Assembly: GCA_025360105.1 (NCBI GenBank)
Contig: JANYCT010000051.1
Coordinates: 124,001-188,000, forward strand
Direction of reading: 5' to 3'
Source of the DNA: Actinomycetes bacterium
GTDB lineage: Bacteria; Actinomycetota; Acidimicrobiia; Acidimicrobiales; Ilumatobacteraceae
Length of the DNA: 64,000 nucleotides
The position numbers and the translations under genes are program-made. Shown here one piece after another: positions 1 to 64,000 of the stretch; the first letter of the stretch is position 1; each line of letters begins with the position of its first letter. The notes beneath the pieces were generated by a model. That model ran no database searches and was not told the DNA's origin. It was given only the letters and a program-made list of their open reading frames with translations.

Positions 1-1256
1 CCTACATCCGCCGGCGCAACGGTCAAGAGCCCATCACGTATCTGCACCCACTGCTCGAGAACAGCTTGGGCAAGACCCTGGGTATCCCGCTGTTCCAGGA
101 GCAACTGATGCAGATGGCCATCGATGTTGCCGGCTTCACACCCAGCGAAGCCGATCAACTCCGTCAGGCAATGGGGTCGAAGCGATCCAAGGCGCGCATG
201 GAGAAACTGCGCGTCCGTCTGTTCGCGGGTATGGCCGAGCGCGGCATCGTCGGCGAGGTTGCCGATGAGTTGTTCGTGAAGATGTCCGCGTTCGCCAACT
301 ACGGATTCCCCGAATCGCACTCGGTGTCGTTCGCGTATCTGGTCTACGCGTCGTCGTGGATCAAGTTCCACGAACCGGCGGTGTTCTGCGCGGCATTGCT
401 GAACGCGCAGCCGATGGGGTTCTGGTCGCCACACTCGTTGGTGCAAGACGCCACACGCCACGGGGTGCACACGCGTACGCCCGATCTCAACGCATCGCTG
501 GCAGCGGCCACGCTGCAGCCCGATGCGTCATCGTGTTCGGGTCAGGCGGTGCGGTTGGGCCTCGGGTCGGTGCGCGGCATCGGCTCGGCGCTGGCGCTCA
601 GCATCGAGACCGAACGCAACGAACACGGCCCGTTCCGAAACATCGAGCACCTCACTCGTCGAGTGCCAGCGCTCGATCTCGCCCAACTCGAAGCACTGGC
701 CACCGCGGGTGCGTTCGGTGAATGCTTCGGGCTCGATCGCCGTGAAGCGTTGTGGACCGTAGGTGCCGTGGCCCAGTCGCGCCCCGATCGCCTCGCCGGG
801 GTGGTTACCGGAGCCGTGGCCCCACGGCTGCCGGGCATGGATCCCGTGGAGATCGCGGTGGCCGATTTGTGGGCTACGGGTATTGCGCCCAATGGTCATC
901 CCACACAGTTCATGCGGTCACGTCTTGCCGAGTTGGGCGTGGTCACCTCCGCTGGCTTGTGGGAGAGCGAACCGGGCAGCAAGGTGTTGGTGGCCGGCGT
1001 GGTCACTCACCGCCAGCGGCCGATGACCGCGCAGGGCACCACGTTCATGAACCTCGAGGACGAAACCGGCCTCATCAACGTGGTCTGCTCGAAGGGTTGC
1101 TGGGCGCGCTATCGCAGCATCGCTCGCGAAGCGCCAGCGTTGTTCATCCGCGGCCGGCTCGAAAGCAACGAGGGTGTCATCAACATCGTTGCCGAACAAC
1201 TCACGCCGCTGCACCTGCCCGCCGCCGGTGCCACGCAGAGCCGCGACTTCCGCTGA
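1..1256 (+). CDS. dnaE2: Error-prone DNA polymerase DnaE2, C-terminal part (5' end outside window)
   Basis: The reading frame is open from the left edge (first whole codon at base 3) to TGA at 1254-1256, giving about 417 residues of a protein that is normally over 1000. It shows the C-terminal fingers region of bacterial family C polymerases (LFQEQLMQMA, then the MGSKRS block and a long helix-hairpin region with FANYGFPESHSVSFAYL), an OB-fold segment near the end (VLVAGVVTHRQRP...FMNLEDETG) and the SRDFR terminus typical of DnaE2. DnaE2 is the SOS-linked translesion polymerase that acts with ImuA/ImuB in many actinobacteria. Partner genes would lie to the left and are not visible. The next gene is convergent, 25 nt away. 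Confidence 0.93.
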   Translation, partial: YIRRRNGQEPITYLHPLLENSLGKTLGIPLFQEQLMQMAIDVAGFTPSEADQLRQAMGSKRSKARMEKLRVRLFAGMAERGIVGEVADELFVKMSAFANYGFPESHSVSFAYLVYASSWIKFHEPAVFCAALLNAQPMGFWSPHSLVQDATRHGVHTRTPDLNASLAAATLQPDASSCSGQAVRLGLGSVRGIGSALALSIETERNEHGPFRNIEHLTRRVPALDLAQLEALATAGAFGECFGLDRREALWTVGAVAQSRPDRLAGVVTGAVAPRLPGMDPVEIAVADLWATGIAPNGHPTQFMRSRLAELGVVTSAGLWESEPGSKVLVAGVVTHRQRPMTAQGTTFMNLEDETGLINVVCSKGCWARYRSIAREAPALFIRGRLESNEGVINIVAEQLTPLHLPAAGATQSRDFR

Positions 1257-1281
1257 GGTGCTGCTGCGGCGTCGACCGTCT

Positions 1282-1794
1282 TCAGGGCTCTACATCAATC
1301 GGTTCAATCGGGGGGCCGAACGTGAAGTAGTCGCGTAGCAGGGTGGGCAGCTGTAGGGGAGCCGTACGCAGGCCCTCGCGCGACCAGGCGTGCTCCAGCT
1401 CGGGCAGCGTCCACCAGCGCAGCTCGAACACGAACTCGGCGTTGAGCTGCTCCCACGTGAACGTCGGCTCCGGCTCGAACCCAGGAGGTGCGTCGACTTC
1501 GTAGATCTGCTCGCGCTGGCCATCGAACTCACCACTGAGGAACGCGACGATGTGCAGTCGGTTCCACAGGTGCGCGCCGATCACTGCGTCGTGCAGGCCG
1601 AGCTCTTCTGTGAGTTCGCGACGCAACGCATCGTGGTGCGTCTCGCCGGCATCCAGTCCGCCGCCGGGCAGCGCCCACCGCGTGCCGGCAGGAAACTCGA
1701 ACCGCACCAGCAGTACGCGCCCCTCGGCATCGACCACCAGACCACGCACGGCCTCGCGGATGCGCAGCACGGTGGTGTCATCGGGTTGGGTCAC
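1282..1794 (-). CDS. NUDIX hydrolase
   Basis: A 170-residue protein with a perfect Nudix box (G-x5-E-x7-REL-x-EELGL) at about residues 45-67, preceded by the usual beta-strand with RWALPGG. Nudix enzymes hydrolyse nucleoside diphosphates linked to another group; the substrate cannot be told from sequence. The start is GTG at 1794, overlapping the TGA of the upstream ABM-domain gene as GTGA, so the two are almost certainly translationally coupled in one minus-strand operon. The tail after the box (WWTLPELEHAW) is normal for small housekeeping Nudix proteins. Confidence 0.9.
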   Translation of the reverse strand: MTQPDDTTVLRIREAVRGLVVDAEGRVLLVRFEFPAGTRWALPGGGLDAGETHHDALRRELTEELGLHDAVIGAHLWNRLHIVAFLSGEFDGQREQIYEVDAPPGFEPEPTFTWEQLNAEFVFELRWWTLPELEHAWSREGLRTAPLQLPTLLRDYFTFGPPIEPIDVEP

Positions 1795-2129
1795 CCGAAA
1801 TCAACCGTGGCGACGCCGGCCGCGTTGTATACCGGGGCTTCGGCATCAACGTGGAACTTCTTCGTCGATGCACCGGTGATGCCGTGCGAACCCAGCAGCC
1901 GGCGCATGTCGCGGTAGTTGGCGTGCAGGAAATGTGCGGCCAGGTTCTCGGCTGTATCCCAGCGTTCGTACACCGAGATGCAGTCGGGCTCTATCGGATC
2001 GGCCGCGAACACATAGGCAATGCAACCCGGCTCGTCGTTGCGTGTTGCGGCCTGCAGCGCGGCCGATGCCTCGATGGCGCCGGCGCGGGCCTCAGCAGGG
2101 ATGGTGATGGTTCCAGCGACGATGATCAT
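1791..2129 (-). CDS. Antibiotic biosynthesis monooxygenase (ABM) domain protein, putative quinol monooxygenase
   Basis: A 112-residue single-domain protein with the ferredoxin-like ABM pattern: N-terminal strand MIIVAGTITIP, helix, NDEPGCIAYVFAADP, the strand ISVYERWDTAENLAAH, and H...Y near the second helix. Relatives such as YgiN oxidise quinols without metal or cofactor, and others act on polyketides or in heme breakdown. No biosynthetic cluster lies nearby, so a YgiN-like housekeeping or detoxifying role is more likely. It is the first gene of a two-gene minus-strand unit with the NUDIX gene (4-nt overlap). Confidence 0.82.
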   Translation of the reverse strand: MIIVAGTITIPAEARAGAIEASAALQAATRNDEPGCIAYVFAADPIEPDCISVYERWDTAENLAAHFLHANYRDMRRLLGSHGITGASTKKFHVDAEAPVYNAAGVATVDFG

Positions 2130-2208
2130 GTCCGTAGCTCAGCACATGCCACGGCGCGGATCGTTACCGATCCGCCGGGCTCATGCTGGATGGCTCATGC
2201 TGGATGGC

Positions 2209-2496
2209 TCATTCGTCGGGCGAATCGCGCAGGCCGTCGTTGAACGACTTGTACATGTCGTAGACGTCTTTGCACTTCTGGCACAGCGGCAGCTTCTTGG
2301 GATCGCGCGATGGCACCCACACGTGGCCGCACAGTGCCTCGATCGGCGTGCCGTAGATGCGCGCCTCCAACACCTTTGCCGCTGCCGACTCGCCCGGGTC
2401 GGTCTTGACGATGTGGGCCAGCGCGGGCTCGCCAGTTTCGAGCACCTCGTCCAGATCGGGGATCGTCTGCCCGGGCATCACTTGAACCTGACTCAT
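2209..2496 (-). CDS. DUF3039 family protein
   Basis: A 95-residue protein carrying the actinobacterial DUF3039 core ALCGHVWVPSRDPKKLPLC-x2-C, in which one His and three Cys look like a small zinc site (CGH...CQKC). The function is unknown; the family is confined to Actinobacteria and is often near DNA-metabolism genes. It is read divergently from the FmdB gene, with only 35 nt between the two start codons, so the two share a promoter region. The ATG start at 2496 gives the family's normal N-terminus. Confidence 0.85.
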   Translation of the reverse strand: MSQVQVMPGQTIPDLDEVLETGEPALAHIVKTDPGESAAAKVLEARIYGTPIEALCGHVWVPSRDPKKLPLCQKCKDVYDMYKSFNDGLRDSPDE

Positions 2497-2518
2497 GGCA
2501 TCTAGTCAAGCATGCGGC

Positions 2519-2524
2519 TACTCT
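2519..2524 (+). promoter_or_regulatory. -10 box TACTCT of the FmdB gene
   Basis: TACTCT ends 7 nt before ATG 2532, and no Shine-Dalgarno sequence fits between them. This spacing fits a leaderless transcript. The same arrangement recurs at many genes in the window. Confidence 0.6.
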
Positions 2525-2531
2525 CTCGGCG

Positions 2532-2762
2532 ATGCCTCTCTACGAATACCGCTGCCGTACCTGTGACGAATCGTTCGAGCTGCGCCGCACGATGGCCGAG
2601 TCCAATGCGCCCGCATCGTGCCCATCGGGCCACGACAACGCGGTTCGTTTGCTCTCGGTATTCGCCAGCGTTGGCGCGTCGAGCAGTGGGTCTGGCCAGG
2701 CAGCGAGCGCGCCGCAGCCATCGGGCGGCGGGTGTGGCTCGGCCTGCGGCTGTCATCACTGA
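2532..2762 (+). CDS. FmdB family zinc-ribbon protein
   Basis: A 76-residue protein opening with the family hallmark MPLYEYRC-x2-C-DESFE. The second half-site is C-x3-H (CPSGH) instead of the usual C-x2-C, so zinc would be held by three Cys and one His if it binds at all. The tail is Ser/Gly-rich and ends in a Cys/His cluster (CGSACGCHH) that is common in this family. The family was named from formamidase/acetamidase regulation, but its general role is unclear. Leaderless start at 2532. Confidence 0.9.
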   Translation: MPLYEYRCRTCDESFELRRTMAESNAPASCPSGHDNAVRLLSVFASVGASSSGSGQAASAPQPSGGGCGSACGCHH

Positions 2763-3085
2763 CCACGCGTATGCCATGTACTTTGGGTGATGTGCCTCAT
2801 GACCGGGTTGCACCCAGGTTGGCATTCCGACTTGGCATTGTCCTGAGCGCAGCGTAGGGTCACCTCTGTGATCGCCGCCGCCTCTGCCATGCTCGCAGCA
2901 TTCGCTGCAGCCATTGCAGTAGTCGCAGCACCACGCGTACCCGTCGCCGTACCCGCAGTCATTTGCACCGGGTGGGGCACACGGGGCAGCCGCTCGCACT
3001 GAGCAGCGCAACCTCCGCTCCACCCCCGCCGGAAACGGCTGCGGGTGTCGCAGCTGAATCTGGCTCTCCACGAAAAGGACAGCCC
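2763..3085. other. 323-nt gap between FmdB and malic enzyme, with one possible small ORF
   Basis: No established gene fits here. The only candidate is a 44-codon plus-strand frame, GTG 2868 to TGA 3002, with AGGG 8 nt upstream of the GTG. Its product would begin with a hydrophobic Ala/Val-rich segment of about 20 residues followed by a Pro/Val stretch. It could be a small membrane peptide or the stump of a SAF-domain protein, a type that often follows FmdB in actinobacteria; that last point is from memory. The rest has no clear hairpin. Malic enzyme has its own ribosome binding site (AAAGGA at about 3074-3079). Confidence 0.3.
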
Positions 3086-4498
3086 ATGTCGAACGACGAA
3101 ACAACAACCAAGCGGATGACAAAGCCCTCTGCCGGCTTCGCATTGAACATCGACGTCGCGGCCGCAGATGTGGCCGACTTCTCTGGCATGGTGCGCGCCG
3201 TTGTTGCATGTGGTGCAGACATCCGCACGATGGATGCGCTCGGCGACGGATCGCGTCGGCTCGTGGTGGCCTGTTCGGGAGTGGAACAGCAGCATGCCGT
3301 GCGCGCTGCGATAGCGACGTCGCCCGGGGTGCGCGCGCTGTCCATCAGCGACGCCACCTTCGATTTGCACCTCGGTGGCAAGATCAACGTTGCGTCGCGC
3401 GTGAGCGTGCGCAACGCCGACGAACTCGCGATGGCCTACACACCCGGAGTGGGACGTGTGTGCATGGCGATCGCCGATGACCCGGCCGTGGTGTGGACCC
3501 ACACGGGGCGCTCGAATGCTGTTGCTGTGCTGTCCGATGGCACAGCCGTGCTCGGGCTGGGCAACATCGGCCCCGAGGCGGCGATGCCGGTGATGGAGGG
3601 CAAGGCCGTGCTGTTCAAACAGTTCGGCGGGGTCGACGCGTATCCGATCTGTGTGAGTGCTTCGACGGTGGATGAGATCGTGGCGGTCGCGAAGGCACTT
3701 GCCCCCACCTTTGGCGGCATCAACCTCGAAGACATCGCCGCGCCTGCGTGCTTCGAAATCGAAGAACGATTGCAGCGAGAGCTTGATATCCCGGTGTTCC
3801 ACGACGATCAACACGGCACCGCGATCGTGGTGCTCGCCGCGATGCAGAACGCCGCCAAGGTGGTTGGCAAGCAGTTGTCAGACATGACGGTGGCCGTGGT
3901 GGGCACAGGCGCGGCTGGGGTTGCCTGTGCGAAGTTGCTGCACCTCGTGGGCGTCGGCGACGTGATCGGTGTCGATCGCATCGGCATCCTGCATGACGGC
4001 CGCGACGATGTCCTGCCGGCGTCGAAGCAATGGTTCGTCGACAACGGCAACCGGAGTGGCCGCACCGGTGGTGTGGCCGAGGCGCTCAAGGGCGTCGATG
4101 CTCTGCTCGGCCTCAGCGGCCCCGGTGTGATCGAGGCCGAGTGGCTGGTGAACATGGCCGACGACGCCATCGTGTTTGCCATGGCGAACCCGGTGCCCGA
4201 GGTGATGCCTGAACTGATGCCCGACAACGTGGCCGTGGTGGCCACAGGTCGCAGCGACTACCCGAACCAAATCAACAACGTGTTGGCCTTCCCCGGCGTG
4301 TTCCGGGGGTTGCTCGATGTGCGTGCCACAAAATGCACCGATGAGATGAAGCTGGCCGCTGCGGCAGCGCTGGCCGCCATGGTGCAAGATCCCACCGCCG
4401 AGCGGGTCCTTCCCGGGGCCTTCGACGACGGCGTCGCCAGTGCTGTGGCCAGTGCCGTCGCCGCCACTGCGACGGCACAGGGTTGCGTGCGAGACTGA
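3086..4498 (+). CDS. NAD(P)-dependent malic enzyme with N-terminal ACT domain
   Basis: A 470-residue protein that decarboxylates malate to pyruvate with reduction of NAD(P). Residues 12-90 form an ACT-like regulatory domain; the malic domain follows (YTPGVGRVC at about 118, [36 protein letters not shown]), then the NAD-binding domain (GTGAAGVA at about 273) and [15 protein letters not shown]. An upstream frame would add 41 residues, but ATG 3086 has AAAGGA at the right distance and matches the length of actinobacterial homologues, so I chose it. The ACT domain suggests control by an amino acid or other small ligand. DUF4031 follows 4 nt after the stop. Confidence 0.93.
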
Positions 4499-4502
4499 CC
4501 GA

Positions 4503-4805
4503 ATGGCGATCCTGATCGACGACCCCATCTGGCCATTTCGCAACCGCAGATGGTGCCATTTGGTCAGCGACAGCAGCCTCGATGAACTGCACGAGTTCGC
4601 CGCAGCCCTGGGCATTCCCGGCAGGGGTTTCCACGGCGACCACTACGACGTGCCCGAGGAACACCGCGATGCGGCGGTGGCCGCTGGAGCGCAACCGGTG
4701 AGCAGTCGCGAGCTGCTGAACCGTCTACGCGATGGCGGCCTTCGCTTGTCGCCGGCTGAACGCCGACTGGCTCAAGCGGGATTGGGTTCATTGGGACCAA
4801 CGTGA
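4503..4805 (+). CDS. DUF4031 family protein
   Basis: A 100-residue protein with the DUF4031 pattern: ILIDDPIWPF, RWCHLVSDSSLDELHEFA, LGIP-x2-GFHGDHYDVPEE, then VSSRELLNRLR. The function is not known; conserved His and Asp residues (HLVSD, GDHYDVP) suggest a metal or catalytic site. ATG 4503 lies 4 nt after the malic enzyme stop, so the two are likely co-transcribed. Its 3' end overlaps the convergent RadC-like gene by 18 nt. Confidence 0.88.
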   Translation: MAILIDDPIWPFRNRRWCHLVSDSSLDELHEFAAALGIPGRGFHGDHYDVPEEHRDAAVAAGAQPVSSRELLNRLRDGGLRLSPAERRLAQAGLGSLGPT

Positions 4806-5222
4806 CGGGATGCCCAACCGTGCCCGCGGGCTCTGCGTGCACCCCCGGCCGATGATGAGCCAATCAATGAGCACGAGCCCGGACTCCTCGACCACGTCGG
4901 CAGCTTCGAACCACAGTTCGTCGTCGCCCGGCAACACGCCGCCGCCCGGGCGCACCGTGGCCAGCACCAGCGAGGTGATCTCGGTGCTCGCGCTGGCCGA
5001 GATAGCCATGGTCTCGGCCACGTCGATGACATGACGTGGTTGGTCGGTACCGTTGACTGAGACGAGTTCGTGGCCGCAGTGGTTGGCGTCGAGGAACATC
5101 GTCAGTGTTTCGTGCACGAGCGGATATGTCATCGCAAGGCCAAAGACCGTGAGGGCTTGAGTGGCGTTGATGATCGGATCAAGACGGGCGCGTGGGACGC
5201 GTCCGTGGGAAGAGACAGGCAT
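4788..5222 (-). CDS. RadC/JAB-fold-like protein lacking the metal-binding histidines
   Basis: A 144-residue protein. The core follows the RadC pattern: a strand (HELVSVNGTDQP), a helix (AETMAISASAS), a strand (ITSLVLATVRP), then GLVLIDWLIIGRG in the place of RadC's LLDHIIIG. Where RadC and other JAMM proteases have HNHPSGD, this protein has VRPGGGVLPGDDE, so the two zinc-binding His are gone, while an acidic pair remains. I read it as a catalytically dead JAB-fold protein; function unknown. ATG 5222 is chosen because the longer upstream frame reads as the shadow of ectC. Confidence 0.55.
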   Translation of the reverse strand: MPVSSHGRVPRARLDPIINATQALTVFGLAMTYPLVHETLTMFLDANHCGHELVSVNGTDQPRHVIDVAETMAISASASTEITSLVLATVRPGGGVLPGDDELWFEAADVVEESGLVLIDWLIIGRGCTQSPRARLGIPSRWSQ

Positions 5223-5400
5223 GGCATACCCCCGGGGTGAGATGTGAATGCGGGGGAAGCCGTGGGGCCGACAGTAGTGAGGGGGTGTTGCAGTGCTGAA
5301 CGGTGCACCGGTGGCGCGCCGCGGCTGAGCAGTGCACCGGACGTCTGCAGAACGCCCCTGCGCAACCTCCGTCTCTGAGACAGTAGCCGCCGTTGGTAGA

Positions 5401-5790
5401 TCAGTCGTCCGGGATGTCGTAGCTGCCGTCGTCGGTGTGGGTCTCGAAGCCGGTGAGCGCGGGGTTGAAGATGCACACCAGATGTAGGTCGCCCTTGATC
5501 GCACGCACGATGTGCGCATCGTGGTTCTCGAGCGCATAGATGGTGCCGGGCTCGATGAGATAGGTGATGCCGGTGGCGACATCGGTGACCTCGCCCTCGC
5601 CGGCGTAGCAGTAGTTCGCCTCGACATGGTTCTTGTATTCCAACTGCAGTTCGGAGCCTTCGCGTACGCGGGTCTCGTGCACCGAAAAGCCCATCCCGTC
5701 GCGCTTGATGATCATCCGCTTGCTGTCCCAACCGGGGCCGGTGGCGTGGCGGGTGGTGTTTTCAATCTCTGCCGAAGTCACAACGATCAT
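5401..5790 (-). CDS. ectC: L-ectoine synthase, orphan copy
   Basis: A 129-residue cupin that closes N-gamma-acetyl-diaminobutyrate to ectoine. Family length and motifs fit: GFSVHETRVREG, HVEANYCYAGEGEV, GTIYALENHDAH. The iron ligands known for EctC fall at the standard numbers: Glu57, Tyr85 and His93. No ectA, ectB, ectD or ask_ect gene lies within reach on either side, so this is a stand-alone ectC. Solitary EctC proteins are known in bacteria that cannot make ectoine and are thought to use imported precursors or run side reactions. A TAACGT box sits 6 nt upstream of the ATG. Confidence 0.93.
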   Translation of the reverse strand: MIVVTSAEIENTTRHATGPGWDSKRMIIKRDGMGFSVHETRVREGSELQLEYKNHVEANYCYAGEGEVTDVATGITYLIEPGTIYALENHDAHIVRAIKGDLHLVCIFNPALTGFETHTDDGSYDIPDD

Positions 5791-5796
5791 GCCCGA

Positions 5797-5802
5797 ACGT
5801 TA
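5797..5802 (-). promoter_or_regulatory. -10 box TAACGT of ectC
   Basis: On the minus strand TAACGT ends 6 nt before ATG 5790, giving a leaderless arrangement. ectC therefore has its own promoter and is not simply read through from the amidase gene. Confidence 0.55.
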
Positions 5803-5953
5803 ACCCACTCGACCGTCGCGCCATACGGTGAGAAGAGCCGCACACCGGGCGTCAACTCTCCGAAGTTGCGTCGTGCCGGCCCATGAGGGGCCGCTGGGGC
5901 GCTACTTCGGCGGACGGCGAGGGCGGCGCAACGTGCGGCGCTCCTCGGGTGCG

Positions 5954-7291
5954 TCAGGAATCGGTGAGGCAGTGTTCGATGCGTACAGCGAGATCGAGCA
6001 GGGCGTCGTCGCCGCTGCGGCGTCCGGTGAGCAACAGACCAATGGGCCGAGGCTGAAATGGCGAGCACGGCAGTGTGATGCTGGGCAGGTCGAGACGGTT
6101 GGCGAATTCGGTCAGGCGGAAGGCCTGTGCGTTGGCGGCAAGGTACGCGCCGTTGTCCTGCAGGTCGGCGATCCGTGGGGGCACGATGCCCACCGTCGGC
6201 GTGAGCACGGCGTCGGCGAGAACGCCTTCGAGTTCCGCGTCGTAGACACCTGAGAGATCGTGCAGGCGCGCGAGGCCGGTGGCGTAGTCGTAGGCGCGCA
6301 CCTCGGCACCGGCAGCGATGCGTGGTCCGACCCGCGGATCGTAGAGATGGCTGTGGGCCTGCAGTCGTTCGCGGTGCAGCATGTACGCCTCGGCGGAGAC
6401 GATGCCCGCCTCGCGCGCCGCGATACCGGATGCCGCGAGGCAGGGCATCGGCATGCGAATGATCTCGGCGCCTCCTTCGACGAGCGTCGCGACCCATGCA
6501 TCGAATGCCGCGGCGATGACGGGTTCCACTCCATCGCTGATGTGTTCGGGCACGATCAGACGCACGCCACTGACGGACGATCGCCCGGGGTCGTCGCTGA
6601 GCGAGGCGTTGACCAGCGCGGCATCAACCCGGCGACACATCTCGGCCGATGCCGCCACGATTCCGGGCACATCGAACGAGGGCGACAGGTAGGCCATACC
6701 CGTATCCGGGTAGCGGTAGCGCGACGGCTTGAACGCAGCTACACCGCAGAACGCTGCCGGGATGCGCACCGAGCCACTGGTGTCGGACCCCAGCGAAACG
6801 TCGGCGATACCCAGTGCGACGGCAACGGCGCCGCCGGATGTTGAACCGCCGCTGACCCGTGCGGAGCCCACCTCGCCGGGGAAGAGCGGATTGAGTGGCG
6901 TGCCGTAGGTGTCGTTGAGTCCCAGTGCGCCGTAGGCGAACTCGGTCATGTTGGTCTGTGCGACCAACACCGCGCCGGCACGGCGAAGCGCGGCAACGGC
7001 TGGGGCATCGACGGTGGCCGCTGGTTGATCGGCGAGCACTCGGGACCCGGCGTGGGTGATCCATCCGGCGACGTCGAAGCATGCCTTCACCGTCAACGTG
7101 AGGCCCGTGAGCGGAGGGAGGTCTCCACCGTTGTCACACAAATCGTCCCAAGCGGCAGCCTCGCTTAGCGCGGCCGCATCGCGGCGCTGCAACAGTGCCG
7201 TGGTGGCCGCGTCGCCGGAGGCGTCGGCGCGATCGAGACAACGCTGCACATGGCTACGGTGCCGGTGCGTTGCCTCATCGGTTGGTTGCAT
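5954..7291 (-). CDS. Amidase (amidase signature family)
   Basis: A 445-residue protein with the Ser-cisSer-Lys hydrolase layout: the lysine in LTLTVKACFDVAG near residue 68, the Gly/Ser block SGGSTSGGAVAVALG with the bridging serine, and the nucleophile region GSDTSGSVRIPAAFCG. Members hydrolyse amides to acid and ammonia; the substrate is not evident, and an aryl amide or allophanate-like compound is possible. ATG 7291 has GAGG 6 nt upstream. The track before it adds 24 residues that do not look like a conserved start. It is divergent from arsC, with 55 nt between the starts. Confidence 0.87.
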   Translation of the reverse strand: MQPTDEATHRHRSHVQRCLDRADASGDAATTALLQRRDAAALSEAAAWDDLCDNGGDLPPLTGLTLTVKACFDVAGWITHAGSRVLADQPAATVDAPAVAALRRAGAVLVAQTNMTEFAYGALGLNDTYGTPLNPLFPGEVGSARVSGGSTSGGAVAVALGIADVSLGSDTSGSVRIPAAFCGVAAFKPSRYRYPDTGMAYLSPSFDVPGIVAASAEMCRRVDAALVNASLSDDPGRSSVSGVRLIVPEHISDGVEPVIAAAFDAWVATLVEGGAEIIRMPMPCLAASGIAAREAGIVSAEAYMLHRERLQAHSHLYDPRVGPRIAAGAEVRAYDYATGLARLHDLSGVYDAELEGVLADAVLTPTVGIVPPRIADLQDNGAYLAANAQAFRLTEFANRLDLPSITLPCSPFQPRPIGLLLTGRRSGDDALLDLAVRIEHCLTDS

Positions 7292-7334
7292 GGAATCCTC
7301 TTTCGCCTTCTGTGGGCATTCGACATGCGTCACG

Positions 7335-7340
7335 TAACCT
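7335..7340 (+). promoter_or_regulatory. -10 box TAACCT of the arsC-like gene
   Basis: TAACCT ends 6 nt before ATG 7347, matching the leaderless promoters elsewhere in the window. It supports translation starting at 7347, upstream of the in-frame TGA, rather than at an internal GTG. Confidence 0.6.
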
Positions 7341-7346
7341 TGCCGC

Positions 7347-7709
7347 ATGGCGCAGATCACCATCTATCACAACCCGAATTGAAACTCCTCGGTCAATGCC
7401 GTGCGCATTGCTCAGGAGTTGGGCGTCACCGCCGACGTCGTGTTGTACCTCAAGACTCCGCCCGATGCAGCGACGCTGGCTGACATCATCGCCAAGTTGG
7501 AGGATCCGGTCACCGATCTGGTGCGCCGCGATGCCAACTTCGCCAAGCTCGGCCTCACCGACGCCGATGTGGCTACGGCCGATCAAGTGATCGCCACGCT
7601 CGTGAAGCACAAGGCGTTGCTGCAGCGGCCTGTAGTGGTCACCCCGAAGACGGCGCTCATCGGCCGCCCCAAGGATCGCATCGCCGAAGCATTGCGCCCG
7701 TACGCGTGA
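7347..7709 (+). CDS. arsC: ArsC-family arsenate reductase with in-frame TGA at the catalytic Cys12: putative selenoprotein
   Basis: One frame runs from ATG 7347 to TGA 7707-7709, interrupted only by TGA at 7380-7382, codon 12. Glutaredoxin-coupled ArsC enzymes of the E. coli R773 type carry the arsenate-attacking cysteine at exactly residue 12 within HNPxC; here the text is IYHNPN-TGA-NSS. The three arsenate-binding arginines of that family also fall on their standard numbers (Arg60, Arg94, Arg107), and LYLKTPP and QRPVVVTP are intact, so the rest of the 120-residue protein shows no decay. A two-part hairpin begins one base after the TGA, as expected of a bacterial SECIS element. I infer that TGA is read as selenocysteine. 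A point mutation, sequencing error, or start at GTG 7401 are the alternatives. No selA, selB, selC or selD lies in the window. Confidence 0.8.
7383..7420 (+). promoter_or_regulatory. Candidate bacterial SECIS hairpin
   Basis: Directly after the in-frame TGA, AACTCCT (7383-7389) pairs with AGGAGTT (7414-7420), and CAATGC (7394-7399) pairs with GCATTG (7405-7410), closing a 5-nt loop CGTGC (7400-7404). G7391-G7392 can pair with C7411-T7412, leaving T7393 as a single bulge. The loop starts 17 nt after the TGA and has G at its second position followed by T. These are the features described for bacterial SECIS elements: short distance, bulged U below the upper stem and GU in the apical loop. Confidence 0.72.
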
Positions 7710-7737
7710 CGGCACCTCAGGCGTGACCCGCAGTGGC

Positions 7738-8988
7738 TCAGCCGTTCTTGGGAAGTTCGCGGTAAGGCGTGGTGCGGAAATCGCCCGGCTCTTTGGGCAG
7801 GCCCAAGCCGCGCTCTGACGCGATGTTGCGCTGGATCTGATCGGTGCCGCCGTAGATGGCCGGACCCGGTGAGAACACGGTGAGTTCCTGCACTGCACCC
7901 TTCGACAGCGAATCGCTGCCCCACAACATGCCCTGCGCACCGATGATGTGATTGCCGATCTCGCGTGCGCGTCGCAGCGTGTGGGTGAGCAACAACTTGG
8001 CGAGGTTGCCCTCGACCCCGGTACTGCCCTGGCCGCTGCGAGCGCGCATGATGTTGAGTTTGTTCAACTCGGTGAGCGTGTGCAGTTCGGCAATGCCCTG
8101 ACGCACGATGGGGTCGTCGATGCAAAGGGTCTGGCGTGCGAGTGCGGTGAACATCTTCACCGTGTTGCCACCAACCGAGCCAGCAGCGGTACCGGTATGT
8201 GAGGCGGTGAACTCGCCGACCCGACGCTGCACGTGGCCCGCGATCGAACCCGGCAGGGCCACGCCCAGGCCGGCGCCGCCGCCGCCACCGATGCTCGCGC
8301 GCTCGACCATCAGCGTGGTGTTGGCGACGGCCCAACCGTTGTTCAGCCCGCCGATCACGTTGGCCACGGGCACGCGGGCTTCGTCGATGAACACTTCGTT
8401 GAACATCGCGCGGCCGGTCATCTCACGCAGCGGCCGAACCTCGACGCCGGGCTGATGCATGTGGAACGCAAAGTACGAAATGCCTTGATGCTTGGGGGCA
8501 TCAACGTTGGTGCGCGCGAGCAACATGCCCCAGTCGGCATGCTGACCACCGCTGGTCCAGACCTTCTGGCCGGTGATCACGTATTCGTCGCCATCGAGTT
8601 CGGCCTTGGTGCCGAGGCCCGCGAGGTCGCTCCCCGCGCCGGGTTCGCTGAACAACTGGCACCATGCATCGGTGCCGTCGAGGATGCGCGGGATGTAGGT
8701 GGCCTGCTGCTCGGGTGAACCGTGTGCGGCAATGGTGGGTGCGGCGAGCATGAGGCCAAGGCCCATCGGCGGGCCGACCACGTCGCGTTCGCCCATCGTT
8801 GCGCTCACGGCCATTGCGAGATCGCGCGTGTAGCCCTTGCCGCCCATTGACTCGGGCAGCATCGGTGAGGCGTAGCCACTGGCAGCCAACCGCTGCCACC
8901 ACTCGGCACAGGTGATGGCGGGATCCCACGCCTCGTCGAGCCATGCGGCGACCTCGGAGCGAACCTGTTCAGCAGAAATGTTGGCCAT
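7738..8988 (-). CDS. Acyl-CoA dehydrogenase family protein
   Basis: A 416-residue FAD enzyme. Signature segments are CQLFSEPGAGSDLA near residue 118, GQKVWTSGGQHADW, the MVERASIGGG helix, and near the end AIYGGTDQIQRNIASERGLGLP. At the position of the classic catalytic glutamate (YEGT) it has Gly (YGGT), which is common in the FadE group acting on bulky or branched acyl-CoA, where the base lies elsewhere. ATG 8988 is chosen because a TAACAT box ends 7 nt upstream; the track start 13 codons earlier lacks support. The substrate is unknown. Confidence 0.88.
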   Translation of the reverse strand: MANISAEQVRSEVAAWLDEAWDPAITCAEWWQRLAASGYASPMLPESMGGKGYTRDLAMAVSATMGERDVVGPPMGLGLMLAAPTIAAHGSPEQQATYIPRILDGTDAWCQLFSEPGAGSDLAGLGTKAELDGDEYVITGQKVWTSGGQHADWGMLLARTNVDAPKHQGISYFAFHMHQPGVEVRPLREMTGRAMFNEVFIDEARVPVANVIGGLNNGWAVANTTLMVERASIGGGGGAGLGVALPGSIAGHVQRRVGEFTASHTGTAAGSVGGNTVKMFTALARQTLCIDDPIVRQGIAELHTLTELNKLNIMRARSGQGSTGVEGNLAKLLLTHTLRRAREIGNHIIGAQGMLWGSDSLSKGAVQELTVFSPGPAIYGGTDQIQRNIASERGLGLPKEPGDFRTTPYRELPKNG

Positions 8989-8995
8989 GGCAGCG

Positions 8996-9001
8996 ATGTT
9001 A
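8996..9001 (-). promoter_or_regulatory. -10 box TAACAT of the acyl-CoA dehydrogenase gene
   Basis: TAACAT on the minus strand ends 7 nt before ATG 8988. This decides the start in favour of 8988 over the longer frame. Confidence 0.6.
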
Positions 9002-9054
9002 GGAGGTCGCCCTCGGCGTTCTTCCACCGGCCGATCGCGGCCGCATGTGCCGAC

Positions 9055-10461
9055 CTACGGGTTCGGCATCCAGTTGCCATGGAAGCCCGCGGGCACGCGC
9101 CGTGGTATGTGCACACGCGCCACGGGCCCGGCGGCCAGATCGTGGCCGTCAAGAATGCACAGATCGGTGGTGGCGCTGGCCTTGTCGGTGGCGAACACCA
9201 TCAGCCAGCCGTCGTCTTCGGCCGACCCGGTGGGGTCTGCGGCAAACACTGCCTCGCCAATGCTCGTGCCCTCGCCGAACGCGTAGGTGAGATCGCTACC
9301 GGTCTGCAGGTCGTAGCGCACGATGCCGTTGAAGCCGATGGTCATCGGTCCGTCGAGCGTTGTGGAGGCGTAGCCGTAACGATGGGGGAGGCCGAGTAGA
9401 TCGTCGTGCAAGCGCGGGAAGTCGCTGCGCAAATCGTTCACCATCTGCTCGTGCACCGTTCCGGTGACGAGGTTCATCGTCCACTTCGTGAGGCCCACCC
9501 CCTCGAGCGTGCCGAGATCGGCGATGTCGCTCTCGCCTGCCTCGAAGTCGAGGTCGATACTGGGCATCCGACAGCCGTAGGCCACGATCTCGTCGCCCTG
9601 CTCCCACGCGTTGAGGAAGTGGAACACGAAGCATGCGTCGATGCTGAACCACTTCACGTCGGCGTTGGTGCCGTGGCGGGGCATCACACCGATACGCGCG
9701 CCGAGGTCGGGCTGCCACATCGACTCGCCGGCCATCGTCGCGGCGATCACTGCGGGAAAGTCGAAGAAGATGCTGTAGTTGCGAGTGGTGAGGAAGTCGT
9801 GCATCATCACGCCGCGCGGCAGTTCGATATCGGCCGTGTGGGTGAGCACGCCGTTGCTGTCGGCGACGTGATGGCGTAGGAACGGCGGGCCTGCCACGGG
9901 GTCGTAACCGAAGAAGATCAGCTCACCGGTTTCTGGGCACCACTTCGGATGCGCGGTCATTGCGCCGCTGAGCCGACCGTCGTAATCGAACAGGCCACGT
10001 GTCTCGAGATCGGCGGTGATCTCGACAGGGAACCCACCCTCCCAGAGTGCGAGATATCGGCCGGCGTGGCGCACGATGTTGGTGTTGGCAGCGTTCTTGA
10101 AGATGCCGCACTCGGCCATCAGTTCCTCGGGCGGGAACGCGAAGTTGAGGATGCCACCGAACAGCGAATGTCCGACCGTGCGCTCGTGCCCGAGCCCGGG
10201 CGTGGCCACCCAACGGTTTCGGTAGCGTGCCGTGCCACCGTCGAGGGACAGGGCGTGCACCATGCCGTCGCCATCGAACCAGTGGTAGCGGCCCGATGGC
10301 GTGAATTGGGGATTCGCACCGTTGCGCATGTAGACGCCGCTGAGCGCGGCAGGTATTTGCCCGGTGATGCGCAGATCGCGAGAATCGATCTCGTCGTATA
10401 CGGGCGCGTACTCGCCCTGCAGGAATGGGCTGATCTCAGGGCGGTCTTCCAGAGCGGTCAT
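9055..10461 (-). CDS. Carotenoid oxygenase family protein
   Basis: A 468-residue seven-bladed propeller dioxygenase of the RPE65/CCD family. The N-terminal segment IPAALSGVYMRNGANPQF and WFDGDGMVH are diagnostic. Four histidines expected to hold iron are visible in TAHPKWCPETGE, MMHDFLTTRNY, FHFLNAWEQGDE and the C-terminal GFHGNW. Such enzymes cleave carotenoids, stilbenes or lignin-type compounds; the substrate cannot be assigned. ATG 10461 is preceded by TACCGT with a 6-nt gap, and the upstream 46 codons in frame are low-complexity, so I dropped them. Confidence 0.92.
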   Translation of the reverse strand: MTALEDRPEISPFLQGEYAPVYDEIDSRDLRITGQIPAALSGVYMRNGANPQFTPSGRYHWFDGDGMVHALSLDGGTARYRNRWVATPGLGHERTVGHSLFGGILNFAFPPEELMAECGIFKNAANTNIVRHAGRYLALWEGGFPVEITADLETRGLFDYDGRLSGAMTAHPKWCPETGELIFFGYDPVAGPPFLRHHVADSNGVLTHTADIELPRGVMMHDFLTTRNYSIFFDFPAVIAATMAGESMWQPDLGARIGVMPRHGTNADVKWFSIDACFVFHFLNAWEQGDEIVAYGCRMPSIDLDFEAGESDIADLGTLEGVGLTKWTMNLVTGTVHEQMVNDLRSDFPRLHDDLLGLPHRYGYASTTLDGPMTIGFNGIVRYDLQTGSDLTYAFGEGTSIGEAVFAADPTGSAEDDGWLMVFATDKASATTDLCILDGHDLAAGPVARVHIPRRVPAGFHGNWMPNP

Positions 10462-10467
10462 GGCTGA

Positions 10468-10473
10468 ACGGTA
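10468..10473 (-). promoter_or_regulatory. -10 box TACCGT of the carotenoid oxygenase gene
   Basis: TACCGT ends 6 nt before ATG 10461 on the minus strand, another leaderless arrangement that fixes the start. Confidence 0.55.
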
Positions 10474-10522
10474 GCCCGCAGTGCGGCGTCGCGGTGACAA
10501 GCAGGTGCTCAGCCGCGCCTGT

Positions 10523-10984
10523 TCAGGATTGTTCGGCTGCTGAGGCGAGGTTGGCGAGGGTGGTGACCATGCCGGCACGGTTGTGTTCGCTGCGGTCATC
10601 GACTCCGCTCAGCGGCTTACCCATCTTGGTGACCAGCCAGCCGCGCCGATCGGTCCACGTCTCGGTGATCGTGCAAGCGTCGCCGTCGCCCGCCTCGATC
10701 GCGTATGACCAACGCGCCACCTTGATGGGACCCACGTTCACATCGAACACGAAGCTGCGGCCGGGCTCGCATGCCGACACCGTGCAGACGGTGCTCCACT
10801 TCTTCTTGCCGTTCTCATTGTTGCCGGCGAACTTCGCGCCTGTGGCGGGTCCGGTGGCCCCCTTGGTCCAGGCGCACGACGTGGTCTCCGGCGACCACTC
10901 GCCCATCCGGGTGACATCGCTGATCAGGCTCCACACATGCCCGGGCGATGCACTGATGGCTTGGCTCACGGAGATCTCTGTCAT
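10523..10984 (-). CDS. SRPBCC family protein
   Basis: A 153-residue START-like protein of the polyketide cyclase/dehydrase type. It opens with the usual strand-helix pattern (ISVSQAISASPGHVWSLISDVTRMGEWSPET), followed by an antiparallel sheet and a long C-terminal helix (NRAGMVTTLANLASAAEQ). These proteins bind hydrophobic ligands in a deep cavity. The ligand is unknown, although the neighbouring carotenoid oxygenase and acyl-CoA dehydrogenase suggest lipid or terpenoid metabolism. It lies 61 nt upstream of the carotenoid oxygenase start on the same strand. Confidence 0.85.
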   Translation of the reverse strand: MTEISVSQAISASPGHVWSLISDVTRMGEWSPETTSCAWTKGATGPATGAKFAGNNENGKKKWSTVCTVSACEPGRSFVFDVNVGPIKVARWSYAIEAGDGDACTITETWTDRRGWLVTKMGKPLSGVDDRSEHNRAGMVTTLANLASAAEQS

Positions 10985-11034
10985 GGGGCAATTCGCTTTC
11001 TGTTGTTCATTCCGGCGCGCTGATCAGGGGTGCA

Positions 11035-11289
11035 CTATCGACGTCGACCGCTCACGGCTTCGAGCAGCAAGAGGAGCAGCACGGCGCCCACCGCCGAGAC
11101 AGCGATCGAGCGGATGTCGAAATTGCTGACGCCCTTGTGCCCGCTGGCATTCATCAGCCAGCCTCCGATGAGCGCACCGAGGATGCCGACGATGATGGTG
11201 TACAGACACCCGCTGCGCTGGTCTTTCACGATGAAGCGGGCGAGCCCACCGGCGAATGCGCCCACCAGAATCCACGCAAAGATGTTCAC
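11035..11289 (-). CDS. GlsB/YeaQ/YmgE family membrane protein
   Basis: An 84-residue protein with three membrane segments (about residues 3-17, 30-47 and 60-80) and the family pattern FAWILVGAFAGGLA and YTIIVGILGALIGGWL. Members are stress-induced small inner-membrane proteins, formerly called transglycosylase-associated; their mechanism is unknown. The start is GTG 11289 with TATCGT 6 nt upstream. Confidence 0.92.
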   Translation of the reverse strand: MNIFAWILVGAFAGGLARFIVKDQRSGCLYTIIVGILGALIGGWLMNASGHKGVSNFDIRSIAVSAVGAVLLLLLLEAVSGRRR

Positions 11290-11295
11290 GGGCGC

Positions 11296-11301
11296 ACGAT
11301 A
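11296..11301 (-). promoter_or_regulatory. -10 box TATCGT of the GlsB-type gene
   Basis: TATCGT on the minus strand ends 6 nt before GTG 11289. Confidence 0.5.
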
Positions 11302-11403
11302 GTCGATCCTTGAGGTGACCGAATCCGACCCTGACCGGCGTGAGGCGAGCCGCTATCGTCGTTGGGGAAATACGGTCAGGGCAGTTGGCGAACAGGGGAT
11401 TGT

Positions 11404-13239
11404 GTGAGTGAGGTGGTCGATGTGGCGCAGGCGCAGCCTGCCCCCGAGCGCACACCATGGCGGTTGCTCACCGGACTCCTCGCCGAGCAGAAACGCGGTC
11501 TTATCGCCGGCGTCGTCGTGGGCGTACTCTGGGCAGCTGCGAAGGTGTCGATCCCGCGACTCATCCGCAACGGCATCGACCATGGCATCGCTGGCAATGA
11601 ATCGCTGCTGAAGTGGTCGCTCATCATCGGCGGTGTCGGCGTGATGGCAGGCATCTTCACCGCGTGGCGTCGATGGATTGCCTTCCGCGAGAGTCGCATC
11701 ACCGAGCAGCGTTTGCGCGAACGACTCTTCAACCACATCATCCGGCTCAACGTGGGCTATCACGATCATGCGCAGACCGGCCAGTTGATGAGCCGCGCAT
11801 CCAGCGACCTGCAGCAGTTGCAAGGCTTCGTCGTGATGATCCCGCTCACCATCAGCAACCTGTTCCAGGTGCTTGCGATCCTTATCTTGTTGCTCACCAG
11901 CGACCCGCTCTTGGCGGTCGTGGCGCTCGCACCGTTGCCGTTGGTGAACCTGTCAGCGAGGCGATTCAGCAGCAAGATCCATCCGGCGGTGATGGAGGTG
12001 CAGAACCGCCAGGCCGCGCTCGCCACCGTTGTGGAGGAGTCGATCTCGGGCGTTCGCGTCGTCAAGGGCTTCGGTGCCGAGGCCGTGCAGGCGCGCAAGC
12101 TGCTCGCTGAGGCCGATCAAATTCGGGCCGTCTCGTTGGACGCCGCGAAGATCCGCAGCCGCTTCCTTCCAGCAATCGACATTCTTCCCTCGCTGGGGCT
12201 CATTGGCGTGCTGGCGATCGGCGGCCACCGCGTGCTCCGCGGCGAGATGACCGTTGGTCAACTCGTGGAGTTCAACGCAAGCGTGATGCTGTTGATCTGG
12301 CCGATGCGCAACATTGGTCAGACACTCGCAACCGGCCAACGCGCCGCGGTTGCGCTGCAACGTGTGCAGAAGGTGTTGTCCACCGAGTCCACCGTCACCG
12401 ATTCGGCGCATCCGATTTCGTTGCCGCAGACCCCGCCCCTTGGCGCCGTGATGCTGCGCGACGTTCGTTTCGGTTACGACCCTGATCGGCCGGTGCTCGA
12501 TGGGTTCAATGTCGCCATCCCGGCGGGCACCTCGGTCGCCATCGTTGGTGGCACAGGAAGCGGTAAGTCCACGATCACCCGATTGATGTTGCGCTTCTAC
12601 GACGTGCAGAGCGGCAGCATCGAGCTCGATGGCTGCGATCTGCGCAACCTGCGCCTGAACGAGCTACGCCAAGCTGTCGGGGTGGTGTTCGAGGACACAC
12701 TGTTGTTCCACGACACCGTCGCCGCGAACATCGCGTTCTCCGATCCCGATGCAGGTATGGACCTCATCGTGCATGCAGCGCGCCTCGCCGGTGCCGATGA
12801 GTTCATCGAGCATCTCCCCGAGGGTTACGACACCATGCTCGGCGAGCGCGGCTACTCGCTCAGCGGCGGACAGCGTCAGCGCATCGCGATCGCCCGGGCG
12901 ATTCTGGCCGATCCGCGCCTGCTGATTCTTGATGACGCCACCTCTGCAGTCGACCCTTCGAAAGAGCACGAGATCCGCGAGGCCATGGCAACGGTGATGC
13001 GCGATCGCACCACCATCGTCATCGCCCATCGGCCCGGCACGATCGCACTCGCCGACACTGTGCTGTTGCTCGATGAGGGTCGTGTAGCAGCGCAGGGAAC
13101 GCACGACGAACTGCTCAACGGCAATGCTCGCTACCGCGAGGTACTTGCGTCGTTCACCGACGACCAGCAAGCCGACGACGTCGAGGTCGATGCCGAGCTC
13201 ATCGACGCAGCCGTGCCCGAGCCGATCGGCGGTGATTGA
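11404..13239 (+). CDS. ABC exporter half-transporter, ATP-binding/permease (first of a pair)
   Basis: A 611-residue protein of the MsbA/MdlB exporter type. Six membrane segments span roughly residues 30-310, with the ATPase domain behind them: Walker A GGTGSGKST at 382-390, signature LSGGQRQR from 486, and Walker B LLILDDATSAVD. That last run has Asp where most ABC ATPases have the catalytic Glu (LDEATS), so this half probably has the degenerate site of a heterodimer. GTG 11404 is chosen because AGGGG lies 7 nt upstream; the TTG at 11362 has no support. The second half-transporter starts at the stop. Confidence 0.92.
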   Translation: MSEVVDVAQAQPAPERTPWRLLTGLLAEQKRGLIAGVVVGVLWAAAKVSIPRLIRNGIDHGIAGNESLLKWSLIIGGVGVMAGIFTAWRRWIAFRESRITEQRLRERLFNHIIRLNVGYHDHAQTGQLMSRASSDLQQLQGFVVMIPLTISNLFQVLAILILLLTSDPLLAVVALAPLPLVNLSARRFSSKIHPAVMEVQNRQAALATVVEESISGVRVVKGFGAEAVQARKLLAEADQIRAVSLDAAKIRSRFLPAIDILPSLGLIGVLAIGGHRVLRGEMTVGQLVEFNASVMLLIWPMRNIGQTLATGQRAAVALQRVQKVLSTESTVTDSAHPISLPQTPPLGAVMLRDVRFGYDPDRPVLDGFNVAIPAGTSVAIVGGTGSGKSTITRLMLRFYDVQSGSIELDGCDLRNLRLNELRQAVGVVFEDTLLFHDTVAANIAFSDPDAGMDLIVHAARLAGADEFIEHLPEGYDTMLGERGYSLSGGQRQRIAIARAILADPRLLILDDATSAVDPSKEHEIREAMATVMRDRTTIVIAHRPGTIALADTVLLLDEGRVAAQGTHDELLNGNARYREVLASFTDDQQADDVEVDAELIDAAVPEPIGGD

Positions 13240-13241
13240 TC

Positions 13242-15041
13242 ATGTGGTCGATGAGCGCTGTCTCCGAGGACGACAAGCTCAATCGCGACACCGCGAAGAA
13301 GGTGATCCGCCGCTCGTGGCAGTTCGCCCGGCCTTATCGACGCACCACCCAGGCCGCGCTGGTGCTCGTCACGTTCTGGACCGCTACCACGCTCGCCGGC
13401 CCGGTGATCGTCAAGTACGGCATCGACTCCGGGCTCGGCAAGAACGACGGGCATGCGCTGAACATGGCTGTAGCGGCATACATCGCCGCAACCATTGCTG
13501 CGTACTTCATCGCGCGACTGCAGTTCGTGTACATCAACCGCGCGGGCGAAGGTTTCCTGCGCGACCTTCGGGTGCGTGTGTTCGACCACTTGCAGAGCCA
13601 AGGGCTGTCGTTCTTCGACCGCGAAAAGACTGGCGTGCTCGTGTCGCGCATGACGGCAGATATCGAATCGATGGGCGAGCTCATCCAATGGGGTTTGCTG
13701 CAGTTCGTTTCGGCTGCGTTGCTCGTGGTGATGTCGTTGGCATTGCTGTTCTTTCTGAGTTGGGAGCTCACCCTGCTGGCGATGGTGGTGTTCCCCGTCA
13801 TCGTTGTGGCGTCGATCCGCTTCCAACGCGACTCGAACCGGGTGTATCTCACCGTGCGCGAGCGCATCGGGAACAACCTCAGCGCGCTGCAGGAGGGCAT
13901 CAGCGGTGTCCGTGTGATTCAGGCGTTCGCGCGTGAGGACGAGCAATCACGCCGCTTCACTGCCAGCAACGACGCACTCTTCGACGCGCACATGGACAGC
14001 ATCAAGGTATCGATGTGGTACTTCGGTCTCGTCGAGTTCTGCGGCATCTTCGCCACCGCCTCGATGGTGGGCGTCGGCGGCTACCTCGTGCACCGGGGAT
14101 CAGTGAGCCTCGGTGTCGTCACCGCCTTCGTGTTGCTGCTGGGCAGCCTGTTCGACCCCGTGCAGCAGCTATCGCAGCTGTACAACACCGTGCAGTCAGC
14201 GGGCGCTTCGCTGCAGAAGCTCTACGGCATCCTCGACACGCCACCCGAAGTTGGCGAAGCCGTCAACGCGCTTGACCTTCCGCACGAGGGCGAAGTTGCC
14301 GTGCGCGATGTCGACTTCGAATATGTGCCCGGTCGGCCGGTGCTGAACCATGTGTCGCTCACGGTGGGCATCGGCGAACGACTGGCGCTCGTGGGTCCTA
14401 CGGGTGCCGGCAAGAGCACGTTGGCGAAGTTGATGGCGCGTCTGTACGACCCCACCAGCGGAACGGTGTCGTTCGCCGGCATCGACCTGCGCGACGCAAC
14501 ACTGCACTCGCTGCGCCAGCGCGTTGTCGTTGTACCGCAGGAGGGTTTCCTGTTCAGCGGCACCATCCGCGACAACCTTGCGATCGCGCGGCCGAGCGCA
14601 ACTGATGACGAGATCATTGCCTCGCTTGCCAGTATCGGCGTGCTCGAACACTTCCTCGCTTTCCCCGAAGGGCTCGATACCGAAGTACGCGAACGCGGCT
14701 CTCGATTGTCGGCGGGCGAGCGCCAACTCGTCGCGTTGGCACGCGCCGCGTTGGTAGACCCTGCGGTGCTCGTGCTCGACGAAGCGACGTCGAACCTCGA
14801 CCCCGGCACTGAAGCCGAGGTAGAGCACGCGCTCGAATCGCTGATGGCCGACCGCACGGTGATCGTGGTTGCGCACCGACTGTCCACGGTCCGCCGGGCA
14901 GACCGCATCGCAGTGGTGGACCACGGCGGACTGCTCGAGTTGGGCTCGCACGACGAACTGGTCGCGCTCGGCGGCAAGTACGCGGCCCTGTCGGCGGCAT
15001 GGGAACGTAACCAGGGAGCAAGCCCAGGCCGTCCTGCGTGA
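13242..15041 (+). CDS. ABC exporter half-transporter, ATP-binding/permease (second of a pair)
   Basis: A 599-residue partner of the preceding gene. Membrane domain roughly residues 20-320; ATPase domain with Walker A GPTGAGKST at about 385, signature in the form LSAGERQ, and Walker B AVLVLDEATSNLDPG with the catalytic Glu. Canonical and degenerate halves together are typical of heterodimeric exporters of drugs, lipids or peptides. The start is not certain: TTG 13236 overlaps the upstream stop, ATG 13242 and ATG 13251 are better codons, and I use 13242. A palindromic repeat overlaps the 3' end. Confidence 0.92.
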   Translation: MWSMSAVSEDDKLNRDTAKKVIRRSWQFARPYRRTTQAALVLVTFWTATTLAGPVIVKYGIDSGLGKNDGHALNMAVAAYIAATIAAYFIARLQFVYINRAGEGFLRDLRVRVFDHLQSQGLSFFDREKTGVLVSRMTADIESMGELIQWGLLQFVSAALLVVMSLALLFFLSWELTLLAMVVFPVIVVASIRFQRDSNRVYLTVRERIGNNLSALQEGISGVRVIQAFAREDEQSRRFTASNDALFDAHMDSIKVSMWYFGLVEFCGIFATASMVGVGGYLVHRGSVSLGVVTAFVLLLGSLFDPVQQLSQLYNTVQSAGASLQKLYGILDTPPEVGEAVNALDLPHEGEVAVRDVDFEYVPGRPVLNHVSLTVGIGERLALVGPTGAGKSTLAKLMARLYDPTSGTVSFAGIDLRDATLHSLRQRVVVVPQEGFLFSGTIRDNLAIARPSATDDEIIASLASIGVLEHFLAFPEGLDTEVRERGSRLSAGERQLVALARAALVDPAVLVLDEATSNLDPGTEAEVEHALESLMADRTVIVVAHRLSTVRRADRIAVVDHGGLLELGSHDELVALGGKYAALSAAWERNQGASPGRPA

Positions 15042-15081
15042 CGCTGCGTGCCCTGTAGGGCGCGAACCGCCACGCAGAACG
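15034..15081. repeat. Copy A of a dispersed 48-nt palindromic repeat
   Basis: CTGCGTG (15034-15040) pairs with CACGCAG (15071-15077), and an inner stem GCCC/GGGC surrounds TGTA (15050-15061). The block aligns without gaps to 46115-46162, with about four in five positions identical. It covers the last 8 bases of the ABC transporter gene and may act as its terminator. Confidence 0.6.
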
Positions 15082-15185
15082 AAGTAGCGGCGCGGTGGGC
15101 GGCCAGTTGGAGCTGTGGTCGGGTCGGTGTGGAAACATGACGACAGCGATCGACGCGGGGTGCGTCGGTGCGTGAGGAGAGCGCG

Positions 15186-17840
15186 ATGTCTGCGAACGGG
15201 TCAAGTGCTGGCGTGGATGCTCCGACACCGGATGTCGATGTCGATGTCGATGTCGATGTCGATGTCGATGTCGATGTCGATGTCGATGTGGTCGTCGTGG
15301 GTGCGGGCTTTGCCGGAATGTATCTGTTGCATCGCCTGCGCGGGCTCGGCATGTCGGCGCGTGTGATAGAAGCGGGCGACGATGTCGGTGGCACGTGGTA
15401 CTGGAACAGGTATCCCGGTGCACGCTGTGACATCCAGAGCATCGACTACTCGTACTCGTTCGATCCCGAACTCGAAGAGACCTGGACGTGGTCCGAGAAG
15501 TACGCACCGCAGCCCGAGATCCTGCGCTACGCGCAACACGTTGCCGACAAGCACGACCTGCGCCGCGATATCGAGTTCTCCACACGAGTCGACTCCGCAG
15601 CGTGGGACGACTCCGCACGCACGTGGCGCGTGCGGACCTCGCGTGGCGAGACTCTCGTCAGCCGATTCTTCGTCATGGCCACCGGTTGCCTGTCGATGCC
15701 CAAGGAGGTCGATATCGACGGAACCGACCGGTTCGCCGGCGACGTGTACTTCACCAGCCGCTGGCCGCACGAGGGCGTCGACTTCACCGGCAAGCGTGTC
15801 GCAGTCATCGGTACCGGGTCGTCGGCCATCCAGTCGATTCCCATCATCGCCGGCCAGGCCGCGCAGCTGACGGTGTTCCAGCGCACGCCGAACTTCTCGA
15901 TCCCCGCCAACAACGGTCCAGTGCCGGCGCACAAAGTGGCTGCGATGGCGCAAGGCCGCGAGCAGTATCGCGAGGCGGCACGCTGGTCGGGGAGCGGCGT
16001 CACCGTTGTGCGTAGCGAGGTGAGCGCGTTGTCGGTGAGCGACGACGAAAGGATCGCACGTTACGAAGAGGCGTGGCACACCGGCGGAATCATCGAGTTC
16101 CTCGGTACCTACATGGATCACCTCTCCAACCCGGAGGCAAATGAGTTGTTGGCGGAGTTCGTACGGAGCAAGATCCGTTCGATCGTGCACGATCCGCAGA
16201 CGGCCGAGACACTCTGCCCGACGACCTTTCCGATCGGCACGAAGCGGTTGTGTGTCGACTCGGGCTATTACGAGGCCTTCAATCGACCGAGCGTGCGTCT
16301 GATCGACCTGCGTTCGCGGCCGATCATCTCGATCACTGAGACGGGCGTGGATCTGCTTGACGAGTCGCTCGAGTTCGATGCGGTCGTATTCGCCACTGGC
16401 TTCGACGCCATGACTGGCGCGATCGTGAGCGTCGATATCGAGGGTCGCGATGGCATCACTCTGAAAGACGCCTGGGTTCATGGCCCCACCATGTACCTCG
16501 GTCTGATGGCTGTTGGTTTCCCGAACCTGTTCATGATCACCGGCCCGGGTAGTCCGTCGGTGCTGTCGAACATGTTGGTGTCGATCGAGCAGCACGTCGA
16601 TTGGATCTCCGATTGCGTGCAGCACCTTCGCTCGCAGGGGCTCGACACGATCGAACCCACCGACAAGGCGGTTGATGGATGGGTTCGGCACGTGAACGAC
16701 TTTGCCGCGATCACGCTCGTGTCGCGAGCGAACTCGTGGTACATGGGTGCCAACATCCCCGGCAAAGCGCGGGTGTTTCTGCCGTACCTCGGCGGGGTCG
16801 ATGGTTACCGCACGATCTGTAACGAGGTGGTAGCCAACGATTACGTCGGTTTCGCGCAGCGTGGTGCTGTCGGTACCCGGTGCAACGACAAGATCATCCG
16901 CCCGGTGCAACCCGATGTTGCGATCATGCTCGAGATGATGGCGGGCTTCGACCTGCCCGCGATGGACACGATGTCGGCCGTCGATGCGCGTGCGTTCTCG
17001 AATGCGATGTCGGCACAGCGGCCCAGCGGGCCCGATGTCGGTGAGATCGTCGATGGCGCCTTGCCCGGCGCAGGTGGGGATCTGAACTACCGCCTCTATC
17101 GCCCTGCGAGCCCTGGACCGCACCCTGTGGTGGTCTACTTCCACGGTGGTGGCTGGGTGTTGGGCGCGCACGATTCCGACGATCCGTTCTGCCGCGACAT
17201 GTGTGTTCGGTCCGGCGCCATGATTGTCTCGGTCGACTATCGCCACGCCCCTGAGGCGCGCTTTCCCGCTGCTGCCGACGACGCGTTCGCGGCAGTGCAG
17301 TGGATCGCCGAGAATGCAGCTGACCTTGGTGGTATTCCCGGCGGACTTGCCGTCGCCGGTTGGAGTGCTGGGGCGAATCTTGCTGCGGTGGTGTGCCAAC
17401 TTGCACGCGATGGGGGTGGTCCGCAGATCGTCGGTCAGCTTCTGCTCAACCCGGTCACCGACGCGTCGATGACCGAGGGCTCCTTCGTCGACAACGCTCA
17501 GGGCTACGTCCTGACAGCGTCGTTGATGCATTGGTTCTGGGATCTCTACCTCAGGCCAGACGATCACACGAACCCGTTGGCATCGCCATTGCGTGCCTCG
17601 ACTCTTGTTGGACTGCCACCCGCGCTCGTGGTTACCTGCGAGTTCGACCCGCTACGCGATCAGGGCGCCGCATACGCCGACGCGCTCGCTGGCGCCGGCG
17701 TGAGCGTTGGACACCTCGACTGCCTTGGCCATATCCACACCTCGCTGACGGCGGTCGACATGCTGCCCTCGGGCGCCCCTGTGCGAGCCGAGATGGGCGC
17801 GGCCCTTGCTGGCTTCTTCAGCGCGCTCAGCCTTGCGTGA
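15186..17840 (+). CDS. Baeyer-Villiger-type flavin monooxygenase fused to an HSL-family esterase
   Basis: An 884-residue two-domain protein. Residues 36-570 form a flavin monooxygenase: FAD motif GAGFAG at 39, [20 protein letters not shown] motif GTGSSAIQ, and [10 protein letters not shown]. The Baeyer-Villiger fingerprint FxGxxxHxxxWP reads [12 protein letters not shown] (from residue 183), so the conserved His is Phe189. Residues 590-884 form an alpha/beta hydrolase: oxyanion motif HGGGW at 653, nucleophile elbow GWSAG with Ser727, then an Asp in EFDPLRDQ and a His in LGHIHTS. A ketone-to-ester-to-acid-plus-alcohol cascade in one chain is the natural reading. ATG 15186 has AGGAG 6 nt upstream. 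Residues 16-35 are ten Asp-Val dipeptides encoded by a hexanucleotide tract. Confidence 0.88.
15231..15290 (+). repeat. (GATGTC)n hexanucleotide tract, ten units
   Basis: Nine GATGTC units plus a final GATGTG stand in frame in the monooxygenase-esterase gene and encode (Asp-Val)10 just before the first beta-strand of the FAD fold. Gain or loss of units would change length but never frame. Confidence 0.95.
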
Positions 17841-18540
17841 ATGCCAGGGCGAATTCGATCAGGCCGTGATCGTCAGTAGTGACCGCCGCGTTCGACGGGT
17901 TCGCAATGCTGTAGTCGGCGAACTTCACATCGATTGCACCACTCACGCCGATTGACGCGCCGGTGCGCTTCGCAGTCACGTTGAAGGTGACCGGCTTGGT
18001 GACACCGCGCATCGTCAGGTCGCCGGTGGCGCTTGCGGTGATTTCCTTGCCGTCGGCTGGCACTGTGCCGAGATCGATCGGCTTGGTGAGCGTGAAGGTC
18101 GAGGTGGGGAACTTGTCGGTGTTCATGATCTCGCCGGTGAACTTGCGGTCGCGTCGCGCGTCGTCGGACTTCAACGAGTTCATGTCGACGGTGAAGGTGG
18201 CCTTCGGGATGCTGGCTCCGTCGAGCGTGAGCGCACCGGTCACCTTGTTCGTGCGACCCACGGCCTCGGTATTTTGGCCGAAGAGCGTTTCCGCGACGCG
18301 GTATCCGAGTTGCGACCCGCTGGTGATCTTCCACTCGTCCGCCGCCGTGGCGACATTGCCGATCGTGGTCGCAGTCGTCGCTGCGGTCATGTCGATGCTT
18401 GCCGGTGTGGCGTCGTTGATTGACAGCCGCACCGGTGCCGCGTCCTTGATCCAGTGGATGTAGATCCACGGGCCAGCGGTTACTGCAAGCAGTGCAACCA
18501 CGACGGCTCCGGTGAGCAGTTTCTTCCAATGAGCTTTCAC
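17827..18540 (-). CDS. YceI family protein, membrane-anchored
   Basis: A 237-residue protein with an N-terminal membrane segment at about residues 8-30 ([20 protein letters not shown]) and a YceI lipocalin-like domain from about residue 68 ([45 protein letters not shown], and C-terminal FADYSI). YceI barrels bind isoprenoid-type lipids at the cell surface. The anchor places it outside the membrane. GTG 18540 follows AGGAGA by 5 nt. Its last 14 bases overlap the convergent monooxygenase gene. Confidence 0.92.
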
Positions 18541-18648
18541 GATGTCTCCTATGATCGCCGTCTGGAAAACAGCGTGTCCATCCTTGCGTACTCAACGAAT
18601 TCTGTCGCTGCAGGGCAGCAAGAACTCCGTATGAAACGTGCGAGGTTC

Positions 18649-18698
18649 TATCCTTGGGACACTGTTGTCCTGCCTGCCCACCGGGTGTACTCCCGGTG
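18649..18698 (+). promoter_or_regulatory. Probable pepA promoter (-10 TATCCT) and leader hairpin
   Basis: TATCCT at 18649-18654 is a good -10 candidate. It would give a leader of about 70 nt before GTG 18732. CACCGGG (18679-18685) pairs with CCCGGTG (18692-18698) around a 6-nt loop. A strong AAGGAGT ribosome site follows just before the GTG. The hairpin has no T-run, so it is more likely an mRNA structure than a terminator. Confidence 0.4.
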
Positions 18699-18731
18699 AC
18701 CCGTAGGCCGCAACCCTGACAAGGAGTCATC

Positions 18732-20183
18732 GTGGGTCTCGTTCTCGACATCGTCCGTTCTGTACCGCGCACCGCCGACGCCAATGGCGTTCCGGTGGCG
18801 TCCGAGGGCGCCGTCCCCCGCTCACTCGGCATGAGCCGTGCCGCCCTCGCTTCCCATGGATTCGACGGTAAGGCTGGCCAGACGCTGGTGGTGCCCGTTG
18901 CCTCAGGGCCGACTCTCATTGCGGTCGGTATCGGCAAGCCGAGCGAGCTTTCGGCTGCTGTGTTGCGAAACGCAGCGGCAGCATTTCTTCGTGCGGCCGG
19001 CAAGCGTGCCCATCTGACTACGTCGCTCGCCGACGTCGAGGGTGTCGATGCCCGCACCGCGGCGCAGGCCGTTGTGGAGGGCGTAGGGCTCGCGAACTAT
19101 CGCTACGTCGGTCTGAAAAATGACAAGACCGGTTCGCCCGCGTCCACGCTGTCGCTCATCGTCGGTCAGGCACGTGCCGCCTCGGCTCGCGTGGGCGCAG
19201 ACCGCGCCGCCGTGATCACCGAAGCCGCCTGTTTGGCGCGTGAACTCGCCAACACCCCCCCTGCCTACCTCACGGCGCGCATGATGGCCGACAAAGCCGC
19301 TGAGCTCGGTGCCGCAACAGGCCTCACAGTCGAGGTCTTCAATCGTGACCAACTCGTCGAGATGGGCTGCGGTGGCATCGTCGGCGTGAACGCCGGCAGC
19401 GTCGAGCCGCCGCGCATGGTGCGCCTCAGCTACACCCCCAAGAACCCCAACGGCCACGTGGTGCTCGTCGGCAAGGGCGTGATGTACGACTCGGGCGGAA
19501 TCAGCCTCAAGCCGAGTGATGCATTTCATATCGTGATGAAGATGGACATGAGCGGTGCCGCCGCGGTGCTCGCCACGATGAGCACGCTGAAGGCGCTCAA
19601 GTGCAAGACCGCGGTCACGGGCTACCTGATGTGCACCGACAACATGCCCTCGGGCAGCGCGCTCAAGCTCGGCGACGTGCTCACGATGCGAAACGGCAAG
19701 ACGGTCGAGATCCACAACACCGATGCCGAGGGCCGCCTCATTTTGGCCGACGGACTGTCGCTAGCAGCAGAGTCCAAGCCCGATGCCATCGTCGACATCG
19801 CAACACTTACCGGAGCCGTTCTCGGTGCGCTCGGTGAGAAGATTGCCGGAGTCCTCGGAAACAATCAGGGATGGGTCGATCAGGTCCGCGCGGCCGGTAC
19901 ACGCGCCGATGAGCCGACGTGGCAGCTCCCCCTGGCACGCGAGTACCGCAAGTTGCTTGACAGCAATGTGGCCGACATGCGCAACATCGGTGGACCCTAC
20001 GCGGGCACCATCACGGCATCACTGTTCCTCGACGAGTTCACTGCCGGCGTGCCCTGGGCGCACATCGACATGGCCGGCACGATGAAGGTGGACAGCGATG
20101 ATGCCTGGTTGGCAAAGGGCGCCACGGGCTACGGCACGCGGTTGCTGATCGAACTCGTGACCAACTTCGCGCCGATCAGCTGA
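18732..20183 (+). CDS. pepA: Leucyl aminopeptidase (M17 family)
   Basis: A 483-residue cytosolic metallo-aminopeptidase. The M17 core is intact: VLVGKGVMYDSGGISLKP with the metal-binding Lys and Asp, KMDMSGAAAVLATM, the family signature NTDAEGRLILAD, and DIATLTGA. These residues hold two divalent metals, and the enzyme removes N-terminal amino acids from peptides. GTG 18732 is preceded by AAGGAGT at good spacing. It is read divergently from YceI, with a 191-nt gap holding the promoter. Confidence 0.95.
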   Translation: MGLVLDIVRSVPRTADANGVPVASEGAVPRSLGMSRAALASHGFDGKAGQTLVVPVASGPTLIAVGIGKPSELSAAVLRNAAAAFLRAAGKRAHLTTSLADVEGVDARTAAQAVVEGVGLANYRYVGLKNDKTGSPASTLSLIVGQARAASARVGADRAAVITEAACLARELANTPPAYLTARMMADKAAELGAATGLTVEVFNRDQLVEMGCGGIVGVNAGSVEPPRMVRLSYTPKNPNGHVVLVGKGVMYDSGGISLKPSDAFHIVMKMDMSGAAAVLATMSTLKALKCKTAVTGYLMCTDNMPSGSALKLGDVLTMRNGKTVEIHNTDAEGRLILADGLSLAAESKPDAIVDIATLTGAVLGALGEKIAGVLGNNQGWVDQVRAAGTRADEPTWQLPLAREYRKLLDSNVADMRNIGGPYAGTITASLFLDEFTAGVPWAHIDMAGTMKVDSDDAWLAKGATGYGTRLLIELVTNFAPIS

Positions 20184-20214
20184 ACGAAACGGTTCCGGGC
20201 TGCAGTGCTCGTGC

Positions 20215-20799
20215 TCAACTCGTCGTCGCGCATCTGCGTGCGGCCTCCACTGCGATGCGCGGAGCCACGCCGAGCGAGAGCAGTTGGCGCTCGACCTGAT
20301 GCTGCTCGTCGCCCGTACGGATCATGGTCTCGGCGAGCGCCAGTGCCCGATCCAACCGGTGGTCACTTTCTGCCGCGTCAGAATGCGGGCTGCGCTCGAC
20401 CCACTCGATGTGTGCGACCTGAAGATGCGGAGGCAGTCTGCTCAGGTGACGCAGCGGAACGGGGGGGAGCTGACGACGCACGGCCACGCCTGCGGGTACC
20501 TGATGCATTGTGCCGAACATCACGCAACGGTTCATGGCCCGACCAAACGGGCTGTGGGTGCCGGCGGTGAGCGAGAGACCCATCGCGTTGGCAGTTTCGC
20601 CCAGATCCAATTCGTAGCCATCGGGATAGGCGTCGAGTCCGTTGACCAAACGGCGAAGCACCCAGGTTGCTGTGGGCCCGAGGATGCCCAACCAGAACAG
20701 TTCCACGTAGGGGCTACGCGCGTCGTAGCCGACGGCTTCCACAACAGGATCGTGCCATGGCAGCACGATGAGTGATTGTTCCAGTGAAATCGGCAGCAT
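20215..20799 (-). CDS. Conserved hypothetical protein
   Basis: I do not recognise this 194-residue protein beyond a general resemblance to hypothetical actinobacterial proteins. It has no signal peptide or membrane segment. The N-terminal half holds an aromatic stretch (SPYVELFWLGILGPTATWVLRRLV) and LDLGETANAMGLSL, which looks like a helix-turn-helix or replication-type winged helix, followed by a basic segment (GVAVRRQLPPVPLRHLSRLP) and two C-terminal helices. A DNA-binding role is possible but unproven. Start ATG 20799; pepA is convergent. Confidence 0.6.
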   Translation of the reverse strand: MLPISLEQSLIVLPWHDPVVEAVGYDARSPYVELFWLGILGPTATWVLRRLVNGLDAYPDGYELDLGETANAMGLSLTAGTHSPFGRAMNRCVMFGTMHQVPAGVAVRRQLPPVPLRHLSRLPPHLQVAHIEWVERSPHSDAAESDHRLDRALALAETMIRTGDEQHQVERQLLSLGVAPRIAVEAARRCATTS

Positions 20800-20908
20800 G
20801 CGAACCCCCGCTGAGTGACTCGAGACGGTGGGGGAAGTTCGTTGCGCTGAGTGCTATGCCTGAGGTCCGGAGGAAACCGAACCCACGGGCATACGGCAGA
20901 CGCGAGGT

Positions 20909-22969
20909 TCAGACGCTCGGCACCACGGTCTTGGCTGACGACAGGCGACTGTTGCCGGCCGCATTCGTTGCGAACACCCTGCAGCTGTACCGCACCGATG
21001 GGGCCATCCGGCCGACGATGACGCCGACGACAATGCCGGCCACAGCGCCTGTCGTGATGGCTTGCTCCACTGTCGCAGCCCCACTCGCCGTGCAGACCAT
21101 GGTGTACGACGTGATGGCCGCTCCGCCATTGCTGACCGGTTCAGCAAACGTCATGGTGAGGCCCCCGGGACCTGGCGCGACCGACACGCCCGTCGGCGCG
21201 CTCGGGATGGTGCGCGGCGTCACGAGTTCCGGAGCTGACGCCGGGCCGACGCCCGCGGCGTTCTTGGCGACGACCACACACGAATACTCGGTGCCGTTGA
21301 CGAGACCGGACAGTGTGGCCGATGTCGCGCTGGAGGACGCGTTCTTTGTCTTGACGGTGAGCCCACCCGAACAGGTGATCACGTAGCCCTTCACCGCAGC
21401 GCCGCCGTCGAATGCAGGGGCAGCCCACACCAGCGTGCCCTTGCGGTCCGACGCCGTGATCGAGGGCAGCATCGGAGCGTCGGGTGTGGTGCGCGGCGTG
21501 ACCGTCTTGGCCGCAGACGTTGGTCCAGGGCCGAGATCGTTGTATGCCGTCACGGTGCATGAATACATTGCACCGTTCGTGAGACTACTGACGACCCATG
21601 GACTGACCGCGGTCTCGTCGGTGACCGTCGGCTGACCAGCGGCCGAACACGAGGTGGAGTATCGGGTTGGAGCCGACGCTGCGTTCGACGATGGTGCGGT
21701 CCATCGAAGCGTGGCTGATGCGCTTCCAGCCGTGACGAGCAATGATCGAGGAGCGCCCGGAACGGTGGTCACGATGGGCGGCGGAGGCAGAATCGGTGGT
21801 GCCCGGTACACGAGTTTGTTCGGGTCTCCGACGGGGACCGTGAGTACGTTGACCGTTGAAGCCGTATCCATGGCCGTCCACACCTCCGCGGGCGTGGCCG
21901 TGGGCGTGGCCTCGAGCATGCGTGCGACGACTCCGGCGACATGCGGCGCGGCCATCGAGGTGCCCGAGAGCGTCGCGCTTGCCATGTTGGAACCGATCCA
22001 GGCTGACTCGATGCCCACGCCAGGAGCGAACAGGTCAACGCACGCACCGTGGTTTGTGAACGATGCCGCATGATCGGTGATGGTGGACGCTGCGACAGTA
22101 ATCGCAGCGGGCACGCGTGCGGGGCTCGTGGTGCACGCCGGACCGTTGTCGTTGCCCGCAGCAACCACCACCGTGATGCCATCGGCGATGGCGGCGTTGA
22201 CGGCGTCGTCAATGAAACTGTCCGCTTGCCCACCCAGGCTGAGGTTTGCGACGGCCGGCACGCCGGATTGGTGATCGGCAATCATCCAGTTGAGTCCGGT
22301 GATCACGTCGGAGTCCGAGCCCGAACCAGTGCAGCCGAGCACGCGAATGGGGATCAGCGTCACGTCTTTGGCCACGCCGTAGGTGGTGCCGCCGATGGTG
22401 GCGGCAACGTGAGTGCCGTGGCCATTGCAATCATCCGGGTTCGTGCCGCGCCCGTCGAGGAGATCGACCGACATCCCCGTGCGAATCCTGGTTGTGAACT
22501 CGTTGTGGGTGAGGTTGATGCCGGTGTCCACGACGTATGCGTCTACGCCAGCGCCCGTTGTGGAGTATGAGTAGGCGCCGTTGAACGGCAGGGCGCGCTG
22601 GTCGATGCGGTCGAGCCCCCATGGCGGGCTGATCTGGTTGACCGATGCCTTAACAACGTTGTCGTGCTGGATGCTGATCACATCGGGGTCGTGCCACAGG
22701 CGTTGCACGTCGTCGGCCGACAGCGTGGCCGCGAAGCCATCGAGCGCGTGGTTCCACACATCAGTCACGTCCGTACCGAGACGCTTTTCGTCGGCAACCG
22801 TGCTGTTGAGGCCCTGCTCGTTCTTGAATTGCACAATGTACTGCGATGACGCATCTGCAGCGGGTGCGGCGGTCGAGGCGGAGGCCGCGCTCGAAAAGCC
22901 GATACACGCAATGAACGCCCCGCTGATCGAGGTCGCGATCGCGACAGTCCTGAGCTTTCGTCCGTTCAT
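20909..22969 (-). CDS. Secreted S8 family serine peptidase (subtilase) with three fibronectin type III repeats
   Basis: A 686-residue exported protease. Signal peptide residues 1-32; an I9 propeptide (YIVQFKNEQG...LSADDVQRL); then the subtilisin domain with the triad Asp in AYVVDTGINL, His in CNGHGTHVAATIGG and Ser in LSGTSMAAPHVAGV, plus oxyanion Asn in VVAAGNDNGP. Behind a Pro-rich linker come three FnIII domains ending in the usual TVTPRT-type strands. The third carries an odd hydrophobic insertion (TTGAVAGIVVGVIVG). ATG 22969 is preceded by GGGGGG and gives the shorter, better signal peptide. Confidence 0.93.
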   Translation of the reverse strand: MNGRKLRTVAIATSISGAFIACIGFSSAASASTAAPAADASSQYIVQFKNEQGLNSTVADEKRLGTDVTDVWNHALDGFAATLSADDVQRLWHDPDVISIQHDNVVKASVNQISPPWGLDRIDQRALPFNGAYSYSTTGAGVDAYVVDTGINLTHNEFTTRIRTGMSVDLLDGRGTNPDDCNGHGTHVAATIGGTTYGVAKDVTLIPIRVLGCTGSGSDSDVITGLNWMIADHQSGVPAVANLSLGGQADSFIDDAVNAAIADGITVVVAAGNDNGPACTTSPARVPAAITVAASTITDHAASFTNHGACVDLFAPGVGIESAWIGSNMASATLSGTSMAAPHVAGVVARMLEATPTATPAEVWTAMDTASTVNVLTVPVGDPNKLVYRAPPILPPPPIVTTVPGAPRSLLVTAGSASATLRWTAPSSNAASAPTRYSTSCSAAGQPTVTDETAVSPWVVSSLTNGAMYSCTVTAYNDLGPGPTSAAKTVTPRTTPDAPMLPSITASDRKGTLVWAAPAFDGGAAVKGYVITCSGGLTVKTKNASSSATSATLSGLVNGTEYSCVVVAKNAAGVGPASAPELVTPRTIPSAPTGVSVAPGPGGLTMTFAEPVSNGGAAITSYTMVCTASGAATVEQAITTGAVAGIVVGVIVGRMAPSVRYSCRVFATNAAGNSRLSSAKTVVPSV

Positions 22970-23061
22970 GTGCGACCCCCCGGCGATCGTGCCCAACGGC
23001 TCGACGAGCGGAGATTAGCCGCATTGACGCGCCGCTGACCACCAGAACGTACTCCGAACAA

Positions 23062-23874
23062 GTGAATCCGACGACGGAGCGCAAGACTGCTCGTGTGAAT
23101 CTGCATGATGACGAATCGATTCGCACCGTCACCGCACGGTTGCGCATTGCCGAACGCGTCGTGGTTCTCACCGGTGCGGGCATCTCCACGGATTCGGGCA
23201 TCCCCGACTTTCGCGGGCCGAACGGGCTTTGGACGAAGAACCCTCAAGCCGAGAAGGCGGCACACCTGCAGCGATACCTCGAAAGCGCCGAGGTGCGCCG
23301 GTTCGCGTGGCAGCACCGTCTGCACAGCGCAGCGTGGAGCGCGGAGCCCAACGCGGGTCATCGCGCTCTCGTGGAGATCGAACGGCGCGGCCGGCTCCAT
23401 CGGCTGGTCACTCAGAACATCGACGAATTGCACCAGCGCGCCGGGCATGCCAGCGAAAACGTGCTTGAGGTGCACGGCACCATGCACTGGAGCATCTGCT
23501 GGACGTGTCGCGACCGGCGTCCCATGCCCGAGACCTTGGAGCGCGTTCGTGCCAGCGAAGATGATCCCGACTGTCTGGTCTGTCGCTCACGTGGCGAGAC
23601 CGGTATTCTCAAGAGCGACACGATCAGCTTCGGTCAGGCGCTCGTTCCCGAAGTGATCGAGGCCGCAACACGCGCCGCCGAGCAGGCCGATGTGCTGCTC
23701 GCTGTCGGCACTTCTTTACAGGTGTATCCCGTGGCCAATATGGTGCCGCGAGCGAGAGCCGCTGGGGCCAGCATCTTCATCGTCAACGGTGAGCCGACGA
23801 AGATGGACCACTACGCCGATGTGGTACTTCTGGGCTCGATCAGCGACATTCTGCCCCGCCTCGTTGGCGATTGA
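23062..23874 (+). CDS. NAD-dependent protein deacylase, sirtuin family
   Basis: A 270-residue Sir2 protein. The NAD-binding motifs GAGISTDSGIPDFRG and TQNIDELHQRAG, the catalytic His in LEVHGT, two Cys pairs for structural zinc (CWTC and CLVC) and the GTSLQVYP motif are all present. It removes acyl groups from lysines with NAD as co-substrate. The start is uncertain: GTG 23062 gives the full frame, while GTG 23095 is 11 codons later. It lies 55 nt upstream of the rhodanese-MoeB gene on the same strand, but that gene has its own promoter. Confidence 0.92.
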   Translation: MNPTTERKTARVNLHDDESIRTVTARLRIAERVVVLTGAGISTDSGIPDFRGPNGLWTKNPQAEKAAHLQRYLESAEVRRFAWQHRLHSAAWSAEPNAGHRALVEIERRGRLHRLVTQNIDELHQRAGHASENVLEVHGTMHWSICWTCRDRRPMPETLERVRASEDDPDCLVCRSRGETGILKSDTISFGQALVPEVIEAATRAAEQADVLLAVGTSLQVYPVANMVPRARAAGASIFIVNGEPTKMDHYADVVLLGSISDILPRLVGD

Positions 23875-23905
23875 TGCTGGTCATCCATCCCAGTAGTAAA
23901 TCCCG

Positions 23906-23921
23906 ACCAAGTTGGTAGTCT
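23906..23921 (+). promoter_or_regulatory. Inverted repeat ACCAAGTTGGT overlapping a TAGTCT -10 box
   Basis: ACCAA-G-TTGGT (23906-23916) is a perfect 11-bp inverted repeat and abuts TAGTCT (23916-23921), which ends 7 nt before ATG 23929. The position suggests a repressor site. The wider sequence TCCCGACCAAGTTGGTAGTC resembles Rrf2-type operators of sulfur metabolism, though this is only a resemblance. Confidence 0.45.
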
Positions 23922-23928
23922 TTTGGTC

Positions 23929-25095
23929 ATGCCTACGTTTCGTGACTTGCTCGCTCAGGCCAAGGCCGAGATCACCGAGATCGACACCGCAACCGCAGAG
24001 GCGCGCATTGCCGCAGGCGGCGTGGTTGTGCTCGACGTGCGCGAGCCTGACGAGTTCGATCAGGGAGCACTCCTTGGCGTCATCCACATCCCGCGTGGAC
24101 ACCTCGAGGCGCAGATCGAAAGCCGCATCGTCGACAAGTCGATGCCCGTCATTGCGTACTGCGCCGGAGGTGTTCGGTCGGCCTTCGCCGCGCGCACTTT
24201 GCAGGAACTCGGCTACACCGACGTGGTCTCGATGATCGGCGGCTTCGGCAAGTGGAAAGACGAAGGCCGCGACTGGAAGAAGCCTGTCGTCCTCACTGCA
24301 GAGCAACGCGACCGCTACCAGCGCCACCTGTTGTTGCCCGAAGTCGGCACCGTGGGTCAGGCCAAACTCCTCGATTCGAAAGTGCTGCTCCTTGGCGCCG
24401 GCGGCCTTGGCTCGCCTGCTGCGTTGTACCTCGCCGCCGCCGGCGTCGGTACCGTCGGCATCGTCGACATGGACGAGGTCGATGCATCAAACCTGCAGCG
24501 TCAGATCCTGCACAACCTCGATCGCATCGGCGATCGCAAGGTCGATAGCGCCAAGAAGACGCTCACCCTGTTGAACCCCGATGTCAACGTGGTCACCTAC
24601 GACACCCGCCTCGACGCGAGCAACATCATCGACATCATCACCGGCTACGACGTGATCGTCGACGGTGCAGATAACTTCCCGAGCCGCTACCTGCTCAACG
24701 ACGCGTCGGTGAAGTTGGGCATTCCGGTGGTGCACGGCAGCATCTTCCGCTTCGAGGGAATGGTCAGCGTGTTCGATCCGAAGAACGGACCCACCTATCG
24801 CGACATGGTGCCCGAGGCGCCGCCGGCCGAGTTGGCACCCAGTTGCGCCGAGGCGGGTGTGCTGGGCGTGCTTGCGGGCATAGTCGGTTCCATCCAAGCC
24901 CTCGAAGTGATCAAACTGTTGCTGAATCTTGGCGAGGGCTTGTCCGGGCGCATTCTCGCCATCGACACCACCGACATGAGTTTCCGCACGTTCAAGCTGA
25001 AGCCAGACCCGGCGAACTGGGTCACGTGGGCCAACCGCGACCGGATCGAGGTGCGCGACCTCGATGGTTTGTGCGCGCCGTGGGTGTCGCACTGA
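23929..25095 (+). CDS. Rhodanese-MoeB/ThiF fusion: sulfur-carrier adenylyltransferase/sulfurtransferase
   Basis: A 388-residue protein. An N-terminal rhodanese domain (residues 1-105; VVLDVREPDEF and active-site loop YCAGGVRS with the persulfide Cys) precedes an E1-like adenylyltransferase domain (LLLGAGGLGSPAALYLAAAGVG, DMDEVDASNLQRQILH, and APSCAEAGVLGV). MoeZ/MOCS3 relatives carry the rhodanese at the C-terminus, so the order is reversed. It should adenylate and sulfurate C-terminal Gly-Gly carriers for molybdopterin, thiamine or cysteine synthesis. No carrier gene is adjacent. The two CxxC zinc motifs of MoeB are not seen. Leaderless start. Confidence 0.9.
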   Translation: MPTFRDLLAQAKAEITEIDTATAEARIAAGGVVVLDVREPDEFDQGALLGVIHIPRGHLEAQIESRIVDKSMPVIAYCAGGVRSAFAARTLQELGYTDVVSMIGGFGKWKDEGRDWKKPVVLTAEQRDRYQRHLLLPEVGTVGQAKLLDSKVLLLGAGGLGSPAALYLAAAGVGTVGIVDMDEVDASNLQRQILHNLDRIGDRKVDSAKKTLTLLNPDVNVVTYDTRLDASNIIDIITGYDVIVDGADNFPSRYLLNDASVKLGIPVVHGSIFRFEGMVSVFDPKNGPTYRDMVPEAPPAELAPSCAEAGVLGVLAGIVGSIQALEVIKLLLNLGEGLSGRILAIDTTDMSFRTFKLKPDPANWVTWANRDRIEVRDLDGLCAPWVSH

Positions 25096-25148
25096 CTCAT
25101 CTTCGTACGGTGCGTTTCGACGCAACGATGCGACACGCCGGCGTTCTG

Positions 25149-25154
25149 TAGCGT
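25149..25154 (+). promoter_or_regulatory. -10 box TAGCGT of the LAL regulator gene
   Basis: TAGCGT ends 7 nt before GTG 25162, which argues for that start over GTG 25153 inside the box. Confidence 0.5.
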
Positions 25155-25161
25155 GGCGAGC

Positions 25162-27900
25162 GTGGCGTACGAACCAGTGAATGCAGGATTGGTCGGGCGC
25201 ACCGCAGAGTTGGCGCGAATCGACGGTGTGCTGGCCGCACGCAGCTTCCGCGGTATCGCACTCGTGGGCCCCGCTGGCGTCGGAAAGAGTCGCCTTGCCG
25301 ACGAAACGCGTGCTCGTGGCGAGGCGATGGGGATGGCCACCGTCATTGCTGCCGCAACGCCGGTCTCTGCCAGCATCACCCTCGGGGCGTTGGCACATCT
25401 TCTACCGGCGGTGTCCACGTTCACCGATCTTCACGCCGAATTGCAACCCGCCCAACTGTTGCAAGCGGCCCAAGCGACACTGGTCGAACTGGCTCAGGGA
25501 CAGCCGCTCATGCTGAGCATCGACGACGCCCATCAACTCGATGCCGTGTCGGCACATCTTGTGCATCAACTCGTGGCCACCGCCAGCGCCTTCGTGGTCA
25601 TCACCGTGCGCTCCGGCGAGCGTGTGTCCGAAGCCATTTCCACGCTCTGGAAAGATGGGTTCGTCGATCGGCTCGACCTGCAGGCCTTACCCCGGGTCGA
25701 CGCCGACTCCTTCGCCGCACAGTTGCTCGGCGGCGTCGTGGATTCCGCTGCGTCGAATTGGCTGTGGCAAACGTCGAATGGCAATGCGCTGTTCCTCCGT
25801 GAGCTCGTTCTGGGCGGGCGCGATGCCGGCACGCTCGTTGAGGCCGATGGCGTCTGGCGACAAGCCCCCGGTGGCGGTGGCGTTTCGCCGCGACTGGCCG
25901 ACCTGGTCGAGGCGCGGCTGGCCGAGCTCGATGCGGATGAGCGTCGCGCGCTCGATCTGATCGCGCTCGCCGAACCATTGGGCATCGATCTTGCGGAGCG
26001 CATCGTGGGCGCCGACGTGCTCAACCGGCTCGACGCGCATGGTTTGTTGTTCGTGTCGGCGGCCGGTTATCGCGTCGAGTTACGCCCGGCGCATCCGGTG
26101 TATGGCGAGGCGCTACGTCAACAGCCGCTGACCTTGCGTCGACGAACTGACCTGCGCACGCTGATCGATGCCGTCGAGTCCTTTGGCGCGCGGCGGCGAG
26201 ACGATGCGGTTCGACTGGCCGGATGGCAGCTGGCCGCCGGTGGCCGAGCCGATCCGGCGGTGCTGGCCAGAGCCGCCATCGCAGCACAGTACGGCCTCGA
26301 TGATGCTGCGGCAGTGCGGTTGGCGCTGTTGGCCATCGACCAGCACGGTAGCGACGCGAGCGGATCAGTTTCGGGCGACTCTGACAGCGATTCCGCTCGC
26401 GAACTCGTCGCTGATCTTCGACTCTGTGCTGGCACGTCACTCGCCCGTCTCGGCCGCTGGGGTGAAGCCGAGGCGATCCTGTCGCTTGCGGCAGCTGCGG
26501 AAACATCACCTCGGCGTGCGGCAAACATCGCAATGCGGCGCGCATTTATGGCGTTCGAGTTTGCCGACGATCTTGATGCCGGCTGCGGCCTGCTTGACAC
26601 AGCGCTCGAGACCCTGCCGCCCGGGCCTTGGGTCGAAGAAATGGTGCTCCTCGCTGTAACCGTGTTGGCCGACGCCGGACACGGCACTCGTGCCGCAGCG
26701 GAGTTGGCCAAGATCGATCAGCGCCCCACCGATACAGGCTCGGCGATTGCGTACGACCTTGCTCGCACCGCCACGCTGCAGGTGCTCGGCCGATACCGCG
26801 AGTGTGTCGAGGCCAGCGACCAGGCCTATTCATTTCACCTCGCCCACACCGATACCGACACCACCTTCCACCCGGCATCGCACTACATCTATTCGTGCAA
26901 TGTGTTGGTTCGGGGAGGTCCGGTTGTCGAGGGCGATGCACGTCTGCGGACCATGTTTGAGGATCCGGAGTTGGCCACTCGGCCGATTGCCTCAACGGTG
27001 GTCGCGTGCCTTCGCGCGCGATCGCTCATCGCGCAGGGTCGCATCGTGCAGGCTCGCGCGGAGTTGTCGTCCGCGTTGGCCAAGTTCACCGCGGAGGTTC
27101 AGCCATACATCTCTCGGTGGCACAACGCGCTCGCGCTGCAGTGCGACGTGGCATCGGGCCGATTCGACGATGCAGTTCGCCGTGGTCGCGACCTGCCAGC
27201 TGGTCCGTTGACATCGCCGACGCCCGGTGCGATCACTGGTCCGGGTTTCGGAGGATCAGACATCGAGTTGGCGCGGGCGATGGCGGCGTTGGCAACAGGC
27301 GATGTAGCGCTTGCGAATGCCTGCCTCGCCGCTGCGGCCAACGTGCTCCGCCAGCGCGGTGATGTCGGCGGCGCGATTGAGGTGGTCGCGTATGCGGTGG
27401 CCACACTGCACGATCGATCTCAGGCGGCGCAGTTGCGCGAACTGGCGGCGCTCCTCGATGCGCCGGTAACTGGCGCATACATTGCGCTCGCTGCGGCAGT
27501 GGAGTCGGGGGCCGCAGAGGCGTATTCAGCGGCGGCCGAAGCTTTCCGCGCGCTCGGTATGCGGCTGTTCTCGGTACACATCTTGGCGCGTGGCGCAGCG
27601 CTCGCCCGCGAGCGTGGCAGCGTGCGCACCGGCACATCGTTGAGCCACGAGCTTGCGCTCGACATTGCTGCCTGCGATGGGGTGGTGCTTGCCGCTGACC
27701 TTGTGGGCGAGCGCGTCGAGCAACTCACCGAGCGCGAGCGCGAGATTGCCCTATTGGTTGCCGCGGGGCGGTCAAGCAAGGAGGTCGCCGATCTCCTCGT
27801 CGTCAGTGCTCGCACGGTCGACAACCATCTGCAACGCGTGTACACCAAGCTCGGTATCAGCGGGCGTCGACAGCTGGCCAGCTCGATTCTGCCTGAGTAA
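25162..27900 (+). CDS. LAL-type transcriptional regulator (AAA ATPase + LuxR HTH)
   Basis: A 912-residue member of the MalT-like large ATP-binding LuxR regulators. The N-terminal VGRTAELARID leads into Walker A GPAGVGKS at 36-43 and Walker B LMLSIDDAHQLD. A long alpha-helical TPR-like middle follows. The C-terminal LuxR helix-turn-helix (LTEREREIALLVAAGRSSKE and SARTVDNHLQRVYTKLGI) ends the protein. Such proteins bind an inducer in the helical part and activate nearby or distant operons. The target is not evident. Start set by the TAGCGT box; it precedes a lipoprotein gene on the same strand. Confidence 0.93.
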   Translation: MAYEPVNAGLVGRTAELARIDGVLAARSFRGIALVGPAGVGKSRLADETRARGEAMGMATVIAAATPVSASITLGALAHLLPAVSTFTDLHAELQPAQLLQAAQATLVELAQGQPLMLSIDDAHQLDAVSAHLVHQLVATASAFVVITVRSGERVSEAISTLWKDGFVDRLDLQALPRVDADSFAAQLLGGVVDSAASNWLWQTSNGNALFLRELVLGGRDAGTLVEADGVWRQAPGGGGVSPRLADLVEARLAELDADERRALDLIALAEPLGIDLAERIVGADVLNRLDAHGLLFVSAAGYRVELRPAHPVYGEALRQQPLTLRRRTDLRTLIDAVESFGARRRDDAVRLAGWQLAAGGRADPAVLARAAIAAQYGLDDAAAVRLALLAIDQHGSDASGSVSGDSDSDSARELVADLRLCAGTSLARLGRWGEAEAILSLAAAAETSPRRAANIAMRRAFMAFEFADDLDAGCGLLDTALETLPPGPWVEEMVLLAVTVLADAGHGTRAAAELAKIDQRPTDTGSAIAYDLARTATLQVLGRYRECVEASDQAYSFHLAHTDTDTTFHPASHYIYSCNVLVRGGPVVEGDARLRTMFEDPELATRPIASTVVACLRARSLIAQGRIVQARAELSSALAKFTAEVQPYISRWHNALALQCDVASGRFDDAVRRGRDLPAGPLTSPTPGAITGPGFGGSDIELARAMAALATGDVALANACLAAAANVLRQRGDVGGAIEVVAYAVATLHDRSQAAQLRELAALLDAPVTGAYIALAAAVESGAAEAYSAAAEAFRALGMRLFSVHILARGAALARERGSVRTGTSLSHELALDIAACDGVVLAADLVGERVEQLTEREREIALLVAAGRSSKEVADLLVVSARTVDNHLQRVYTKLGISGRRQLASSILPE

Positions 27901-28009
27901 TTACTCAGACGGCACAAGAACACACAGGTCAGCGGGTTGCGCTCGGCCCAACGGAAATGAGCAATTGTTGCTCACGACGTCAGCGCCTGACTCACTCATA
28001 CTGATCTGC

Positions 28010-29050
28010 ATGACATCACAAACGACTATCCCTGATCAACATATCCGTCGCTCACGCCAGGTCAATGCGCGTCGCGTGTTCGCTGCAGGCGTGACACTTG
28101 TCCTCACGCTGTCGGCCACCGCTTGCGGTAGCGGCTCCAAGGCTGGCCTGTCTTCGAGCGACTTCGTCAAGCAAGCCAACGCAATCTGTACCGACGTTCG
28201 CGCCCAGATGAAGGCGGTCGCTGCGCCCAAGGACGTGGCGGGAGCTGCGACCGCGTACGGCGAATTGTTGAAGATCTCCCAGGCGGGCACCGACAAACTG
28301 GCGGCGCTGAACGCAAGCGGCGATGCCAAGACCACCCGCGACAACCTCGTCGATGCAATCGACGCCGCCAACACGCAATTGAAGGCAGCTGTCAAGGCCG
28401 CCCAGGCCAAGGACGAGGCTGGCCTCACCACCGCCGGCGATGCCTACTCGGCCAAGCTGCAGAAGCTGACCCCAATCGCCACAGCGGGTGGTCTGACCGA
28501 GTGCGTTCCCCAGGGCGGCGCCACCACAGATACCACGCCAGTGGACACCACAACCGTCGACACCACGCCTGCGGACACCACACCGCTCGACACCACCGCT
28601 ACCTCCAGTGGGGTGCAGTACGTGGACCCCACCTCCCTCGTCACCGCGTGGGACGGCCAGACGTTTGTCTCGTTGAACGAGAAAGACGCGAAGGCACTCA
28701 CCGACTCGCTTGCTTCCAACCCGAGTGATCCCGTGAAGGTTGTCGCTGCGGGCGCCCTTGACGTGACCGACACCGCTTCCAAGGCCGAGACCCTTGTGTT
28801 GTTCTTCGAGCTCGACCGGACGCTGTCCGACTCTGATGTGAAGCTGTTCCTCGGCGGAGTCGTGGGTAAGGCGACCGATGCCAACTACACAACCGTTGGT
28901 TCAACTGCTGGCGTCACCTACACCACGCCCGATGGCCTGTCGTCGTTCGCCACGGTTCACGCCACAACGGCGATCATCGTGATCGGGCAAGACTCCGGAT
29001 CTGTCACCACCACCGTCACCGGGCTGTTCGCAGCCAACCCCACACTGTGA
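28010..29050 (+). CDS. Putative lipoprotein
   Basis: A 346-residue protein of unknown function. The N-terminus is basic then hydrophobic, with a lipobox ending TLSATAC near residue 38, so it should be lipid-anchored outside the cell. Residues 45-155 form a predicted alpha-helical domain rich in Ala/Lys/Asp (heptad-like, LSSSDFVKQANAICTDV with a Cys). A Thr/Asp/Pro linker of DTT repeats (28531-28600) joins it to a C-terminal domain of about 140 residues. CATACT ends 7 nt upstream of ATG 28010. The next gene starts on its stop codon. Confidence 0.8.
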   Translation: MTSQTTIPDQHIRRSRQVNARRVFAAGVTLVLTLSATACGSGSKAGLSSSDFVKQANAICTDVRAQMKAVAAPKDVAGAATAYGELLKISQAGTDKLAALNASGDAKTTRDNLVDAIDAANTQLKAAVKAAQAKDEAGLTTAGDAYSAKLQKLTPIATAGGLTECVPQGGATTDTTPVDTTTVDTTPADTTPLDTTATSSGVQYVDPTSLVTAWDGQTFVSLNEKDAKALTDSLASNPSDPVKVVAAGALDVTDTASKAETLVLFFELDRTLSDSDVKLFLGGVVGKATDANYTTVGSTAGVTYTTPDGLSSFATVHATTAIIVIGQDSGSVTTTVTGLFAANPTL

Positions 29051-29493
29051 CCTCACCGATGGCCTCACCGATGATGTCTCCACTGACGACGCCGATGACC
29101 GACGAGGTCTGGTTGCTGCAGAACAAACTCAATCCCTTTCCGGTGCGCGGCCAACTTCGCTGGAGCGGCGTCGAGCTGAGCTTGACGATGACTCAGGCCA
29201 CAGCATCCGACGCGCTCGGTTGGGTGGCTCGGCGGCTCGATCTCGAGACCGACGTTCTCAAGCAGCGCCTTGGCGCCGGTGCCGAGGTCGACGCCTTCCG
29301 GTTTGCCGCCGGATCGTTCGAGGTGTCGTGGCCCAAGTCGATGGCCGGCGCAGCAATGCAGGTCGAGTCGTCGGGTTCCACGTGGCTGATCAGCATGGAC
29401 TATCCCTCTGGTGGTGCGATCCTGCAGACGCTGAATCTGATGAGCGGCCGCAAGAAGGGCAAGCTCTGGAAGGCCGCCTTCGCCCCCAACTGA
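29047..29493 (+). CDS. Conserved hypothetical protein
   Basis: I do not recognise this 148-residue soluble protein. After a repetitive Met/Ser/Pro N-terminus, it has DEVWLLQNKLNPFPVRGQLRW, an alternating beta pattern, a helix with GWVARRLDLE, and a C-terminal ILQTLNLMSGRKKGKLWKAAF. The pattern suggests a small beta-rich fold. GTG 29047 overlaps the lipoprotein's TGA (GTGA), so coupling is likely. The repetitive start could be non-native, and ATG 29098 is an alternative start that drops it. Confidence 0.65.
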   Translation: MTSPMASPMMSPLTTPMTDEVWLLQNKLNPFPVRGQLRWSGVELSLTMTQATASDALGWVARRLDLETDVLKQRLGAGAEVDAFRFAAGSFEVSWPKSMAGAAMQVESSGSTWLISMDYPSGGAILQTLNLMSGRKKGKLWKAAFAPN

Positions 29494-29557
29494 CGAGCTC
29501 ACGTGTTGGGAACTCGCCCGGTCGGATGTCATTGGCATTCGGTCGGGCGAGTTCGCG

Positions 29558-29563
29558 TACAGT
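29558..29563 (+). promoter_or_regulatory. -10 box TACAGT of the polytopic membrane protein gene
   Basis: TACAGT ends 8 nt before ATG 29572, with no ribosome site between. Confidence 0.5.
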
Positions 29564-29571
29564 GATCGGCG

Positions 29572-30660
29572 ATGCTCACGCAATCGACCGCCGCTGCCCA
29601 TCGTCGTGCTGCCACCCAGGCATGGGTGCACGGCCCGGTTGCCGACGTGCTGCTCGGCTGGTGTTGGTTGCCGGTGGCGTTGTTGATGCACAGCATCGAA
29701 GGTTCGATCACACGCGCCCAAGCGCTGATGGCCATCATCTTCGTGATTTCATTCTCGCACCAACCGCTCACACTGGGGCTTGTGTACGGCGATCAGGCGC
29801 AGCGCGCTGCGCATCGCCGACTATACACATGGGCACCGATTGTTGCAGTTGCACTCATCCTCATTGGCCTGAACGTCAGCCTCACGCTCGTCGGACTTAC
29901 GGCGGGTCTCTGGAACGCTGAGCACACCCTCATGCAGCGCTATGGCGTTCTGCGCATCTATGGGCGCAAGGCGGGCGATGACATCGGCCGTCTCGAAAAG
30001 CCGATGCTCGTTGTGTGGCTCGTGACTGCGTTGCTGTTCATGGGCGCGTACGTGAACCTTCCAGGAATGGTAGCCAAGCTCGGCATCGACGAGACCAACA
30101 CACGTGGTGTCAACGTGCTCGATTCAGTCAGTGGGCCGGCCAAGGTGTTGTTCTGGCTCGCCGCGGTCGCTTCGATCGCGCTCGCGGTCGCGTGGATGCG
30201 GGCCGAGCGTCGTGAGGCGCACCGGTCACCTGCGAACCCAGCGCGCGCTGCCAAGTGGATCTACGCCGCGGGCACGTTTGGTCTCGTCGCAGCGGTGATG
30301 ATCGACCCACTCGCGGGCATCGCCGGATACGTGGCGGCCCATGCCATCGAGTACTTCGGCATCGTGCACAGTTCGCTGCGCCGCCGGGCGAGCACCGGAG
30401 ACGAGAGCACGCTCGCCGCGGTCACATCCACGCCGGCGCGCCGTGTGGGTGTCTACGTGCTCTATTTCGCTGCGGTTGCTGCGCTGGTGGCCGTGTCGTG
30501 GAGCGTGTGGGAGGGTCGTATGTACGCGTTCGCAATCCTGTTCTTCGGTGCGCTGCACATCCTGTACGACGGCTTCGTCTGGAAGCTGCGCAAGCCTGCG
30601 CTCGCGGCCAGCCTCGGCATCACGCAAACCGTCCAACCGAGCACCGAGCACAAACGTTAG
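29572..30660 (+). CDS. Polytopic membrane protein with conserved-looking histidines, function unknown
   Basis: A 362-residue integral membrane protein with about eight to nine hydrophobic segments. Histidines stand at or near membrane edges: His40, His63 (FSHQP), His118 (NAEHTLMQRYG), His257 (AAHAIEYF), His266 and His329 (GALHILYDGFVWKLR). The H-x3-D-x3-WK block and the H-x3-QRYG block recall a widespread but uncharacterised bacterial membrane family; from memory its members resemble histidine-dependent membrane oxygenases or desaturases, but I cannot confirm this. It is monocistronic, with its own TACAGT box. Confidence 0.7.
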   Translation: MLTQSTAAAHRRAATQAWVHGPVADVLLGWCWLPVALLMHSIEGSITRAQALMAIIFVISFSHQPLTLGLVYGDQAQRAAHRRLYTWAPIVAVALILIGLNVSLTLVGLTAGLWNAEHTLMQRYGVLRIYGRKAGDDIGRLEKPMLVVWLVTALLFMGAYVNLPGMVAKLGIDETNTRGVNVLDSVSGPAKVLFWLAAVASIALAVAWMRAERREAHRSPANPARAAKWIYAAGTFGLVAAVMIDPLAGIAGYVAAHAIEYFGIVHSSLRRRASTGDESTLAAVTSTPARRVGVYVLYFAAVAALVAVSWSVWEGRMYAFAILFFGALHILYDGFVWKLRKPALAASLGITQTVQPSTEHKR

Positions 30661-30677
30661 CTGGCCCGATCGTCCGC

Positions 30678-31496
30678 TCAGTCGAACAGTTCGGGATCGG
30701 TGCGGCAGATCTCCTGCCACAGTGGCGAGAAGCTGAACCATCCGGCGAGCGGATAGCCGGTCTGCTTCTGCGTGTAATCGGCATACTCGTGGGGGATCAG
30801 CTTCGGTGTCCCAGCGGCCATCGCCAACAGCTGCGCCTGGCAGCTGCGCTCCATGCTGATGAACCAGAACGCAGCCTCATCGACGGTTTGGCCAACAGTG
30901 AACAGCCCATGGTTCTGATGGATTGCGGCCTTGCCGGTGGGGAACTTCGCGGCGAGCTCGCGCCCGGCTTCCACCTCGAACACCACGGCGCCACCCTGCT
31001 CGCAGATCACGGTGTGGTCGTTGTAGAAGATGCACGAATCCTGGGTGATCGGAGCCAGCGCGATGCCGAGGCTGCTGAACGCCTTACCGTTCACCGAATG
31101 ACTGTGCGCCGCGGCGACGATGTCGGGCCGGGCCTCGTGCACCGCAGCGTGGATCACGAACGCGGCCCGGTTCACGGGGGAGTCGCCGTACACCACCTCG
31201 CCGGCGTGATTCACCAGAATCAAGTCGCTCACGGTCATATGGCGGAAGCTCTTGCCAAAGGGGTTCACCCAGAAGCAATCGGGGAACTCGGGGTCGCGCA
31301 CGGTGATGTGCCCTGCCACGCCTTCGCCGAAGCCCAGGCGGCCGAAGATGCGCAGCGCGCCGGCGAGCTTCTGCTTGCGTTCCTTGCGCTCATCCTCCAC
31401 GGTCGCAAAGGTGGGCGGCAAGAGATTGAGCCCAACCTGGCGGGGCGTCAACTCGACGCCGTCGATCGAACGGATTCCACTCTCGGTCATGGCCAT
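30678..31496 (-). CDS. Class II aldolase/adducin family protein
   Basis: A 272-residue protein with the fuculose-aldolase fold. The zinc ligands are visible as His-x-His in AAAHSHSVNG and a third His in AIHQNHGLF; the substrate-loop motif is GFGEGVAGHITVRDPE. Family members are sugar-phosphate aldolases or decarboxylating enzymes, and in actinobacteria many are annotated only to family. The product cannot be named. It is encoded on the minus strand downstream of the AceE-like gene, 51 nt away, and could be co-transcribed. Confidence 0.88.
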   Translation of the reverse strand: MAMTESGIRSIDGVELTPRQVGLNLLPPTFATVEDERKERKQKLAGALRIFGRLGFGEGVAGHITVRDPEFPDCFWVNPFGKSFRHMTVSDLILVNHAGEVVYGDSPVNRAAFVIHAAVHEARPDIVAAAHSHSVNGKAFSSLGIALAPITQDSCIFYNDHTVICEQGGAVVFEVEAGRELAAKFPTGKAAIHQNHGLFTVGQTVDEAAFWFISMERSCQAQLLAMAAGTPKLIPHEYADYTQKQTGYPLAGWFSFSPLWQEICRTDPELFD

Positions 31497-31547
31497 GCCC
31501 GCAGCTTAGGGCGGCGACGTCGGGGCGACGAGATCAGGGGTGCGCGC

Positions 31548-33893
31548 TCAGTTGGCGGCGACCAGCGCGGCATTCACGATCTGGTCGGGCAAGAGATCGA
31601 AGAGACCATAGAGATCGTGGATCGTGCCACTCTGACCGAATGCGTCGACGCCCACGGGCACGACGCGGGTGCCGAACACGCTGCCCATCCATGCGAGGGC
31701 GTGGCTCGCCGCATCGTGCACCGTGACGATGGGTAGACAGCGCTCGTGAGGCGCCAACAACGTCGCGAGGTGATGATCATCGGGCGCTGCCGCTGCAGTG
31801 CGGGAGGCATCACGAAGCCCGAGACGCCACTGCCGGTAGAGGCGATCGGGACTGGTGAGGTCGAGCACCAGCGTCGGTAGGCCCTCGGCTTCGAGCAGTG
31901 CGGCCGCGGCAAGCACCTCGGGCACCACGGGTCCGCAGGTGGCCAATACCACCTGTGCGGGTTCAGAGGGTTCGAGAAGCCGATACCCGCCAGCGAGTAC
32001 GTGGGCTCTGGCAGTGTCGGCGCCGAGTCGTTGCACGGCCGCATCGAAGGGCGCCTGATCCAGCGGGCGCGTCGAAAGGCGCAGGTACAGGCTCTCGCCG
32101 TCTGCGTCGGCCAAGCGCCTCAGACCGTCGCACAGCAACCAGTCGAGCGCAGTTGCGAACGCAGGCTCGGCGTAGGACAGACCGGGGAGTTCCAAGCCGA
32201 TCGACGGCGTGATCGACGACTGGTGCGCCCCCCCTTCGGGTGCGAGCGTGATGCCGGCGGGGGTGCCTACGACCACGAATCGCGCACCGTTGTAGAGCGC
32301 ATAGATGAAAGCGTCGAGACCGCGGCAGACGAACGGGTCGTAGACCGTGCCGATGGGCAGCAGGTGCTCGCCATGCAACTCGTGTGCGAGACCCAACGCG
32401 TGCAGCATCAAGAACAGGTTCATCTCGCTGATGCCGAGCTCGATGTGGTGTCCGGCGGGCGCTTGTCGCCACCGCAGCAGCCGACCCTCGCCGAGGTAGT
32501 CGGGCTGTTCGTCGGGATTGAACACCCCCATCTTGTTGATCCAGCCGCCGAGGTTCGTGCTCACGCTCACGTCGGGTGAGGTGGTGATCATCCGCTCGGA
32601 CACCGTGGGGATCGCGGCGAGACCGGTGAGCAGACGCCCGAAGGTCTCCTGTGTGCTCACCGGCTTCTGCGCGAATGCGCCGACAGCGTCGGGTATCGCG
32701 AGGTGGGGTCGTGGCACGAGGGGGCGGTTGTTCAACTCGCCTCCCGTGCGCCCACACAGGCGTCCCGCTGCGGTGTCGTGCGCGAACCGTTCCCACTCCG
32801 TGGCAGCCGTCAAGCCGAGTTCCTCGCGGAACGCATCGATCTGGTCACGGGTCAGCAGTGCTGCATGGTTCAGCGGATCGCCAGCCATCGCCAGCCCGAA
32901 GCCCTTCACGGTGTAGGCGAACACTGCGCTCGGACGGTCGGTCACCGCGTCACACGAGCGATAGCTCTCGACCAGCATGCGCAGGTCGTGCCCGCCGAGA
33001 TTCTGTACCAATGGCGCGACCTCGTCGTCGGTGTAGTTGTCGATGAGTCGTCGCACGGACATGTCTGCCGAACCCAGGAATCGTTCACGCAGCTCGGCTC
33101 CCCGAAATGCGAACAGCGACTGGTATTCCTCGTTCGACATCGTGTCGATGTGCGCCCGCAATGCATCCCCGCCCTGACGCCGGAAGGCTTCCTGCAGTCG
33201 GTGTCCGAATTTGGCTTCGACGACGTGCCAACCCGCGCCCTCGAAGAACTCCATCAGCTTTTTGATCTTCTGGCCGGGAATCACGCGGTCCAGGCTCTGG
33301 CGGTTGGCATCGACCACCCACATCACGTTGCCGAGGCCCTGCAGCGCTGGGTCGGCAATGGCCTCCCACACGTTTCCCTCGTCCAACTCCGCGTCGCCAG
33401 CGAGCGCAATGAACCTGGCGGGTGCGTCGGTCTGCAGCCCGAAGTGGGCTTCCACATACCGCCGAGCCGCGGCAGCGAACAGCGGTGCGACCACGCCAAG
33501 ACCCACCGAGCCGGTGGAGAAGTCGGCGACATCGGGATCCTTGGTGCGGCTGGGGTAGGCCTGCAGGCCGCCGACCTGGCGTAGACCGGTCAGGTAGCGC
33601 TGATCCAGTTCGCCGGTGAGGTATTTGATTGCGTGATACACCGGCGATGCGTGAGGCTTCACAGCCACCTTGTCGTTGCCGCTCAGGTGAGCGAACCACA
33701 GCGACGTCATGATGCTCACCATGGACGCACTCGATGCCTGATGGCCGCCTACCTTCACGGATCCGGGAGCGGCCGTTCGGTCGTGATTCGCATAGTCGAC
33801 CATCCGCACCGCCAGCCAGAGAATGCGTCGCTGCACCTGTTCGAGCGTGTCGAGATCGACCAAGGCGGGGGCGATGCGTTGCGTCGGAGTCAT
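31548..33893 (-). CDS. AceE-like homodimeric 2-oxoacid dehydrogenase E1 / transketolase-type thiamine enzyme
   Basis: A 781-residue thiamine-diphosphate enzyme. It follows the homodimeric pyruvate dehydrogenase E1 layout: HASPVYHAIKYL, STGSVGLG, the TPP/Mg motif GDAELDEGNVWEA...DANRQSLD, a pyrimidine-binding domain with IELGISEMNLF, TPAGITLAPEGGAHQSS, and a C-terminal transketolase domain. AceE is usually about 890 residues, so this is a shorter relative. No E2 or E3 gene is adjacent, so the acceptor of the acyl group is unclear. ATG 33893 is favoured over the longer frame. The RidA gene is divergent, 40 nt away. Confidence 0.8.
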   Translation of the reverse strand: MTPTQRIAPALVDLDTLEQVQRRILWLAVRMVDYANHDRTAAPGSVKVGGHQASSASMVSIMTSLWFAHLSGNDKVAVKPHASPVYHAIKYLTGELDQRYLTGLRQVGGLQAYPSRTKDPDVADFSTGSVGLGVVAPLFAAAARRYVEAHFGLQTDAPARFIALAGDAELDEGNVWEAIADPALQGLGNVMWVVDANRQSLDRVIPGQKIKKLMEFFEGAGWHVVEAKFGHRLQEAFRRQGGDALRAHIDTMSNEEYQSLFAFRGAELRERFLGSADMSVRRLIDNYTDDEVAPLVQNLGGHDLRMLVESYRSCDAVTDRPSAVFAYTVKGFGLAMAGDPLNHAALLTRDQIDAFREELGLTAATEWERFAHDTAAGRLCGRTGGELNNRPLVPRPHLAIPDAVGAFAQKPVSTQETFGRLLTGLAAIPTVSERMITTSPDVSVSTNLGGWINKMGVFNPDEQPDYLGEGRLLRWRQAPAGHHIELGISEMNLFLMLHALGLAHELHGEHLLPIGTVYDPFVCRGLDAFIYALYNGARFVVVGTPAGITLAPEGGAHQSSITPSIGLELPGLSYAEPAFATALDWLLCDGLRRLADADGESLYLRLSTRPLDQAPFDAAVQRLGADTARAHVLAGGYRLLEPSEPAQVVLATCGPVVPEVLAAAALLEAEGLPTLVLDLTSPDRLYRQWRLGLRDASRTAAAAPDDHHLATLLAPHERCLPIVTVHDAASHALAWMGSVFGTRVVPVGVDAFGQSGTIHDLYGLFDLLPDQIVNAALVAAN

Positions 33894-33933
33894 TGCTTCA
33901 CCATACGGGTGCACGATACGCGACAATCAACCC

Positions 33934-34317
33934 ATGAATATTGAGATCACTCCACCAACAATTGCCCCTCCGGCTGCACAGTACGCCCATGCGGTGTTGG
34001 TCGAGAGCCCTCAGCGAACGCTGCACATGTCGGGTGTCGTGCCTGTATCCCCCGATGGCACTGTGCCCCAGGGACTGCGCGAGCAGACCGAGGTGGTGTG
34101 GGCCAACATCGAAGCAATCCTCACCGAAGCCTCAATGACGGTGCGCGACATCGTGTCGATCACCACCTACGTGGTGAACAGCGAACCGCTCGCCGATGTC
34201 ATGGCGGTTCGTGATCGGGTTCTCGGCGGACATCGCGTAGCGAGCACCTTGGTCACGGTGCCGTCACTTGCCCGACCCGCGTGGCGATTGGAGATCGCCG
34301 TCATCGCCGCCGTCTAG
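33934..34317 (+). CDS. RidA (YjgF/UK114) family protein
   Basis: A 127-residue protein of the enamine/imine deaminase family. It shows the trimer core: [30 protein letters not shown], helix [20 protein letters not shown], and C-terminal [16 protein letters not shown]. The Arg that holds the substrate carboxylate in RidA (Arg105) would be the R of LARPAWRLE. Such proteins clear reactive 2-aminoacrylate and related imines. A GACAAT sequence lies 6 nt upstream of ATG 33934. Confidence 0.87.
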
Positions 34318-34378
34318 TTCGATCCCCGACTCCGGCGCCCCCGTGCGACCCAGCTAGGCGATGGCCGCCGCAGCGTCG

Positions 34379-34384
34379 TACGCT
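34379..34384 (+). promoter_or_regulatory. -10 box TACGCT of the methylmalonyl-CoA mutase gene
   Basis: TACGCT ends 7 nt before GTG 34392 and fixes that start over the track's upstream ATG. Confidence 0.55.
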
Positions 34385-34391
34385 CGTTTTC

Positions 34392-35972
34392 GTGAGCGAC
34401 GACAAACGCAACGACTCGGGTATCGAGATCAAAGCCCTGTACGACGATACCGATCTGGCGGGTTGGGATCCGAAAACGCAACTGGGCGCGCCGGGTTCGC
34501 CGCCATACACGCGGGGCGTGTACCCCACGATGTATCGCGGCAAGCTGTGGACGATGCGCCAGTACGCCGGGTTCGGCACGGCGTCGTCTACCAACGAGCG
34601 CTTCAAGTTTCTGCTGCAGGCCGGTCAGACCGGGTTGAGTTGCGCGTTCGATCTGCCCACGCAGATGGGCTACGACAGCGATCACGCGCGCGCCGAAGGC
34701 GAAGTCGGCAAGGTCGGTGTTGCCATCGACTCAATGGCCGACATGCGCATGCTGCTCGCCGACCTGCCCCTCGACAAGGTCACCACGAGCATGACCATCA
34801 ACTCCACTGGCGCAATCCTGCTGCTGATGTACGAGTTGGTGGCCGAGGAGCAGGGAGTCCCCGCCACCGCCATCAGCGGCACCATTCAGAACGATCTGCT
34901 CAAGGAATACATCGCCCGCGGCACGTACATCTATCCGCCCAAGCCGAGCATGCGCGTGATCACCGACATCTTCGCCTATTGCAGTCAGCACGTGCCGCGC
35001 TGGAATACCATCTCGATCAGCGGCTACCACATCCGCGAAGCCGGCTCGACGGCTGTGCAGGAGATCGCTTTCACCATCGCCAACGGCATTGCCTATGTCG
35101 AGGCAGCCATCGCTGCCGGTCTCGACATCGATGATTTTGCGCCTCGGCTCAGCTTCTTCTGGAATGCGCACAACAACTTCTTCGAAGAGGTCGCCAAGTT
35201 CCGTGCTTCGCGCCGTATCTGGTTCAAGCTAATGACCGAGCGTTTCGGTGCAACGAAGGAAGCGTCGAAGCTGCTTCGTTTTCATACCCAGACCGGCGGC
35301 TCGACCCTCACTGCCCAGCAACCCGAGACCAACATCGTTCGCGTGGCCGTGCAGTCGATGGCGGCGGTGATGGGCGGCACGCAGAGCCTGCACACCAACG
35401 GCTACGACGAGGCGCTCAGCCTGCCTACCGAGCGCGCCGCACGTATCGCGCTGCGTACGCAGCAGATCATCGGCTACGAAAGTGGCATCGTCGACACGCC
35501 CGATCCGCTCGCTGGTAGCTACTTCGTCGAGACCCTCACCGATGAGGTCGAGCGTCTGGCGTGGGAGTACATACAGCGCATCGATGACATGGGCGGCGCG
35601 GTGGAAGCCATCGAGGCCGGATTCCAAATGGACGAGATCGAACAGGCCGCCTACGAGTACGCGAAGTCCATCGACGACGACGAACGAGTCATCGTCGGCG
35701 TCAACAAGTTCACGCTCGACAACGAACCCGAGCCGGATGTGTTCCCGGTGGATCCCTTGCTCGAAGGCGGCCAGAAGCAACGCCTCGCCGAGTACAAGGC
35801 CAACCGCGATCACGCTGCTGTCGCTGCCCGGCTCGACGACCTTCGTGCCGCAGCACGTGGCACCGACAACGTGATGTACCCGATCAAGGAAGCGTTGCGC
35901 GCCGATGCCACCCTCGGCGAGATCAGTGATGCCTTGCGTGATATTTTCGGCATCTACCATCCCGGCCGCTGA
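34392..35972 (+). CDS. Methylmalonyl-CoA mutase family, large (catalytic) subunit without B12 domain
   Basis: A 526-residue TIM-barrel subunit of a two-protein acyl-CoA mutase. Landmarks: [90 protein letters not shown]. The residues that read substrate in true methylmalonyl-CoA mutases (Tyr of TMY and Arg of PSMR) are retained, so methylmalonyl-CoA rather than isobutyryl-CoA is the likelier substrate. The cobalamin-binding domain is absent and must be supplied by a small subunit encoded elsewhere. GTG 34392 is set by the TACGCT box. Confidence 0.9.
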
Positions 35973-36036
35973 GCGGCGGCGCCGGTGGTTCGCGGGGCGA
36001 TGTAGCGTCGCCCAACCACAATCGATCGGAGGTCTG

Positions 36037-36695
36037 ATGCGGCAATCGTCTGTGCTGTTCGGTGCCGCGCTCGTGTTCGTTGCGACCCTGGCGGGTGGCT
36101 GTTCGTCGAGCGGGTCTCAGGCGGACCTGCCGGCGACCTTCGTGTTCTAGGTGACCACGACTTCGGCTGCTGTAGACACAACGGCTGCTGTGGACACAAC
36201 GGCCGCGGCGACCACGACGATCGCCGTCACCACCACAACGGCGGCACCCACGCTTGAACAGCGGATCTTGGCCAGCATGGAGGGCGCGCAGCTCGATACC
36301 ATTGGGCTACGCTGGTCCCGATTGTGACCACGATGTTCCTGCACCATGGCACGTGCACGGCCGAACTCCTCTGGGAGACCCAGGACACCTGGTGCCTCGC
36401 AAAGACGTACAGGTTGTCGATCACCGATGCGAAGAGTGAGACGAATTTCAACCTTCACGACGACGTCGTCGACGTCAACAGCGCGTGCAATGACCCCGGT
36501 GATCCCGGCGGGCCCGTGCTCGTATTCAACGTCACGGCGGCTCGCCAGACAGACGGCCCAACCGTGTATGACGGCACCTATACCGTGCCCTTGGTGGTGC
36601 CGGCCACGCGAACCGTGTGCAGCGCGCAATGGGATGTCGTCGATCCGTGCGGCTACAAGCTCGCCGGCGTCGGACCGCTGACGCCGACAGGTTAG
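36037..36695 (+). pseudogene. Disrupted lipoprotein gene (amber stop and frameshift)
   Basis: ATG 36037, with GGAGG just upstream, begins a lipoprotein signal ending LAGGCSSSGS. The frame stops at TAG 36148-36150, then continues in the same frame with a Thr/Ala linker (VTTTSAAVDTTAA...) and about 25 further residues to TGA 36325-36327. A different frame then carries the rest (TTMFLHHGTCTAELLWETQ...CSAQWDVVDPCGYKLAGVGPLTPTG) to 36695. Joined, these make a plausible secreted domain of about 130 residues with four or more Cys. So one in-frame amber codon and one frameshift near 36300-36310 break a gene of about 218 codons. Assembly error could also explain it. Confidence 0.65.
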
Positions 36696-36785
36696 CGACG
36701 CCATCGTCGGGGCCGTCGCCGCTACGATTCGGCGGGCTTCGACCTGCCGTCGTCCTTGTGAACCCCTCTGATATTGGAGAATTTC

Positions 36786-37433
36786 GTGGTCCTACATCGA
36801 CCGTTCTTGCTGATCGCCGGGGTCGCGTGCTTGCAACTCGCACTCGGCGCTTGCTCCGGTAACACGAGCACGGCGCCACCGGAATCGGCCCGCGCCGAGC
36901 CATCGCGCACCAGCGGTGCGCCGGCGAACAGCGTGGCAGCAACGGCCGATCCGCTGGAGGCGTTGATGATCACCTCGGTTCCTGCGGGCTATTCACGCGA
37001 GCCTGACGACGTCGGCGACACGGGTGCATCCGATCTGGCCAAGGCCGTCAGCGATGATGGTCGCACCGACGCCAAGGCAAGCCTCATCAACGCCGGTTTC
37101 GTTCGTGGGTACCAGCGTTTGTGGCAAAGCGATTCCCAGCACCAGATCGTAGTGTTCATCTACCAGTTCAAGACCGCCGAGGGTGCTGTCTCGTTCAACA
37201 CCGATGGCCTCAACCGCATCCGCTCGGACTCCACGATCCAGTCAAAGCCGTTCCCGATCACCGGCATCCCCGATGCCGTTGGGCTCAGCGCCTCCGGCAC
37301 CACCTACAGCGGCGCAGCGGCGTTCTTCACCAAGGGTGTGTACATGGTGCAGATCCACATCGTCGATCCATCGGTCGCGTCGTCCGAGAAGGTCGCGCAG
37401 CAGATCGCAGCCGGCCAATTCGCCCGCCTCTGA
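36786..37433 (+). CDS. Putative lipoprotein
   Basis: A 215-residue protein with a lipoprotein signal (VVLHRPFLLIAGVACLQLALGAC, lipobox LGAC). The mature part (from about residue 22) is a soluble alpha/beta domain without a match I know. It contains YSREPDDVGDTGASDLAKAV, QHQIVVFIYQFKTAEGAVSF and a C-terminal block, and looks like a periplasmic/extracytoplasmic binding protein. GTG 36786 is chosen: GGAG sits 6 nt upstream and it gives a clean signal peptide; the TTG at 36774 is upstream. The preceding disrupted gene is also a lipoprotein on this strand. Confidence 0.8.
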   Translation: MVLHRPFLLIAGVACLQLALGACSGNTSTAPPESARAEPSRTSGAPANSVAATADPLEALMITSVPAGYSREPDDVGDTGASDLAKAVSDDGRTDAKASLINAGFVRGYQRLWQSDSQHQIVVFIYQFKTAEGAVSFNTDGLNRIRSDSTIQSKPFPITGIPDAVGLSASGTTYSGAAAFFTKGVYMVQIHIVDPSVASSEKVAQQIAAGQFARL

Positions 37434-37453
37434 CCCACCCCATCAGGTCGTTT

Positions 37454-37567
37454 GGGCGCGCTTCGCGCCAGGTGTTGGCGCGCTCCGCGCCCGAACGGTC
37501 GGGTCGCTGGTTTGTTGGGCGCGCTTCGCGCCAGGTGTTGGCGCGCTGCGCGCCCGAACGGTCGGGT
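37454..37567. repeat. Two 51-nt copies of a double-hairpin repeat
   Basis: Copy 1 is 37454-37504, copy 2 is 37517-37567, differing at one base and separated by 12 nt. Each copy holds two GC-rich hairpins, GGCGCG-CTT-CGCGCC and GGCGCG-CT(C/G)-CGCGCC, then GAACGGTCGGGT. It fills the gap between the lipoprotein gene and the convergent dapD gene, where it could terminate transcription from both sides. The arrangement is like REP/BIME elements. Confidence 0.85.
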
Positions 37568-37572
37568 GAGCG

Positions 37573-38493
37573 TTAGTTCTTGTGGAGTTCGTGGTTGAGT
37601 CCGTCCCACTTCACGGAACGGGGAATGGCCTCGACGGCGCCGGTCTGGCTGTTGCGGCGGTACAGCAGTCCACCTGCACCGCTGAGCTGACGCGCCTTCA
37701 CGATCTCGCCGTCGGGCAGTTTCACCAGCGTGCCGGCCGTGACGTAGAGGCCAGCCTCCACGACGCATTCGTCACCTAGGCTGATGCCTATGCCGGCTTC
37801 AGCACCGAGCAGACATCGCTCGCCGATGGAGACCACCTCGGTTCCGCCGCCCGACAATGTGCCGATGATCGAAGCGCCACCGCCGATGTCGCTGCCGTTG
37901 CCCACGACTACTCCGGCCGAGATGCGTCCCTCGACCATCGAGGTTCCCAGTGTGCCGGCATTGAAGTTGACGAAGCCCTCGTGCATCACGGTGGTTCCCT
38001 CGGCCAGATGGGCGCCCAGACGGACACGGTCGGCGTCGGCGATGCGCACACCCGATGGCACCACGTAGTCGGTCATGCGCGGGAACTTGTCGATGCCGTG
38101 TACGGTCAAGAACTGCCCGGCCGAGCGGACGCGGACGCGGACATCGTCGATGGTGGCAATCGCGCACGGACCGAGGTTCGTCCATGCCACGTTGGTGAGG
38201 AGCCCGAACGCGCCGTCGAGGTTGATGGTGCGCGGCTTCATCAGCCGGTGGGAAAGAAGATGCAAACGCAAGTACACGTCGGACGCGGTGGTAGGCGCTG
38301 CCTCGGTGTCGATCGCGATGTCGACACCAACGGTCTCGACATCGCGAATCGCGTCCTTGCGGAACATCGCTGCGGGGTCGTCGGCGATGCCGGGGTTCGG
38401 TGCCTGACCGAAGCCCAGATGGCGATACCAGGTATCGAGTGTTGAACCGTCGGAGGCGATGGTCGCGATGCCGCGACCCCATGCGTGTGTCAT
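37573..38493 (-). CDS. dapD: 2,3,4,5-tetrahydropyridine-2,6-dicarboxylate N-succinyltransferase
   Basis: A 306-residue acyltransferase of the lysine/diaminopimelate pathway. The N-terminal domain is followed by a left-handed beta-helix of hexapeptide repeats ([75 protein letters not shown]) as in actinobacterial DapD, which succinylates tetrahydrodipicolinate. ATG 38493 lies 1 nt after the lysS stop, so both are one operon, coupling lysine supply with its tRNA charging. Confidence 0.93.
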
Positions 38494-38494
38494 G

Positions 38495-40024
38495 TCAGAA
38501 AACCTCGGGTCGAAGCGTGGGGAACAGGATGACTTCCTTGATCGAATGCACGCCGCTGAGCAGCATGATGACGCGGTCCATGCCCACTCCCAGCCCGCCA
38601 GTGGGTGGCAGGCCGTACTCGAGTGCGCGGATGTAGTCCTCGTCGACGCCGGTTGCCTCGTCGTCGCCGGCGTCCTTGGCCAGTTGCTCGTCTTCGAAGC
38701 GCAGGCGCTGTTCAACGGGATCGTTCAGCTCGGAATAGCCATTGGCCAATTCGCGTCGGCCGACGAACAACTCGAAGCGTTCGGTGAGGTAGGCGTCGTT
38801 GCGATCAGCGCGCGCGAGCGGGCTGATCTCGACCGGATGTCCGGTGACGAAGGTAGGTTGCACCAGCTTGTGCTCGGCAGTTGCCTCGAACAGTTCTTCG
38901 ATGATCTTGCCGGTGCCCCAGCGCGGCGCACACGTGACGCCGTGCTCTGCGGCGAGCGAACGCAATTGGTCGAGCGGTTGCGATGGATGCACCGCGACTC
39001 CGATCGCTTCTTCGACGAGGTCGATCATGCGTGCCTGACGCCACGGTTCAGCGAGGTCGACCTCCTCGCCATCGATGGTGACGATGGTCGTACCGATGGC
39101 ATCGCGGGCTGCAGTAACGATCAGTTCCTCGGTGAGCGCAATCACGTCACTGCAGTCAGCGAAGGCCTGATACGACTCCATCATTGTGAACTCCGGGTTG
39201 TGCCGGGTGCTGATGCCCTCGTTACGGAAGACCCGCCCGATTTCGAAGACGCGCTCCATACCGCCCACGATGAGCCGCTTCAGGTGCAGCTCGAGCGCGA
39301 TGCGCAAGTACAGCGTCATGTCGAGCGTGTTGTGATGGGTCACGAACGGGCGCGCATGCGCACCACCGGCCTCCACGTGCAGCATCGGTGTCTCGACCTC
39401 GATGTAGCCGTGCCCGTGCAACGTGCGACGGAAGCTCGCAATGACCTCGTGGCGAACCTGAAAGGCTCGCCGTGCCTCTTCGTTCACGATGAGGTCGGCA
39501 TAGCGCTGGCGGTAGCGGGTGTCGGTGTCGGTGAGGCCCTTCCACTTGTCGGGCATCGGACGGATGGCCTTCGAAAGCAACCGCAGCCGTTGCACTTTCA
39601 CACTGAGTTCGCCCTTGCGGGTCGCCATCACGATGCCCTCGACGCCCACCCAATCGCCGAGATCCAAGTCGGCGACGAGCCCGAACGCATCGTCGCCAAC
39701 GACGGCTTTGGAGATGAACAACTGGATCTCGTCGGTGCGGTCGCGCAGTGTAGCGAAGATGAGTTTGCCCTGTTCGCGCTTGAGCATCATCCGTCCGGCA
39801 ACCGCCACGTGCGCGTCGGTTTCGGTACCCGCCTCGATCGAACCGTGTGCAGCCCGAACCTCGCCAAGTGTGTGCGACCGATCGAACCGATAGGGATATG
39901 GCTCTTCACCACCCGCGCGCAGGGTATCGAGCTTGGCGAGACGCTTTGCCTTCTCGGCCGCCAGCCCACTACCGCTGAGCAGGTCGGATTCGGGTTCGAG
40001 GGAGGCGTCGGGTTCGTCGGTCAC
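38495..40024 (-). CDS. lysS: Lysyl-tRNA synthetase, class II
   Basis: A 509-residue class IIb synthetase. An N-terminal OB-fold domain ([18 protein letters not shown]) is followed by the catalytic domain with motif 2 [20 protein letters not shown] and motif 3 [13 protein letters not shown]. It attaches lysine to tRNA-Lys. GTG 40024 begins a conserved-length N-terminus and is preceded by TACGGT at 9 nt; the long upstream track frame is ignored. dapD follows 1 nt after the stop. Confidence 0.95.
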
Positions 40025-40033
40025 AGAGGTTCC

Positions 40034-40039
40034 ACCGTA
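40034..40039 (-). promoter_or_regulatory. -10 box TACGGT of the lysS-dapD operon
   Basis: TACGGT on the minus strand ends 9 nt before GTG 40024, in the intergenic space facing the divergent M15 peptidase gene. Confidence 0.5.
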
Positions 40040-40101
40040 TCTGGTCAGGCCCGGCGAATGCGTGCCAATTCCGCCGCTGCGACCTGGGGCAGGGTGTGCC
40101 G

Positions 40102-40107
40102 TAGGAT
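40102..40107 (+). promoter_or_regulatory. -10 box TAGGAT of the M15 peptidase gene
   Basis: TAGGAT ends 8 nt before ATG 40116. The lysS box lies 60 nt away on the other strand, so the two promoters are back to back. Confidence 0.5.
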
Positions 40108-40115
40108 CGTCACCA

Positions 40116-41459
40116 ATGAGACGAGTCGCGGGAGTCCTTGTCGTCGCTCTGGTTTCCGCCACGGCGTTGTCCTCCACGCAGGCCAGTGCTCCGATCCCGA
40201 GCATCTCGTCACCGGTTTCCGGTTCGGCGCTCGCGCAATCTCTGATCGCACCTACCGACGTCGTCTCGATCTTCCAGACGAGCGTGTTGTCGCTCGACGT
40301 GTACGCGCGAACCATCGCGGCTGTTGCCTTCTCTGGGGGCGCGTGGGCATTGTCACGCGGTGCGAGTGTGCCGATGGATCGCGTGATGCGGGGTGCGGCC
40401 GTGGTGCAGCAGCCTGAGATCTCCGGCTACCACTTTCCGATGGGCGTCACGGTGCTCCCCACATCGGCCGTTGCGCCATTGATGGGTCGCAACGTCGCAG
40501 CCGTGCTTGCGACAGGTCAGCTCGTCATGGGCGCGACGACGGCGCAACTGCGCGGCGCGCAGGTGGGCGACACCCTCGACATCGAATCCTCGAGTGGGTC
40601 GACGGTCACCTTCGCGATCGGCATGATCGCCGACGACGCGCTGATCGGTGGCACGGAGTTGCTCATCTCTCCAGACGGTGGCGATCTGCTCGGCATCGCC
40701 AACGTGACGAGCGTTGTGATCTGGGGCTTTCCGTCGCGAAGCGGCCTTGATGCAGCCCTGGGCGGCCAAGGGCTGACAGCTCGAACCGACACGCGCATTC
40801 GACGCAGCTGGGATGCCTTCGACCCAGATCAGACTCTCAGCATGGCCAAGACAAAGGCATTGCTGGGGGAGTTTGCCTACAAGGTGCGCTCGAACGGCGT
40901 CGAAGCAGATGTGACCCCCACCTGGGAGAACACCTATATCCCCCCAAGCCGCGAGCTGTATCCCACTGGCATTCGGGCGCGCTGTAACGCCACCGTGAAG
41001 GCCGATCTTCGCGCCGCGCTGCAGGAGGTCGTCGACTCCGGTCTGTCCGCAGCGATCGACACCGTCAACGCCAACACCGATGGCGGCTGCTACTACCCGC
41101 GGTTCAATCGCGTCAGCGGCAACCTCGGGTATCTCTCGCGACACTCCTGGGGTCAACCGCTCGACACGAACACCGCTACCAACGCAGAGGGCTCGGTGCC
41201 GCAGATGGACTGCGCCGTCGTGCGCATTTTCCGCAAGCACAACTATGCCTGGGGCGGCAACTTCCTCACCTCCGATGGCATGCACTTCGAATGGGTCGGC
41301 CAGCGGCGCGATCAGTATCAATATCCCTCGCGATACTGCCCCAACCTGCCCGCCGCGCTGGGCACCAACACTGTTAGTGGCAGCGCCGTCGTGGCGTCGG
41401 TCGACATGACCGTTCGCGCCACGCTGTTCAATAACGATGGTTGGGGCGTGAACGACTGA
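40116..41459 (+). CDS. Secreted M15 family peptidase (D-Ala-D-Ala carboxypeptidase type)
   Basis: A 447-residue exported protein. The signal peptide (residues 1-24) ends around TQASA. A domain of about 220 residues of unknown function precedes the M15 metallopeptidase core near the C-terminus, with the zinc-binding pattern LSRHSWGQPLDTNT (His and Asp) and DGMHFEWV (His). M15_4-type enzymes cut D-Ala or L-Ala-D-Glu bonds in peptidoglycan. The catalytic Glu equivalent would be the E of HFEW. It likely trims the wall. Leaderless start at 40116. Confidence 0.87.
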   Translation: MRRVAGVLVVALVSATALSSTQASAPIPSISSPVSGSALAQSLIAPTDVVSIFQTSVLSLDVYARTIAAVAFSGGAWALSRGASVPMDRVMRGAAVVQQPEISGYHFPMGVTVLPTSAVAPLMGRNVAAVLATGQLVMGATTAQLRGAQVGDTLDIESSSGSTVTFAIGMIADDALIGGTELLISPDGGDLLGIANVTSVVIWGFPSRSGLDAALGGQGLTARTDTRIRRSWDAFDPDQTLSMAKTKALLGEFAYKVRSNGVEADVTPTWENTYIPPSRELYPTGIRARCNATVKADLRAALQEVVDSGLSAAIDTVNANTDGGCYYPRFNRVSGNLGYLSRHSWGQPLDTNTATNAEGSVPQMDCAVVRIFRKHNYAWGGNFLTSDGMHFEWVGQRRDQYQYPSRYCPNLPAALGTNTVSGSAVVASVDMTVRATLFNNDGWGVND

Positions 41460-41514
41460 CCGACGTGCTGGGTCGAACGCTGCCAGATTGTCGGGCAACA
41501 ATTTCTTTGGCAGG

Positions 41515-41520
41515 TAGCCT
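41515..41520 (+). promoter_or_regulatory. -10 box TAGCCT of the flavoprotein reductase gene
   Basis: TAGCCT ends 8 nt before GTG 41529. Confidence 0.5.
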
Positions 41521-41528
41521 CAATCACT

Positions 41529-42887
41529 GTGTCGACGCGATTCGTGATCATCGGTGGTGGCCCTGCGGGCAATACAGCTGCCACATATGCCGCTCGGCTC
41601 GGCGCTCATGTGACGCTGATTGAGCGCGACGTCATCGGCGGCGCGGCGCACCTGTGGGACTGCATCCCGTCGAAGACGATGATCGCCACTGGTGGAGCGA
41701 TGAGCTTCACCAAGCGCATTCAGGGGATGGGTCTGGAGCAACAGGAGGCCGAGGTCGATATCGCTGCGCTCGAAGGTCGCATCGACGACATTCAAGGTCG
41801 GCTGCAGCGCAACACGATCCGATTGCTCGAGAGCCAGGGCGTACGCATGCTGATGGGATCGGCGCGCTTTGTATCAGCCCATCACGTCGAGGTCACGACT
41901 AGCAGCGGTGTCGAGGTGCTCGAAGTCGACGCTGTGCTCGTGGCCACCGGGTCGCGTCCGCGCATTCCTGAGTGGTGCCAGCCCGACGGCGAGCGCATTC
42001 TCACCACGCGCGAGTGCTATCCGCCCAAGGTCTTCCCGACGAGCATCACCGTGATCGGCTCGGGTGTCACTGGCGTGGAGTTCGTGCACATGTTCTCGTC
42101 GTTCGGCTCCAATGTCACGCTCGTGGTGAGCCGTCAGCAGGTACTGCCGAGCAAAGATCCCGAAGTTGCTGCAGTGTTGGAGGACGACTTTCTGCGCCGG
42201 GGCGTGCGCCTGCTCAAGGGAGCTCGCGCGACATCCGTCGAACGCCACGGCGACGAAGTCGTGGTCAGTTGCGACGATGGCCGCGTGGTGCGCAGCTCGC
42301 ACGCCGTCTTAGCCATTGGCTCGGTGCCCAACACCGATGAGTTGGGCCTCGACACTGCCGGCGTCCAGGTGGACCGCGGCTACGTCACCATCAACCGTCA
42401 CTGCCAGAGCAACGTGGCCCACATCTATGCAGCCGGCGACGTGAGCGGCAAAATGCCGCTCACGTCGGTGGCGAGTATGCAGGGCCGCAAGGTCGCCGAG
42501 CACGTGATGGGTTTGCAGAAGGTAGCGCACCGCCACCTCGATTACGACAAAGCTGCCTCGGCCATCTTCACCGAACCCGAGATCGCTGACGTCGGCCTTG
42601 CCGAAGCAGAAGCCTTCGCCGAAGGCCGCAAGATTCGTGTCACAAAGGTGCCGTTCAGCGCGAATCCGAAGGCACTCATCAACAACGATTCCCGCGGTTT
42701 CGTGAAGATTCTTTCCGACCCTGCGACCGGCGTCGTGCTCGGCGGTTCCATCGTGGGGCGGCACGCAGCCGAATTGATCAGCGTGATCGCGCTGGCAGTG
42801 ACGGCGAACTTGAAGGTGAGCGACATCGTCGAGAGTCTTTTGGTGCACCCGGCGTTGTCCGAGGCGCTGGCCGAGGCCGCTGAATGA
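41529..42887 (+). CDS. NAD(P)H dehydrogenase of the flavoprotein disulfide reductase family (LpdA/SthA-like)
   Basis: A 452-residue FAD protein with both Rossmann motifs (FVIIGGGPAGNTAA and ITVIGSGVTGVEF), the second FAD motif IYAAGDVSG and the dimer domain. In the redox motif, lipoamide dehydrogenase has GGTCLNVGC; here the text is GGAAHLWDCIPSK, so the first Cys is Ala and no disulfide can form. This is the state of M. tuberculosis LpdA (Rv3303c), an NAD(P)H:quinone reductase, and of soluble transhydrogenases, which suggests one of those activities. The RDD gene follows after 11 nt. Confidence 0.88.
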   Translation: MSTRFVIIGGGPAGNTAATYAARLGAHVTLIERDVIGGAAHLWDCIPSKTMIATGGAMSFTKRIQGMGLEQQEAEVDIAALEGRIDDIQGRLQRNTIRLLESQGVRMLMGSARFVSAHHVEVTTSSGVEVLEVDAVLVATGSRPRIPEWCQPDGERILTTRECYPPKVFPTSITVIGSGVTGVEFVHMFSSFGSNVTLVVSRQQVLPSKDPEVAAVLEDDFLRRGVRLLKGARATSVERHGDEVVVSCDDGRVVRSSHAVLAIGSVPNTDELGLDTAGVQVDRGYVTINRHCQSNVAHIYAAGDVSGKMPLTSVASMQGRKVAEHVMGLQKVAHRHLDYDKAASAIFTEPEIADVGLAEAEAFAEGRKIRVTKVPFSANPKALINNDSRGFVKILSDPATGVVLGGSIVGRHAAELISVIALAVTANLKVSDIVESLLVHPALSEALAEAAE

Positions 42888-42898
42888 TCGGTCGCTGA

Positions 42899-43402
42899 GT
42901 GCATCCCTTCGATCAGGCCGAGTTCGACAAGGCTCAACGCAACACCGAATTGGGTCTGCCCGTTGGAGTCACGCTCGCACCAATCTGGAGGCGTGTGCTC
43001 GCGCAGGTGCTCGATCAGTTGGTCATATTGATTCCGGTGGTGCTGGTCGCGTTGGCTCTTGGTATTCGCAGCACATCGGATCTCACATCGAAAGCGTTCG
43101 GTCTCAATGTTGCGGTCGTGGCTATCGCCTTTGCGTACGAGTGCACGATGATCGCAGCGTTCGGTCGAACGGTGGGCAAGTTCGCCCTCGGCACGCGGGC
43201 AGTGCGGGTCGATACTGCCGGACCGGTGTTGTGGTCGTCGTCAGCGGTGCGAGCACTGGTGCCGCTCGCAGCCGGAGTCGTGCCGGGTATCGGCTACATC
43301 TTGAGTATCGCGGTCTATGCCACCGCGATGCTCGACAAGCGTCAGCAGGGTTGGCACGACAAAGCGGCAGGCACCATCGTGGTACTCAACGCCTCGGTGT
43401 GA
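42899..43402 (+). CDS. RDD family membrane protein
   Basis: A 167-residue protein with three to four membrane segments. It starts with the RDD family pattern (a membrane entry helix RVLAQVLDQLVILIPVVLVAL, where R/D/D residues sit), followed by a second pair of helices and FGRTVGKFALGTRAVRVD. The C-terminus includes DKRQQGWHDKAAGT. RDD proteins are poorly understood; some act in Na+/H+ exchange. GTG 42899 follows the flavoprotein gene by 11 nt and they are probably co-transcribed. Its last codons begin the 12-nt tandem repeat. Confidence 0.87.
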   Translation: MHPFDQAEFDKAQRNTELGLPVGVTLAPIWRRVLAQVLDQLVILIPVVLVALALGIRSTSDLTSKAFGLNVAVVAIAFAYECTMIAAFGRTVGKFALGTRAVRVDTAGPVLWSSSAVRALVPLAAGVVPGIGYILSIAVYATAMLDKRQQGWHDKAAGTIVVLNASV

Positions 43403-43466
43403 CGGTCGGCGTGACGGTCGGTGTGACGCCTCGGTGTGACGATCGGTGTAAGGGTCGGTCAGCGCC
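43394..43466. repeat. Six degenerate 12-nt tandem repeats (TCGGTGTGACGG)
   Basis: Units start at 43394, 43406, 43418 (13 nt), 43431, 43443 and 43455. They begin inside the last codons of the RDD gene and end next to the stop of the convergent carboxylase gene, filling the whole gap between them. Confidence 0.75.
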
Positions 43467-45239
43467 TCAGGCGATGACCACGACCACGTCGCCCGCGCCG
43501 ACCGTGTCGCCCGCTGTGACCTTGACATCCTTCACGGTGCCCGCCTTCTCGGCAGCGATCTGGTTCTCCATTTTCATCGCTTCGAGCACCACCACCGACT
43601 GGCCGACCTCGACCTGATCGCCGACCGCGACGAGGACCTTGACGATGGTGCCCTGCATCGGCGCCGTCACGTTGCCGCTGCCGCTCCCGGCCGCGCCTGC
43701 CGATGCGCTGGCAGAACGTGCCGGCTTCTTCGCTGCTTTCGCGGCGCCGGCGGCCACCATCGTCTGAGCCTCGGGCACCCACATCTTCACGTCGAAGCGC
43801 TTGCCATTGACCTCGACGGTGGTGTTGCGCTGCACGAGCGCATCGGCCTCGTCGCCTTCGCCGGCCGGTGCCTTGGGCGCCCCGATACCGCTGAGGTCGA
43901 GCACTTCCTCGACCCACTTTGTGCTGTGCTTCATCGCTTGGAAGTCGGGGTGGCGCAGAATCGCTAGATCGGCGGGGATCGTGGTGGCAACACCTTCCAC
44001 GACCATCTCGTCGAGCGCGCGAATGGTGCGCGCAATCGCGGTGGGGCGATCCTTGCCCCAGATGACGAGCTTGCCGATGAGATTGTCGTAGTACTGGCTG
44101 ATCTCGTCGCCGGCCTCGTAGCCGCCGTCGAAGCGCACACCGAAACCGTCGGGGGTCACGAGCTTGGTGATCCTGCCGGGGCTGGGCAAGAACTTTCCGT
44201 CTGCTGGGTTCTCGGCATTGATACGGATCTCGATGCTGTGCCCGCGACGCACTGCCGTCACCTCGGGCTGGGTCATCGGCAGGGTCTCACCACTGGCGAC
44301 ACGGATCTGCCACTCGACCAGATCGATACCGGTGATCATCTCGCTGACGGGATGCTCCACCTGCAGGCGGGTGTTCATCTCGAGGAAGAAGAAGTCACCG
44401 TCCTGATAGATGAACTCCACGGTTCCGGCGTTGTAGTAACCCACCGCTTTCGCGACCTTGATCGCCGCCTCACCCATTGCTTGCTCGACACCGTCGGGCA
44501 GTGCCGTCGCGGGGGCCTCTTCCACGAGTTTCTGGTGGCGACGCTGCGCCGAGCAGTCGCGGGTGCTGATCCACACCACGTTGCCGTGCTGGTCGCCGAC
44601 CAACTGCACCTCAATGTGGCGCGGCCAAGTGAGATACCGCTCGACATAAATCTCGTCGCGACCGAAGTAGGCCTTGGCTTCGCGCTGGGCGCTCTCGACG
44701 GCTGCCTCGACTTCTGACGGACCGTGGACCACCTTCATACCTCGACCGCCGCCACCAAACGCTGCTTTGATCGCTACGGGCCAGCCGCTTGAGCTTCCGA
44801 ACTCGACGATCTCTTCGGGTCCCTTCGCGAACTCGGTGGTTCCGGGCACGATGGGTGCGCCACCTTCGAGCGCGGCCTTGCGGCTGCTCACCTTGTCGCC
44901 CATCACATCGACCGCAGCAGGGGGAGGACCGATGAAGGCCACGCCCATGTTGGCGATGGCCCGGTTGAAGTCGGGGTTCTCGCTGAAGAAGCCGTAGCCG
45001 GGGTGCACGCCGTCAGCTCCGCTGAGGCGGATCGCATTGAGAATGGCCTCGGTATTGAGGTAGCTCTCGGCAGCGGTTTGACCGCCGAGCGAGTAGGCCT
45101 CGTCGGCAAGGCGCACATGGAGTGCGTTGCGGTCGAGTTCGGAGTACACCGCCACCGTGGCGATACCCATTTCTCGCGCTGCCCGAATGACTCGGACAGC
45201 GATCTCTCCACGGTTGGCGATCAGGATCTTCTTCAGCAC
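43467..45239 (-). CDS. Acyl-CoA carboxylase alpha subunit (biotin carboxylase + BCCP)
   Basis: A 590-residue protein of the acetyl/propionyl-CoA carboxylase type. It opens with KKILIANRGEIAVRVIRAAREMG, then the ATP-grasp biotin carboxylase domain (GGGGRGMKVV; YVERYLTWPRHIEVQ; EMNTRLQVEHPVSEM) up to about residue 450. A short linker leads to the biotinyl domain with EAMKMEN near the C-terminus, whose Lys carries biotin. A beta-type carboxyltransferase subunit is not in the window. GTG 45239 gives the standard N-terminus. The biotin ligase gene is divergent, 75 nt away, which fits a shared promoter region. Confidence 0.94.
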   Translation of the reverse strand: MLKKILIANRGEIAVRVIRAAREMGIATVAVYSELDRNALHVRLADEAYSLGGQTAAESYLNTEAILNAIRLSGADGVHPGYGFFSENPDFNRAIANMGVAFIGPPPAAVDVMGDKVSSRKAALEGGAPIVPGTTEFAKGPEEIVEFGSSSGWPVAIKAAFGGGGRGMKVVHGPSEVEAAVESAQREAKAYFGRDEIYVERYLTWPRHIEVQLVGDQHGNVVWISTRDCSAQRRHQKLVEEAPATALPDGVEQAMGEAAIKVAKAVGYYNAGTVEFIYQDGDFFFLEMNTRLQVEHPVSEMITGIDLVEWQIRVASGETLPMTQPEVTAVRRGHSIEIRINAENPADGKFLPSPGRITKLVTPDGFGVRFDGGYEAGDEISQYYDNLIGKLVIWGKDRPTAIARTIRALDEMVVEGVATTIPADLAILRHPDFQAMKHSTKWVEEVLDLSGIGAPKAPAGEGDEADALVQRNTTVEVNGKRFDVKMWVPEAQTMVAAGAAKAAKKPARSASASAGAAGSGSGNVTAPMQGTIVKVLVAVGDQVEVGQSVVVLEAMKMENQIAAEKAGTVKDVKVTAGDTVGAGDVVVVIA

Positions 45240-45302
45240 CTGCCAATACTGGCCGGTACGCGCCTCTGATTGCCACCTCACCGAATGAATACTCCGGCCA
45301 CG

Positions 45303-45308
45303 TAGTCT
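45303..45308 (+). promoter_or_regulatory. -10 box TAGTCT of birA
   Basis: TAGTCT ends 6 nt before ATG 45315, in the gap shared with the divergent biotin carboxylase gene. Confidence 0.55.
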
Positions 45309-45314
45309 TCGTGT

Positions 45315-46091
45315 ATGCCCGAACCCGCGTCTGAGTTCCCAACGTCGAGGTCCCCCGCAGGTCAACGGCCCGCCCTCTGGCCCCCGGATTGGTCAAGGGT
45401 GTGGCCCTCCGGGTGGCATGTGCAATTCGTTGCGGAGACCGGCTCCACGAACGCAGACCTGATTGCCGCCGGGGTAGCAGATGCACCCGATCGTACGGTT
45501 CTTGCGGCGGGTCATCAGACGGCTGGACGGGGCCGGCTCGATCGGCGATGGGAGGCGCCCGAGGGGGCGAACCTGCTCGTGAGCCTGCTCCTGCGCGACG
45601 TGCCCAACCATGCGCACGAACTCACCCAACGCGTCGCCCTCGCCGCCGTCGCGGCCTGTCGGCTCGTCGCCAATGTCGAGGCCGATCTCAAATGGCCCAA
45701 CGATGTGCTACTCCGCGGGGGCAAACTCGCCGGAGTTCTGGCGCAGGCCGCAAGCTCACCATCGGGCGATTTCGTTGTGGTCGGCATCGGCATCAACGTC
45801 GGGTGGGCGCCACCCGATGCCGCACGGCTGGGCGACTCGGTTACGCCCGGCGAGTTGCTTCACGCGCTGCTCGTCGCTTACGACGCCCTGCCGTCGTCGA
45901 TCACCGAGATGTACCGCCAGTGCCTCGCAACGATTGGCCAGCAGGTCCGCATCGAACTTCCGGGTGATCGCTTCATAGTTGGTCGTGCCATCGAGGTCGA
46001 ATCCGATGGCCGCCTGGTGGTGCTCGACGACTGTGCAATCACCCACCGCATCGACACGGGCGACGTAGTGCACCTCCGCCCCGCCGACTAA
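45315..46091 (+). CDS. birA: Biotin--[acetyl-CoA-carboxylase] ligase
   Basis: A 258-residue protein that joins biotin to the BCCP lysine, the substrate encoded next door. Family motifs: ETGSTNADLIAAG, GHQTAGRGRLDRRWEAP, LKWPNDVLLRGGKLAGVL, GIGINVGW, and a C-terminal domain ending RIDTGDVVHLRPAD. It lacks the N-terminal helix-turn-helix of E. coli BirA, so it should be an enzyme only. Leaderless start at 45315. A palindromic repeat (copy B) follows 20 nt after the stop. Confidence 0.94.
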   Translation: MPEPASEFPTSRSPAGQRPALWPPDWSRVWPSGWHVQFVAETGSTNADLIAAGVADAPDRTVLAAGHQTAGRGRLDRRWEAPEGANLLVSLLLRDVPNHAHELTQRVALAAVAACRLVANVEADLKWPNDVLLRGGKLAGVLAQAASSPSGDFVVVGIGINVGWAPPDAARLGDSVTPGELLHALLVAYDALPSSITEMYRQCLATIGQQVRIELPGDRFIVGRAIEVESDGRLVVLDDCAITHRIDTGDVVHLRPAD

Positions 46092-46111
46092 CCCAACAAT
46101 CGGGTGGGGCC

Positions 46112-46162
46112 GTTCTGCGTGACGATGCGTACCCTCCAGGGCTGATGCCGTCACGCAGAACG
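46112..46162. repeat. Copy B of the dispersed palindromic repeat; likely terminator
   Basis: GTTCTGCGTGACG (46112-46124) pairs perfectly with CGTCACGCAGAAC (46149-46161), a 13-bp stem, with an inner CCC/GGG stem around TCCA. The 46115-46162 part aligns with 15034-15081. It follows birA and could stop its transcript. No poly-T tract follows. Confidence 0.65.
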
Positions 46163-46222
46163 CACTGACGCCTGCGAACGGCACCGCGGGAGGGGTGACC
46201 TTGGAGTCGCAACCTGCCCGAG

Positions 46223-46228
46223 TACCTT
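46223..46228 (+). promoter_or_regulatory. -10 box TACCTT of the LCP gene
   Basis: TACCTT ends 6 nt before GTG 46235. Confidence 0.45.
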
Positions 46229-46234
46229 CGAGTT

Positions 46235-47320
46235 GTGCACATCGCACCGTCCGCCCTCGAATCTGAACAGCCCGCCGGCTTGTCGGCCCGTGGGCCCGGC
46301 GCGCCCCGAACCCCGGAGTACGCGACGCAACGGCCGGCGCGCCGACCCCGTCGACTTGCGACGTTGCTGCTGACGATCGGCGTGGTTGCGATAGCGAGCT
46401 CGGTCGGAGTGGTTGTGGCCGCGAACCGACAGGTGGCCCACATCCAACGTATTCCCGGCCTCGCGAGCGTGCTCAGCGCACCGAGCGACAACGTCGAGAA
46501 CTTCTTGCTCGTGGGCTCCGACAGCCGTGAGGGCATCGATCCGAACTCGCCCGACTACGGCGGGATCGGGAATACGACAGACGTACAGGGTCATCGCAGC
46601 GACACCATCATGGTGCTACGTCGTGACAAGGCGGGTGGACCCGCGTCGCTGCTGTCGATCCCCAGGGATCTGTGGGTCGAGATCGCAGGAACCGGCAAAA
46701 AGAGTCGAATCAACAGCGCCTATCAGGCCGGACCAGCGACGCTCATCCAGACGGTTCAGACGGCGCTCGGCATCCCGATCCACCACTATGTGGAGATCGA
46801 CTTTCAAGGCTTCAAGTCGTTGGTCGACGCGATCGGCGGCGTACAGGTGTGCTTCGATGCGCCGGCGCGTGACGAACATACCGGGCTGTTCATCGCCGAG
46901 CCGGGCTGTTACGTCCTCGACGGCGTGCAGGGCCTTGCCTATGCTCGTAGCCGTTACTACGAGACGTACATCAATGATCAGTGGGTGCGCGACGGCACGT
47001 CGGACCTGGGTCGTATCAAACGCCAGCAGCACTTCATCAACACTGCGTTGCAGGCCGCGGTCGCGAAGGTGAAGGGCAACCCATTACACACCGGAGACGT
47101 ACTCGCTGCGAGCACCGGCGCAGTACGAATCGATGATCAGCTGGACGTACTTGCGACTGCAGTGTTGATGCGTGGCGCGGTTGGAAGCGGCCTGGTGCCG
47201 TACTCGCTTCCCGTCGTCGGCAAGACCGTTGGTGCAAACGCGGTGCTGCTTCTCGGACCGGGCGCGCAGGCATATCTCGACTACTTCAGCGGCGTGAGTA
47301 CCACACCGCCCGCACCGTGA
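46235..47320 (+). CDS. LCP (LytR-CpsA-Psr) family glycopolymer ligase
   Basis: A 361-residue membrane-anchored protein. A Pro/Arg-rich cytosolic tail precedes one membrane segment (about residues 41-62), and the LCP domain begins at NVENFLLVGSDSREG. It shows the acidic and arginine residues that hold the polyprenyl-pyrophosphate head group (RSDTIMVLR, SIPRDLWVEI, GGVQVCFDAPARD, YARSRYYE). LCP proteins transfer cell-wall glycopolymers from lipid carriers to peptidoglycan; the downstream genes would supply the polymer. GTG 46235 is preceded by TACCTT at 6 nt. Confidence 0.92.
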   Translation: MHIAPSALESEQPAGLSARGPGAPRTPEYATQRPARRPRRLATLLLTIGVVAIASSVGVVVAANRQVAHIQRIPGLASVLSAPSDNVENFLLVGSDSREGIDPNSPDYGGIGNTTDVQGHRSDTIMVLRRDKAGGPASLLSIPRDLWVEIAGTGKKSRINSAYQAGPATLIQTVQTALGIPIHHYVEIDFQGFKSLVDAIGGVQVCFDAPARDEHTGLFIAEPGCYVLDGVQGLAYARSRYYETYINDQWVRDGTSDLGRIKRQQHFINTALQAAVAKVKGNPLHTGDVLAASTGAVRIDDQLDVLATAVLMRGAVGSGLVPYSLPVVGKTVGANAVLLLGPGAQAYLDYFSGVSTTPPAP

Positions 47321-47360
47321 TGTTGCCTGCGGCGCGTCGGCGCGCAAGACTCACCCCCGT

Positions 47361-48440
47361 ATGAAAGCTCTCATCCTCGCGGGCGGCGCTGGCACACGCC
47401 TGCGCCCCATCACGCACACGAGTGCCAAGCAATTGGTGCCGGTGGCCAACAAGCCGATCCTGTTCTACGGCATCGAGGCGATGGCGGCGGCGGGGATCAC
47501 CGAAATCGGCATCATCGTCGGTGACACCCGCGTTGAGGTCATGGGAACCGTGGGCGATGGCAGCCAGTTCGGCGTGCACGTCACCTACATCCCCCAGGAT
47601 CAACCGCTCGGTCTCGCTCATTGCGTGCTGATTGCCCACGAGTTCCTTGGCGACGACGACTTCGTGATGTACCTCGGCGACAACTTGCTCGAGCAGGATC
47701 TCGGCGCGTTCGTGCGCGCGTTCGAGGTCGCACGCACCGAGAGCCTGCCACCCACGGCGCAGATTCTGTTGAAGAAGGTTCCCGACCCGCATCGCTTCGG
47801 CATCGCCACGCTCGATGCAGACGGCAACGTGGTTCACCTCGTCGAGAAGCCCGCCGACCCGCCCAGCGATCTCGCCCTCGTCGGTGTGTATCTGTTCGAC
47901 ACGACCATCCACACAGCGGTGGCCTCCATTGAACCGTCGCCACGCGGTGAACTCGAGATCACCGACGCCATCCAGTGGCTCATCGATCAGGGCTACCGTG
48001 TGCGCTGCGAACTGCTCACGGGTTGGTGGATCGATACCGGCAAGCTCACACCACTGCTCGAAGCAAACCGCTTGCTGCTCGAGAAGATCGAGCTTCGCAT
48101 CGACGGAACCGTGGACGACGCCTCCATCATCGATGGGCGCGTCATCATCGAAGCGGGCGCTGTGGTGACGAACTCCACGATCCGCGGTCCCGTTGCCATC
48201 GCGGCAGGGGCGCGTATCACCGATAGTTTCATCGGGCCGTTCACGGCCATCGGTGTCGACTGCGAAGTGACCAACAGCGAGATCGAGCACTCGGTCATCA
48301 TGACTCGTAGCACCATCACCGACATTCCTCGCCTCGAAGACAGCCTCATCGGAAAAGAGGCGGTGGTTGCTCACACGCAACTCCGTCCCCGGGCGCTGCG
48401 ATTGATGGTGGGCGACCATTGCCAGATCGACGTGGAGTGA
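47361..48440 (+). CDS. rmlA: Glucose-1-phosphate thymidylyltransferase (long form)
   Basis: A 359-residue protein catalysing the first step of dTDP-rhamnose synthesis from glucose 1-phosphate and dTTP. Nucleotidyltransferase signature KALILAGGAGTRLRPITH, then the VMYLGDNLLEQDL and YLFDTTIHTAV regions. Residues 240-359 form a left-handed beta-helix, making this the long RmlA/StrD type seen in actinobacteria. rmlC follows after 7 nt. Confidence 0.93.
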   Translation: MKALILAGGAGTRLRPITHTSAKQLVPVANKPILFYGIEAMAAAGITEIGIIVGDTRVEVMGTVGDGSQFGVHVTYIPQDQPLGLAHCVLIAHEFLGDDDFVMYLGDNLLEQDLGAFVRAFEVARTESLPPTAQILLKKVPDPHRFGIATLDADGNVVHLVEKPADPPSDLALVGVYLFDTTIHTAVASIEPSPRGELEITDAIQWLIDQGYRVRCELLTGWWIDTGKLTPLLEANRLLLEKIELRIDGTVDDASIIDGRVIIEAGAVVTNSTIRGPVAIAAGARITDSFIGPFTAIGVDCEVTNSEIEHSVIMTRSTITDIPRLEDSLIGKEAVVAHTQLRPRALRLMVGDHCQIDVE

Positions 48441-48447
48441 TCAACTG

Positions 48448-48999
48448 ATGCCAAACGTATACGAGAGCGACCGCATTGCCGGGGCGTGGATCGTGGAACC
48501 CACGATTCACGGTGATCAACGCGGCCTCTTCATCGAGACGTACCGCCGCGAGTGGTTTCCGAATGGTCGCGAGATGTTGCAGGGCAACCGCGCCAACCGT
48601 CAGCGCGGCGCTGTGGTGGGCCTGCACTATCACCTACATCAGGCCGACTATTGGTACGTGCCGTTCGGAACAGCCCGCGTCGTGCTGCACGATCTGCGCG
48701 AGGGCGGACCCACCGACGGCAACACGTTGTGCCTCGACCTCAGCGGCGAGAACCATGTCGGTATCTTCATCCCGCCAGGCGTCGCGCACGGTTTCGCTGC
48801 GCTCACCGACATGGTGATCACGTACCTCGTCGATGGCTACTACAACCCGCAGGACGAACTCGGCGTGATGTGGAACGATCCGGCCATCGCCGGTGATTGG
48901 GGTGTCACCGACCCCATATTGTCGGCCCGCGACGAAGCGAATCCGTTGCGCGCCGACCTGCCGGCGGGCCGCCGCCCATATTGGCAGATGCGCACATGA
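48448..48999 (+). CDS. rmlC: dTDP-4-dehydrorhamnose 3,5-epimerase
   Basis: A 183-residue cupin. It shows the epimerase core: HGDQRGLFIETYRREWF, GLHYHLHQADYWYV with the active-site His, PPGVAHGFAAL and C-terminal DPAIAGDWGV. It inverts C3 and C5 of the keto-sugar. The Lys-Val run of classic RmlC is not obvious here, so it is a somewhat diverged member, but the operon context supports the call. Its stop overlaps the rmlB ATG (ATGA). Confidence 0.9.
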   Translation: MPNVYESDRIAGAWIVEPTIHGDQRGLFIETYRREWFPNGREMLQGNRANRQRGAVVGLHYHLHQADYWYVPFGTARVVLHDLREGGPTDGNTLCLDLSGENHVGIFIPPGVAHGFAALTDMVITYLVDGYYNPQDELGVMWNDPAIAGDWGVTDPILSARDEANPLRADLPAGRRPYWQMRT

Positions 49000-49961
49000 G
49001 GCAGTTCGTCACCGGTGGCGCTGGTTTCATCGGTTCCAACTACGTCCGTCACATCCTCGCCACCACCGACGACTCGGTCACGGTGTACGACGCGCTCACG
49101 TACGCGGGGAACCTCGAAAACATCCGCGATGTCATCGACGATCGCCGCTGTCGCTTCGTCAAGGGTGACATCTGCGATCAGGACGATGTTCTCGCCGCGA
49201 TGCAGGGTCACGACGCGGTGGTGCACTTCGCCGCTGAGACCCATGTGGATCGCTCTATCAAGGACGGTCACTCGTTCGTTCGCACCAACTGCTTCGGTAC
49301 CAACGTGATGTGCGATGTCGCCCGCCAGATCGGCGTCGAACGTTTCCTGCATATCTCCACCGACGAGGTCTACGGATCCATCGAACACGGTTCGTTCAGC
49401 GAGACCGACGCACTTGGTCCGCGTTCGCCATACTCGGCGGCAAAGGCCGGCAGCGATCTCATCGCGCTCAGCTACTACACCACCCACGGTCTGCCCGTGG
49501 TCGTGACGCGCTGCAGCAACAACTACGGCCCGTACCAGTTTCCTGAGAAACTCATTCCTTTGTTCACCACCAACTTGCTCGATGGCCACAAGGTGCCGCT
49601 GTACGGCGATGGTGGCAACGTGCGCGACTGGATTCACGTGCACGACCACAACACCGCTGCCGATTTGGTGTTACGCCAGGGCGAACTCGGCAAGATCTAC
49701 AACATCGGCGCGGGTAACGAGGTGACCAACAAAGACATCACCTATCGCCTGCTCGAACTCACCGGGCGCGACGAGAGCTACATCACCCCTGTCGCCGATC
49801 GACTCGGCCACGATCGCCGCTACTCGATCACCCACGACAAGGTCACCGCGCTTGGTTGGAAGACCGAGCACAACTTCGTCGATGGGCTTGCCGCAACGGT
49901 CGAGTGGTACCGCGCCAATCGCGCCTGGTGGGAGCCGCTCAAGGCCCGGGCCGCATTCTGA
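48996..49961 (+). CDS. rmlB: dTDP-glucose 4,6-dehydratase
   Basis: A 321-residue extended SDR enzyme. It begins MRQFVTGGAGFIGSNYVRHIL, with DALTYAGNLEN, HFAAETHVDRSI, the active-site STDEVYGS, YSAAKAGSDLI (Tyr-x3-Lys) and NNYGPYQFPEKLIP, all as in RmlB. It makes dTDP-4-keto-6-deoxyglucose, and the next gene completes rhamnose synthesis. ATG 48996 overlaps the rmlC stop by 4 nt. Confidence 0.95.
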   Translation: MRQFVTGGAGFIGSNYVRHILATTDDSVTVYDALTYAGNLENIRDVIDDRRCRFVKGDICDQDDVLAAMQGHDAVVHFAAETHVDRSIKDGHSFVRTNCFGTNVMCDVARQIGVERFLHISTDEVYGSIEHGSFSETDALGPRSPYSAAKAGSDLIALSYYTTHGLPVVVTRCSNNYGPYQFPEKLIPLFTTNLLDGHKVPLYGDGGNVRDWIHVHDHNTAADLVLRQGELGKIYNIGAGNEVTNKDITYRLLELTGRDESYITPVADRLGHDRRYSITHDKVTALGWKTEHNFVDGLAATVEWYRANRAWWEPLKARAAF

Positions 49962-50809
49962 TGCGGATTCTGGTCACCGGTGCACGTGGCCAATTGGGTC
50001 GCGATATGGCCTTGGCCTGCGAAGCCGCCGGCGACACGCTGTTTGCGTTCGATCGTGACACCCTCGACGTCACCGATCGCAACGCAGTGCTCGGCGCGAT
50101 CACCACGATTCGACCCGACGCAGTGATCCACTGCGCGGCGTGGACCGCTGTCGATGCCTGCGAGGCCGACCCCGACCGGGCGTTCGCCACGAATGCACTG
50201 GCAGTGCGTTGGGTCGCCGAAGCCTGCGAACGGGTACACGCACATCTTGCACACATCAGCACCGATTACGTGTTCGATGGCACGAAGTCAACGGCCTACC
50301 ACGAGTGGGATACCCCGAATCCTCAATCGGCGTACGGCGCATCAAAATTGGCCGGTGAGCACGAAGCGCTGGCTCTCGGCGCGTCGGCAACGGTAGTGCG
50401 CACGAGTTGGGTGTGTGGTGAGTTCGGTAACAATATGGTCAAGACGATCATGCGACTGTCCGCAGAACGCCCTGAGCTCAGTTTTGTCGATGACCAACGC
50501 GGGCATCCGTCGTTCTGCACCGATTTGGCGCTGATGGTCCGCCGCCTTGTGCTCGACCGGCGCAGCGGAATTCACCATGTGACCAATCAAGGCGACGTGA
50601 GCTGGTTTGAGTTTGCGCAAGCCGTCGTTGTCGCTACCGGTAAGTCTGCCGACATGGTCCGCCCCATCGCCACGGCGGATCTTCAGCCACCTCGACCCGC
50701 GCGTCGACCCGCCAACAGCATGCTCGACAACGCTGTGCTGCGAGCCGCAGGTGTGCCGTTGCTCCCCGACTTTCGGGAGTCTTTGGCAACGCTCATCGCT
50801 CGACTCTGA
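49961..50809 (+). CDS. rmlD: dTDP-4-dehydrorhamnose reductase
   Basis: A 282-residue SDR that reduces the keto-sugar to dTDP-L-rhamnose. Motifs: RILVTGARGQLGRDMA, HCAAWTAVDACE, ISTDYVFDG and YGASKLAGEHE (Tyr-x3-Lys). ATG 49961 shares its A with the rmlB stop codon (TGATG). The rmlA-rmlC-rmlB-rmlD order is contiguous, so the operon is complete. Confidence 0.94.
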   Translation: MRILVTGARGQLGRDMALACEAAGDTLFAFDRDTLDVTDRNAVLGAITTIRPDAVIHCAAWTAVDACEADPDRAFATNALAVRWVAEACERVHAHLAHISTDYVFDGTKSTAYHEWDTPNPQSAYGASKLAGEHEALALGASATVVRTSWVCGEFGNNMVKTIMRLSAERPELSFVDDQRGHPSFCTDLALMVRRLVLDRRSGIHHVTNQGDVSWFEFAQAVVVATGKSADMVRPIATADLQPPRPARRPANSMLDNAVLRAAGVPLLPDFRESLATLIARL

Positions 50810-50813
50810 CGGG

Positions 50814-51771
50814 CTACAGTGGCGCGCGCTCGGCTTCGGCGCGGTTGGCAAGGTACCAATCGAGCGTGCGTCGCAGACCCTCGGCGAACGGCACTTGCGC
50901 CTTCCACTCGAGCTGTTGCGCAGCTCGTTCCACCGAGACGCGCCGACGCGGCTGACCGTCGGGACGCATTTCATACCAGTTCGCCCTCGAAGCCAACCAG
51001 CGCAGCGATGGTCTCGACGGTCTCGCGAATGGTGACTTCGTGGTCGTTGCCAATGTTGATTGGGTCGGTGCCCTCGTGGTTACCGGCGGCGCGCACGATC
51101 GCCTCGGCCGCATCTTCCACGTACAGGTATTCGCGGCTCGCCTGGCCGGTACCCCACACCTCGATCGTGTCGGCACCGCTCTCTTTGGCCTCGACACACT
51201 TCTTCATCAGCGCAGGGATCACATGCGAGACAGTGGGATGGAACTTGTCACCGGGCCCATACAGGTTGGTGGGGATGAGGTACGCAAAGCGTTGTCCGTA
51301 TTGCGCCGCATTGACCTGGGCGTGGATCAGGTGAGCCTTCTTGGCAATTCCGTATGGAGCGTTCGTCTCCTCTGGGTAGCCGTCCCACAGGCTCGCTTCG
51401 TGGAATGGCACCGGCGTGAACTTCGGATACGAGCACACCGTGCCCACCAGCGTGGTCTTGTATACCGACTCCGAGGCTCGCGTCGCCTCGATGGTGTAGG
51501 TGCCCATCAACAGATTGTCGAGATACAGCGGCGCCGGAGCGACCTGGTTCTAGCCGATGCCACCGACGCGGGCCTCGAGATGCACGACATGAGAAGGGGC
51601 GTGATCGCGAAGGAGTTGATCCGCAGCTCCTGAAACTGTGAGGTCGTACTCAGCGCTGCGCGGCACCACCACCGTGGCCCCTTCGGCCTGTAGCTTGGCG
51701 ACGACGACACGTCCGAGAAACCCCGAACCGCCGGTGACCACTACTGTCTCACCGCTCCATGTTGCGCTCAT
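50814..51771 (-). pseudogene. fcl: Disrupted GDP-L-fucose synthase (fcl/wcaG)
   Basis: Three segments together cover a full-length (about 318-residue) GDP-fucose synthase. 51771-51553 encodes the N-terminus (TVVVTGGSGFLGRVVV, HLEARVGGIG) and ends at in-frame TAG 51550-51552. The same frame resumes to TGA 50971-50973 and carries LVGTVCSYPKFTPVPF, ETNAPYGIAKKA (Tyr-x3-Lys), YGPGDKFHP and YLYVEDAAEAI. The C-terminal PDGQPRRRVSV...LRRTLDWYLAN is in another frame up to 50814. So there are two in-frame stops and one frameshift near 50960-50970. The enzyme would epimerise and reduce GDP-4-keto-6-deoxymannose. Sequencing error is possible. Confidence 0.8.
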
Positions 51772-51798
51772 GGGCGTCGATGATAGGGCCGAGCGGGC

Positions 51799-52875
51799 AT
51801 GATGGACAGTGTGCGGGTCGCTTACACACTTGAGCAGTTGTGGCATCGGGTGCCCGGCGGCACCGGTGTTGCTGCGTTGCGCACCGCAGAGGCAATGGAG
51901 GGCGTTGCCGGGGTCGAACTCGTGGGTGTCGCCGGTCGGCATCGTCAAACCCCGGAGTTCGACTGGACGCCTCCGATCCCATATGTGCAGCTGCCGATCG
52001 CTGCGCCGTGGCTCTATGAGTCATGGCTCTATCTCGGATGGCCTGCGCCGGAGTCAGTCGTCGGCACGGTCGATGTCGTACATGCCACCACGCTCATTCC
52101 GTGCCCAACCAAACGTCCGCTGGTCGTCACCCTGCACGACCTTGCGTTCCTGCGCCGTCCCGAGCAGTTCACGCGCCACGGCGTGCGCGTGTTCAAGCGC
52201 AGCCTCGAGCTGATCAGGCGCCACGCCGATCTCGTGCTGTGCTGCTCGCAAGCCACGATGGACGATTGCGTGGTGTCCGGCATTGATGCCGCACGACTCC
52301 GTCACGTGCCGCTGGGTGTCGATGTGGAGCATGCCCCGCTTGCCGACGTCGCACGTGTGCGGGCTTTGTATCGATTGCCCGAGCGTTACTTGCTGTTCGT
52401 CGGCACGGTCGAACCGCGCAAGAACTTACGCGGCCTGGCGCGCGCCGTTGCGCTCCTCGACGACCCAATCCCGCTGGTGGTGGCGGGCGCTGACGGCTGG
52501 GGTGATGCCGGCGCCCACCTGGTCGGTGACGTGACGTTTCTCGGTTACGTTCCGAATGAAGACCTGCGCGCGCTCTACGCCGGAGCACACGTGTTTTGCT
52601 ATCCAAGCGAACTCGAGGGTTACGGACTGCCGGTGCTCGAGGCAATGGCCCAGGGCGCGCCCGTCGTAACGAGTCGTGATACTGCAACTGAAGAGGCTGC
52701 AGGTGGCGCTGCGGTTCTGGTTGATCCATCGGATGTTTCTGACATCGGGCGTGGCATCACCGAAGCCATCGCACGACGCGTCGAGCTCGACGCCCTCGGC
52801 CGTGAGCGCGCTGCAAGCGCCACGTGGAAACACACCGCAGAACTGACTGCGTCGGCATACCGCGAGCTGATGTAG
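51799..52875 (+). CDS. GT4 family glycosyltransferase
   Basis: A 358-residue GT-B enzyme. It has VAYTLEQLWHRVPGGTGVA at the N-terminus, a C-terminal Rossmann half with ERYLLFVGTVEPRKNLRGLAR and the nucleotide-binding ELEGYGLPVLEAMAQGAPVV (the E-x7-E pattern of GT4). It should transfer a sugar (rhamnose, mannose or another) to a growing lipid-linked polysaccharide. The acceptor is unknown. Start ATG 51799, although GTG 51811 is possible. The fcl remnant is divergent. The next glycosyltransferase starts 8 nt after its stop. Confidence 0.88.
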   Translation: MMDSVRVAYTLEQLWHRVPGGTGVAALRTAEAMEGVAGVELVGVAGRHRQTPEFDWTPPIPYVQLPIAAPWLYESWLYLGWPAPESVVGTVDVVHATTLIPCPTKRPLVVTLHDLAFLRRPEQFTRHGVRVFKRSLELIRRHADLVLCCSQATMDDCVVSGIDAARLRHVPLGVDVEHAPLADVARVRALYRLPERYLLFVGTVEPRKNLRGLARAVALLDDPIPLVVAGADGWGDAGAHLVGDVTFLGYVPNEDLRALYAGAHVFCYPSELEGYGLPVLEAMAQGAPVVTSRDTATEEAAGGAAVLVDPSDVSDIGRGITEAIARRVELDALGRERAASATWKHTAELTASAYRELM

Positions 52876-52883
52876 GTGCCGAC

Positions 52884-53990
52884 GTGATCGATGTCGCAGT
52901 CAACCTGCTGTGGTGCGTGCCTGGTCACGTGGGCGGCAGCGAGGAATACCTCGTCCGCCAGATGCTCGGCCTCGCCGAGATCACGTCGGAGTTCGTTCCC
53001 ACGCTGTACACCGTCGCCGGATTTGCTGCGGCTCACCGCGATCTTGCCGAAGCATTCCGCGTGGTTGTTGCGCCCATCGACGGAACGAATCGGGCGCGAC
53101 GTGTGTTGGCCGAACATGACTGGCTGGCCAAACGAACCAGGTCCGCAGAACTGGTACATCACGGTGGCGGTACTGTTCCCGTGCGCGGTTCGCGACCCAC
53201 GGTGCTCACCATCCACGACCTGCAGTACCTCACCTATCCCCAGTACTTCAGCAGCGTGAAGCGGGCGTATCTCGATTGGGCGATGCCCCGCTCGGCACGT
53301 CGTGCCGACGTCATCGCAGTCCCCACCGCGTTCGTTCGTGACACCGTCGTGCAGGCCTACGGCGTGCAACCCGATCGAGTGGTGATCGTTCCCCATGGAC
53401 TCGAGTCCACCGTCGGCGCGACGGCTACTGACGAAGTGGATGTGCGCGCCCGGTTCAACCTTGGCAGTGGTCGGGTTGTGGTGCTGCCTGCAGTCACCCA
53501 TCCGCACAAAGGCCATCTCTTCCTGCTGCGCCTCCTTGCAGAACGATGGACTGATCCGAATCTTCGTCTGGTGCTCACGGGCGGTCAGGGCGCTGCCGAC
53601 CCCGACGTCTCCGAGGCCATCGACCGATTGGGCCTGACGGCGCGCGTCGTGCGGACCGGTCGAGTATCGGCTGCAGATCGCGATGGTTTGATCAAGCTGG
53701 CGTCGGCGATGGCCTTCCCCAGCGAATACGAGGGATTCGGCGCACCGATCATCGAGGCGATGGCACTTGGGACACCGGTCATCTGTTCCGACCAGACCTG
53801 TCTGCCCGAAGTTGCCGGTGACGCAGCCATTGTCGTGCCGTTACACATCGATGCCTGGGCTGGTGCGCTCGACGCTGCAGTGTCTCGCCGCGATGAACTC
53901 GTGGCGGCCGGTCTCGAACGGGCGGCTCACTTCACTGCGGCCGCCTCCGCGCGGGCGCTGGTCACCGCGTACGGTCTGGCACTGTCATGA
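52884..53990 (+). CDS. GT4 family glycosyltransferase
   Basis: A 368-residue GT-B enzyme. It has AVNLLWCVPGHVGGSEEYLV near the start, LTIHDLQYLTYPQYF, and the C-terminal half with VVVLPAVTHPHKGHLFLLRLL and SEYEGFGAPIIEAMALGTPVI. GTG 52884 is used (AGGTG 5 nt upstream); the track's longer frame overlaps the previous gene. The stop overlaps the next glycosyltransferase start (ATGA). Confidence 0.88.
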   Translation: MIDVAVNLLWCVPGHVGGSEEYLVRQMLGLAEITSEFVPTLYTVAGFAAAHRDLAEAFRVVVAPIDGTNRARRVLAEHDWLAKRTRSAELVHHGGGTVPVRGSRPTVLTIHDLQYLTYPQYFSSVKRAYLDWAMPRSARRADVIAVPTAFVRDTVVQAYGVQPDRVVIVPHGLESTVGATATDEVDVRARFNLGSGRVVVLPAVTHPHKGHLFLLRLLAERWTDPNLRLVLTGGQGAADPDVSEAIDRLGLTARVVRTGRVSAADRDGLIKLASAMAFPSEYEGFGAPIIEAMALGTPVICSDQTCLPEVAGDAAIVVPLHIDAWAGALDAAVSRRDELVAAGLERAAHFTAAASARALVTAYGLALS

Positions 53991-55264
53991 CGACATCGAG
54001 TAGTCAGCAACCGCAGCCGCAGCCCCAACGCCGGTTGCGCCTGGCGGTGCTGTGCCCACATTTCGAACCCGATACCGCGCCGACCGGGGCGGTGATCACG
54101 CGCATCGTGCACGAACTCGCCGCGCTCGGTCACGAGGTGCACGTGATCACTGCGTTGCCGTGGTACCGACGACACGCCATCGAGTCCGATTGGACCGGTC
54201 GATGGGTGCGCCGTGAACGCACCGCCTGGGGATCGATCACGCGAGTGCACCCGTTCCCTGGGCCCGACAAATCGAACCTCCTCCGGCGGGCAGCGGGATT
54301 CGCAGGGTTCAGTGCCCTCGCGGCGATCTGCGGCATTCTTGGCGGACGCGTCGATGGCGTGCTCTCGATGTCGCCGCCGCTGACCAACGGTCTGATTGGG
54401 TGGGTCATCGCACTGGTACGCCGGGGCCCGTTGGTGTTCAACATCCAAGACGTGTTTCCCGACGCGGCCGTCGAAACAGGAGCCATCACCAACACCCGCG
54501 TGATCGCGCTTGCCCGCTGGCTGGAGCGTGTGAGCTATAACCGCGCCGCGGCAGTCACCGTGTTGAGCTCGGACCTGCGCGACAACGTCGTCGCCAAGAT
54601 CGGCCCCGAGCGCGCCGGGCAGGTGCGAGTGATTCCAAACTTCGTGCTCACTGACGAGATCCGCCCGCTCGATCGGCTGACCGCCTATCGACGCGAACTC
54701 GGCATCGGCAACGAACCGGTGGTCATGTACGCAGGCAATGTCGGTTTCTCGCAGTCACTCGACCTCATGCTCAGCGCGGCCAAGGCGTTGCCTGACATCG
54801 CGTTCGTGATCAATGGCGACGGCGCTGCCCGATCGGCCTTGATGGCTGCGGCGGCCGGACTGGCCAACGTTCGTTTTGGCACCTACCAGCCGATGAACCG
54901 CCTGGCCGAAGTTCTGGCCACGGGCGACTTTCACGTCGTCGCTCTGAAGAGGGGCCTCGGACGGGTGAGTGTGCCGTCGAAGACATACTCGATTCTTGCC
55001 GCCGGCCGTCCTATCGTTGCCGCGATCGACGCGGGCACCGAGGTGCCGCGCATCCTTGAATCGGCCGATGCGGGGGTGGTCGTGGCGCCCGATGACCCTG
55101 ATGCATTCGTGGCCGCACTGCGCCAATTGTTAGATGATCCGCAACGTTCTACGCACATGGGTTGCGCCGGTCGAGAGTGGGTGCAGCGTGCCGCGTCGCC
55201 GGGTGCTGTCGCGCTTGCATACGAGCAATTGTTCCGCGAACTCAGTCGGCGCTCGGCGGGGTGA
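53987..55264 (+). CDS. GT4 family glycosyltransferase (WcaI/WbuB-like)
   Basis: A 425-residue GT-B enzyme. Its N-terminus (LRLAVLCPHFEPDTAPTGAV, RIVHELAALGHEVHVITALPWY) and central membrane-associated hydrophobic patch resemble WbuB/WcaI glycosyltransferases of capsule clusters; the nucleotide half reads VVMYAGNVGFSQSLDLML, VSVPSKTYSILAAGRPIVA. It has no N-terminal signal peptide. It overlaps the preceding glycosyltransferase by 4 nt, so three glycosyltransferases are co-translated. Confidence 0.87.
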   Translation: MTTSSSQQPQPQPQRRLRLAVLCPHFEPDTAPTGAVITRIVHELAALGHEVHVITALPWYRRHAIESDWTGRWVRRERTAWGSITRVHPFPGPDKSNLLRRAAGFAGFSALAAICGILGGRVDGVLSMSPPLTNGLIGWVIALVRRGPLVFNIQDVFPDAAVETGAITNTRVIALARWLERVSYNRAAAVTVLSSDLRDNVVAKIGPERAGQVRVIPNFVLTDEIRPLDRLTAYRRELGIGNEPVVMYAGNVGFSQSLDLMLSAAKALPDIAFVINGDGAARSALMAAAAGLANVRFGTYQPMNRLAEVLATGDFHVVALKRGLGRVSVPSKTYSILAAGRPIVAAIDAGTEVPRILESADAGVVVAPDDPDAFVAALRQLLDDPQRSTHMGCAGREWVQRAASPGAVALAYEQLFRELSRRSAG

Positions 55265-55289
55265 CCGGAGTTTCGGTGATCCGAGGCTG

Positions 55290-55295
55290 TAACCT
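55290..55295 (+). promoter_or_regulatory. -10 box TAACCT of the His-rich anchored protein gene
   Basis: TAACCT ends 9 nt before GTG 55305. Confidence 0.45.
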
Positions 55296-55304
55296 CGCAT
55301 ACTC

Positions 55305-56213
55305 GTGGCTTCCTCTTCGTCCGCCAATAAAGTCGCCAAGCTCGCTCAGAAGGGCAAAGGCAAGAAAGTGCGCTTCCAGGGTGGCGCACTGTTTCCGATC
55401 GTCGTCGCCGTTGTGACGCTGCTCGGTTTGGTACTCATTGTGTACTCACGCCAGTCGCGTCCAGGGCCGGGCACCGGCGCGCCCACGTCGAACGATCACT
55501 GGCATGCCGCCTTTGGCATGTATGTGTGCGACGAGAAGGGACTGCAGACACTGCCCAAGATCGTCGGCACCCTCGAAGAGACCGATGGCACGGGACAGCT
55601 GGTCAGCAACGAATTCAAAAAGACCGGTATTCACTCCCATGGCGACGGCATCATTCACTGGCACCCCGCTGCCAGCGGAGCGGCCACGGGCACGAATGCG
55701 AAGATGAGTGTGTTCTTCAAGAACTACGACATCATCGTGACAGATACCAAGCTTGCGCTTCCCAAGGCCCAGGGTGGTCAGACCTTCGAAGAAGGCAAGA
55801 CCAAGTGCATCATCGACGGCAAGGAACAAAAGGCCTCGCTGAAGATGTGGGTCTGGCCGAACTACAGCACCGTCGACACCACCGATCCGCAGATCTACAT
55901 CACCAACATCGGCGATGTGCGCCTCAAGAATGACGGCATGGTATTCATGCTTGCCTTCGTGCCCGACAGTGTGAAGCCCAAGGCACCTGAGTGGACGTCG
56001 GAGCTGCCAACGCTCGGCGCGAAAGATGGCTCCACGTCTGCCACCACCACCACGGTGCCGGGCCAGACCACGGTGCCGGGCCAGGCCACGGTGCCCGGCC
56101 AGACTACGGTGCCCAGCCAGATCACGGTACCCGTCGCAACCCAGAGTGGGTCCACGGTGACGACCACGGCAACCACCACGCAGGTTGCGGTCACCTCTAC
56201 GTCGGGCGGCTGA
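55305..56213 (+). CDS. Single-pass membrane protein with HWH/HSH motifs, unknown function
   Basis: A 302-residue protein I cannot assign. A Lys-rich N-terminus is followed by one membrane segment (about residues 29-48, FPIVVAVVTLLGLVLIVY) and an outside domain of about 190 residues. The domain has close-set histidines (SNDHWHAAFGMYVCDEKG, GIHSHGDGIIHWHPA), two Cys and a beta-rich C-terminal half (VWPNYSTVDTTDPQIYITNIGD, MVFMLAFVPD), suggesting metal binding. Its tail is Thr/Pro-rich with five TTVPGQ-type repeats (56049-56138). It sits between glycosyltransferases and a nucleotidyltransferase, whose ATG overlaps its stop, so a role in surface-polymer assembly is likely. Confidence 0.72.
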   Translation: MASSSSANKVAKLAQKGKGKKVRFQGGALFPIVVAVVTLLGLVLIVYSRQSRPGPGTGAPTSNDHWHAAFGMYVCDEKGLQTLPKIVGTLEETDGTGQLVSNEFKKTGIHSHGDGIIHWHPAASGAATGTNAKMSVFFKNYDIIVTDTKLALPKAQGGQTFEEGKTKCIIDGKEQKASLKMWVWPNYSTVDTTDPQIYITNIGDVRLKNDGMVFMLAFVPDSVKPKAPEWTSELPTLGAKDGSTSATTTTVPGQTTVPGQATVPGQTTVPSQITVPVATQSGSTVTTTATTTQVAVTSTSGG

Positions 56214-57217
56214 TGCGCGCGGTCGTGCTCGTGGGGGGCTTCGGCACCCGGTTGCGACCGCTCACCAATAGCGTCCCCAAACCGATGCTTCCGGTCGGGC
56301 ATGTGCCCATCATCGAACGACTCATCGACAATCTGGTCCGCGGTGGCGTCACTGATGTCACGCTTGCGTTGGGATTCCGCCCCGAGCCATTCATCGAGGC
56401 GTTCCCCGATGGCACGTGCGCCGGAGCGACGCTGCGCTATGCGGTCGAACCTGAACCGCTCGACACCGGTGGTGCTATCCGGTTCGCTGCACTGTTCGCG
56501 GGCATTGACTCCACGTTCGTGGTCGCCAACGGCGATGTGCTCACCGACCTCGATGTCGGTGCATTGGCCGCGTTCCACTGCCGCAACAATGCAGAGGCAA
56601 CGCTCCATTTGACTCCGGTGGACGATCCCTCCGCATTCGGTGTCGTCGACAGCGATACGGCTGGGCTCGTTCGTCGATTCATCGAAAAGCCGCCCGTCGG
56701 CACCGCCCCCAGCAACCTCATCAACGCAGGCACTTACATCTTCGAGCCGTCGGTCATCGCGCGCATCCCTGATGGGCGCAAGGTCTCGATCGAACGAGAA
56801 GTCTTTCCGTTGTTGGCGGCCGATCAACGTCTCTGGGCGATGCCCACCGATGACTACTGGATCGATACCGGTCAGCCCGACTTGTATTTGCGGGCTAATC
56901 TCGACATCATCACCCGTGTTCGTGCCGAGCGCAGTTGGGCCCACGGTGTCGCCGACGGCGCTGTCATCGGCGAGGGTGTGGCTCTGTCTGACACTGTGGT
57001 CGCCCACGGCGCGTCAATCGACGCAGGGGCCGACGTGAGCGACTCCGTGTTGCTCAGTGGTGCGCACGTCGGCGCGGGTGCACACGTGAGCCGCAGCGTG
57101 GTCATGGGGCGAGTCGGTGCGCGCGCCGTCGTATCCGATTGTGTCATCGGTGCCGACGTTGTCATTGCCGATGGTACCCGGCACGCCGGTGAGCGCATTC
57201 CAGACCCCAGTGCCTGA
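56213..57217 (+). CDS. Sugar-phosphate nucleotidyltransferase (mannose-1-phosphate guanylyltransferase-like)
   Basis: A 334-residue protein with the nucleotidyltransferase signature RAVVLVGGFGTRLRPLTNSVPKPMLPVG, followed by GDVLTDLDVGALAAFH, NAGTYIFEP and YWIDTGQPDLYL. A C-terminal left-handed beta-helix holds DTVVAHGASIDAGADVSDSV. This is the GDP-mannose pyrophosphorylase-like group; with gmd downstream, GDP-mannose is the best guess for the product. ATG 56213 shares its A with the upstream stop (TGATG). The next gene follows after 23 nt. Confidence 0.9.
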   Translation: MRAVVLVGGFGTRLRPLTNSVPKPMLPVGHVPIIERLIDNLVRGGVTDVTLALGFRPEPFIEAFPDGTCAGATLRYAVEPEPLDTGGAIRFAALFAGIDSTFVVANGDVLTDLDVGALAAFHCRNNAEATLHLTPVDDPSAFGVVDSDTAGLVRRFIEKPPVGTAPSNLINAGTYIFEPSVIARIPDGRKVSIEREVFPLLAADQRLWAMPTDDYWIDTGQPDLYLRANLDIITRVRAERSWAHGVADGAVIGEGVALSDTVVAHGASIDAGADVSDSVLLSGAHVGAGAHVSRSVVMGRVGARAVVSDCVIGADVVIADGTRHAGERIPDPSA

Positions 57218-57240
57218 CGAGGCGCGGGCGGTCTGACAAC

Positions 57241-58182
57241 ATGGCGAACATGATCCCGATGGTTGTCGGCGGTGCCGGGTTTCTTGGCTCCCATCTGGTC
57301 GATCGACTCCTTGCCGAGGACATGGCCATCGACGTTGTCGATGATCTGTCGTCGGGTTCGCTCGCCAATCTCGCCGACGCGCGGGCCGCCGGCGGAGCCC
57401 TGAAGATCCATACGCTTGACGTGCGCGCGGCGGAATTCGGATCGCTCGTTGGAATGCGACGACCCGACGTGATCTATCACCTTGGGCTACTCACTCCTGC
57501 GAACAGCGAGCGCGAGGCCGACGGGGCTGCCGTTGCCAACGTACTGGCGGTCTTGGAAGCGGCGCGTCATCACGGCGTCGGTAAGGTCGTAGTCGCCCTC
57601 CCGGCTGGTTCGTTGTACGGAGAGGTGCCCGCCCGAGAACTGCCCGTCAAGGAGACCCGGCCGTTCGAACCCGTCGGGGTTCGAGGCGTGCTCGCACGTA
57701 CGGTCACCGAACTACTCGCCGTCTACCGCGACGAACATGCTGTCGAGTTCACCGCCCTCGCGATGACCTCGGTATATGGGCCGCGACAACGCGCAGCGGA
57801 TGGTGTGGTGGCAGCGTTTGCCACCGCTTTGGCACATGGCGAATCGTTCGTGATCTTTGGTGATGGCCGCCAAACGCGCGACCTGCTGTTCGTTGACGAT
57901 GCAGTCGACGCATTGGTGCGCGCCGGCAATCGCGGCGGCGGTCTCGTTGTCAATATCGGCACCGGAGTGCCGACGTCGATCCGCGACTTGGCGGCCCTCG
58001 TGAACCCCCGCCTGTCATCTGACGCCTCGCTGGTGCATCAGCCCCGCCGGCACAGTGACCTCACCCGCGTCGCAGTTTCGCCGACGCGTGCGCGCATTCA
58101 CCTGCAATGGTCACCATGGACCGATCTTGCCGCTGGTCTTCGCGCGACGCTTCCCGGCTACGAATCGCTCACCGAAACGTAA
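57241..58182 (+). CDS. Extended SDR (NAD-dependent epimerase/dehydratase) lacking the YxxxK motif
   Basis: A 313-residue protein. It has the NAD-binding GGAGFLGSHLVDRLLAED, an acidic residue at the end of beta-2 (VVDDLSSG) and further family elements (VYGPRQRAADGVV, GDGRQTRDLLFVDDAVDAL). At the position of the catalytic Tyr-x3-Lys it reads PVGVRGVLARTV, so neither Tyr nor Lys is present. The upstream serine is retained (LPAGSLYGE). It is probably not a normal epimerase; it may be a structural partner or use a different mechanism. It lies in the polysaccharide cluster, 23 nt after the nucleotidyltransferase. Confidence 0.82.
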   Translation: MANMIPMVVGGAGFLGSHLVDRLLAEDMAIDVVDDLSSGSLANLADARAAGGALKIHTLDVRAAEFGSLVGMRRPDVIYHLGLLTPANSEREADGAAVANVLAVLEAARHHGVGKVVVALPAGSLYGEVPARELPVKETRPFEPVGVRGVLARTVTELLAVYRDEHAVEFTALAMTSVYGPRQRAADGVVAAFATALAHGESFVIFGDGRQTRDLLFVDDAVDALVRAGNRGGGLVVNIGTGVPTSIRDLAALVNPRLSSDASLVHQPRRHSDLTRVAVSPTRARIHLQWSPWTDLAAGLRATLPGYESLTET

Positions 58183-58204
58183 CGTCGACAAACAGCGTGG
58201 GTGC

Positions 58205-59167
58205 TCACACAACCACACCGGCAGCGGCGAGCGCAACGCGTGCCAGATTCGCGGAGATCGCCGATGTGCTCATGATCGATGGCACGACGATGGCACGCAT
58301 ACCCACCGCTTCCACCTCGCGGGCGAGATGCGCGTCGATGGGGTCGATCACGAGAGCCGCGGCGATCGGTGCGTACAGCCGAGCCACGCCGACCACCGTC
58401 GACTCGTGACCGAGTTCCCCGAGCATGCGATCAGCCGGGCCCTTCAGTGCAGCGCCGCCGACGATGGGAGAGACTGCAACGACTGACTCTCGGCGTGCAC
58501 TCAGCGCAGTGTCTACTCCTGCAAGCGCGCGCAACGGCCCGATCGACACCAGCGGATTCGACGGTGCGATCACGATGGCATCGGCACCCATCAGGGCACG
58601 TGCCGCGTGGCCGGTGAGGGCGGCGCGGTCTGCGCCGATAAAACGAACATCGCTGACGGCAACACTGTGGCGGCGTTGCACAAAGTACTCCTGAAAGCTG
58701 ATCTCGCCCTCGTCGACCACCGTGACGCGGGTCTCGACGCGGTCATCGGTCATTGGTAGGAGGCGAACATGCAGTCCGAACGCGTGGGCGATCTCGCCGG
58801 TGATCTCCGTCAGCGTGGCACCCTCGGCGATGCGGGCCGTGCGGTAGAAGTGCGTGGCCAGGTCCTGATCGCCGAGATTGAACCACGTTGGCGCCGCGTG
58901 CGAATTCGGTGGACGAACCGGCACGAAACGGGCGAGGGCCTCCATTGCCCGCCAACTCTCGTCGCGCAGACCCCAGCCGCGCTCAGGATCGATCGCTCCT
59001 GCGAGTGTGTACGTGACAGTGTCGAGATCGGGGCAGATGTAGAGCCCGTGCATCACCGTGTCGTCGCCGGTGTTGACGACGGCGGTGATATCCGTCGCCG
59101 GAACCACGTGCAGGAGCCCGCTGAGGAACCGTGCGGCGCCGACCCCGCCTGCAAGTACGGTGATCAT
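58205..59167 (-). CDS. cofD: 2-phospho-L-lactate transferase (coenzyme F420 biosynthesis)
   Basis: A 320-residue CofD protein. [19 protein letters not shown] holds the nucleotide loop, followed by [26 protein letters not shown] and [15 protein letters not shown], all typical of CofD/FbiA, which joins a phospholactyl-type unit to Fo to make F420-0. The organism therefore probably makes F420. ATG 59167 overlaps the stop of the upstream glycosyltransferase by 4 nt. cofE (fbiB) is not adjacent. Confidence 0.93.
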
Positions 59168-60300
59168 CTGCTTGCCTCCTGAGCCAGGCGTCGATAGAGA
59201 TCGGCCAGGTGTGTCGCGGTGTTCTGCCATGAATAGTGCTCGACGCGCGCGCGGCCGGCCGTGATGAGCCGACTCCGCGCCCCGGAATCCACAAGTGCGC
59301 GCTGCAGCGCCTCGGCCAGCGCGATCACATCGTCGGGCGCCACGAGGAGCGCTGCATCGCCGGCTACCTCGGGAATGGAGCCGGCGGTGGACGCAACGAC
59401 CGGAAGGTCATACGCCATTGCTTCGAGTAAGGGAAAGCCAAAGCCCTCGTCAAGCGATGGATAGGCGAGCACTTGCGCATGTCGGAGTAACCACTGCTTG
59501 GCAGTGTCGTCTATGCGTCCGGTGAGCATCACGCGCTCGCGTGCGTTGGGCCGCAGTTGGTCGATCGCTTCGTTGATGACTGCGCGATCGTCGCCGTCAG
59601 AACCGGCAAGAACCAATCGGAGATCGGTGTTGTCGGCGGCGATGTGTCCGAAGGCCTGCACCAACCGGCGCAGATTCTTGCGCCGCTCGAGCGTGCCCAC
59701 GGCGAGGATGAATGGAACCCCCTCGAGATCCGCGATCGGGGCCAGCAGAGTCGTGGTGGTGCGCGCGATGACAGGGAGCGCCGCAAGCGGGATGACCTCG
59801 ACTCGACTCGTGTGCAACAGCTCGCGCACGGCATCGGCGGTGGCATGTGAGCTGGCGTGCACCGTGGCGCCGCTGTTGACCGCGCGTCGCAGGATCCGGC
59901 CCGCGCGCACTACGGCGCCCGATGCCTGGCCCGGACTGCGCAGGAACCAACAGTCGTAGACCGTCACCACCCGTGGCAGGCGGCTCGGCGGCACGGTGTA
60001 GTTGGTGCCGTGGATCACCTGTGCCGGTCGCAGCCAATGATCCATCCTCGGAATCGACAGATGGGCCCACATTCGCTGGGCTACCGCTGCAGGTAGTGGC
60101 AGTCGTGTCGTGCCGGGTTGCAAAGCGCCACGAAAGCTGCAGGCATAGGGTTGCAGGGCGATGTCGGCATCGTTGTTGAGGGCCGCGATCATGTGCTGCG
60201 CCGCGGCACCAACTCCAGTGAGGGCGCCGAGTAACGGACCGACATCGATCGCCACTGCGAGCGAACCATCGCGGGGCGCACTGCGCGGTTCAGCGGTCAC
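59164..60300 (-). CDS. GT4 family glycosyltransferase
   Basis: A 378-residue GT-B enzyme. The N-terminal half has AIDVGPLLGALTGVGAAAQH and HWLRPAQVIHGTNYTVPP, and the C-terminal half has PFILAVGTLERRKNLRRLVQAF and DEGFGFPLLEAMAYDLPVVAS. GTG 60300 is preceded by TAGGGT at 7 nt; the track's extra 66 residues are low-complexity and are dropped. It overlaps cofD (ATGA) and so may be co-expressed with it. The gene opposes the direction of the rest of the cluster. Confidence 0.88.
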   Translation of the reverse strand: MTAEPRSAPRDGSLAVAIDVGPLLGALTGVGAAAQHMIAALNNDADIALQPYACSFRGALQPGTTRLPLPAAVAQRMWAHLSIPRMDHWLRPAQVIHGTNYTVPPSRLPRVVTVYDCWFLRSPGQASGAVVRAGRILRRAVNSGATVHASSHATADAVRELLHTSRVEVIPLAALPVIARTTTTLLAPIADLEGVPFILAVGTLERRKNLRRLVQAFGHIAADNTDLRLVLAGSDGDDRAVINEAIDQLRPNARERVMLTGRIDDTAKQWLLRHAQVLAYPSLDEGFGFPLLEAMAYDLPVVASTAGSIPEVAGDAALLVAPDDVIALAEALQRALVDSGARSRLITAGRARVEHYSWQNTATHLADLYRRLAQEASR

Positions 60301-60307
60301 GCGCCTC

Positions 60308-60313
60308 ACCCTA
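60308..60313 (-). promoter_or_regulatory. -10 box TAGGGT of the glycosyltransferase-cofD unit
   Basis: TAGGGT ends 7 nt before GTG 60300 on the minus strand. Confidence 0.5.
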
Positions 60314-60450
60314 GTTCTGGGTGCCGGTCCTCGGGCCGAACTTTTCGTGCTTGTTCGTGAGGTTGTTGGTGGCGTGGTGACCGAAGAAGTACGGCCTAGA
60401 CTGCGGTGCCCCTTCCCATTGTTGCCCTTCACCGTATTCAGGATCCCACC

Positions 60451-61449
60451 ATGCCTCGCGCGTTCATCACCGGTATCACAGGCCAAGACGGTCGTCACCT
60501 CGCTGAATTTCTGTACGACAAGGGGTACGAAGTGTTTGGCATGGTGACCGGGCAGAACAATCCCAAGGCCGAGTATCTACGCAACGAATTGCCGTTTGTC
60601 GAGATCGTGCCCGGCGATTTGGCCGACCTGCCGTCGCTGGTAAAAGCAATGGCTCACGCCCAGCCTGACGAGGTCTACAACCTTGGCGCTATCTCGTTCG
60701 TGGCGATGAGCTTCAATCAAGCGGAACTCACCGCCAACATCACCGGCCTTGGCGTCCTGCGCATGCTCGAGGCCATCCGCATGGTGGGTGGCAACGAGAA
60801 CAACCCCATCCGTTTCTACCAGGCGTCATCGTCAGAGATGTTCGGCAAGGTGCGCGAAACACCACAGACCGAGCTGACTCCGTTCCACCCGCGTTCGCCC
60901 TACGGTTGTGCCAAGGTGTTCGGTCACGACATCACCGTGAACTACCGCGAGAGCTATGGCATGTTTGCGTGCAGTGGCATTCTGTTCAATCACGAGGGTC
61001 CGCGCCGTGGCCTTGAGTTCGTGACGCGTAAGGTCACCAACGCCGTCGCCCGAATCAGCCTGGGCTTGCAGGAAGAAATCGTGCTCGGCAATCTCGACAG
61101 CAAGCGCGACTGGGGCTACGCCGGCGATTACGTAAAGGCGATGTGGCTGATGATGCAACAGCCAGAGCCCGATGACTTCGTCATCTCCACCGGCAACACC
61201 CACAGCATCGAAGATCTCGTGCAGCGTGCGTTTGCCGAAGTCGGCATCGACGACTGGAAGTCACGAGTCCGTCAGGATCCCCGGTTCTTCCGTCCTGCCG
61301 AAGTCGATCTGCTCATCGGAGACGCCAGTAAGGCGCGCACCAAGCTGGGCTGGACCCCTGAGGTCGACTTTGCTCAACTCGTGAGCATGATGGTCAAGCA
61401 TGACCTCGCCTACGAGTCACGCAAGGCTGGCATCGTCCCCGCAGTGTGA
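60451..61449 (+). CDS. gmd: GDP-mannose 4,6-dehydratase
   Basis: A 332-residue SDR that turns GDP-mannose into GDP-4-keto-6-deoxymannose. It carries [30 protein letters not shown], the catalytic [23 protein letters not shown] and [16 protein letters not shown], all as in Gmd. ATG 60451 is chosen within a longer frame. A possible -10 TAGACT lies near 60389 with a leader of about 50 nt. The usual partner, Fcl, is only present as a broken gene 9 kb away. Confidence 0.95.
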
Positions 61450-61462
61450 GCGGGCTCAGCGA

Positions 61463-62827
61463 TTAGGTCTCGAAGGGCATGTCGGTGGCGGCGTCCATCA
61501 TCGACGAGGCACTGGGCACCACGCCCACCGCGAGGCGCTGGCGCAGCGCCAACCAGAAGACCACGGTTGCAGTGATCGATGAGGTCACCAGGCCCAGTTC
61601 GACGCGCAAGTAGAGGTCGTTCGAGCCCAGCCAGGTGACGAGCACGAACGTGAGCATGCCGAGCCCCCAGCCCAACGCCACGAGCGCATGGCCGTGCAGG
61701 GCGATGACTGCTTGCGCAATCGTCAGCGCCACCATATAGATGGCAGTGCCGAGCACCAGCATTGTGATGGTGCGGTGGCTGAGATCGGCGTCGTAGACCT
61801 TCTTCAGCATGAACGGGCCGAGCAGCGCTGACCCCGCAACGCCGAGCGCGCCGACTCCGATCACTACCAGCAACAATCTGCGGAACCCATGTTTGAACTC
61901 AGCGATTTCGCCGCGTACCGCAAGGCGCGACAATCTCGGCAGCAATGCGGCCTGCACGGCTTGGAACAAAAACAGCGGCACGCGCCCGAGCAGTACGCCG
62001 TAGCTGAACTTCGTTACGACCGATGGTGGAGCGTCGTCTTTGAACAGGTCGACCGCGATGGGACCCGCATTGACCAGGCCGGCCGCAAACACCGAGCCGA
62101 GCAACAACCAACCGAGGTTGGGTGTGACCTCGGCCCATGGCGCGGGCGGGCCCTGCTCGGTCTTGAGATCGCCGCGTGCGAACACTACGGCCACACCCAC
62201 GAGCGGAGCCAAGGCAACGGTGAACGCGTAGGCCCCGGTGTTGGTGACCCCTGCAGCCCAGAGCACGATGCAGCCGATGATGCGTGAGCCGCCGTCGGCG
62301 CCCATGACGATGCCGTACGAAGCGAACCTGCCGTGACCCGAGCAGATGCCGCGGGCGATATGCGCCGGGGCGTAGGAGATGAACCCCACCAGCAGGGCCG
62401 CAGTGACGACCCAGTCGCCCTCGAAGAACTTCGAGGTGATTGCCCCAGAGGCGGCAAGAATGGCCAGACAGACGATCGCGACGAGTGCGCCAGCCAGCGG
62501 CAGGATCCGACGCACCACGGGGCGTCCGCCCTGTCCGAGGCCCAGGCGTTGTGCCAACGCGCGTCCGAGTTCTTGCTCGATTGGCAGGAAGAACCCCGGT
62601 GCCAAGAAGAACGTCGCGAACCACAGGCTGCTGATCGGCTTGAACCCGTCTGTGCCGAGTGCCTTGACACCGACCTTGAAGAACGCATAACTAGACACGC
62701 CAGCCACAAGCAGTCCCACGCCAACGGGCAATGTGCCGTCGGGCAGGGGGAGGCGTTGTATCGCCGAGAGTTGATCGTCGCGTTTGGCCAAGGCTGGCAA
62801 GACTAGCGTCAGCGCTTGGGCGAACAT
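61463..62827 (-). CDS. Flippase-like polytopic membrane protein (MOP superfamily, Wzx-type)
   Basis: A 454-residue protein with about 12 membrane segments. No short motif defines the family, but the pattern of paired helices, a cytoplasmic loop with Arg/Lys clusters (PIEQELGRALAQRLGL), and the gene's place next to gmd support a polysaccharide exporter of the Wzx/MATE kind that moves lipid-linked repeat units to the outer face. ATG 62827 is chosen over GTG 62833. Its 3' end is 13 nt from the convergent gmd stop. Confidence 0.78.
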   Translation of the reverse strand: MFAQALTLVLPALAKRDDQLSAIQRLPLPDGTLPVGVGLLVAGVSSYAFFKVGVKALGTDGFKPISSLWFATFFLAPGFFLPIEQELGRALAQRLGLGQGGRPVVRRILPLAGALVAIVCLAILAASGAITSKFFEGDWVVTAALLVGFISYAPAHIARGICSGHGRFASYGIVMGADGGSRIIGCIVLWAAGVTNTGAYAFTVALAPLVGVAVVFARGDLKTEQGPPAPWAEVTPNLGWLLLGSVFAAGLVNAGPIAVDLFKDDAPPSVVTKFSYGVLLGRVPLFLFQAVQAALLPRLSRLAVRGEIAEFKHGFRRLLLVVIGVGALGVAGSALLGPFMLKKVYDADLSHRTITMLVLGTAIYMVALTIAQAVIALHGHALVALGWGLGMLTFVLVTWLGSNDLYLRVELGLVTSSITATVVFWLALRQRLAVGVVPSASSMMDAATDMPFET

Positions 62828-62963
62828 GGGCACCGTCTGCGTGTGGTCGCGCGGGCCGCACGCACCGATGCCTTGATTCTTTCACCTCGTGCGGCTAAGT
62901 TCTCACTCTAGGCGGTGGACCGGCGAGCTGTGCTTGCCGAATTCCTGTGAGAGGTGGTGTCTC

Positions 62964-64000
62964 GTGGCCGACGCTTCGAATCGACGTCTTGTTGTTGGCG
63001 CGCTCATTGCTGCGGTGGTGTTGCCGGTAGCGCTACGCGCTGAGCCGATCGCTCAGGCCGGATCGCCCGCACCGGCTGTGGCGGGCATGCTCACCATTGA
63101 TGGTCACGGTTGGGGCCACGCAATTGGCATGAGCCAATGGGGAGCACTCGGCTACGCGGTCAACGTCGGATGGAGTGCGTCACAGATACTGGATCACTAC
63201 TACGGCGGAACCGTTGCCTCCACTGCGCCGAGTTCCGACATCACCGTGCGGTTGACCGCGCTCGACGGCGCGCAAACCGCGGTGGTGCACGACAAGGGAG
63301 CGCTCGTGATCGACGGGTTCAACCCCGGTCAGGGCCAACCGGCGACGTGGCGATCGCTCGTGGCCCGCGAGACGACCGAGGGCCACTACCGGGTGTGGGG
63401 CCGTACCGACGCCAATGTGTGTCCGGGTGCCGGCGTCGATCTCAACAACGCTGCGAACGGATGGAGCGTCGTCATCGGCGATCAACCGACCGTGGTTACG
63501 TTCCGACCGCAAACCGACTCGAGTGCGAGCGCCGATGTAAGCGACCTCGTCGGGCTCTGTGAACCAGCCTCGGGTCGGGTGCGCTATTACCGGGGCTCGA
63601 TACGGGCGGTGAATAGCAGTGTTGGCGCGAACCGCACGGTCAGCCAGGTCCCGCTTGAGCAATATCTGCGCTCAGTGGTTGGCGGCGAGGTCTCGTGGGG
63701 ATGGGCCTCCCTCGGCGGCGGCAAGGGCGCCCAAGCTCTCCAGGCGCAGGCGGTTGCGGCGAGGAGTTATGGCCTCGCCGAGAACAAGGAGTCGTATGCA
63801 AAGACATGCGACAACGTGTGCCAGACCTATCGCGGCGCTGCGTATCGCGACGGTGTCTCGGGATCGCTCGTCGCGCAGGAGTTCGGACCCACCGACGCTG
63901 CCGTCGCCGCCACCGCCGGCGTCGTGCGTCGCTACGGATCCACGAGCGGTGCGATTGCCTACACCATGTTCTCGTCGTCGTCTGGTGGTTTCACCGCGCA
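62964..64000 (+). CDS. SpoIID/LytB domain protein, secreted (3' end outside window)
   Basis: An open frame from GTG 62964 runs to the right edge, 345 residues so far. A signal peptide (RRLLVVGALIAAVVLPVALRA) leads to GHGWGHAIGMSQWGALGYA, the SpoIID start signature, and later VPLEQYLRSVVGGEVSWGWA, LQAQAVAARSYGLAENK and DVCQTYRGAAY-like text. SpoIID/LytB domains bind or cut glycan strands. AGGTGG lies just before the GTG. The missing 3' part is outside the window. Confidence 0.88.
   Translation, partial: MADASNRRLVVGALIAAVVLPVALRAEPIAQAGSPAPAVAGMLTIDGHGWGHAIGMSQWGALGYAVNVGWSASQILDHYYGGTVASTAPSSDITVRLTALDGAQTAVVHDKGALVIDGFNPGQGQPATWRSLVARETTEGHYRVWGRTDANVCPGAGVDLNNAANGWSVVIGDQPTVVTFRPQTDSSASADVSDLVGLCEPASGRVRYYRGSIRAVNSSVGANRTVSQVPLEQYLRSVVGGEVSWGWASLGGGKGAQALQAQAVAARSYGLAENKESYAKTCDNVCQTYRGAAYRDGVSGSLVAQEFGPTDAAVAATAGVVRRYGSTSGAIAYTMFSSSSGGFTA

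What the first reader, a model, noticed from the sequence alone, without database searches (positions are those of the whole stretch)
15186..17840. Baeyer-Villiger monooxygenase fused to an esterase, with Phe in place of the fingerprint His
Ketone-oxidising monooxygenases and the esterases that split their ester products are usually separate neighbouring genes. Here both are in one 884-residue chain with complete FAD, NADPH and Ser-Asp-His sites. The fingerprint FxGxxxHxxxWP reads [12 protein letters not shown], so the His linked to BV selectivity is Phe189, which may alter coupling or specificity.
Basis: partly seen in the sequence, partly recalled or inferred. Interest (0 to 1): 0.6.

Follow-up and report, generated by a model that had tools for sequence, protein, structure and literature searches.

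The report
Ketone-oxidising enzyme fused to esterase
This bacterial gene joins an enzyme that turns ketones into esters to one that splits esters, so a single protein could cut a ketone in two; the same joining appears to have happened several times in bacteria, and the odd residue is usual for this branch.

Summary
In detail: window 15186-17840 (+) is one 884-residue frame, a type I BVMO-like half joined by an ordered linker to an HSL-type esterase half, other catalytic motifs intact, with Phe189 at the fingerprint His (PAMO His173). The reading 'unusual fusion with an odd Phe' is only partly supported. Of 227 related BVMO rows (254 loci), 76 are fused. On a 60-row tree the fused state needs five changes; one fused group has the reversed order. 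In the window's clade (Actinomycetota, Pseudomonadota) 60 of 60 rows lack His (45 F, 7 V, 3 L, 3 Y, 2 S); unfused relatives keep it in 132 of 151. So Phe is a clade trait at a relaxed site. A natural His-to-Gln BVMO is active in print, so Phe alone is no argument against Baeyer-Villiger activity. Best explanation: a self-contained ketone-to-ester-to-alcohol-plus-acid enzyme; activity, substrate and hand-over are untested. His loss is commoner among fused proteins, but independent contrasts are too few for significance. Searches of an open-access library found no report of a natural BVMO-esterase fusion. New variant of a known kind, moderate interest.

The parts
15186..17840 (+). fused BVMO-esterase gene, 884 aa
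15231..15289 (+). perfect hexanucleotide array GATGTC x9.8, encodes (DV)n running into the first strand of the FAD Rossmann fold
   Evidence: no DV run of three or more in the other 59 clade-A rows
15273..16865 (+). type I BVMO-like half, residues 30-560
15300..15317 (+). FAD dinucleotide-binding motif GAGFAG (39-44)
15387..15431 (+). second BVMO motif [15 protein letters not shown] (68-82)
   Evidence: motif as given in PMC4498894
15732..15767 (+). fingerprint [12 protein letters not shown] (183-194); Phe189 codon 15750-15752 in place of His
15810..15827 (+). NADPH dinucleotide-binding motif GTGSSA (209-214)
16242..16247 (+). Lys353-Arg354, opposite PAMO Lys336-Arg337 (PAMO numbering recalled and offset)
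   Evidence: present in 60 of 60 clade-A rows
16851..16910 (+). inter-domain linker (about residues 556-575); predicted ordered, strands 556-560 and 563-566; conserved pattern and nearly constant length in clade A
16899..17831 (+). HSL-type alpha/beta-hydrolase half, residues 572-882
17142..17153 (+). oxyanion-hole motif HGGG (653-656)
17358..17372 (+). nucleophile elbow GWSAG (725-729), Ser727
17646..17648 (+). catalytic Asp821
17736..17738 (+). catalytic His851

Best explanation
A bifunctional, probably degradative enzyme. The first half binds FAD and NADPH and inserts oxygen next to a ketone carbonyl (Baeyer-Villiger oxidation); the second half hydrolyses the resulting ester with its Ser-Asp-His triad, so one chain turns a ketone into an alcohol plus an acid. 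Shown by sequence: both catalytic sets intact, one frame, a conserved linker predicted to be ordered, both halves under purifying selection, and repeated joining of the same two enzyme types. Inferred: that both halves are active, that the BVMO product is the esterase substrate, and that Phe189 is tolerated because the fingerprint His is a domain-coupling residue, not a chemical one, whose role has relaxed in this clade. The substrate is unknown; likeness to steroid and phenylacetone monooxygenases suggests open-chain (methyl or aryl) ketones, as a lead only.
For: One 884-aa frame with both catalytic sets. AlphaFold model mean pLDDT 87.3, pTM 0.82; both folds matched, Est8 at Z 48.1 and PAMO structures at Z 45-47. 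Linker blocks 551-570 at pLDDT 93-95; 52 of 57 clade-A sequences fit one linker pattern of nearly constant length. Median dN/dS 0.14 and 0.19. The fused state needs five changes on a careful 60-row tree, forced by well-supported branches, with one change in 0% of 200 bootstrap trees; one group has the order esterase-BVMO. The esterase tree gives matching separate fused groups. 26 of 151 unfused BVMO rows have a like esterase within 1.2 kb on the same strand. D82, K353, R354 in 60 of 60 clade-A rows; Ser-Asp-His in 57 of 57 clade-A esterase rows long enough to test. A natural H173Q BVMO is active and stereoselective (PMC3762062).
Against: No activity, substrate or expression data. The fingerprint His is replaced, and the same paper reports that His mutants of CHMO and HAPMO are impaired or inactive. 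Residues 516-518 and 520-528, around the conserved Trp518, have pLDDT under 50. No coordinates or inter-domain error were available, so no channel or contact between the two active sites was shown. The neighbourhood names no pathway: of 8 window neighbour proteins searched against 75 other fused loci, only an acyl-CoA dehydrogenase matched, in one locus. 5 of 57 clade-A sequences did not fit the linker pattern.
Confidence: 0.75

Rival explanations
1. The BVMO half has lost Baeyer-Villiger chemistry and works as an NADPH oxidase or heteroatom (S/N) oxygenase; the esterase is a passenger or acts on other esters.
For: Fingerprint His absent in 60 of 60 clade-A rows; His mutants of CHMO and HAPMO are impaired (stated in PMC3762062).
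Against: D82, K353 and R354 are kept in 60 of 60 and dN/dS is low; a natural Gln variant makes lactones; repeated joining to esterases is hard to explain unless an ester is made (inference).
Confidence: 0.15
2. The fusion is a regulatory or expression convenience (fixed 1:1 dosage) with no catalytic hand-over between halves. This is compatible with the best explanation's chemistry.
For: Unfused neighbours exist in both gene orders (13 upstream, 13 downstream of 151 rows), so joining may simply fix an operon; no channel could be shown.
Against: The clade-A linker is ordered in the model and conserved, more than a passive tether seems to need (inference).
Confidence: 0.35
3. His loss is causally linked to fusion: the esterase or linker takes over the control of the FAD/NADP domain movement that the His serves.
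For: Non-His in 71 of 76 fused against 19 of 151 unfused rows; three of five fused groups lack or mostly lack His: A 0 His of 60, B 2 of 9, D 0 of 4.
Against: Bacillota fusions (3 of 3) and the divergent L183 fusion keep His; two group-B rows have it; the His state changes 18 times on the 166-row quick tree against 4 changes of the fused state, and the independent-pairs test has only 4 pairs, median p 0.5.
Confidence: 0.15
4. The single frame is an assembly or annotation artefact joining two genes.
For: A genome of the window's own family (L061/L184) carries a close unfused pair, open frames 22 nt apart, besides a fused copy (L017).
Against: The same single frame appears in many unrelated assemblies, including named isolates of Mycobacterium, Pseudonocardia and Bradyrhizobium.
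Confidence: 0.01

Closest known systems
Steroid monooxygenase STMO (PDB 4ap3, 4aos) and phenylacetone monooxygenase PAMO (1w4x)
   Same: Same fold over residues 30-560 at about 50% identity
   Different: They are solved as single-function chains; STMO has the fingerprint His (seen in the alignment); this has Phe and a C-terminal esterase
Bacterial HSL / Abhydrolase_3 esterases: Est8 (4ypv), rPPE (4ob6-8), LipP1 (NF058653)
   Same: Same fold over 570-882 (Est8 and rPPE Z 47-48); HGGG, GxSxG and Ser-Asp-His present
   Different: Elbow GWSAG, where 21 of 23 unfused neighbour esterases have GDSAG; LipP1 score 340.2 is under its cut-off 350
BVMOAf1 of Aspergillus fumigatus (PMC3762062, abstract and passages seen)
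   Same: 905-aa natural fusion with an N-terminal BVMO and a natural change of the fingerprint His (to Gln); active
   Different: Its C-terminal domain is reported as a putative polynucleotide synthase, not an esterase, and was deleted for the assays
Unfused BVMO plus esterase: subterminal alkane oxidation in Thalassolituus (PMC6304351, passages seen); gene pairs on Rhodococcus, Roseomonas and Natronorubrum plasmids
   Same: The same two consecutive activities, ketone to ester to alcohol plus acid, are proposed
   Different: Two separate proteins

Membership tests
Type I Baeyer-Villiger monooxygenase | two Rossmann GxGxx[G/A] motifs on one chain (FAD and NADPH) | tested here: met
   GAGFAG 39-44 and GTGSSA 209-214
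Type I Baeyer-Villiger monooxygenase | motif [A/G]GxWxxxx[F/Y]P[G/M]xxxD | tested here: met
   [15 protein letters not shown] 68-82; motif from PMC4498894
Type I Baeyer-Villiger monooxygenase | strict fingerprint FxGxxxHxxxW[P/D] | tested here: not met
   [12 protein letters not shown]: all fixed letters but the His. So it is described as BVMO-like with an atypical fingerprint, not as a strict member
Type I Baeyer-Villiger monooxygenase | placement among known type I BVMOs by sequence and fold | tested here: met
   STMO E 1.7e-185, PAMO E 2.2e-180; PAMO structures Z 45-47
Type I Baeyer-Villiger monooxygenase | catalytic Arg (PAMO Arg337) | tested here: met
   R354, in 60 of 60 clade-A rows
Type I Baeyer-Villiger monooxygenase | conversion of a ketone to an ester or lactone | not testable with these tools
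   needs purified protein
bacterial HSL-type esterase (Abhydrolase_3) | profile match over cut-off | tested here: met
   PF07859 238.9 bits against cut-off 25
bacterial HSL-type esterase (Abhydrolase_3) | HGGG and GxSxG with Ser-Asp-His | tested here: met
   HGGG 653-656, GWSAG 725-729, S727/D821/H851
bacterial HSL-type esterase (Abhydrolase_3) | hydrolysis of carboxylic esters | not testable with these tools
   needs purified protein
LipP1 family hormone-sensitive lipase (NF058653) | score over curated cut-off 350 | tested here: not met
   340.2 bits
clade-A BVMO-esterase fusion (named here) | one chain BVMO-linker-esterase, GW/GY elbow, non-His fingerprint, inside the supported clade | tested here: met

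The most novel reading that the evidence does not exclude
A widespread, unrecognised family of one-chain 'ketone-splitting' enzymes in which the esterase half and its ordered linker have become part of the BVMO's working cycle, making the textbook fingerprint His dispensable, so that motif-based BVMO mining has left the family out.
Probability: 0.15. Interest if true: 0.65.

Novelty: new variant of a known kind. Interest (0 to 1): 0.4.

Why it matters
The same two enzymes appear to have been joined several times, once in the opposite order, which is natural evidence that they work in sequence and offers ready-made one-pot catalysts for cutting ketones. The family also shows that the fingerprint His used to define and mine BVMOs is not universal: PMC7570161 searched for BVMOs with FxGxxxHxxxW (passages seen) and PMC3762062 curated hits by this motif, allowing only F/Y or H/Q swaps (passages seen); such filters would miss this clade. 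It supplies natural F, V, L, Y, S, T, R and I variants for testing what that His does.

Tried and rejected
Artefact joining of two genes: rejected, the frame recurs in many assemblies.

Uniqueness of the fusion: rejected.

A direct structural reason for Phe189 (contact with the esterase half): could not be tested, model coordinates were not in the script box and no inter-domain error was given.

A conserved pathway neighbourhood: 8 window neighbours against 75 other fused loci gave only one acyl-CoA dehydrogenase match, in L044. Only 21 of the 76 fused loci are longer than 9 kb and 8 are under 5 kb, and the longest-frame gene caller is unreliable in GC-rich DNA, so this is weak. In one search the families shared by three or more loci were the fused gene itself, frames that seem to overlap it, and a few among Bradyrhizobium-type loci. 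A carotenoid oxygenase (RPE65 family, PF03055) stands at 9055-10599 (-) and apocarotenoid ketones would be a tempting substrate, but the genome has five such matches and one search found none in the other fused loci; not pursued.

Statistical link between fusion and His loss: the independent-pairs test is underpowered (2 supported pairs, 4; p between 0.25 and 1). The per-row counts (71 of 76 against 19 of 151) are not independent observations. The careful search for the 166-row tree did not finish; the quick tree was used. Columns co-varying with His loss in unfused rows were weak; residue 191 (G to S, next but one to the site) ranked first.

Survey limits: BVMO hits under 280 bits or spanning under 380 query residues were dropped, identical domains merged, and an esterase was recognised only if it resembles the window's (over 50 bits), so other hydrolase families beside 'alone' BVMOs would be missed. 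L183 and the window genome's other BVMOs fell under that threshold and are not in the 227. further cut the 227 rows to 166 (short rows, and rows over 80% alike with the same letter and state). The 60 rows were chosen by me out of those 227 plus L183 and L002-L004. Genome counts are lower bounds: only 2 to 7 candidates a genome were scored, match lists and loci were capped, and esterase-first fusions show only where a locus was fetched. One search (396 genomes of the phylum) gave six full-length fusions, all in the window's family.

Literature: nine searches ran; six of them aimed at fusions or esterase pairs and none listed a natural BVMO-esterase fusion that I recognised; most listed papers were seen as listings only (for example PMC13101518 and PMC6165268, which hold 'naturally fused' or 'natural fusion', were not opened). 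The library holds open-access papers only, so this is no proof of absence in print. Riebel 2012, Malito 2004, Cheesman 2003 and Fraaije 2002 are known here only as cited in PMC3762062.

Full report
What is there. The frame 15186-17840 (+) encodes 884 residues without a stop. Pfam and PDB sequence searches place residues about 30-560 with FMO-like/Pyr_redox families and, best, with steroid monooxygenase (4ap3, E 1.7e-185) and PAMO (1w4x, E 2.2e-180), and residues about 573-880 with Abhydrolase_3 and HSL-type esterases such as Est8 (4ypv). NCBIfam's closest esterase model, LipP1, scores 340.2 bits, just under its cut-off of 350. An AlphaFold2 model from a 34-row alignment has mean pLDDT 87.3 and pTM 0.82; VIA-align matches residues 570-879 to Est8 (Z 48.1) and about 30-560 to PAMO structures (Z 45-47).

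The fusion is not rare. Matches spanning both halves in one stop-free frame were seen in 17 of 395 genomes sampled from the window's class, 9 of 297 from the Bradyrhizobium order, 1 of 199 from the Neobacillus order, 2 of 201 from the order of a Solirubrobacterales bacterium and 16 of 118 in the genus of Mycobacterium sp. ACS1612 (one of the 16, G1807, has a stop in the aligned range, but its fused frame L249 is open over 870 residues). In a sample of 240 alphaproteobacterial genomes 7 have a fusion, three in this order and four with the esterase first. Each count includes the genome around which the sample was drawn and is a lower bound. A collection scan brought further fused loci from Pseudonocardia, Mycobacterium, Actinomadura, Bradyrhizobium, Vineibacter and Bacillota, among others. 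In all, 254 loci gave 227 distinct BVMO rows: 72 BVMO-esterase, 4 esterase-BVMO, 26 with a like esterase within 1.2 kb on the same strand (13 upstream, 13 downstream), and 125 without one (10 of these with short flanks).

It arose more than once. On a careful 60-row maximum-likelihood tree with the fingerprint columns left out, the fused state needs five changes, all forced by well-supported branches; none of 200 bootstrap trees has one change. The rows were chosen by me. The groups are: A, the window's clade (Actinomycetota and Pseudomonadota, support 100/100); B, Actinomadura, Solirubrobacterales, a Bradyrhizobium plasmid and genomes drawn around Mycobacterium and Alphaproteobacteria (99/84); C, Bacillota (100/100), among unfused Bacillota rows; D, an alphaproteobacterial group with the esterase first (100/99); E, a single divergent fusion, L183, in a genome of the window's own family. 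On the larger 166-row quick tree, without L183, four changes are forced. Counting changes cannot by itself tell gains from losses, but the reversed order of D and the separate esterase lineages argue for gains: on the esterase tree A is a group of its own, B another, C lies beside Bacillota neighbour esterases, and D beside a Streptomyces upstream esterase, with three changes forced. The elbows agree: A GWSAG 54, GYSAG 2, GWSTG 1 of 57; B GESAG 8, GDSAG 1; C GDSAG 3; D GDSAG 4; unfused neighbours GDSAG 21 of 23.

The Phe. In clade A the fingerprint His position holds F in 45, V in 7, L in 3, Y in 3 and S in 2 of 60 rows, never H. Group B has R 3, T 2, H 2, S 1, L 1; C has H 3; D has V 2, I 2; L183 has H. 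Unfused rows have H in 132 of 151. So in clade A the site is relaxed, with a leaning to hydrophobic letters, while D82, K353 and R354 are kept in 60 of 60 rows. The nearest unfused relatives of clade A include F (L071) and Q (L061) as well as H (L032, L077), though their own grouping is weak, so the loss may precede or accompany the joining. Across the 166-row quick tree the His/non-His state needs 18 changes, against 4 for the fused state, so much of it happened without fusion, and the independent-pairs test has too few contrasts to say more. [quoted passage not shown] The Phe is therefore no proof of a non-BV enzyme, though its effect on rate or coupling is open.

How it most likely works. 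The BVMO half makes an ester, the esterase half splits it. Support beyond homology: in clade A the segment from the end of the BVMO fold to the esterase helix has a conserved pattern and nearly constant length (52 of 57 sequences fit a pattern that itself bounds the length, 5 did not), and the model shows it ordered, with two short strands. Both halves are under purifying selection: median dN/dS 0.14 and 0.19 over 25 pairs drawn from 140. No neighbour was found shared across the fused loci, which suits a self-contained enzyme but was tested weakly. Substrate, activity and hand-over between the sites are inferences.

Novelty. The library searches showed engineered BVMO fusions (PMC9354712, passages), unfused BVMO-esterase pathways (PMC6304351, passages) and one natural fungal BVMO fused to a different domain (PMC3762062), but no natural BVMO-esterase fusion that I recognised. 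The parts are known and the combination is a new variant of a known kind. It is worth a moderate score: not a one-off oddity, but a recurrent architecture, apparently little described, that strict motif-based mining would miss.

Noticed in passing
window 15231-15289; and G000 contig C26 52573-52614 (locus L012 1612-1653, - strand): The same perfect hexanucleotide array GATGTC, giving (DV)n just before a dinucleotide-binding glycine motif, stands in two different genes of this genome; the second gene was judged by its motif only. Of 60 clade-A rows only the window's has a DV run of three or more. In-frame slippage from a native DVDV codon pair is the likely cause (inference).
   Followed up: partly
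L087, L220, L221, L224: Alphaproteobacterial genes with the reversed order esterase-BVMO and Ile or Val at the fingerprint His.
   Followed up: yes
L183 1716-4250 (- strand): A second, divergent BVMO-esterase fusion in a genome (G027) of the window's family, of the FxGxxxHxxxWD type with His kept and GDSAG esterase.
   Followed up: partly
clade A, residues 725-729: Elbow GWSAG, GYSAG or GWSTG in 57 of 57 clade-A esterase rows where 21 of 23 unfused neighbour esterases have GDSAG; meaning unknown.
   Followed up: partly
L063 (titled Bifidobacterium breve MAG) and L031: L063 and L031 (a genome of the window's family) show the same frame length, score and fingerprint and merged as one BVMO domain, so the record title is probably wrong and MAG names are poor evidence of transfer.
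   Followed up: no
window 9055-10599 (-): Carotenoid oxygenase (RPE65 family), one of five matches in this genome.
   Followed up: partly
window 11362-15041 (+): Two adjacent ABC exporter half-transporters directly upstream of the fused gene; no match to either in 75 other fused loci, many with short flanks.
   Followed up: partly
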